From a bacterium (GTDB lineage Bacteria > Armatimonadota > Zipacnadia > Zipacnadales > Zipacnadaceae): a stretch of 28,438 nucleotides of DNA. Of this stretch, positions 1 to 28,438 are shown one piece after another. The stretch covers positions 1 to 28,438 of the forward strand of contig JAUVXR010000032.1 of NCBI GenBank assembly GCA_030603495.1, written 5' to 3'. The notes beneath the pieces are model-generated. The model made no database searches. It saw only the letters and a program-made list of their open reading frames with translations, and was not told the DNA's origin. The first letter of the stretch is position 1, and every line of letters starts with the position of its first letter. A program made the position numbers and the translations under genes.

Positions 1-86
1 TGCTGTGTTCGCCTTGCATAAGCTCAATCACCATTGCTACAGAATAATGGTTCAATTACTACCGATGATTCTAGCACATCGCCCAC

Positions 87-114
87 TTGACAGCAAGCCC
101 CCCTCTGCTATAAT
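87..114 (+). promoter_or_regulatory. Sigma70-type promoter facing right
   Basis: A TTGACA box at 87-92 and a TATAAT box at 109-114 are separated by 16 bases, so both hexamers match consensus exactly. No convincing gene starts directly behind it. It lies just inside the IS-end-like motif at 124-140 and points outward, as outward promoters at insertion-sequence ends do. Whether it reaches the mannosidase gene at 564 is inference. Confidence 0.6.
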
Positions 115-123
115 GAGAATGTA

Positions 124-140
124 ACTTTCGCAACAGTCTC
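124..140 (-). repeat. IS-terminal-inverted-repeat-like motif (left copy)
   Basis: Read on the minus strand this is GAGACTGTTGCGAAAGT. It matches the plus-strand motif at 27747-27763 at 15 of 17 positions, and both differences are transitions. The pattern GAGRCTGTTGCRAAAGT resembles the terminal inverted repeats of insertion sequences. In this orientation the element would lie to the left, mostly outside the window. No transposase is visible in the first 123 bases, so the family cannot be named. Confidence 0.4.
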
Positions 141-563
141 AATTGGGGCAGGCCAGACTTCCGACGAAGAGAATGAGGACATCATTGAGATCTCTCTGGA
201 GGGCCTGACGTTGGAGTCTGAGGGAGAGCTGCCAGCTGAAGACTAGGCCAAGTATAGTCATCCTCTGACCAATGGACAGAGAGTCTTCCCCTGCCATGGC
301 GACGGTTCGCAACGGGCTTTACAGCACAAACGGAGACAACGTGTCCATCTATTCGCAAGTGGAGACCAACGCTCCGATATTTCGGCAAGCACTGGTATGC
401 ACACCCTTGCGATTTGCACGAAGCGGTCGGCTTCCCCCTCTGACAGTGCGAGCTGTCGTCCGCCGGCGATAGCTTGCCTCACAGGAGAACTATAATAGGC
501 ACAAGGAGAATCCGCGCCATCAGCAAACCCTTCCAGATACCCATACGTAAGAAGGAGCACGAC
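141..563 (+). other. Gene-poor stretch upstream of the mannosidase
   Basis: No recognisable gene is seen. A short acidic open frame rich in Glu and Asp ends at 246, but it has no usable start (stop at 88-90, no ATG, GTG or TTG) and runs back through the promoter and IS-end motif. It could be a gene remnant. A TATAAT at 491-496 has no matching -35 box at normal distance. A 66-residue open frame at 272-472 has no ribosome binding site and no recognisable features. Confidence 0.35.
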
Positions 564-2906
564 ATGACATTCATTGGGCCTAAGCAGTTTTGTATTCACA
601 TGATTGGTAATGCTCATCTGGATCCGGTCTGGTTGTGGGATTGGCGGGAGGGGCGTGACGAGGCCATACGAACTTGCTGGGCCGCAGTAGAAAGGTTGGG
701 CGAAACTGAAGACTATGTCTTTACCCGTAGCAGTGCCGCCGTCTACGAATGGATTGAGGAAAGTGCTCCCGAGCTGTGGGCCGCAATCCAGCACTACGTG
801 GCAAAGGGGCAATGGAATATCGTAGGAGGGTGGTGGGTGCAGCCTGACTGCAATATACCGTGCGGTGAGTCATTTGTCCGCCAGGCCCTTTATGGCAAAC
901 GCTATTTCCAGGAGAAACTGGGAGTAGATGTTGGAGTTGGATATAACGTGGATAGCTTCGGGCATGCCGGCTGCCTTCCACAAATACTTAAGAAAGCCGG
1001 CTTCGACTACTATGTACATTGCCGCCCCGAACCAAAAGAGAAATACTTGCCCAGCCCGATATACTGGTGGCAGGGGATAGATGGCAGTCGCGTGTTGACT
1101 TTCCGCCCCTCCGGTTACTATGTCTCCGGTCCTGGTAATCTGGACGGCAAAATCTACCTGGCCTTTTACACTCTTACCTCTTGTACAACCGCTGAGCCCC
1201 AGCTGCGCGACATAATGTGCTTCTACGGCCCCGGCGACCACGGCGGTGGCCCCACGCGCGAGAATATTGCCGCTATCAAGGCAGCGGATGCTAATCCCCA
1301 ACTGCCGGCAGTGAAGTTCAGCAGTTGTGAGCGCTTCTTTAAGACCGTCAGCCGACAAGGCATAGATTTCCCCGTCGTGGCCGATGAACTACAGCACCAC
1401 TCTGTAGGCTGCTACACCTCCCTTTCGATGGTCAAAAGGTACAATCGGCGGTGCGAGATGGCGCTGATGACTGCCGAACGTTTTAGTGCTTTGGCCCAGC
1501 GAATGCTGGGGCGGAAGTATCGAGCTCGTGAATTATCTAAGGCGTGGCGGAAGGTGCTGTTTAACCAATTCCACGATATTTTGCCGGGTACGAGCATTGC
1601 TCGTGCTTATGAGGATGTCTACGCTTGGTATGAGCAGGCCCTCCGCATTGCCGAGGAGACGACCAGTGCTACTGTTTATGCTTTGGCCACCGATATTGAC
1701 ACTTCCGGCGCAGCAGACCCCGTGGTGGTTTTCAATCCGCTGTGTTGGCCCCGCCGTGAAGTAGTCCATGCCTCAGCCAACGAATCATTCGTCGCAGACT
1801 TGCCCGCATTAGGTTGGTGTGTCTACGACCGATCTGCCCTGCCTGTCTCCTCTGCAGGCGGTGTTGGCGCATCTACAGGACATCTGGAAAACGAACTCGT
1901 TCGGGCTGAGTTCGGCGTTGATGGAACACTGACGAGTCTGCAAGACAAACGCACCGGGGTGGAGATGTTATCTGACCTGGGCAATCGGTTCATAGTCATT
2001 AATGACCCCAGCGACACCTGGGGCCACGGCGTCGACAGCTACCGAGACGAGATTGGTGTGTTCTCCGTAGCCCAACAGCCACAGGTAATCCACGAGTCTC
2101 CCCTGCAAGCCACCCTTCGCTTCCATCTGCATTGGGACAACTCCACAGCTACTGTGGATGTAACCCTTACGGCGATCAGCCCGCGGCTGGATTTCGAGCT
2201 AAACCTGGACTGGCATCAGCATAATCAACTGCTAAAAGTCGCCTTCCCCGTCAACATAGATGAGCCTCAGGCTGTGTATGAGACCCCTTACGCAGCTATC
2301 ACCCGCCACCCCAACGGACACGAAGAGCCCGGTCAGCGTTGGATAGATGTATCCGGCCAGCACAAAGGAAGCACTATGGGCCTGGCACTCCTGAACGACT
2401 GCAAGTATGGGTTTGATGTTTTGGACAATGAAATGCGGATGACTGTCACACGTAGCCCGATTTATGCCTTCCACACCCCTGCCGGACCAGACCCAAACAA
2501 ACACTATGAGTATATTGATCAAGGCCAGATCAGCGTCAAGTATGCTCTGCTGGCTCATGCTGGTCCCTGGCAGCAGGCCGATTTAGCTCGAGAGGGCTGG
2601 GCTTTCAATAACCCACCGATCGTCCATTGGGAGAGCAGCCATTCTGGAAAATTGCTCGCCCAAACTGCCCTTTGCACCGCAGAGCCAGCAAACATCGTCA
2701 TCACAGTGGTGAAACAAGCTGAAGACAGCAATGACCTGGTCCTGAGACTGTATGAAACTACCGGACAGGCAACTCAGGCCCAGCTGGTACTCCCTGCCGA
2801 GCAGCACTGCTGGGATTTCATATTGCAACCATTTGAAATAAAGACCTTCAAGGTGTCATCAACCGGAGAGCTGAAGGAAGCCGACTTGCTGGAACGACCC
2901 TACTAG
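564..2906 (+). CDS. Alpha-mannosidase-type glycoside hydrolase, family GH38
   Basis: This is predicted to hydrolyse alpha-linked mannosides and is likely cytoplasmic, since no signal peptide is seen. The 780-residue product opens with the GH38 zinc motif (H18 and D20 in NAHLDPVWLWDWREG). The segment NVDSFGH places the nucleophile/zinc ligand at D130, and FNQFHDILPG supplies a further zinc ligand at about H337. A mid helical domain and a long beta-rich C-terminal region follow, as in the family. An open frame extends upstream to 474, but the ATG at 564 has AAGGAG about 7 bases ahead and is the better start. No sugar transporter or regulator is next to it. It lies between an IS-end-like motif and a transposase fragment, which fits a mobile or acquired gene. 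The exact linkage specificity cannot be read from sequence. Confidence 0.92.
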   Translation: MTFIGPKQFCIHMIGNAHLDPVWLWDWREGRDEAIRTCWAAVERLGETEDYVFTRSSAAVYEWIEESAPELWAAIQHYVAKGQWNIVGGWWVQPDCNIPCGESFVRQALYGKRYFQEKLGVDVGVGYNVDSFGHAGCLPQILKKAGFDYYVHCRPEPKEKYLPSPIYWWQGIDGSRVLTFRPSGYYVSGPGNLDGKIYLAFYTLTSCTTAEPQLRDIMCFYGPGDHGGGPTRENIAAIKAADANPQLPAVKFSSCERFFKTVSRQGIDFPVVADELQHHSVGCYTSLSMVKRYNRRCEMALMTAERFSALAQRMLGRKYRARELSKAWRKVLFNQFHDILPGTSIARAYEDVYAWYEQALRIAEETTSATVYALATDIDTSGAADPVVVFNPLCWPRREVVHASANESFVADLPALGWCVYDRSALPVSSAGGVGASTGHLENELVRAEFGVDGTLTSLQDKRTGVEMLSDLGNRFIVINDPSDTWGHGVDSYRDEIGVFSVAQQPQVIHESPLQATLRFHLHWDNSTATVDVTLTAISPRLDFELNLDWHQHNQLLKVAFPVNIDEPQAVYETPYAAITRHPNGHEEPGQRWIDVSGQHKGSTMGLALLNDCKYGFDVLDNEMRMTVTRSPIYAFHTPAGPDPNKHYEYIDQGQISVKYALLAHAGPWQQADLAREGWAFNNPPIVHWESSHSGKLLAQTALCTAEPANIVITVVKQAEDSNDLVLRLYETTGQATQAQLVLPAEQHCWDFILQPFEIKTFKVSSTGELKEADLLERPY

Positions 2907-3202
2907 TCTCGAACACAATCACCACAATTCATCACAAATGGCTTCGACGTACGGCATGTGCCAATCCTTATGATGACTTTGAAGGGCAATCAAGCCTTGC
3001 ATCCTGGCCCAGCCACACAGCCAGCCGTAGTCTGTAGGCAAACTACATTCCCCGAAGGCAGCTAGGCCCCCCGGGGCGGACAACTACAGGAACTTTTTCG
3101 AGCGCGTTGAATTTCGCCCAACAAGCTTGCCACGGGCAAAATGCGCTCTTGAGGCATGTCAAACCGGATTCCCCATATCAAGCAGGGAGGAAGTAGACAA
3201 GG

Positions 3203-3814
3203 GTGACAAGAAATGCTGACAACAAGGCAGCATTGGCCGATTGCAGCCTAAGTCAGAGGAAACACCTGATGGTTGAAGATAGGAGAACCGACTTGTGGGT
3301 ACGATTTGACCGGCGGATACGGTTGCAGTTCCAGGGGGCAAAGGTTACTTCTGACACCGGGCTGTTAGCGGTAAGAGAGCTGGAGCGGGCCCTGGGCTTG
3401 ACCGAGTCGTCGACCACCGTGCTGCTGGCGATGGTGGGGTTCGGGGCGGTTCTGGGGGCAATGATCGGCCTGGCTTTTGGGAGTGTCGAGGGCCTGTTTG
3501 CGGGGGTATGGGAAAAGGCGGCTATTGGCGGGACGCTCGGTCTGCTAATAGGCGGCGTCGGTGGTGCTTTTGGGGGGTTGTTTGGCAAATTGCCTTGCAG
3601 CATGCTGCAAGGCGGGGGACCGATGGGTATTGCCCAAATCGCCGCCCGGGCTCTGGGCTGGGGTGCGGTGGACGTACTTGTTGGCCTGGGTCAGGGTGTG
3701 ATGATGCGTGCTCCTCAGAAGGTCCTCAACGGCCTACTCGGCGGGGCCGTAGGCGGCTCCGTTAGGGGCAACAGTGCTCCGGGGTACGCAACGCGGCCGA
3801 TGCCGCAACAGTAG
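3203..3814 (+). pseudogene. Chimeric ORF: IS1380-type transposase N-terminus joined to a glycine-zipper membrane segment
   Basis: This is an open frame of 203 codons made of two unrelated parts. Residues about 29-68 (RFDRRIRLQFQGAKVTSD, then a GLLAVREL-like stretch) match the start of IS1380-family transposases. The DDE catalytic core that should follow is absent. From about residue 72 the protein becomes a run of Gly-rich hydrophobic helices (GAVLGAMIGLAFG, IGGTLGLLIGGVGGAFGG, LNGLLGGAVGG). These resemble the glycine-zipper membrane part of some FHA-type or similar envelope proteins. The join is near nucleotide 3407. A GTG start at 3203 has GGGAGG upstream; an in-frame ATG at 3269 would be closer to the transposase start. 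The tail after residue 188 is no longer hydrophobic and ends 19 bases before the convergent methyltransferase gene. The 296 bases before it (2907-3202) hold no gene and may contain the transposon's left part. It is most likely a rearranged remnant without transposase function; expression of the membrane part is possible. Confidence 0.6.
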
Positions 3815-3833
3815 TAGCGCCCAGCAGATCAAT

Positions 3834-4592
3834 CTACGCAGGTTTTTGAGCAAGGTACAGGAGTTGGCGTTGGTACCCAGTGAAGGCCGTTCCCTTGTAG
3901 TCTCCGTAGACCGCCAACCGGTGCAGCCCGGCGGCAGCTATCATCTCGTCGAGTTCCTCAAGTCCATAGAGCCGGATCGAAGCGTGGTGGACCACCGGAC
4001 CGTCCGCCGTGTTCCGCCACTCGCTGATGAGCCGATGGTTGCGCTGATCATAGGTGCAGGTCAGGATGAGTCTCTCCCCATCGGCAGTATGCATCGGTAG
4101 TCGCCGGGGCGCGAAGAGAATCTGGTGCGGCCGGTTGCGGGTATCAAGCAACAGCTTACCTCCGGCCTGCAGTACCCGCGCGGCCTCATTGAGGATGCGC
4201 TGGTTGTCCTCGTCGCACGCACAGTAGCCGAAGCTGTTGAACAGGTTGAGCACTACGTCCAGGGATCTATCAGCAAAGGGTAACTCCCGAGCATCGGCCT
4301 GAATAAGCGGCGTCTCGACCCCCGCCCGCGCGAGCTGGGCTTGAGCCAGTTCAAGCATCATTGGGGAGATATCCATACCCACCACGCCGTAGCCGTGCCT
4401 CGCCAGGCGCACGAGATGCCGGCCGTAGCCACAGCAGATATCAGCGATCCGCTGCGCGGGTGCAAGCGCCAGCATCTCTATCAGCCCAGCCACTTCCTGG
4501 TCAGTCTGGCCAGAATCGGGAAACTGGGCCAGAGCGAGCGAGTGCTCGTGTCTGAAGAACTCCCGCCACCACAAGTCAGGGGGAACGGTCAT
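3834..4592 (-). CDS. Class I SAM-dependent methyltransferase
   Basis: The product is a 252-residue predicted methyltransferase. Motif I is ADICCGYGRH (about residues 50-59), with an acidic residue ending strand 2 at GMDIS, QADARELPF as the adenine-contacting region and VVLNLFNSFGY as motif IV/post-motif. The fold is the Methyltransf_11/25 type, and the second half may form the substrate-specific lid. The substrate is not evident. The start ATG shares one base with the stop of the upstream response-regulator gene (TGATG), so the two are translationally coupled and probably cotranscribed. It converges with the chimeric ORF at 3203-3814. Confidence 0.85.
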   Translation of the reverse strand: MTVPPDLWWREFFRHEHSLALAQFPDSGQTDQEVAGLIEMLALAPAQRIADICCGYGRHLVRLARHGYGVVGMDISPMMLELAQAQLARAGVETPLIQADARELPFADRSLDVVLNLFNSFGYCACDEDNQRILNEAARVLQAGGKLLLDTRNRPHQILFAPRRLPMHTADGERLILTCTYDQRNHRLISEWRNTADGPVVHHASIRLYGLEELDEMIAAAGLHRLAVYGDYKGTAFTGYQRQLLYLAQKPA

Positions 4593-5629
4593 CAGTCGCT
4601 TAGGAGATTCTCCAAGTCGATAAAGTCGTCGGCCGTGGCCTCGCCGGGCTCCGGGGGCACAGCCGGTGGCCGCACCACGCCAGTGGCGGCTAGTATCGTG
4701 CCGGCCTGAACAGCCAGCATCGCCACCAGGTCCTGATCCTCGACAGAAAACGGTTGAGCCCGGTCATCAAACACAGCGACGACTCCGAGCACATGTCCCG
4801 CGCTGCTCAAGGGATGGGCCAACACCCGACGCATGCCGGCACGCACCAGGACGTCCTCGACCGTCTCCGGGTCGGCCAGCAGATCATTCACCACTCGCCG
4901 CTCTCCGGATTCGGCCACCTCGCCCAGGACACCCTCTCCAAGCCCAAGTCCTTCGCTGTCCAGCTCTCGTCGGTCAATTCCGCAGGATGCGATCACGGCG
5001 AGCTCCTGGAGACTGGTATCTACCCGAACAATTACTCCAGCTTGTGTGCCAATCAACTTGGCTGCTGTCACGAGAAGCTGTTGCATAATCACCTGGGGCC
5101 TGTGGACACCGGAGAGATGCTTGCCCAGCTCTACGAGTGCGTCCATATGGTGCTGAAGCTGCGCCACGCGCTCGCTGAGTGTTTCTTGGGATAGGCGCAT
5201 CCTCCGGTTTGCCTGGTCCAGCTTCGCCAGCAGGCGTTGGTTTCGCTTCAACAACTCCCGCCCCTCTAGGCCGCGCGCAAGCACATCGAGCAGCTCTGAA
5301 CTATCAACAGGCTTGCGCAGGTAGTCGAATGCCCCTTGGCGCACCGCCAGGATCGCCGAGTCCAGGGATGCATAGCCAGTGACTATGACCGCCACTGTTG
5401 TCGGGTCGGCGTCACGGGCGGCGGCGACCACCTCCATACCCGAGATGCCTGGCAGCACCAGGTCAATCACCGCCGCATCGCAGGGATGCTCACACAGCCG
5501 TTCCACCGCCTCCTCGCCGCTGCCTGCCGTTCTGACCCCATAGCCACCCCGGCTTAGCGCCTTCTCCCAGGCAGCAACTATGTCTGGGTCGTCGTCAACC
5601 AGGAGGATGTTGTAATGCGATTCATTCAT
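4592..5629 (-). CDS. Response regulator with receiver (REC) and GAF domains
   Basis: This 345-residue cytoplasmic signalling protein has an N-terminal receiver domain at about residues 7-120. The acidic pocket is VDDD, the phospho-acceptor is D56 in VIDLVLPG, and the conserved VTGYAS and LRKPV switch positions are present. A predicted coiled coil follows (about 125-165, rich in Leu, Gln and Arg), then a GAF domain (about 165-320). The last 25 residues are Pro- and Asp-rich. There is no DNA-binding, histidine kinase or GGDEF output domain, so the output is probably protein-protein contact or ligand sensing. No cognate kinase lies in the window. It follows the acylphosphatase gene by 20 bases and overlaps the methyltransferase by one base. 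Confidence 0.88.
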   Translation of the reverse strand: MNESHYNILLVDDDPDIVAAWEKALSRGGYGVRTAGSGEEAVERLCEHPCDAAVIDLVLPGISGMEVVAAARDADPTTVAVIVTGYASLDSAILAVRQGAFDYLRKPVDSSELLDVLARGLEGRELLKRNQRLLAKLDQANRRMRLSQETLSERVAQLQHHMDALVELGKHLSGVHRPQVIMQQLLVTAAKLIGTQAGVIVRVDTSLQELAVIASCGIDRRELDSEGLGLGEGVLGEVAESGERRVVNDLLADPETVEDVLVRAGMRRVLAHPLSSAGHVLGVVAVFDDRAQPFSVEDQDLVAMLAVQAGTILAATGVVRPPAVPPEPGEATADDFIDLENLLSD

Positions 5630-5649
5630 GACAGCTCAACCAGCACGTC

Positions 5650-5940
5650 CTAGTATCCGGATGGTCCTACGGAGAATTCCTTGAAGTTGTGTTCGGGTGC
5701 ATGCCACTGGACGCTGACCGCCTGAACCCACGCCGTCGGTGGTCCCTGCTTCAGGGCGACAAGTAACTTCTGCAGAGAGGCGTCGTCGCCTTCGGCCTCT
5801 ACCTCGACGGAGCCGTTAGCCTGGTTGCGTACCCACCCGACCAAGTCCAACCCGCGCGCTCGCCAGGCTACAAAATATCTGAAGCCGACGCCCTGTACTC
5901 GTCCGGTGACTACGGCCTGCAAGCGCCTAACCTCTGACAC
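5650..5940 (-). CDS. acyP: Acylphosphatase
   Basis: This small 96-residue cytosolic enzyme hydrolyses acyl phosphates such as acetyl phosphate or 1,3-bisphosphoglycerate. The family signature is plain: GRVQGVGFR, carrying the phosphate-binding Arg (R21), and GWVRNQANGSVEVEAEG, carrying the catalytic Asn (N39). The length is normal for the family. It sits 56 bases after the cysteine-rich membrane protein gene and 20 bases before the response-regulator gene. Acetyl phosphate can donate phosphate to receiver domains, so a functional link with that neighbour is possible but only inferred. Confidence 0.93.
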   Translation of the reverse strand: MSEVRRLQAVVTGRVQGVGFRYFVAWRARGLDLVGWVRNQANGSVEVEAEGDDASLQKLLVALKQGPPTAWVQAVSVQWHAPEHNFKEFSVGPSGY

Positions 5941-5996
5941 TTAGCAGATGCTCCTGTGCTGTCTGGTCAGATAGTCCCAAGAGGCCCATAGCACCT

Positions 5997-7115
5997 CTAA
6001 AGCTTCTTGACCAATATGGCCCACTCCACAAACTTCAGCACCCACGACAATACCAGCAGGCCTAGCATCAGCAGAAAGAATACCTGAACGGTTGAGGTGT
6101 TGAGATAGTCGAACCACACTTCGGGGTCAACCTGGTCACCATAGCTGAAGATGCTAGCCAGTTTAGCCATACCCGTTATCGTGAGGCTATAGAGTGCCAG
6201 CACTGGCCGATAGAAAACGATGAGGGCGACAATGGTACCGATTACTAGAATGGGACTAATGAAGCGGAATTTCGCCCGTTGGTGTTCCATATAGATAGCG
6301 CACTTGGCGCAGGGGATGGTGCGCTCGCGTTGCGTGGGTACATCGGCCTGGAGGTCAGAGCGCAGATATTCCTGTTGCGTCCGGCGTTGGCTGCTGTCGC
6401 CTGAAGCACCCACGCCGCCGGTGCGAATCAGACTCTCGACCAGGCCGGGATCGCAATTGCAGCCGCGGCCGAATCGCCAACAGGTCTTGCGCGCCCGGAA
6501 CGCCGGACACATCTCCCGGATCGCTTGGTGACAGGAAGGTGTTTCCCAACATGGGGTGAACGGGCCGACTCTGGCTATCTTGGCCTTTCCGGCCGGCTTG
6601 AGCTTCCCTTCCTCTTCAGCCGCACCCTTCACGCGGAGGCCACCAAAGGCAAGCTGATTGTATATCTCATGCACAATGCGGATACCCACCACGATCACAA
6701 TGATCGTGCCGGTTATGGTGCCCCAAGTGGCAATAGCCTCCGCCGCGGGGCTCGTCGCGCTACGCACCTGGTTGGATATCAGGAAGGGCGTGCCCAGTAA
6801 GTAGGCGAGGCCGCTGAGGCCCATCAGAACCGCCCATGCGATCTCATCGAAGGTCAGCATAACCAGACAAATGGCACTGAGGCCGGCGCTGGCTGCCAAG
6901 ACCTGGCCGGCCAATTGGAGATTGGAGACTATGCGCGGTGGAACGTCCGCCGTCAACCGGCCGCTGTAGATGCCGAAAAGCAAGTATGCGGTGGCCACTA
7001 CCATTACCGGCAGACTCCATCTGACGACTACACTGGCATATTTGAGCACCAGCGACTGGAGACTGCGAGCAGCTTTCGTGGAACGGCGTCGCGCGAGTTT
7101 TTTTGCCGGGCTCAT
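5997..7115 (-). CDS. Polytopic membrane protein with a cysteine-rich (two-CW-like) cytoplasmic loop
   Basis: The 372-residue product is of unknown function. A basic N-terminus (MSPAKKLARRRSTKAAR) precedes hydrophobic segments at about 25-48, 68-90, 92-115 and 130-150. A long soluble loop (about 155-285) is followed by further hydrophobic segments near 286-325 and 341-365. The loop carries eight cysteines (C189, C195, C203, C212, C219, C221, C269, C272). Their arrangement is CW-x4-C, C, CW, CNC, and IPCAKC, much like the two-CW cysteine clusters of some bacterial signalling proteins, so metal or Fe-S binding is plausible. The open frame extends upstream to 7346, but ATG 7115 has a GAGGAGG site about 10 bases ahead and leaves pilT intact. 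It lies 64 bases after pilT and is probably cotranscribed with it. Confidence 0.7.
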   Translation of the reverse strand: MSPAKKLARRRSTKAARSLQSLVLKYASVVVRWSLPVMVVATAYLLFGIYSGRLTADVPPRIVSNLQLAGQVLAASAGLSAICLVMLTFDEIAWAVLMGLSGLAYLLGTPFLISNQVRSATSPAAEAIATWGTITGTIIVIVVGIRIVHEIYNQLAFGGLRVKGAAEEEGKLKPAGKAKIARVGPFTPCWETPSCHQAIREMCPAFRARKTCWRFGRGCNCDPGLVESLIRTGGVGASGDSSQRRTQQEYLRSDLQADVPTQRERTIPCAKCAIYMEHQRAKFRFISPILVIGTIVALIVFYRPVLALYSLTITGMAKLASIFSYGDQVDPEVWFDYLNTSTVQVFFLLMLGLLVLSWVLKFVEWAILVKKL

Positions 7116-7179
7116 CGTTGCGCATCCCTCCTCTAGCCCAAACCTGTCGGCAAAGCCGCCCTCTGGCTGGCGCCCAGCG

Positions 7180-8424
7180 TTACTGACCGGGGTTCCGGGG
7201 CGGCGCTGGCACCGGTGGGCTGGGCTCGGCACTGGTGGGACTTTTCGGCGTCGCTCGTTTCTTCTGCTCCGCGGCCCGCCGTGCGTCTTCCTGCTCTTTG
7301 TCCAGGCGGCGCAGCATCTGACGCATCTCCGTGCCCAAACCCGCATAAAACACCGCTGTATCGGCGGAGATGACCCCCTGTTTATAGAAATTCAGCAGCG
7401 CCTGATTCATGGTCTGCATCTGCCAGTGCTCGCCCTCCCAGATGGCATCATAGATGTCGGAAGTCTGGCCGTTCTCGATGAACTGCTGGATGGTCGGCGT
7501 CACGATCATTATTTCCATTGCAGCAGTTCGCCCGGCGGCGTCTTCGCGGGGCACCAGGACCTGGGAGAGTACGGCAACCATGGATTGGCTCATCCGCATA
7601 CAGATCTGGTCGCGCAGGTCAGGCGGAAACATATGGATAATACGCTCGATCGTCTCGGCGGCCGAGCAGGTGTGGACAGTCGAGAATACCAGGTGACCGG
7701 TTTCCGCAGCCTGCATCGCCACGTTGAACGTCTCGATATCGCGCATCTCACCGATCAGAATGATGTCAGGACTCTGGCGCATAATGTATTTGAGCGCGTC
7801 CTGGAAACTCTCGGTGTCAATTCCCACCTCGCGCTGGCTGAAGATCGAGTAGTGGTCCTCGTAGACGTACTCAATGGGGTCTTCGATGGTAACCACGTGG
7901 GTCCGCCGGTTCTGGTTAATATGCTGGAGCATTGTCGCTAGGGTGGTGGACTTGCCGCACCCTGTTGGTCCGGTCACCAGCACTAGTCCCTGAGGGCGCA
8001 TCGCGATGTCCTTGAGTACCCCGGGGAGATCTAGCTCATCAATGGTAGGGACCTCAATAGGTATGAGCCGGATAGCTATCCCGATGTCGCCGCGCTCCTG
8101 GTAGACATTGATGCGCAGGCGACATACGTCTTCGAGGGTCAGGCCGATGTCCTTCTCGTGATAGTCCTGAAATCTGGCCCAGTCCCGCTCTATCATCAGC
8201 GACTCGGCCAGTTGAGCTGTGTAGTCGGGCGTGACTTCCTCCAACCCCTCCATCGGGCCAACCACTCCTCGTGCCCGCAAATACGGCGCGCTGCCCGGCT
8301 TGAAGAATACGTCAGATGCCTCTAGCTCGGAAGCCCTAAGGACAATATCTTGCCAATTCTCCAAGGCAATATCCCCCGTCTCTGCTGGTCTGCGGTTTGC
8401 GCCTGTGATCTGCACGCCGCTCAT
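7180..8424 (-). CDS. pilT: PilT-type twitching/secretion ATPase
   Basis: This 414-residue hexameric ATPase of the type IV pilus retraction family acts at the inner membrane base of the pilus. Walker A is TGPTGCGKST (151-160), the Asp box lies near THVVTIEDPIEYV, Walker B is ILIGEMRD (222-229), and the His box is HLVFSTVHT (244-252). A Lys/Arg- and Pro-rich tail (about 375-414) is longer than usual. The open frame continues upstream to 8559 but would cross a terminator and the tRNA, so the ATG at 8424 (MSGVQITGANRR) is preferred. No clear Shine-Dalgarno site is visible; an in-frame GTG at 8439 is an alternative. No other pilus genes are in the window. The nearest partner is the downstream membrane protein. 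Confidence 0.9.
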   Translation of the reverse strand: MSGVQITGANRRPAETGDIALENWQDIVLRASELEASDVFFKPGSAPYLRARGVVGPMEGLEEVTPDYTAQLAESLMIERDWARFQDYHEKDIGLTLEDVCRLRINVYQERGDIGIAIRLIPIEVPTIDELDLPGVLKDIAMRPQGLVLVTGPTGCGKSTTLATMLQHINQNRRTHVVTIEDPIEYVYEDHYSIFSQREVGIDTESFQDALKYIMRQSPDIILIGEMRDIETFNVAMQAAETGHLVFSTVHTCSAAETIERIIHMFPPDLRDQICMRMSQSMVAVLSQVLVPREDAAGRTAAMEIMIVTPTIQQFIENGQTSDIYDAIWEGEHWQMQTMNQALLNFYKQGVISADTAVFYAGLGTEMRQMLRRLDKEQEDARRAAEQKKRATPKSPTSAEPSPPVPAPPRNPGQ

Positions 8425-8445
8425 ATGTGCTTGCAGCACTATATT

Positions 8446-8480
8446 AACAAAAACAGCACAGAGAAGCAACTCTCTGCGCT
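8446..8480 (-). terminator. Intrinsic terminator of the tRNA-Ala gene
   Basis: On the minus strand the arm AGCGCAGAGA (8471-8480) and the arm TCTCTGTGCT (8455-8464) form a 10-base-pair stem with one G-U pair and a 6-base loop. The T-rich run GTTTTTGT follows. It lies 18 bases past the tRNA 3' end and 21 bases before the pilT start, so it separates the two transcription units. Confidence 0.8.
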
Positions 8481-8498
8481 GAACTGGCCGGCACAAAC

Positions 8499-8573
8499 TG
8501 GTGGAGCAGGCGGGATTCGAACCCGCGACCTCCTCCATGCCAAGGAGGCGCGCTCCCACTGCGCCACTGCCCC
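8499..8573 (-). tRNA. tRNA-Ala, anticodon GGC
   Basis: Read on the minus strand, the sequence folds into a full cloverleaf. The 7-bp acceptor stem GGGGCAG/CTGCTCC contains the G3-U70 pair that marks alanine tRNAs. The anticodon stem is CCTCC/GGAGG with loop TTGGCAT, giving anticodon GGC, and the T arm holds GGTTCGAATCC. The discriminator base is A, and CCA is encoded in the DNA. It decodes GCC (and GCU) codons. It has its own promoter and terminator. Confidence 0.95.
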
Positions 8574-8588
8574 ACCACGGTCGCAGCT

Positions 8589-8617
8589 AGTATAACAGAC
8601 TGGCATGCTAGCGTCAA
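8589..8617 (-). promoter_or_regulatory. Promoter of the tRNA-Ala gene
   Basis: On the minus strand TTGACG (8612-8617) and TATACT (8589-8594) are separated by exactly 17 bases. The -10 box ends 15 bases before the mature tRNA 5' end. It fires away from the nadD operon promoter about 30 bases to the right. Confidence 0.75.
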
Positions 8618-8645
8618 GACACGCCTGCGTGACGCAGCCCTCCAG

Positions 8646-8674
8646 TTGCAACTGTGTAGTTTTTGTGCTAAACT
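8646..8674 (+). promoter_or_regulatory. Possible promoter of the nadD-ackA operon
   Basis: TTGCAA (8646-8651) and TAAACT (8669-8674) are spaced by 17 bases; each matches consensus at 4 of 6 positions. The expected transcription start would fall at about 8681-8683, on or next to the nadD ATG at 8683. No Shine-Dalgarno site precedes that ATG, so a leaderless transcript is possible. Confidence 0.4.
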
Positions 8675-8682
8675 CTTGTGCA

Positions 8683-9345
8683 ATGAGATTCGAAGATTTG
8701 GCGGGTTATTCAGGCCAGGCCGTGGCGCTTATCGGTGGCACCTTTGACCCGATTCACTACGGCCACATGCTGCTGGCCGAGCGCGCTCGCGAGCAATATG
8801 AGTTGGACCTGGTCGTATTTGTGCCCAACCGCCTCTCGCCGTTGAAGGAAAACGACGACGTAGCCGCGGCTGAACACAGGTATGCGATGGTAGAACTGGC
8901 TGTCGCAGATAACTCCTGCTTCGCTGTCTGTCGTGACGAGCTGGATCGTCCGGGCCCCTCATACTCGATACAGACTATTCGGGCATTGCGCCGGATCTTG
9001 CCTGTCGCGGTACGCATTCTTTTCGTGACTGGAGCCGATGCCATCCTGGAGCTGCCGGAGTGGCACGAGCCTGAGGCCATCCTCGAGGAGGCCCAAGTGG
9101 TTGCTGCGGCGCGTCCCGGCTTCAATCTGGATAGCTTGGACAGCATCCTGGGTGAGTCGAGGGCCGGGAAGATAGATATCCTGCCCATGCCCGCGTTGGG
9201 CATTTCGTCAACTGATATCCGTGAGCGGGTCAGTCGCGGCCAGAACATCCGCTACCTGACCCCACCAGCGGTTATTCACCACATCTGCGAGCATGGCCTC
9301 TACGGTGCTCGCCAGCCCGCCGCACCGGACATAGCCAAGCAATGA
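8683..9345 (+). CDS. nadD: Nicotinate-nucleotide adenylyltransferase
   Basis: It transfers AMP from ATP to nicotinate mononucleotide, making deamido-NAD in NAD synthesis in the cytosol. The 220-residue product has the nucleotidyltransferase motif ALIGGTFDPIHYGHM near the N-terminus and the ISSTDIRERV motif near the C-terminus. Both are diagnostic of NadD, and the length is typical. The open frame extends upstream to 8605, but the ATG at 8683 fits family starts and avoids overlapping the tRNA promoter. It heads a long operon; its stop overlaps the start of the LCP gene by four bases (ATGA). Confidence 0.93.
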   Translation: MRFEDLAGYSGQAVALIGGTFDPIHYGHMLLAERAREQYELDLVVFVPNRLSPLKENDDVAAAEHRYAMVELAVADNSCFAVCRDELDRPGPSYSIQTIRALRRILPVAVRILFVTGADAILELPEWHEPEAILEEAQVVAAARPGFNLDSLDSILGESRAGKIDILPMPALGISSTDIRERVSRGQNIRYLTPPAVIHHICEHGLYGARQPAAPDIAKQ

Positions 9346-10592
9346 AACAGTGCGGAAAAGCCCTGGACATAATGCTCTACATGGTGGTGGCAACTGTCAT
9401 CCTCATGGGGGCACTGGGTGCAGTCAATGCGCTCATCAATCCCCCACGGCCCTCTCTAGAGACGAGTCCCCAGACTGATGTGGGTATGCTTGAGCGCTTA
9501 GGGGAGCCCTTTCCTGGCCGCGGGCGCATCACCGTACTGCTATTGGGCTCAGACGAGGTGGAAGGGGTCTCTCGGTCCGATACGATTATGGTGCTGTTTC
9601 TCAATCCGATGCTTAGCCGTGCGGCGCTGCTCTCGATTCCCCGCGACTCCCGTGTCGAGATACCCGGACACGGTATGAGTAAGATAAATCATGCCTTCGC
9701 TTGGGGTGGGGTGGAGCTTGCCCAGGTGACAGTAGAGAAGTTCCTGGGCATTGACATTGACTACCACGCCCACATCGGCTTCGATGCCTTCGTCGAGACA
9801 GTGAACGAGCTAGGCGGGGTGGATATTGATGTCCCCGACCTTTCTGGACACGGCGAAGGCATGGTCAAGCACACCTACTACGACCCCATCAACCTCAAGC
9901 CAGGTCATCAGCACTTGAACGGGAGGCAGGCGCTTCAGTTTGTCCGCTATCGCGAGGATGGCGACGTTGAGCGGACCAGGCGCCAGCAGCAGTTCATGCA
10001 GGCTATCGCTGACCAGAAATTCAGCGTATGGAATATCCGCCGGCTCATTGGTGCTGGCGGCAAGTTGCTGAACAAGCTCGAAAGCAACGTGGATTGGTGG
10101 ACAGCGTTCGACTTTATGCGCGTACTGCGGAAAATACCAGCCTCGAAGATCGAGACTGCAATCGTTCCGATCAGGAATGACGCGACGATTAACGGAGTAT
10201 CCTATTGCATCGTCGCCGAGTCCGGCTTGCGGGACCTGGTCCATGATATAGAGGACCACCTCAGCAGAACACAGCTGGCCGGCACGACTGTTCACGTGCT
10301 CAACGGTTCCGGTGTGGTTGGCCTGGCCGCCGCAGCCGCCCAGACTCTGACCGAAGCTGGTTTTCAGGTCGCCCGCGTCGGCAATGCCGACAGCTTCGAT
10401 TATGCCCGGAGCATAGTCAATTACCGGCCTGAGGCCCGCGAGGCGGCTGGCAAGATCAGACAGACTCTCAACGTGCCTCGTGCCGAACTGGTTCAGCAGC
10501 GCCACTGGGCTGGCAACTTCGACATGGAGGTGGAAGTGGTGGTGGGCCAGGACTTTGCTGCCGAGAAGACTACCGGGAGCGAGTTGCATTGA
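9342..10592 (+). CDS. LCP (LytR-CpsA-Psr) family envelope enzyme with LytR_C domain
   Basis: This 416-residue membrane-anchored protein is of the family that attaches undecaprenyl-linked glycopolymers to the cell wall or envelope. A single N-terminal membrane helix (about residues 8-30) precedes the LCP domain. The domain shows TVLLLGSDEV, SRSDTIMV, LLSIPRDSRVEIPG, KINHAFAWGG, LNGRQALQFVRYR and DVERTRRQQQFM; the Arg and Asp residues there are the expected pyrophosphate and metal ligands. A LytR_C domain follows from about residue 306 (VHVLNGSGVVGLAAAA). Pairing of nadD, LCP and rsfS is common in several phyla. It overlaps nadD by four bases. Confidence 0.92.
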   Translation: MKQCGKALDIMLYMVVATVILMGALGAVNALINPPRPSLETSPQTDVGMLERLGEPFPGRGRITVLLLGSDEVEGVSRSDTIMVLFLNPMLSRAALLSIPRDSRVEIPGHGMSKINHAFAWGGVELAQVTVEKFLGIDIDYHAHIGFDAFVETVNELGGVDIDVPDLSGHGEGMVKHTYYDPINLKPGHQHLNGRQALQFVRYREDGDVERTRRQQQFMQAIADQKFSVWNIRRLIGAGGKLLNKLESNVDWWTAFDFMRVLRKIPASKIETAIVPIRNDATINGVSYCIVAESGLRDLVHDIEDHLSRTQLAGTTVHVLNGSGVVGLAAAAAQTLTEAGFQVARVGNADSFDYARSIVNYRPEAREAAGKIRQTLNVPRAELVQQRHWAGNFDMEVEVVVGQDFAAEKTTGSELH

Positions 10593-10661
10593 GGCGCAAC
10601 GCGGCCGTTGGCCAAGCACCGTCCCCAGAGACGGAATCGTGCCGAGGAGGAGCTATTTCTT

Positions 10662-11039
10662 TTGACAGATAGATCGCATCAACACGCCCTGGCCGCCGCT
10701 CAAGGGGCTGACGAAGCCAGGGGCCAGGAGATAGTCATCCTGGATCTGCGCAAGGTCACTAGCGTCTGCGACTACTTCGTCATTTGTCACGGCCGTTCCA
10801 GCATTCACCTCCACACTGTCGCCGACAAGATCCAGGAAACCATGAAGCGCTTGAAGATCCCTTGCCATCATCGTGAAGGCCGAGCACAGGCCACCTGGGT
10901 CGTTCTTGATTATTGGGATGTCGTTGTTCATGTCTTTAACAACGAGGCCCGTGAGTTCTACGCGCTAGAAAGACTCTGGGGAGACGCCCCGCGCGTGCAG
11001 TTTGCTGCCCAGAGCGCGAGCGGGCCTGATTCAGTATAA
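10662..11039 (+). CDS. rsfS: Ribosomal silencing factor RsfS
   Basis: It binds ribosomal protein L14 on the 50S subunit and blocks subunit joining when nutrients are short. The 125-residue product carries the family core: EIVILDLRKVTSVCDYFVIC, then EGRAQATWVVLDYWDVVVHVF and REFYALERLWGDAP. The frame is open from 10608, but a TTG at 10662 lies 9-11 bases after a strong GAGGAGGAG site and gives the usual length and N-terminus. A TTG at 10608 without such a site is the alternative. It lies 69 bases after the LCP gene in the same operon. Confidence 0.92.
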   Translation: MTDRSHQHALAAAQGADEARGQEIVILDLRKVTSVCDYFVICHGRSSIHLHTVADKIQETMKRLKIPCHHREGRAQATWVVLDYWDVVVHVFNNEAREFYALERLWGDAPRVQFAAQSASGPDSV

Positions 11040-11068
11040 CCGCTTGCGGTTCGCCACGAGGAGACCTT

Positions 11069-11761
11069 ATGAGCGGTGCTCCTTTCGACCAATTGGACGA
11101 GATGGAACAGAATCAGCTCCGGGAGGCCGCTGACCGCGCTATCTACTACCAGCGCCCCGACGAGGCCGAGGAGGCCGCGCGCAAGCTGCTCGAGGCCGCT
11201 CCCAACAGCACCACCACCTGGGAGTTGTGGGGCGATGTCCTACGCGCTCAAGGGAATCTGGCGGAGGCTTCCGCCGCTTTTGAGAAGGCGCGTGAGTTGG
11301 AGCCGGCTAACGCCGATGCAGAACGCAAGTATGCCTCGGTTCAACTGGATCTTAGCCAGGCTGAGCGCCAGCGGGAGCTCCTGGAAAGCGGGAGCCTGGA
11401 AGACCTCCGCGGGGCTTTCCAGAAGGCGCCAGGAACGGCCGCAGCCCGCTCGGCTTTTTTCCCGGGTTTGGGCCAGGCCTACAACGGCGACTATGAAAGA
11501 GCCATCGTTATGTTCGCTTGCGCCTTCATACTGTTGATTCCCGCGGTCCGGTTGCTTGTTACCTGGATCTCACCGGCACAGGAGATCTCCGCGCTAGGTG
11601 CGACATTCGGCTACCTCGGTCTGTTCGGATTCTTTGCGCTTTACATATTCAGCGTATACGATGCGTACCGCAGCGGCGAGCGGGGCACCGACCAGCAGCC
11701 TCTTGCGGCCTCGCCCAAGCCGAGCGAGATCACCAACACCGACGACACCACAGTGGACTAA
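11069..11761 (+). CDS. TPR-containing small membrane protein
   Basis: The 230-residue product is of unknown role. The first 100 residues form tetratricopeptide-like helices (AEEAARKLLEAAPNSTTTWE, then LAEASAAFEKARELEPANAD). A motif SAFFPGLGQAYNGDY (about 128-142) follows, as found before membrane hairpins in TM2-like proteins. Two hydrophobic helices follow at about 145-165 and 178-198, then a polar tail. The ATG has GAGGAG about 6 bases upstream. It is embedded between rsfS and recG with a gap of only 7 bases to recG, so it is surely part of the operon. Confidence 0.8.
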   Translation: MSGAPFDQLDEMEQNQLREAADRAIYYQRPDEAEEAARKLLEAAPNSTTTWELWGDVLRAQGNLAEASAAFEKARELEPANADAERKYASVQLDLSQAERQRELLESGSLEDLRGAFQKAPGTAAARSAFFPGLGQAYNGDYERAIVMFACAFILLIPAVRLLVTWISPAQEISALGATFGYLGLFGFFALYIFSVYDAYRSGERGTDQQPLAASPKPSEITNTDDTTVD

Positions 11762-11768
11762 CCAGCCG

Positions 11769-14126
11769 GTGGCTAAACAATCACCCACCAAACTGCTCAT
11801 CAAGGTCCTCCAGTTGGAGCTCGCCAATGGCTGCCAGGGCGATGCCGCTGTAGGCGGGATTGCCGCCTTCACCAATACCTGGCTGCCCTCTGTCGCGGCC
11901 ACTGCCTCGCAGTCTCAGGTGTGCGCCGTCGAACAGCTCAGCGCCCAATTCAGCAGATACGATAGCCTCACACGACAAGAGCGCACCTCTCTCGCACAGA
12001 AGGCCCTGGAGTTGCTTGGCAAACTTCCCAATGAGAGTCTCTCCCGCCACTCCCGCGCCCCTGACGAGGGGGTGGACTGGGACGACCCCTGTACTGTTCT
12101 GGACGGCGTGGGAGCCGCACGCGCCCGTCTCCTGGCCGGCCTGGGTATCTACACCGTGGGCGATCTCCTGCTACACTGTCCACTCGGCTATGAAGACCGC
12201 AGCCAACTGACGCCCGTGGCGGAGCTCACCCACCGGGAGATGCACAGCCTACGACTACAAATTACTGATGGCGGGAAGATCGCGCGACGGGGCAGGCTCA
12301 CCATCGTGCGCGTACCCGCTGAGGATGAGAGCGGCCAGTGCACGCTTGTATGGTTCAATCAGCCCTACCGCGCTACTATCTACTCGCCGGGTACGGAGCT
12401 GCTGATTACTGGCGAGGCGCGCCTCAGTAAGGGGCTGCCGACCGTCTCAGTCCGCGAGGCCGAGAGAATCGAGGACCTGCCGGCCGACTGGAGCAGTTGC
12501 CTCGTGCCGCTCTACCCGGTAACTGCGGGCCTGTCCCAGACGATGCTGCGTAAGCTGATTGGCCAGGCGCTCACATCGTGCACTGCTCCTCCTTCCGGCG
12601 TAGTGCCCTCTGCGGTGGAGGCTGGCCGCGGGCTGAAGAAACTGCCTTGGGCTGTAATGCACGTGCATCGTCCCCCCGACCAGGAGATCGCCCGCGAGGC
12701 CCAGAAGCGCCTGCACTACGAGCAACTATTCGGCCTCCAGGCGGCCCTGGCCCAACGTCGCCACAAGATCAAGCAGCATAATAGCCAGGCAGTGGTCAGC
12801 GTTGAGGGCGTGGTTAGTGAACTGGAGACGGCGCTGCCGTTTGAACTAACCCCTGCCCAGCGGCGGGTCATCGGGGAGGTGCTGGCCGACCTGGCCCGGC
12901 CCGAGCCTGCTTACCGCCTGATTCATGGCGACGTTGGCTCAGGCAAGACCGTCGTCGCGGTTGTAGCGGTTCTGGCGGCACTACGGGCGGGTCGCCAGGC
13001 TGTGGTCATGGCGCCGACTGAGATACTATCTGAGCAGGACTGGTCAGTCATTTCACATTTGCTCGACCCGCTGGGGGTAACGCCCGCGCTACTAATTGGC
13101 AGCCTATCTGAGCCGGAAAAGGCAACGATCCGTCAACAGTTGGCCAGCGGCGTGATTCAGTGCGTGGTCGGGACGCATGCCCTGGTGCAGGAGAGTGTGA
13201 GTTTTAGCGATCTGGCCGTGGCGGTCATTGATGAGCAGCAGCGTTTCGGGGTAGCCCAGCGTGCACGGCTCGCCGCCAAGGGTCCGGGCACCAATATACT
13301 GGTTATGTCCGCCACGCCCATCCCCCGCACGCTGGCGCTGACGGCGTACGGTGATTTTGATGTATCGGTCCTGGATGAGCTGCCCGCCGGCCGCCAGCCG
13401 GTGCACACTGAACTACTGGTTGGCCGCCAGATATCCCGGGCCTACGAGACTATCATCGGCCACGTCGAACGCAAAGGCCAGGCCTATATTGTCTGTCCGG
13501 TCATCGAAGACAACAAGGCCAGCTATCTGACGGCGGCCAAGGAGCTTTTCCAGCGCCTCAGGGATCACATCTTTCCCAGTTTGAGGCTTGGCCTGGTGCA
13601 CAGTCAGATGCCTGCAGCGGAGCGGGATGTGACTATGGCAGCATTCCGCGCGGGCGATGTTGACCTGCTGGTAGCAACCAGCGTGGTGGAAGTGGGGGTG
13701 GACGTACCCAACGCTACGGTCATGATGGTGCAGAATGCTGAGCGCTTCGGCCTCGCTCAGCTCCACCAGTTGCGCGGCCGTGTCGGTCGCGGGACCCAGC
13801 CGGCTATTTGTGTGTTGGTCAGCGGCTCGCGCTCGCCCGAGGTGATTGACCGGCTCAAGATACTGGTGAAGACCACGGACGGCTTTGAGATTGCACAGCA
13901 GGATCTACTACGCCGGGGGCCCGGCGAGCTCACCGGCTCGCGCCAGCATGGCATCCCGGACTTGGAGATGGCTGGTTTGCTGGGCGACACCAAAACCCTC
14001 GCGCAGGCCCGAGAGGATGCCTTCGCGCTGATTGGTGAAGATCCTGACCTGCAGCGGCCCGCTCATCAGCCGCTGAAGCACTATCTGGCACGACATATCG
14101 AGCGAAGCACCGATTGGACAATATGA
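11769..14126 (+). CDS. recG: ATP-dependent DNA helicase RecG
   Basis: It remodels stalled replication forks and branched recombination intermediates. The 785-residue product starts with an extra helical region (KLLIKVLQLELANGCQGDAA and on, about 150 residues) like that of RecG in several non-proteobacterial phyla. A helix-hairpin segment (LDGVGAARARLLAGLGIYTVGD) and the wedge OB domain follow, then the helicase core. The core shows the Q region LTPAQRRVIGEV, motif I HGDVGSGKT (about 386-393), motif III MSATPIPRTLALTAYGDFD, motif VI QLRGRVGRG and the TRG-type region DGFEIAQQDLLRRGPGEL. Motif II reads DEQQRFG where RecG normally has DEQHRFG. The frame is open from 11598, but GTG 11769 follows the TPR gene and avoids a long overlap. 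It overlaps rsmD by four bases. Confidence 0.95.
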   Translation: MAKQSPTKLLIKVLQLELANGCQGDAAVGGIAAFTNTWLPSVAATASQSQVCAVEQLSAQFSRYDSLTRQERTSLAQKALELLGKLPNESLSRHSRAPDEGVDWDDPCTVLDGVGAARARLLAGLGIYTVGDLLLHCPLGYEDRSQLTPVAELTHREMHSLRLQITDGGKIARRGRLTIVRVPAEDESGQCTLVWFNQPYRATIYSPGTELLITGEARLSKGLPTVSVREAERIEDLPADWSSCLVPLYPVTAGLSQTMLRKLIGQALTSCTAPPSGVVPSAVEAGRGLKKLPWAVMHVHRPPDQEIAREAQKRLHYEQLFGLQAALAQRRHKIKQHNSQAVVSVEGVVSELETALPFELTPAQRRVIGEVLADLARPEPAYRLIHGDVGSGKTVVAVVAVLAALRAGRQAVVMAPTEILSEQDWSVISHLLDPLGVTPALLIGSLSEPEKATIRQQLASGVIQCVVGTHALVQESVSFSDLAVAVIDEQQRFGVAQRARLAAKGPGTNILVMSATPIPRTLALTAYGDFDVSVLDELPAGRQPVHTELLVGRQISRAYETIIGHVERKGQAYIVCPVIEDNKASYLTAAKELFQRLRDHIFPSLRLGLVHSQMPAAERDVTMAAFRAGDVDLLVATSVVEVGVDVPNATVMMVQNAERFGLAQLHQLRGRVGRGTQPAICVLVSGSRSPEVIDRLKILVKTTDGFEIAQQDLLRRGPGELTGSRQHGIPDLEMAGLLGDTKTLAQAREDAFALIGEDPDLQRPAHQPLKHYLARHIERSTDWTI

Positions 14127-14716
14127 GGAGAGCATTGCGCGTCATTGCCGGGCAGGCGAAATCACTGCCTCTCAAGGTACCTCACCAGACAGGCATCCGG
14201 CCCACGACCGATGCGATGCGTGAGGTGCTCTTTGCCAGCCTCGGGGCAGATGTCCAGGGCGCTCGGTTTGCCGACTTGTATGCGGGCAGTGGGGCGGTGG
14301 GCATTGAAGCGCTTAGCCGGGATGCGCAGTGCACGGTCTTCGTTGACCGCGACTATCGCTGCACGCAGGTGATTAACAGCAACCTGGCGAATAGTAGATT
14401 GGCCTCGCGGGCGGTGGTGCTGAGACGAAGCTTGCCAACAGCTTGGGGCGAGATCACTCAGGCTCATGGTCTCTTTGACATTGTGTTTCTTGACCCGCCA
14501 TACAACAGCTCGGCTCTGCCGGCCTTTGCTGAGCGGCTAGTATGCAAGGGAGAGGGCCTCGCTCCGGAGGGCATCGTTGTCCTACAGCACGACCGAGGCG
14601 AGCCGGTTCTTAGCGAGCCGCCGCCAGACAAAACCAAGGTATTCGGCCAGAGCCAGATAGATATCTACTATGTGCGCGATATGACCAATACTTGTGAAAG
14701 ACAAGCCGATGAATAA
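14123..14716 (+). CDS. rsmD: 16S rRNA (guanine966-N2)-methyltransferase
   Basis: The 197-residue product methylates G966 of 16S rRNA in the assembling 30S subunit using SAM. Visible family motifs are LRVIAGQAKSLPL at the N-terminus, RPTTDAMREVLFASL, the SAM-binding FADLYAGSGAVGIEALSR and the catalytic DPPY in VFLDPPYN. The ATG at 14123 overlaps the recG stop (ATGA). An upstream in-frame TTG at 14114 is less likely. The end overlaps the coaD start by 8 bases. The recG-rsmD-coaD order is common in bacteria. Confidence 0.94.
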   Translation: MRRALRVIAGQAKSLPLKVPHQTGIRPTTDAMREVLFASLGADVQGARFADLYAGSGAVGIEALSRDAQCTVFVDRDYRCTQVINSNLANSRLASRAVVLRRSLPTAWGEITQAHGLFDIVFLDPPYNSSALPAFAERLVCKGEGLAPEGIVVLQHDRGEPVLSEPPPDKTKVFGQSQIDIYYVRDMTNTCERQADE

Positions 14717-15209
14717 AGACGACCTCCAGCGAGTTGTGGTCTGCCCGGGCAGCTTTGACCCTATTACCGAGGGCCACTTGGACGTTATTCGCCGCGCTAG
14801 CCAGATGTTCGACAAGGTCTACGTGGCCATCGCTGAGGACCCGGGCAAAGTGCCGATGTTTTCGGTAGCCGAGCGCATGGAGATGGCTGGGGAGGCCTGC
14901 GCTGATCTGCCGAACGTAGAGGTGGACAGCCTGCCTGGTCTCGTGGTAGAATATGCACGGCAGCGTCGTGCTGTCGCGCTAGTCAAGGGTCTGCGGGCGG
15001 TCTCGGATTTCGACCGCGAGATGCAGATGGCCTGGATGAATCGCCAGCTAGCCCCCCAAATATACACGGTATTTCTAGTTCCGCATCCGGATTACGCGTT
15101 CTTGAGTTCTAGCCTGGTCAAGGAGGTCGCGGGCAGGGGCGGCGATGTCAGTAGATTCGTCCCTGCATCCGTGCTGGACAGACTCCAAGATAAGCTCGGC
15201 TGCCGCTAA
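14709..15209 (+). CDS. coaD: Phosphopantetheine adenylyltransferase
   Basis: It makes dephospho-CoA from 4'-phosphopantetheine and ATP, the penultimate step of CoA synthesis. The 166-residue product has VVCPGSFDPITEGHLDVIRR with the T-x-G-H nucleotide motif, GLRAVSDFDREMQMAWMNRQ, and FLSSSLVKEVAGRGGDVSRF near the end. All are diagnostic, and the length is typical. The ATG at 14709 lies within the end of rsmD. A GTG at 14694 would add five residues. Neither has a strong ribosome binding site, consistent with translational coupling. Confidence 0.95.
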   Translation: MNKDDLQRVVVCPGSFDPITEGHLDVIRRASQMFDKVYVAIAEDPGKVPMFSVAERMEMAGEACADLPNVEVDSLPGLVVEYARQRRAVALVKGLRAVSDFDREMQMAWMNRQLAPQIYTVFLVPHPDYAFLSSSLVKEVAGRGGDVSRFVPASVLDRLQDKLGCR

Positions 15210-15236
15210 CGCTTAGGTCATCAGGGAGGGTAGCGC

Positions 15237-15740
15237 ATGGAAATACTCAGTTTGATTGAAGAGGTCGAGGTAATGGGGGAGGGCGGGGAGAAGTGGTACA
15301 CCCGCTTCGTGCCCGGCTTTCTCGGCAAGACCGTGATAGACGCAGAGGAACTGTTCGACGCTCTACACCGGCTGCGCTCGTCCCTTCCCGAAGAGATGAG
15401 CATGGCCAATCAGGTCAGCCGGGAGCGCGACCGGATCCTGCGCGAGGCTCACGAGGAACGGGCTAAGATCCTCGAGGCTTCCCGCGAGCAGGCGCAGCTC
15501 CTCGTCTCCAATGACGAGATCGTCAAGCAGGCCGAGCGACGGGCCGAAGAGATACTAGACCAGGCCCGCATTGACGCCCAGGCCCTGCGGGCCGAGGCTG
15601 AGACATGGGCTCGCGGGATTGTCGAACGCCTCGACAATTACGTGAGTCGGGTATCCGCAACCATTGACAAGACGCGTAAGGCTCTACTGAGCGATGCCAC
15701 GCCGCTGGAAGACCGAGAGACCCTGATTGAAGGTGAATGA
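15237..15740 (+). CDS. DivIVA-like / ATP-synthase-stalk-like coiled-coil protein
   Basis: The product is a 167-residue soluble protein. A short N-terminal part (MEILSLIEEVEVMGEGG) is followed by a hydrophobic turn and the region TVIDAEELFDALHRLRSSLP. A long charged coiled coil follows (about 60-145, Ala-, Glu- and Arg-rich with heptad spacing), ending in KTRKALL and an acidic tail. Similar proteins placed between coaD and ackA are often labelled ATPase or DivIVA-like, but their biochemical role is not established. No catalytic motif is visible. The ATG follows GGGAGGG by about 6 bases. It is part of the nadD-ackA operon. Confidence 0.75.
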   Translation: MEILSLIEEVEVMGEGGEKWYTRFVPGFLGKTVIDAEELFDALHRLRSSLPEEMSMANQVSRERDRILREAHEERAKILEASREQAQLLVSNDEIVKQAERRAEEILDQARIDAQALRAEAETWARGIVERLDNYVSRVSATIDKTRKALLSDATPLEDRETLIEGE

Positions 15741-15771
15741 GGGCCTCGCCCTCACGGGGGAGAAATGTGCT

Positions 15772-16995
15772 GTGCTGGTCTTGGTAGTCAACTGCGGTAG
15801 TTCCTCTCTGAAGTACGAGTTGTTTCGCGGTGACGAATCCTTGGCCTCCGGACTGGCGGATCGGGTCGGCGTTAACGGCGGTAGCCAGGCTCTGCTTACT
15901 CATAGTACCGCCGATGGCAAGCAGACAATCGAGGCGACGATGCCGGACCATACTGTCGCCTTTGGCTACGTGGTGCAGGTCCTCACTGATCCCCAGGACG
16001 GCATACTCAGTTCCCTACACGAGATAGACGCGGTGGGCCACCGCGTTGTCCATGGCAGCGAGCAATTCACCGAGGCGGTCCTGATTGATGGGCGGGTGCT
16101 GGCGGCCATCGAACAGTACTGCAAATTAGCGCCCCTGCATAATCCTCCCAACCTCGAGGGGATCCGGGCCTGCCAACAGCATCTGCCCGGCATTCCTATG
16201 GCCGCCGTCTTCGATACTGCCTTCCACCAGACAATGCCGGATTATGCGTACGTCTATGCGCTGCCCTACGAGCTCTATGAGCAGCAGCGCATCCGCAGGT
16301 ACGGCTTTCATGGCACTTCGCATCGCTACGTGGCGCTTCAGGCTAGCCACTATCTGGAAGCCCAGGGCGTTCCGCTCGCTGAGCAGAAGATCGTCACCTG
16401 CCATCTGGGTAACGGGGCCAGTGTTGCCGCAGTCCAGGCAGGGCTCTCAGTTGATTGCTCCCTGGGTTTCACGCCACTGGAAGGCCTGATGATGGGCACC
16501 CGTTGCGGGGATCTCGACGCCGCGATTCCCCTGCATTTAATCCGCGAGATGGGCATGGGCGCCGATGAAGTAGACGCGTTGCTTAATAGGCGTAGTGGTC
16601 TGTTGGGTGTCTCCGGTGTCAGCAGCGATATGCGGGATGTCATTAAAGCCGTCCACGGGGGTGCCCCACGCGCCCAACTGGCGCTGGGCATATTCTGCTA
16701 CCGGGTGAGAAAGTATATCGGTGCGTACGCCGCAGCGATGGGCGGCGTCAATGCGGTGGTATTCACCGCCGGAATAGGGGAGAACTCCCCCGAGATTCGT
16801 CGCGAATGCGTGCGCAGCCTGGAATTCCTGGGCCTGCAGTTGGACGAAGAAAGGAACCAGAACGTCAGCGTCAGCGATCCGGTTGCCGTCATCAGCAGCG
16901 ATGACAGTCTTAACCACCTCCTCGTGATCGCGACGGACGAGGAGCTGATGATCGCGCGCGATACCGCCCGGGTCGTGCGTAAGCTGGGGACATAA
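15772..16995 (+). CDS. ackA: Acetate kinase
   Basis: It interconverts acetate plus ATP and acetyl phosphate plus ADP in the cytosol. The 407-residue product begins LVLVVNCGSSSLKYELF, the first acetate-kinase signature. It also contains GHRVVHGSEQF, the second signature YGFHGTSHRYVA, CHLGNGASVAA, TPLEGLMMGTRCGDLD and FTAGIGENSPEIRREC. The open frame reaches back to 15727, but GTG 15772 has GGGGGAG 9 bases upstream and gives the normal N-terminus. No phosphotransacetylase (pta) gene is in the window. It is the last clear gene of the operon. Confidence 0.95.
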   Translation: MLVLVVNCGSSSLKYELFRGDESLASGLADRVGVNGGSQALLTHSTADGKQTIEATMPDHTVAFGYVVQVLTDPQDGILSSLHEIDAVGHRVVHGSEQFTEAVLIDGRVLAAIEQYCKLAPLHNPPNLEGIRACQQHLPGIPMAAVFDTAFHQTMPDYAYVYALPYELYEQQRIRRYGFHGTSHRYVALQASHYLEAQGVPLAEQKIVTCHLGNGASVAAVQAGLSVDCSLGFTPLEGLMMGTRCGDLDAAIPLHLIREMGMGADEVDALLNRRSGLLGVSGVSSDMRDVIKAVHGGAPRAQLALGIFCYRVRKYIGAYAAAMGGVNAVVFTAGIGENSPEIRRECVRSLEFLGLQLDEERNQNVSVSDPVAVISSDDSLNHLLVIATDEELMIARDTARVVRKLGT

Positions 16996-17007
16996 TGCCA
17001 CCTTGGC

Positions 17008-17112
17008 TTGCCCAGCAACTGCCATTCCGAAAAGCCGCCCATTCCTGACGAAGACCCCTGGTTTGAGACGACCTGGCGGCAGTGGCAGCAGGGTGAGATC
17101 TTCGAGAAGTAG
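17008..17112 (+). CDS. Possible small ORF directly after ackA
   Basis: A frame of about 34 codons from a TTG at 17008 to the TAG at 17110-17112 encodes an acidic, Trp-rich peptide (IPDEDPWFETTWRQWQQGEI). Its codons favour G or C at the third position, as in real genes nearby. It is in the same frame as ackA, directly after its TAA, so it could also be a lost ackA tail or a readthrough extension. No good ribosome binding site is seen. I do not recognise the peptide. Confidence 0.25.
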   Translation: MPSNCHSEKPPIPDEDPWFETTWRQWQQGEIFEK

Positions 17113-17130
17113 CGCTGCCTGGTACACCAT

Positions 17131-18780
17131 CTATTCCTCAGCGACCAACTCGACGTTAATGTCAAACTCCACCTCTACTTCGAACAGCCTCTGCCAGGGC
17201 AGCCGCACCCGTGTCTCCTCCAGTTCAGCCAAGACAATACTGTTGGGATTGTCGTTGGCCCCCACTTGTACGCATTTCTTGCCCCAGAAGTGGTTCATCC
17301 ACAGATCGGCGGCAGCCTCCGCCAGCCGATCCCTCAGCAGTTGCTCCACGCGGGGGTAAAGCTCGCTGAGGCTAAGCGCGCCGCTCTCCACCATTTCGTG
17401 CAGCGCACGTTTAATCTGCGGACGCAGCCGTGTTTGGTACAGCCAGTCGTCCACCAGACTCAGGAATAGAAGCTGGATGTGCGCGCGCTCGGTGTTGATC
17501 AGCGAATTGAGCAGTTGCAGATAGCGCATCGGCGCGAAGCTAGTAAGCAGGTGGGCCAGATCGAAGGCCCCCTTATCCTGGCGAGCGATCAGTCGTAAGG
17601 TGCTATGGGCCAACGCCGCACCGACTGAATTGGCTGCTGTATTCCAGCCGGCAAAGGCCAGGAGATGGGCCAGTTCCAGGTCACTGTCTAGCAAGGCCGT
17701 GACCAGATCGTCATCCGCCCCGTTGGGTCGGCCCACATCGCATATCGCTATGCCCCGGCGGGCAGCCGCTTGCTGAATCTCAGCCAGCGACTTCCGTATC
17801 TGCTCTGGCCGATGCTTGTCACCTGCTTCGACGGGAGGATTAACCAGTAGCAGCAGATCAGCCTCATACACATGCTCGGTAATGCGTCCACCAACCATAG
17901 CCACCTGCGCTTCGAGCACTTCTGCAATGCTACGATCCTCGTATGGCGCAATCCGGTCGCGCGCGGTAGGATCAGTGTATTCGACTTTAACCGCGGGCTG
18001 CTTCTCCATATGCCGGTGGACGAAGCGCGCGAACAGCGTCATACCGACTTCATCCGCTCCCGGGTAGATCATCACCTGCTCGCCAACACTTAGCTCTTCT
18101 ACTCGTTCCTGGAGGCGAGCCTGTTCGACCTTGTGTAGGCCCTCGGGTCCCGCATCATCCTGGGGCAGCACCAAGAAGTCTATGCGCCCTGCCGCGACCT
18201 CGTCTACGGCCAGCAGATTGAGCTGGTGATTGCGCTGGCGGATCTGTTGGTAGCGGCGCAGGAGCGGATCGGGAAGACGGCTGCGCAACTCCTGAAGCTC
18301 CTCACTCTCCTGCTCGCCTCTTGCAGCCTGTGCGGCCAGACGAGAGTACTGCTCGAGCGTATCGTGGTGCTCACCGTCGCCCCCGGTCTCGTTGTCACCT
18401 ATCGCCCGCAGAATTACACTGCTCGCATATATGGGGATGCCGGGAGCTGTGGTCTTTAGCGCGGTCAGAATCTCCAGACGCTTAGCGGCTTGCTCTGCGG
18501 ATAGCTGTGGGGTCCGCGAGGCCACCAGGCCCCCGTAGACGAGCATGTCCAGGCTTAGTATCAGACAGTCGGCGGCGTGGGCTTCAGAGACCTGAGCGGC
18601 CAACCACTGGGCTATCTCATCCGGTCGGCCCGGCGTGCGGTAGCACCCCAGTAGCCTGCGGGGCGGCGCTATCAGCTCGAAATCCACCATCTGAGCGAGC
18701 AGTTGCGGCCGCATAGCGTTAACCGGGCGGTCGTCCAATGGCAGGTAGATGACACGGTGTAGCCGGTGTCTAAGCGTCAC
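17131..18780 (-). CDS. DUF4127 family protein
   Basis: The 549-residue product of an uncharacterised family opens VIYLPLDDRPVNAMRPQLLA, typical of DUF4127. Other visible conserved parts are LILSLDMLVYGGLVASR, FLVLPQDDAGPEGLHKVEQ, MIYPGADEVGMTLFARF, LLLLVNPP, VGRPNGADDDLV and FAGWNTAANSVGAALAH. The many buried Asp and Asn residues suggest an enzyme, but no activity is known. No signal peptide or membrane helix is seen. The GTG at 18780 starts 8 bases after the TIM-barrel gene, whose tail provides GTGAGGGGG. It is the last gene of the apgM operon and converges with ackA. Confidence 0.85.
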   Translation of the reverse strand: MTLRHRLHRVIYLPLDDRPVNAMRPQLLAQMVDFELIAPPRRLLGCYRTPGRPDEIAQWLAAQVSEAHAADCLILSLDMLVYGGLVASRTPQLSAEQAAKRLEILTALKTTAPGIPIYASSVILRAIGDNETGGDGEHHDTLEQYSRLAAQAARGEQESEELQELRSRLPDPLLRRYQQIRQRNHQLNLLAVDEVAAGRIDFLVLPQDDAGPEGLHKVEQARLQERVEELSVGEQVMIYPGADEVGMTLFARFVHRHMEKQPAVKVEYTDPTARDRIAPYEDRSIAEVLEAQVAMVGGRITEHVYEADLLLLVNPPVEAGDKHRPEQIRKSLAEIQQAAARRGIAICDVGRPNGADDDLVTALLDSDLELAHLLAFAGWNTAANSVGAALAHSTLRLIARQDKGAFDLAHLLTSFAPMRYLQLLNSLINTERAHIQLLFLSLVDDWLYQTRLRPQIKRALHEMVESGALSLSELYPRVEQLLRDRLAEAAADLWMNHFWGKKCVQVGANDNPNSIVLAELEETRVRLPWQRLFEVEVEFDINVELVAEE

Positions 18781-18788
18781 GGTGCTAA

Positions 18789-19523
18789 CTACCCCCTCAC
18801 TTCTTGTAGTATTGGCTTAAGCTCTTTAAGTGCATTGGCAAATTCGGCAGTCACCTGCTCGATACTGGCCGCCTGCTGGCCGGTGACCACTGCACCAATG
18901 ATTATACCACACACACCCACCTCGCACAGCAACGGCAGTTCATCGGCGGCAATGCGTCGCTGTGTCGGCACCAGAACCGGTATATCCGGATAGACTTGAC
19001 AGATTCGCCCGTAGTCACACAGGTCTGCCACCGTCAGCGGGTCGCTGTAGCCCTCCGGCTCGATGATGGAAGCCTCGATCATATCGCAGCGTCCGGCGCA
19101 CGCCGCCAGCGTAAAGTCGCGGTTGCTCTGCTGGCAACTCAACGCCAACATCCGCGACATCCTGGTCTCCATCTGGAGCATCGCCGCCGGCATGTCATGC
19201 ACGTAAGCGTCAAAGAAGTCTATGTCCATCTGGTCTAGCTCTTGCATCTCCTGGAGGCTAGCCATGGCCGTATCCGTGCCGGGCACGATCCCCACTGGTA
19301 GCCCGACGCCGACTATCTGCTCCAGGGCGTCGCGCTCTTCCGCCAGCGCACCGAAGTGTGTATCACTGGCGTGATGGTGCACATTGATATGCACCTTAAG
19401 TGCGTCAGCGCCACCGGCTTGGGCAGCTCGGGCCAGCTCAACCTCATTACGAGGCAAGCTGACCACCAACACAGGCCTGCCCTGCCTGAGCATCTTTTCG
19501 GTTAATCTGCGCTCAAGCGCCAT
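18789..19523 (-). CDS. Predicted TIM-barrel protein of unknown function
   Basis: The product is 244 residues long. It alternates hydrophobic strands and helices in the order expected of a (beta/alpha)8 barrel: PVLVVSLP, GADALKVHIN, VGIVPGTD, MDIDFFDAYVHDMP, MIEASIIEP, ICQVYPDIPVLVPTQ and VCGIIIGAVVTG. The pattern resembles NanE or HisA/ThiE-like barrels that bind sugar or phosphate ligands. An IIIGAVVTG phosphate-type loop sits near the end and His-rich HINVHHHASDTH near residue 47. No specific family can be named. It lies between the secreted-protein gene (37 bases) and DUF4127 (8 bases). Confidence 0.65.
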   Translation of the reverse strand: MALERRLTEKMLRQGRPVLVVSLPRNEVELARAAQAGGADALKVHINVHHHASDTHFGALAEERDALEQIVGVGLPVGIVPGTDTAMASLQEMQELDQMDIDFFDAYVHDMPAAMLQMETRMSRMLALSCQQSNRDFTLAACAGRCDMIEASIIEPEGYSDPLTVADLCDYGRICQVYPDIPVLVPTQRRIAADELPLLCEVGVCGIIIGAVVTGQQAASIEQVTAEFANALKELKPILQEVRG

Positions 19524-19560
19524 TTATCGTACTGCCTCGCGATGCGGCTTGTATGACTCT

Positions 19561-20745
19561 CTACTCGGGCCAGTATACGCCACGGGGCAAAACAATCCTA
19601 ATCGCCCGCACGTTAGCCAGAGCGGTATGCGCCTTGGTGGGAAGCGGATCCCGGACGTCTAGGCTGGTCTTGATACGCCACAGACGCCCACGCTCAGGGG
19701 AGAGCTGCTGAGCCGAAGCATCCGGATCGAGGGCAATCCGGGGCAGCAGGTCCCAGTCGCCGTCGCCCGCTTTCGCTAAGACCAGGCAGCGTGACAGCGT
19801 ACGCTCCAGCCAGTTCTCGTGCCCACCCGTTATGTCATCTTCCCGGTAGCTGGGATAGAGGTAACCAGCAAACAACGGTGCCACTCCTTGCCAATCCTGC
19901 GCTATCTCGCGTGGCCCTACGACCATCCACTGGGTGTTGGTCCTGACGTACCAAAGCTCCGGGTCATTGGCATGCCGGGCGGGTATAATCTGGAAGCCTC
20001 CCACCAGGCCAATTGGCGATGTAGATATGTCAATGACGCCGGCATGATTGGCCCGCAGACGTCCGGGGGCGGCGTATTTGGTTCCCTCGAAGCGTCCCAC
20101 GCCGCACACTGGCCGCAGCACCTGTCCAATGACCTCGCGCGTACCGTTGTCATAGGTTACGGTGATATCCCCCCCGAACACATTGGCGAAATCAATGTAT
20201 CGTATGCGCCGGGCGGGACGTTGGCGAATGATGACTACAACATCGCCTTCGGCCAGACAGTAGTCGCTCCCAAGCTGCCGGAGCGCTCCCTCAGGCGTCT
20301 CCAGGTAAACCGGCGATCCTACCGTAGGCCCCAGGCCTCCAAAAATACCCTCACCCGCCAAAAAGCTTGTCCCGATTACGCTACTGGCCTGACGCGTGGC
20401 TGCCCCCAGCATTTCCCCAGCCGGCACCATGGTGAAGATTATGCCGAATCCGCTATCTACAGCCGTCGCCACCTTCACGTGGATGGCGTTGACCGCCGTT
20501 GCCGTTACCGTGCTATCGGGGACCCAACGACTTGCGCCATAGCCGTGCCGATTCACGGCCTTGCCTGGCGAGGTGACTTGGCCCACCTTCAGCCACTGCT
20601 GCCCGCCATCCCGACTGACCTCAATAGCTCCCGCGGTGCAGTTCTGCAGCCGGATACGCAGCTCTTCTTGCTGTGCTTGTCCCGCAGCCGCACAGAGCGC
20701 TATAACCAGGACCGCGAATGAGATGGGGATCAGTGACCGTTTCAT
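19561..20745 (-). CDS. Secreted or periplasmic protein of unknown function
   Basis: The product is 394 residues long. The N-terminus MKRSLIPISFAVLVIALCAA, followed by GQAQQ, is a clear Sec signal peptide with likely cleavage after AQA or close by. The mature part is beta-rich, with a Gly-rich region near 110-150 and paired Trp and Tyr residues, and no recognised domain. Phrases such as IRYIDFANVFGGDITVTYDN suggest adhesion or carbohydrate-contact beta structure, but this is a guess. The ATG shares one base with the apgM stop (TGATG), so translation is coupled to that of a cytosolic glycolytic enzyme, which is unusual. Confidence 0.7.
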   Translation of the reverse strand: MKRSLIPISFAVLVIALCAAAGQAQQEELRIRLQNCTAGAIEVSRDGGQQWLKVGQVTSPGKAVNRHGYGASRWVPDSTVTATAVNAIHVKVATAVDSGFGIIFTMVPAGEMLGAATRQASSVIGTSFLAGEGIFGGLGPTVGSPVYLETPEGALRQLGSDYCLAEGDVVVIIRQRPARRIRYIDFANVFGGDITVTYDNGTREVIGQVLRPVCGVGRFEGTKYAAPGRLRANHAGVIDISTSPIGLVGGFQIIPARHANDPELWYVRTNTQWMVVGPREIAQDWQGVAPLFAGYLYPSYREDDITGGHENWLERTLSRCLVLAKAGDGDWDLLPRIALDPDASAQQLSPERGRLWRIKTSLDVRDPLPTKAHTALANVRAIRIVLPRGVYWPE

Positions 20746-22001
20746 CAGGAACCAAACTTATGCAGAGTCCCGGCATAGTTACCCAGAATGTTGATAACAT
20801 CGAGCCCGCGAATCCGGTGCACACTGCCGTGGGCGCACGCTCGCTCTCCATAGGTCTGCACGTTGTCTGGGCGCACGCCGTGCCCGTAGAAAGCTATGGG
20901 GATGGCGTCACCGCTGTGGTCCTGTAGGGTGACCGGTGTACAGTGATCTGCGCCGAGCATCAGCACGGTGCTGTCCCAGTCCAGGTTATCCAGGAGGTAG
21001 CCGACGGCGTGGTCTACTTTGGCAATTGCCGCCATCTTCTGCTCAGCATTGCCGTCGTGTCCGCCCAAATCCGGAGCTTTGATATTGCACAGAATGAACT
21101 CGTGGCCCCTCGCTACTTCGACCACTGCCTGCGCGATGGCCATCTCATCTGTGTCCATGCCGCCGGTCGCCGTGGGTACTGCGACGACATCCATGCCCAG
21201 GTACAGGCCCAGCCCGCGGACCAGGTCCACCTCCACGATCATTGCCCCGCTTAGATTATGCCGCTCGGAAAAGGGGGACAGATCCGGAGCCGTGCCCACC
21301 CCACGGGGTAGCACGATATTGGCAGGTAGCGCGCCCTGGGCCTGCCGCTCCTGGTTTACCGGATGGTCCTGGAGAATCTCGTGGGCTCGGTGTACGAACT
21401 CGTTGACTATCCATGCGGTTCGCTGCGCCGCCGCATTGTTGCTTGCCTCCGGCAGCGGCTCACACAGGGGGACCTCGACTCCTGCCTCGTGCGGGTCAAC
21501 GTCGGTAACCCGCGGATCGAGATCCTTCCCCCGTAGTACCAGCGCCGCGCGATGAGCCACCGACTCCTTGAAGATCACATCAACGCCCTGGATGCCGTCG
21601 CGGAACGCTTCATTGACCGCTGCCGCCAATTGCGCAGTGCCCTCGGTGATACGCCCAGCCCGCCGGTCGGTGATTACGTTGTCCTCTGCTGTCGTGAAGT
21701 TACAGCGGAAGGCCAGGTCACCGGGGCGAACGTCAATGCCTACGCCTTTGGCCTCAAAGGGCCCTCGCCCGGTGTAGTATTCAGAGGGGTCGTAGCCCAG
21801 AATCGCCATATGGCCGGTGTCGCTGCCGACCGCCACTCCCGGGCTGACTGGGTCCATGTAGCCGCACTCTCCGCCTTGTGCCACCTTGTCGAGTGCTGGA
21901 GTAGCCGCCGCCTCCAGGCAGGTTTGCCCGCCCAGGCTGGGCACCGGACGCCCGCCCATGCCGTCGCCCAGAAAGATTATCTGTGTGCTGCCCTCATGCA
22001 A
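20745..22001 (-). CDS. apgM: Cofactor-independent phosphoglycerate mutase, archaeal (ApgM) type
   Basis: It interconverts 3- and 2-phosphoglycerate in glycolysis, using metal ions and a phosphoserine intermediate. The 418-residue product belongs to the alkaline phosphatase superfamily. Metal ligand D13 is in IIFLGDGMGGRP and catalytic S60 in VGSDTGHMAILGYDP, followed by YYTGRGPFEAKG. GADHCTPVTLQDHSGDAIP near the C-terminus supplies further metal His and Asp residues. The frame is open to 22205, but TTG 22001 has GAGGTGA 5-7 bases upstream and gives the family length. Its promoter lies at 22062-22090. It is the first gene of a four-gene operon. Confidence 0.92.
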   Translation of the reverse strand: MHEGSTQIIFLGDGMGGRPVPSLGGQTCLEAAATPALDKVAQGGECGYMDPVSPGVAVGSDTGHMAILGYDPSEYYTGRGPFEAKGVGIDVRPGDLAFRCNFTTAEDNVITDRRAGRITEGTAQLAAAVNEAFRDGIQGVDVIFKESVAHRAALVLRGKDLDPRVTDVDPHEAGVEVPLCEPLPEASNNAAAQRTAWIVNEFVHRAHEILQDHPVNQERQAQGALPANIVLPRGVGTAPDLSPFSERHNLSGAMIVEVDLVRGLGLYLGMDVVAVPTATGGMDTDEMAIAQAVVEVARGHEFILCNIKAPDLGGHDGNAEQKMAAIAKVDHAVGYLLDNLDWDSTVLMLGADHCTPVTLQDHSGDAIPIAFYGHGVRPDNVQTYGERACAHGSVHRIRGLDVINILGNYAGTLHKFGS

Positions 22002-22061
22002 AGTCAATTCACCTCGAAGAATCAAGTCTTCTGTCAGTATGCCAATTGCCCTGTAGAATAG

Positions 22062-22090
22062 ATTGTAAGCAATTCCATGGCCCTGGTCAA
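22062..22090 (-). promoter_or_regulatory. Promoter of the apgM-DUF4127 operon
   Basis: On the minus strand TTGACC (22085-22090) and TACAAT (22062-22067) are spaced by 17 bases, each 5 of 6 to consensus. It lies about 60 bases ahead of the apgM TTG start. The inverted repeat at 22075-22110 overlaps its -35 box. Confidence 0.65.
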
Positions 22091-22110
22091 GCCGAGGCCC
22101 CAGGGCATGG
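22075..22110. promoter_or_regulatory. Inverted repeat overlapping the apgM -35 box (possible operator)
   Basis: CCATGGCCCTGG at 22075-22086 faces CCAGGGCATGG at 22100-22110. The arms match at 11 positions with one extra base in the left arm, around a 13-base centre. The left arm overlaps the -35 element of the minus-strand promoter, and the whole repeat lies about 15 bases from the divergent promoter at 22126. This placement fits an operator controlling one or both transcripts, or a hairpin by chance in GC-rich DNA. Confidence 0.4.
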
Positions 22111-22125
22111 CCCCGGCTCTCTCCC

Positions 22126-22154
22126 TTGACACTAGGCCTCCGGCATACTACTCT
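22126..22154 (+). promoter_or_regulatory. Possible promoter of the ThyA-like gene
   Basis: TTGACA (22126-22131, perfect) is followed after 17 bases by the weak TACTCT (22149-22154). It is divergent from the apgM promoter and points to the gene at 22224. Confidence 0.4.
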
Positions 22155-22159
22155 AACAG

Positions 22160-22188
22160 TGGTCTGGTCCACCAATAGGCCGAGACCA
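22160..22188 (+). promoter_or_regulatory. Leader hairpin ahead of the ThyA-like gene
   Basis: TGGTCT (22160-22165) pairs with AGACCA (22183-22188). The stem can extend inward by about four more pairs with one bulge, leaving a loop around ACCAATA. It would sit at the 5' end of the transcript, 35 bases before the start codon. No known riboswitch is recognised. Confidence 0.25.
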
Positions 22189-22223
22189 GGCTGGGTGCAA
22201 GTCAAACTGCGAAGGTGAGTGTT

Positions 22224-23057
22224 GTGGGCACAGAACCTGTTCTTGCATTGCCGGTGATCGTGCTACGAGCTGAGAACCTGGCCCAAGGCTGGGAGGATGC
22301 TGTCGTCGCTACTTGGGAGAGGGGCACGGAGATTGCCACTCAGTACGATAAACCGGAGGACCCGCCCAGCCGCGACGCCACGCTCATATTGAGCGTCACC
22401 GACCCCTTCGCGGAACCGCGGATTCACCGCGCTTTGCCTGGAGGCATCTACGATCTGGAGGTCTACCGCCAGGAGGTCGTAGACGGCATCCACGACAGTT
22501 GGATTGATCCGGAGGCGGGGAAGTGGTCATATACCTACCACGAGCGGCTCGCTGCATACACTCCGTCCCCGGATAGCCCGCCTGTAGACCAGCTCGAGCT
22601 AATGCTGACGGCGCTCGCCCGGGCTCCTCACACGCGTCGCGCCCAGGCTATCCTCTGGAAACCGGGCACCGACCAGGCCGACGAGCATCCGCCCTGCCTG
22701 CAGCGGCTGTGGTGCCGCGTGATTGATGACCAACTGGTGATGTCGGCCCACATCCGCAGCAACGACGCCTTCAAGGCCGCGTATATGAATATGTACGCAT
22801 TCACCGAGCTTCAGAAGATGCTGGCTGAGCAGTTGTCCCAGCGGCTGGGGCAGCCGATTTCCGTTGGCCAGTACAATCACATCGTGGACTCCTTCCACAT
22901 CTACGGTTCTTACTTCGAGGAGTTTCGGGGCTTTTTGCACACCTTGGAGACGCGCACTTTCGAGCAGCGCACCTTCACCAGCGACCAGGTGGCACCGCTC
23001 ATCGAGGAAGCCCGGGAGCAGATTGCCGCTTCTCTGGCGAAAGACGAACCCCGCTGA
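22224..23057 (+). CDS. Thymidylate-synthase-family (ThyA-like) protein
   Basis: The 277-residue product has the thymidylate synthase fold. ThyA landmarks are present in order: RRAQAILWKPGTD (phosphate-binding Arg pair), HPPCL with the catalytic Cys at C158, IRSNDAFKAAYMNMYAF (RS-x-D and Asn positions) and DSFHIYGSY (His and Tyr that grip the nucleotide ribose). PPCL and RSND differ from the usual PPCH and RSCD of canonical ThyA; RSND is seen in nucleotide hydroxymethylase-like branches. Its substrate may be dUMP, or another pyrimidine nucleotide. GTG 22224 is chosen because AAGGTGAG lies about 5 bases upstream; the GTG at 22215 has none. No dihydrofolate reductase gene is adjacent. Confidence 0.75.
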   Translation: MGTEPVLALPVIVLRAENLAQGWEDAVVATWERGTEIATQYDKPEDPPSRDATLILSVTDPFAEPRIHRALPGGIYDLEVYRQEVVDGIHDSWIDPEAGKWSYTYHERLAAYTPSPDSPPVDQLELMLTALARAPHTRRAQAILWKPGTDQADEHPPCLQRLWCRVIDDQLVMSAHIRSNDAFKAAYMNMYAFTELQKMLAEQLSQRLGQPISVGQYNHIVDSFHIYGSYFEEFRGFLHTLETRTFEQRTFTSDQVAPLIEEAREQIAASLAKDEPR

Positions 23058-23094
23058 GGATGAGACTTGCGCCGGCTGTTTCGGAGAATAGTGC

Positions 23095-23123
23095 TTGACA
23101 AGCATAGACGGCGCGACTATAAT
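23095..23123 (+). promoter_or_regulatory. Perfect-consensus promoter of the hpt-rho unit
   Basis: TTGACA (23095-23100) and TATAAT (23118-23123) are spaced by exactly 17 bases, so this is a textbook strong sigma70-type promoter. It lies just after the ThyA-like gene and about 340 bases before the hpt start. Confidence 0.85.
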
Positions 23124-23129
23124 ACATGG

Positions 23130-23464
23130 CGATTTATGACAGTTCCCCGTTGACCATCCATTTTTGGGATTCGATACCTTTGATGTAGGGCCACGAGTTG
23201 GTACAATTCCTCTCTTCCTGGTTGTTCCCAGGCAGATTAGACATATGCGACTGACTTTACGCGGTGAGCCAATAGATTCTTCACTTGGACATTCAGCTAC
23301 TTCTGCAGCACCAGGGATTCTGTGGCCGGACGGGCATTCGGCTCACACCCGGCAGCAGACGGGGAGCAGGAGCTTGAAGATCTGGTGGCTGCAGCCGATA
23401 TAGTGAATAGACTCCCTATCGGCCGACTGTCCAGTCCCGAGGGTGGTTGTGCAGGAGGGTACCG
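23130..23464 (+). other. Long leader before hpt without a recognised gene
   Basis: About 335 bases separate the expected transcription start from the hpt GTG. A 20-codon ORF starts with the ATG at 23126 and ends at a TAG at 23186-23188; it lies too close to the -10 box to have a Shine-Dalgarno site. A small hairpin CCTGG-TTGTTC-CCAGG lies near 23219-23234. A 52-codon frame at 23245-23403 has poor codon bias. No known riboswitch was recognised; the leader may be regulatory or a decayed gene. Confidence 0.4.
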
Positions 23465-24022
23465 GTGCCAGACTGGGAGCAGGACGTTGCCGAGGTAATC
23501 CTTAGCGAAGAGCAGATCGCCCAGCGTGTTGCCCAACTCGCCGAACAGATCGCCGCTGATTACCAATATGCTGAGTTGGTGATAGTGGGGATCCTGACAG
23601 GTAGCTTTGTGTTCCTGGCGGACCTGATGCGCCAGCTTGACCGGCCCTGCGAAGTGGACTTCTTGCAGGCTGCCAGCTACGGGAGTGGCACGGTCTCCAG
23701 CGGCGAGGTGGCCATCGGCAAGGACCTCACTCTCTCCGTAACCGGCAAGCATGTGTTGCTTGTTGAAGACATCGTGGACAGTGGCCGTACCCTGACCGAA
23801 CTCGTGCGCCTAGTTGAGAACCGTAAGCCCGCTTCGGTGAAGGTCTGTGCGCTGCTCAGCAAGAGCGCCCGCCGGGAATTGGCTGTAGAGCTTAATTACA
23901 TAGGTTTTGAGATCCCGGACCGCTTTGTGGTCGGCTACGGCCTCGACTACGCCCAGCACTTTCGCAACTTGCCCTTCATAGGGGTGCTGAGAGAGAATCC
24001 TACGACAGCTAGTCGTGAATAG
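23465..24022 (+). CDS. hpt: Hypoxanthine phosphoribosyltransferase
   Basis: This purine salvage enzyme makes IMP (and GMP) from hypoxanthine (guanine) and PRPP. The 185-residue product has the early lid part EQIAQRVAQLAEQIAADY, VGILTGSFVFLADLMRQL, and the PRPP-binding motif LLVEDIVDSGRTL (about 98-110). PDRFVVGYGLDY comes near the end, where Asp contacts the base. All are as in bacterial Hpt. GTG 23465 follows AGGAGGG by 5-6 bases; an in-frame TTG at 23447 is less likely. It lies 26 bases before rho and is probably cotranscribed with it. Confidence 0.94.
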   Translation: MPDWEQDVAEVILSEEQIAQRVAQLAEQIAADYQYAELVIVGILTGSFVFLADLMRQLDRPCEVDFLQAASYGSGTVSSGEVAIGKDLTLSVTGKHVLLVEDIVDSGRTLTELVRLVENRKPASVKVCALLSKSARRELAVELNYIGFEIPDRFVVGYGLDYAQHFRNLPFIGVLRENPTTASRE

Positions 24023-24048
24023 TTGGCAAACGTCTCGAGAGGTGTGTT

Positions 24049-25311
24049 ATGCTGGATCTGGCGGACCTACAAGAGAAGACAGTAGATGAACTGCATGAGA
24101 TAGCAACGGGGATGGAGGTCGCGGGCTGCTCGGGCCTAAGAAAGAGTGACTTGTGCATGAAGATACTCATGGCCCAGAGCGAGCAGGATGGGAACAAGTA
24201 CCAGTACGGTGTGCTGGAGATTGCCTCCGACGGCCGGGGCTACCTACGCGTAGATGGCTATGCGGCTAACCCCATCACCGATGTCTATGTGGCCGACAGC
24301 CAAATCCGCCGCTTCGGCTTGCGGACCGGGGACATGATCAGCGGCCCGGTTCGTCCGCCCAAGAATAGCGAGCGTTACTGGTCATTGCTTCGCGTCCAAA
24401 CCATTAATGGCCTGCCGCCGGATGAAGTCGGTCAGCGCCCCGATTTCGAACAGCTTACGCCTGTCTATCCCGACGAGCGTATGCGGCTGGATGCCAACAG
24501 TCCTGGCAGTATCGAAGGGCGGCTTATGGATATCGTTACACCGATTGGCCGGGGACAGCGAGGGCTTATCGTCTCGGCTCCCAAGGCCGGTAAAACCACC
24601 GTCATCAAGCAGATCGCCAACTCCCTGACCTCCAACTACGACGACCTGCGGCTGCTAATCCTGCTGGTGGACGAGCGTCCCGAGGAGGTCACGGATATTG
24701 ACCGCTCGGTGGAAGGTGAAGTGATCAGCTCGACCTTCGACCAGATGCCGGACAACCATATGAAGGTTTCCGAGCTGGTTCTGGCCCGAGCTAAGCGCCT
24801 GGTGGAGCAGGGCGAAGATGTCGTGGTTCTGCTCGACAGCATCACCCGGCTGTCCCGTGCCAGCAACCTGACTATTGATCCCAGCGGCCGCACCCTGTCG
24901 GGGGGACTCGACCCCAGCGCGCTGTATCGGCCCAAACGCTTCTTCGGGGCCGCCCGTAATATCGAAGGGGGCGGTAGCCTCACCATTCTGGCGACCATTC
25001 TCGTCGAGACGGGCAGCCGGATGGATGATATGATCTTCGAAGAGTTTAAGGCCACCGGCAATATGGACCTCGTGCTTTCCCGCTCACTTGCCGACCGGGG
25101 CATATTCCCGGCGGTGGACATCGCTCGTTCCTCGACGCGTCACCAGGAGTTGCTCTTTAGCGACGAGGAGATGCAGTCCATTTGGCAGTTGCGCAAGGTT
25201 CTGCATAAGATGGAACCCGCGGAAGCGCTCGAAACGCTGCTGGCCGGCATACGCAAGACTAAGACTAACCAGGAATTCCTGGCCATGGCCGCGGAGTCTT
25301 TCGCCCGCTAA
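24049..25311 (+). CDS. rho: Transcription termination factor Rho
   Basis: This is the hexameric RNA helicase that ends transcription at Rho-dependent sites. The 420-residue product has an N-terminal helical part (LADLQEKTVDELHEIATGM), then the RNA-binding OB domain (YGVLEIASDGRGYLR, then RRFGLRTGD). The ATPase core shows Walker A SAPKAGKTTV (176-185), LVDERPEEVTD, Walker B VVVLLDSITRLSRA, and the Q- and R-loop regions with GALDPSAL-like and FFGAARNIEGGGSLT sequence. Length and motifs are normal for a short Rho without large N-terminal insertions. The ATG follows a GAGAGGTG site. Confidence 0.96.
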   Translation: MLDLADLQEKTVDELHEIATGMEVAGCSGLRKSDLCMKILMAQSEQDGNKYQYGVLEIASDGRGYLRVDGYAANPITDVYVADSQIRRFGLRTGDMISGPVRPPKNSERYWSLLRVQTINGLPPDEVGQRPDFEQLTPVYPDERMRLDANSPGSIEGRLMDIVTPIGRGQRGLIVSAPKAGKTTVIKQIANSLTSNYDDLRLLILLVDERPEEVTDIDRSVEGEVISSTFDQMPDNHMKVSELVLARAKRLVEQGEDVVVLLDSITRLSRASNLTIDPSGRTLSGGLDPSALYRPKRFFGAARNIEGGGSLTILATILVETGSRMDDMIFEEFKATGNMDLVLSRSLADRGIFPAVDIARSSTRHQELLFSDEEMQSIWQLRKVLHKMEPAEALETLLAGIRKTKTNQEFLAMAAESFAR

Positions 25312-25358
25312 TCTCGGCTCTTGCGAATGCCAGCGGCCAGTGGGGAGCCAATGAGATT

Positions 25359-26210
25359 ATGTTAAGCCCGCTCGCCCAGTCGCGCAGGCTAGTTGGCCGG
25401 CTGGTGCCACTGGGGCTGGCCCTGGTGGCCGTGGTAGGTATCTCCTGCCGCTCGCAGCTCAAGTGCGTCCCGCCTACAACTGCTGCCCCGCCGGAGGGTG
25501 CACCGCGTGTGCTTGCGCCTGCTCATGGCGCAGTGCACGACCTGATGGCCGATATTAGGCTGCTGGAGATACTCAATCGCTTGGCCCTAACCCACCAGCA
25601 GCTTGACCGACTGATTCCTCTGGCTAGCCGGCTCCAGGACCTGCAAGCCCGCTATGATCAGCGCAATGCTGCCGTGGCTGAGCCGATGCACCCTCTGCTG
25701 GTCGAGAAGCGGAACCTGCTGATCGAAGGCAAATCATCCCCACCACAGTTGGAACGCGACATCGGCACTCTGGAGGGCAAGCTTGCGGCGATTGACGAAG
25801 AGCTGGCGGCCGCCCAGGAAAGCCACCTTGCCGAGATAAACAGCCTCCTCACCGAATCTCAGCTCGGCGTCTTGACTGGGGCTGCGGAAGCCCGCCGCCA
25901 AGCGGCTGAGCTGTTGACCTGGTTCCGCGAGATGCCCGAGTCGGAATACGAAGACGAGGCTGAGGCCACCGCCGAGGCCTTCGCCCAACCGGAGTTAGGC
26001 TTGGGACCAGGTACGCTCAATACCTGCTTCAATACCGCCCGCTACTTGTCGGCCGAGCAATACCAGACAGTGGCTGACGACCTTATAGACCAGATTGCGC
26101 CACTATACGGGGCGACGCCCGAAGCAGCCAATCGGGCCATACTTGGGACTTTCGCTAATTCCCGGATGCTGACCATTCTCCAAGACAAGGCGGAGGCAGT
26201 CTCTCAGTAG
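25359..26210 (+). CDS. Predicted lipoprotein with coiled-coil helices
   Basis: The product is 283 residues long. A basic N-terminus and hydrophobic stretch (LVPLGLALVAVVGIS) end at a Cys near residue 30 (GISC), a weak lipobox. It may be a lipoprotein or simply secreted. The rest is almost all charged helix, with heptad-like Leu spacing (LEILNRLALTHQQLDRLIPL, then LERDIGTLEGKLAAIDEELA), similar in style to Spy/CpxP-like or LTXXQ periplasmic proteins, though no motif is firm. The start follows GGGGAG by about 11 bases. It is 47 bases after rho and 3 bases before the glycosyltransferase ORF. Confidence 0.6.
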   Translation: MLSPLAQSRRLVGRLVPLGLALVAVVGISCRSQLKCVPPTTAAPPEGAPRVLAPAHGAVHDLMADIRLLEILNRLALTHQQLDRLIPLASRLQDLQARYDQRNAAVAEPMHPLLVEKRNLLIEGKSSPPQLERDIGTLEGKLAAIDEELAAAQESHLAEINSLLTESQLGVLTGAAEARRQAAELLTWFREMPESEYEDEAEATAEAFAQPELGLGPGTLNTCFNTARYLSAEQYQTVADDLIDQIAPLYGATPEAANRAILGTFANSRMLTILQDKAEAVSQ

Positions 26211-26213
26211 ACT

Positions 26214-27689
26214 ATGCGCGTAGGCATCTTCACCAACACTTATCATCCTACCGTTAACGGCGTCGCCAACTGTGTGGCAGCCTACCGGGAGGGCTTGACT
26301 GATCGCGGGGCAGAGGTCACCGTTTTCGCCCCCGCCCCGCCGAAATACGACCGGAGCAACGACCCGGACAATGTCCTGCGCTTCCCGACTCTGCCCGTGC
26401 CCATGGACCTGGACTATTCCATTGCTATGCCCTACTCCGGTTCTGTACTCAAAGCTCTCCAGCGCATGCAGTTCGACATTATTCATACCCAGCATCCGGT
26501 CTGGGTCGGCGCCTGGGGGGCCTGGTATGCTCGGTGGAACGATACGCCACTGGTGACGACGGTTCACACGGAGTACGAACTCTTTGCGCCGATGGTGCCG
26601 CTGCCGACCCCGCTGGTAGAAATGTATCTGGGGGTACGGGTCACCTCCTACTGTAACAAGTGCCAGATGGTCACCACAGCGGTTGAGTCAACGCGCCGTC
26701 GCCTCATCGAACAAGGCATCACCACGCCCGTAGAGATCCTGCCTAATCCCATCCGTGTAGCCGAATTTGCGCAGGTAGACAGCACCGCCGTTCGCCGCAG
26801 GCTCGGACTGGACGACGATACCGTTCTCATCGGCTTTGTGGGCCGACTCTCTCCCGAGAAGAATCTCGACGTATTGCTCCAGGCCGTCAGTACTGTCCTC
26901 CGCCAAGCCCCGAACACTACTTTCGTGGTCGTGGGCGATGGCCCGGAGATGGCAAGTGCTAAGAGGCGGGTCGCCCACTTGAGCGCTGCGGAGCGGGTCT
27001 TCTTCGTCGGAGCTGTGCCCTACCCGCAGATCCCGCCTTATCAAGCAGCGATAGATATAATGGTCACGGCCAGCCTAGCGGTGGTGGCCACATTTCGCTG
27101 GTTCAATGAATACTGTGATGAACGGGCCCCACAAATACTGGGGGGTTACAAGCTGGGCCAAGCCGGAGGGATAGAGCGAAAACAGCTCCGTGCTGCCTTC
27201 ATCGTGGCAATTGTAGTATCCATCGTATGGTGTGCTTGGACTCACTTAGACATCTTCTACCGGCACGGTGCGGCGATGGCCACTACGGGGGACTGGTACA
27301 CCCTTGAAGGAGGCCAATGGCTTTGGAACAGATTGCAGACATGGCTAGAGTTTCCCGAGGGCCCCGATCTCTGGGAAATTGGTGGTTACCTATCGGGCGG
27401 TGCCGCTGCACTGTTGCTGACCAAGATCCGGTGGGCCTCGGCCACGTGGCCGCTGCATCCTCTGGGCTATGCCCTGGCCTTTACTAACTCAACGGAATTC
27501 ACGTGGTTGCCCTTTCTCATCGGTTGGTTGATTAAGAGCACAATTCTTCGGTACGGAGGATTCAAGGTCTACCGCCGCGTGGTGCCGTTTTTCATTGGGC
27601 TGATTATAGGAGATCTCGTCACCGGGGGATTATGGGGACTGTACGGCGTCATAATTGGTGAGCGCATGTACATGTTCTTTCCCCACTAG
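26214..27689 (+). pseudogene. Chimeric ORF: GT4 glycosyltransferase N-terminus fused to DUF6784-type membrane C-terminus
   Basis: An open frame of 491 codons joins parts of two unrelated genes. Residues 1-287 are a GT4 glycosyltransferase of the GT-B fold: MRVGIFTNTYHPTVNGVAN, FDIIHTQHP, VTTVHTEYELF, VGRLSPEKNLDVLLQAV and FVVVGDGPEM. The sequence stops at AAIDIMVTAS, just before the ExxxxxxxE donor-binding segment, so donor-sugar binding is probably lost. From about residue 288 (nucleotide 27075) it continues with the C-terminal part of a DUF6785/6784 membrane protein: LHPLGYALAFTNS, GWLIKSTILRYGGFKVYRR, PFFIGLIIGDLVTGGLWG. Helices lie at about 325-342, 391-405, 430-444 and 458-480. The DUF6785 N-terminal half is absent. 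The join is in frame. This could be a genomic deletion fusion or an assembly chimera; activity as either parent is doubtful. Confidence 0.7.
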
Positions 27690-27746
27690 GCAGGATCGGC
27701 AACTGGCCGGGGATGCGCGTGGAAGAACTAGTGCTTCACCTTAGCC

Positions 27747-27763
27747 GAGGCTGTTGCAAAAGT
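27747..27763 (+). repeat. IS-terminal-inverted-repeat-like motif (right copy)
   Basis: GAGGCTGTTGCAAAAGT matches the reverse complement of 124-140 at 15 of 17 positions. It is of the type found at insertion-sequence ends. It lies 58 bases after the chimeric glycosyltransferase ORF. No transposase or second end is seen in the 185 bases before the LamG gene, so it is at most a solo end or a remnant. The rest of the 258-base gap (27690-27947) shows nothing else clear. Confidence 0.4.
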
Positions 27764-27947
27764 CGCCTTATATTCTTGCAGTTCGGGGCGAAGCTATATG
27801 CGTTCTGCTTCGGGGTGGGCTAAGGGGGCAGACTAATCTTTCCCCCAGGCAGGGAACTATGACGTTGGCCGGGACTAGGGACATCCCTGGCATACCATCT
27901 GAGAAATGTCAGGTTGAGCAAAACACTTCTAAAAAGGAGGCAGTATT

Positions 27948-28438
27948 ATGAAGACGGCCAGTCTTGTCGGTTTGATGATGCTCATTGCAGCAGTCAGCCT
28001 CGTAAATGCGCAAGCAAAGGAGAGTCCGATGTCTGACGACTTCAGCAAGCCGTTCGCGCCAGATGAGCGCACGGTGGTTTTGTATCATTTCGATGAGGGG
28101 GAAGGGGACGAGGCGCATGACGCCTGTGGTGATCCTGAGCTGACGCTGCGAGTCCACGAAGAGGCGTTGTGGGGCAGTCGGCCGGGCTTCGGGGCCACGG
28201 CGCGCTTCGAGCGGCTCGAGGACGACGCCAACGTATTTGTCGGGCCGGTTAACAACCCCAAATTGATGTTGAAGCCCTGTACCCGGGAATGGACGGTGGA
28301 AGCCTGGGTTCGTTACACCGGACCATGGGGTGGGTGGGCGTCGGCGAACATTACGTACGCATACATTGCCGGATCGTCGGAAGAGGGCTATTATCTGTCG
28401 CACACTGGGGTCCGGGCCGGATTTCAATTACGGCTGCA
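27948..28438 (+). CDS. Secreted LamG/concanavalin-like domain protein (partial)
   Basis: The frame runs off the right edge after 163 complete codons. The N-terminus MKTASLVGLMMLIAAVSLVN followed by AQA is a signal peptide. The mature part shows the LamG-like jelly-roll pattern: TVVLYHFDEGEGDEAHDACG, TARFERLEDDANVFVG, and REWTVEAWVRYTG. This Y/W-rich, beta-strand pattern is typical of LamG_3 domains that bind carbohydrates or form adhesive layers. The ATG follows a strong AAAAAGGAGG site by 7 bases. It has its own intergenic region. The C-terminal part and any further domain are outside the window. Confidence 0.85.
   Translation, partial: MKTASLVGLMMLIAAVSLVNAQAKESPMSDDFSKPFAPDERTVVLYHFDEGEGDEAHDACGDPELTLRVHEEALWGSRPGFGATARFERLEDDANVFVGPVNNPKLMLKPCTREWTVEAWVRYTGPWGGWASANITYAYIAGSSEEGYYLSHTGVRAGFQLRL

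Follow-up and report, generated by a model that had tools for sequence, protein, structure and literature searches.

The open reading frame at positions 26214-27689 of the window, that is, of the entire contig C34 with its 28,438 bases, is with high confidence an assembly chimera near a contig end, and its existence as a natural gene is very improbable. The evidence points to two ordinary genes that were joined during assembly: the 5' part of a GT4 glycosyltransferase (GT) gene and the 3' part of a gene for a membrane protein of the DUF6785/DUF6784 type. An assembly artefact is the most likely explanation because the portion that each gene lacks is found where another contig of the assembly breaks off, with the GT 3' part at the start of C55 and the N-terminal half of the DUF6785 protein at the end of C33. 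If accepted as it stands, the reading frame would be recorded in databases as a novel domain architecture. The draft genome comprises 2.67 Mb in 62 contigs and is 93.5% complete, and its nearest named relatives are metagenome-assembled genomes (MAGs) of Candidatus Zipacnadia, a lineage described within Armatimonadota (PMC10290634).

Domain Organization of the Reading Frame

The initial annotation described an in-frame chimera of a GT4 glycosyltransferase and a DUF6785/DUF6784 membrane domain, and this description was borne out, as the frame is open over 491 amino acids and Pfam profiles match both halves with scores far above chance. The GT4 5' part (26214-27080, + strand, codons 1-289), assigned by orthologue identity and by both of its Pfam profiles, contains the N-terminal acceptor-side Rossmann domain of the GT4 type, recognized as Glyco_transf_4 (PF13439) at residues 14-182 with an E value of 8.5e-26. 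It is followed at residues 191-287 by Glycos_transf_1 (PF00534), of which only profile positions 3-100 of 172 are covered, and a complete donor-binding C-terminal domain with the EX7E motif is absent. In alignments with intact orthologues, GT-like sequence extends to residue 289 (...MVTASL), right before the SETQ...TEAM stretch that forms the EX7E donor motif; the break had therefore been correctly placed ahead of the donor Glu motif, although about two residues too early, at residue 287. Because the protein as assembled lacks this donor-site motif, no catalysis would be expected of it.

The remaining part of the frame (27081-27689, + strand), assigned by identity to locus G001:C33 of a relative and by Pfam, consists of the end of DUF6785 (PF20581) at residues 283-352, covering the last 72 positions of the profile (427-498 of 498), and of a DUF6784 C-terminal domain (PF20580) at residues 393-489, covering profile positions 5-100 of 101 (4e-30). 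This agrees with the earlier observation that the sequence after about 27075 is the C-terminal part of an unrelated membrane family. The full N-terminal membrane domain of DUF6785 is not present, about 425 of 498 positions (about 85% of the profile) being missing from the frame, and neither parent is complete, as had been proposed.

The junction (27070-27095, + strand), a probable assembly join, was located by codon comparison with the GT and DUF6785 orthologues of G001: the GT side ends with the codons GCC AGC CTA, and the sequence is DUF6785-like from about GCG GTG GTG GCC. It lies approximately 1.36 kb from the right end of C34, and the contig crosses it without any N. That the two parts are joined in frame is by itself weak evidence for a gene, as about one in three random joins keeps the frame.

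The Glycosyltransferase Gene

Residues 1-289 are 80% identical to the intact 389-amino-acid orthologue in G001 and 57-80% identical to those of other family members. An orthologue is present in all 14 other genomes of the family, and the 13 copies uncut by a contig end encode an ordinary GT4 of 388-389 amino acids; the SETQ...TEAM motif is invariant in all 13 and absent from the reading frame. The nearest NCBIfam model, NF049988 (alpha-monoglucosyldiacylglycerol synthase), scores far below its cut-off.

The upstream order TS-rho-lipoprotein-GT is common to the window and the relatives: rho (24049-25311, + strand), identified with Pfam and by comparison with relatives, retains its synteny with GT, and a putative lipoprotein gene (25359-26210, + strand), assigned by gene-order comparison, is the gene immediately upstream of GT in relatives. 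On the 3' side, carB directly follows the intact GT gene in eight relatives from two genera (G001, G003, G004, G005, G006, G007, G008, and G009). A search of the genome itself with the missing part retrieved the absent GT C-terminus at C55:10-282, 67% identical to G001, and carB lies 3' of this piece at C55:488-3757. Because the upstream order and carB match those of the relatives, the two halves of the GT gene, on C34 and C55, each occupy the expected neighbourhood. About 10 residues are missing between the two parts, and the opening ~15 bases of C55 code for something other than the TEAM residues that are invariant in the 13 relatives.

The DUF6785/DUF6784 Gene

The DUF 3' part on C34 is about 58-59% identical to G001:C33 (58% over residues 287-440). 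The genome contains a single long DUF6785 N-terminal half that runs into a contig end; it lies at C33:25496-26371 on a contig of 26,444 bases, covers profile positions 2-295, and is 61% identical to G001:C33, the same locus as that matched by the C34 tail. As both pieces match this one locus, they are probably parts of a single gene, from which an intervening stretch of roughly 145 codons is absent. The link between C33 and C34 is less secure than that between C34 and C55, since lon, the neighbour of the DUF gene in G001, was not found in the last 6.4 kb of C33 and the G001 copy is itself frameshifted and cut by a contig end; of the two links, only that of the GT gene is backed by the order of neighbouring genes.

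Other copies of this family are also irregular. The closest DUF6785 relative, G001:C33 (L049 813-1787 and 1-882), is split over two overlapping reading frames, apparently by a frameshift or a sequencing error. In G009, a 128-amino-acid reading frame on C128 (L055 6938-7324) joins the start of DUF6785 directly to its last 56 residues, which are 73% identical to the window tail, and it probably reflects an internal deletion or another assembly join. Further DUF6785 fragments at G000:C27:69859-70086 and G000:C28:300-581, one of them with three internal stops, suggest that the family is decaying in the window's own genome (G000). No papers turned up when the literature was searched for DUF6785.

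Selection on the Four Pieces

Nei-Gojobori estimates with G001 as the reference gave dN 0.12 and dS 1.38 for the GT 5' part, dN 0.27 and dS 1.16 for the GT 3' part on C55, dN 0.35 and dS 1.89 for the DUF 3' part, and dN 0.29 and dS 1.67 for the DUF 5' part on C33, values that are only indicative because dS is near saturation. In all four pieces dN is well below dS, which denotes purifying selection at the codon level. This pattern indicates that all four still evolve as coding sequence or did so until a very short time ago, as expected of two intact genes.

Contig Ends and the Origin of the Join

The last 84 bases of C33 (26361-26444; L088 6362-6445) are an exact copy of C5:13457-13540, where they lie antisense within an unrelated GT4 gene, and the identity between C33 and C5 stops abruptly at the junction. 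C33 thus provides another chimeric contig end besides that of C34, which shows that this assembly does produce them. Sampled contig ends share exact overlaps of ~140 bases, which suggests de Bruijn graph assembly with k near 141; with such a k, the join probably had backing from some reads or from contigs built at a smaller k. This counts against an assembly chimera, as do the absence of N at the junction and the fact that the unique part of the C34 tail has no duplicate elsewhere in the assembly.

Both ends of C34 lie in repeats. At the right, an intergenic repeat (27777-27967, + strand) 5' of a LamG-like gene has partial copies of 86-95% identity on C9, C27, C58, C20, C5, C14, and C19, and no Rfam family was found at this repeat. 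The LamG-like gene itself (27948-28438, + strand), a multi-copy gene for a secreted protein that is named by resemblance, is present only as its 5' part, as the contig end cuts it; the 163-amino-acid piece has no Pfam match, and copies 93-95% identical to the gene are likewise cut where C14 and C19 end. That the C34 tail stops inside this gene is an ordinary repeat break. At the left, window positions 1-140 are a repeat with copies of 97-100% identity at the starts of C38, C22, and C32; C27 and C60 also carry copies, and the repeat may be the end of a mobile element. A transposase-like fragment (PF13701, under the cut-off) lies at window positions 3203-3814.

In the reconstruction that we favour, the GT4 gene would continue from C34 at about 27080 across a gap of ~30 bases into C55, yielding an ordinary GT4 of 389 amino acids between the lipoprotein gene and carB. 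The DUF6785/DUF6784 part would come from a different gene, one for a membrane protein, of which C33 ends with the N-terminal half; this gene would probably be followed by the LamG-like repeat gene in which the C34 tail stops. The assembler would have joined the GT 5' part to the DUF 3' part, perhaps via chimeric reads or a strain variant. The positions of all four pieces and the conserved synteny are observed directly, whereas we infer that the organism lacks the join and that the DUF pieces on C33 and C34 make up one gene; mixed strains in the metagenome may have caused the join.

Alternative Explanations

A real and very recent rearrangement, by insertion, translocation, or excision of a segment, might instead have broken the GT and DUF6785 genes in this strain or in part of its population, leaving the reading frame as a by-product in which a dead GT is joined to a partial membrane protein. 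Such an event would account for a junction assembled without any N, in a graph assembly that normally needs some supporting sequence, and for two genes that are each split, as reciprocal breakage requires; DUF6785 copies also look decay-prone, given the internally deleted copy in G009 and the fragments in G000. However, the reciprocal join of the DUF N-terminal half to the GT C-terminal half was looked for between the C33 end and the C55 start and was not seen, C33 ending in the C5 copy and C55 starting at GT; the detached GT 3' piece still has an intact frame, at a dN/dS of about 0.2; and no relative shares the fusion. We therefore regard a rearrangement as unlikely, and as very improbable the version in which it gave an expressed, membrane-anchored, non-catalytic protein made of the GT4 acceptor domain and the last DUF6785/DUF6784 membrane segments. 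Even if a rearrangement were true, the protein would still be without the motif of the donor site and without the greater part of DUF6785.

The two readings offered by the initial annotation fared worse, although its domain call and break point stood and it had itself named an assembly chimera as the outcome that would refute them. Loss of the DNA between GT and a downstream DUF6785 gene, leaving an in-frame fusion, would fit two incomplete parents on the same strand and in frame, but this deletion is rejected as scarcely credible, since the DNA that ought to have been lost is still in the assembly, the GT 3' end and carB on C55 and the DUF N-terminal half on C33, and a full-length carB match occurs only once. 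A working protein of novel architecture, derived from GT4 and tethered to the membrane, for which an open frame and a membrane-type C-terminal sequence could be cited, deserves equally little credence: its donor domain is cut before EX7E, its DUF6785 lacks most of the profile, each missing half is elsewhere in the assembly, and the 41 genomes searched offer no homologue of this architecture.

A natural fusion family was likewise rejected. Of the order's 41 genomes searched, only the window's own reading frame gave a match extending over both halves, and the 40 others gave none; the exact junction had no hits in viral_contigs, and a scan of genome_contigs returned GT-side relatives only.

An assembly chimera thus remains the preferred reading. 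Searching the ends of the remaining contigs in a draft genome for the two missing halves is a cheap check, and it suits any apparent single-genome fusion near a contig end.

Comparison with Known Systems

Residues 1-289, the start codon, and the upstream gene order of the reading frame are those of the order's GT4 proteins (e.g., the 389-residue protein of G001:C75), but unlike these the frame lacks residues 290-389, including EX7E, and most of that part is on C55. Similarly, residues ~290-491 resemble the corresponding region of DUF6785/DUF6784 proteins (PF20581 plus PF20580, ~650 amino acids, e.g., G001:C229) in carrying the final portion of DUF6785 and almost the whole of DUF6784, whereas the bulk of DUF6785 is missing from the frame and an N-terminal half lies at the C33 end. 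Overall, the case shares with chimeric ends of draft metagenome assemblies a junction close to where the contig stops, missing halves at the ends of other contigs, and a second chimeric end (C33/C5), and it differs from them in its long foreign tail of 1.36 kb, whose unique part occurs once in the assembly.
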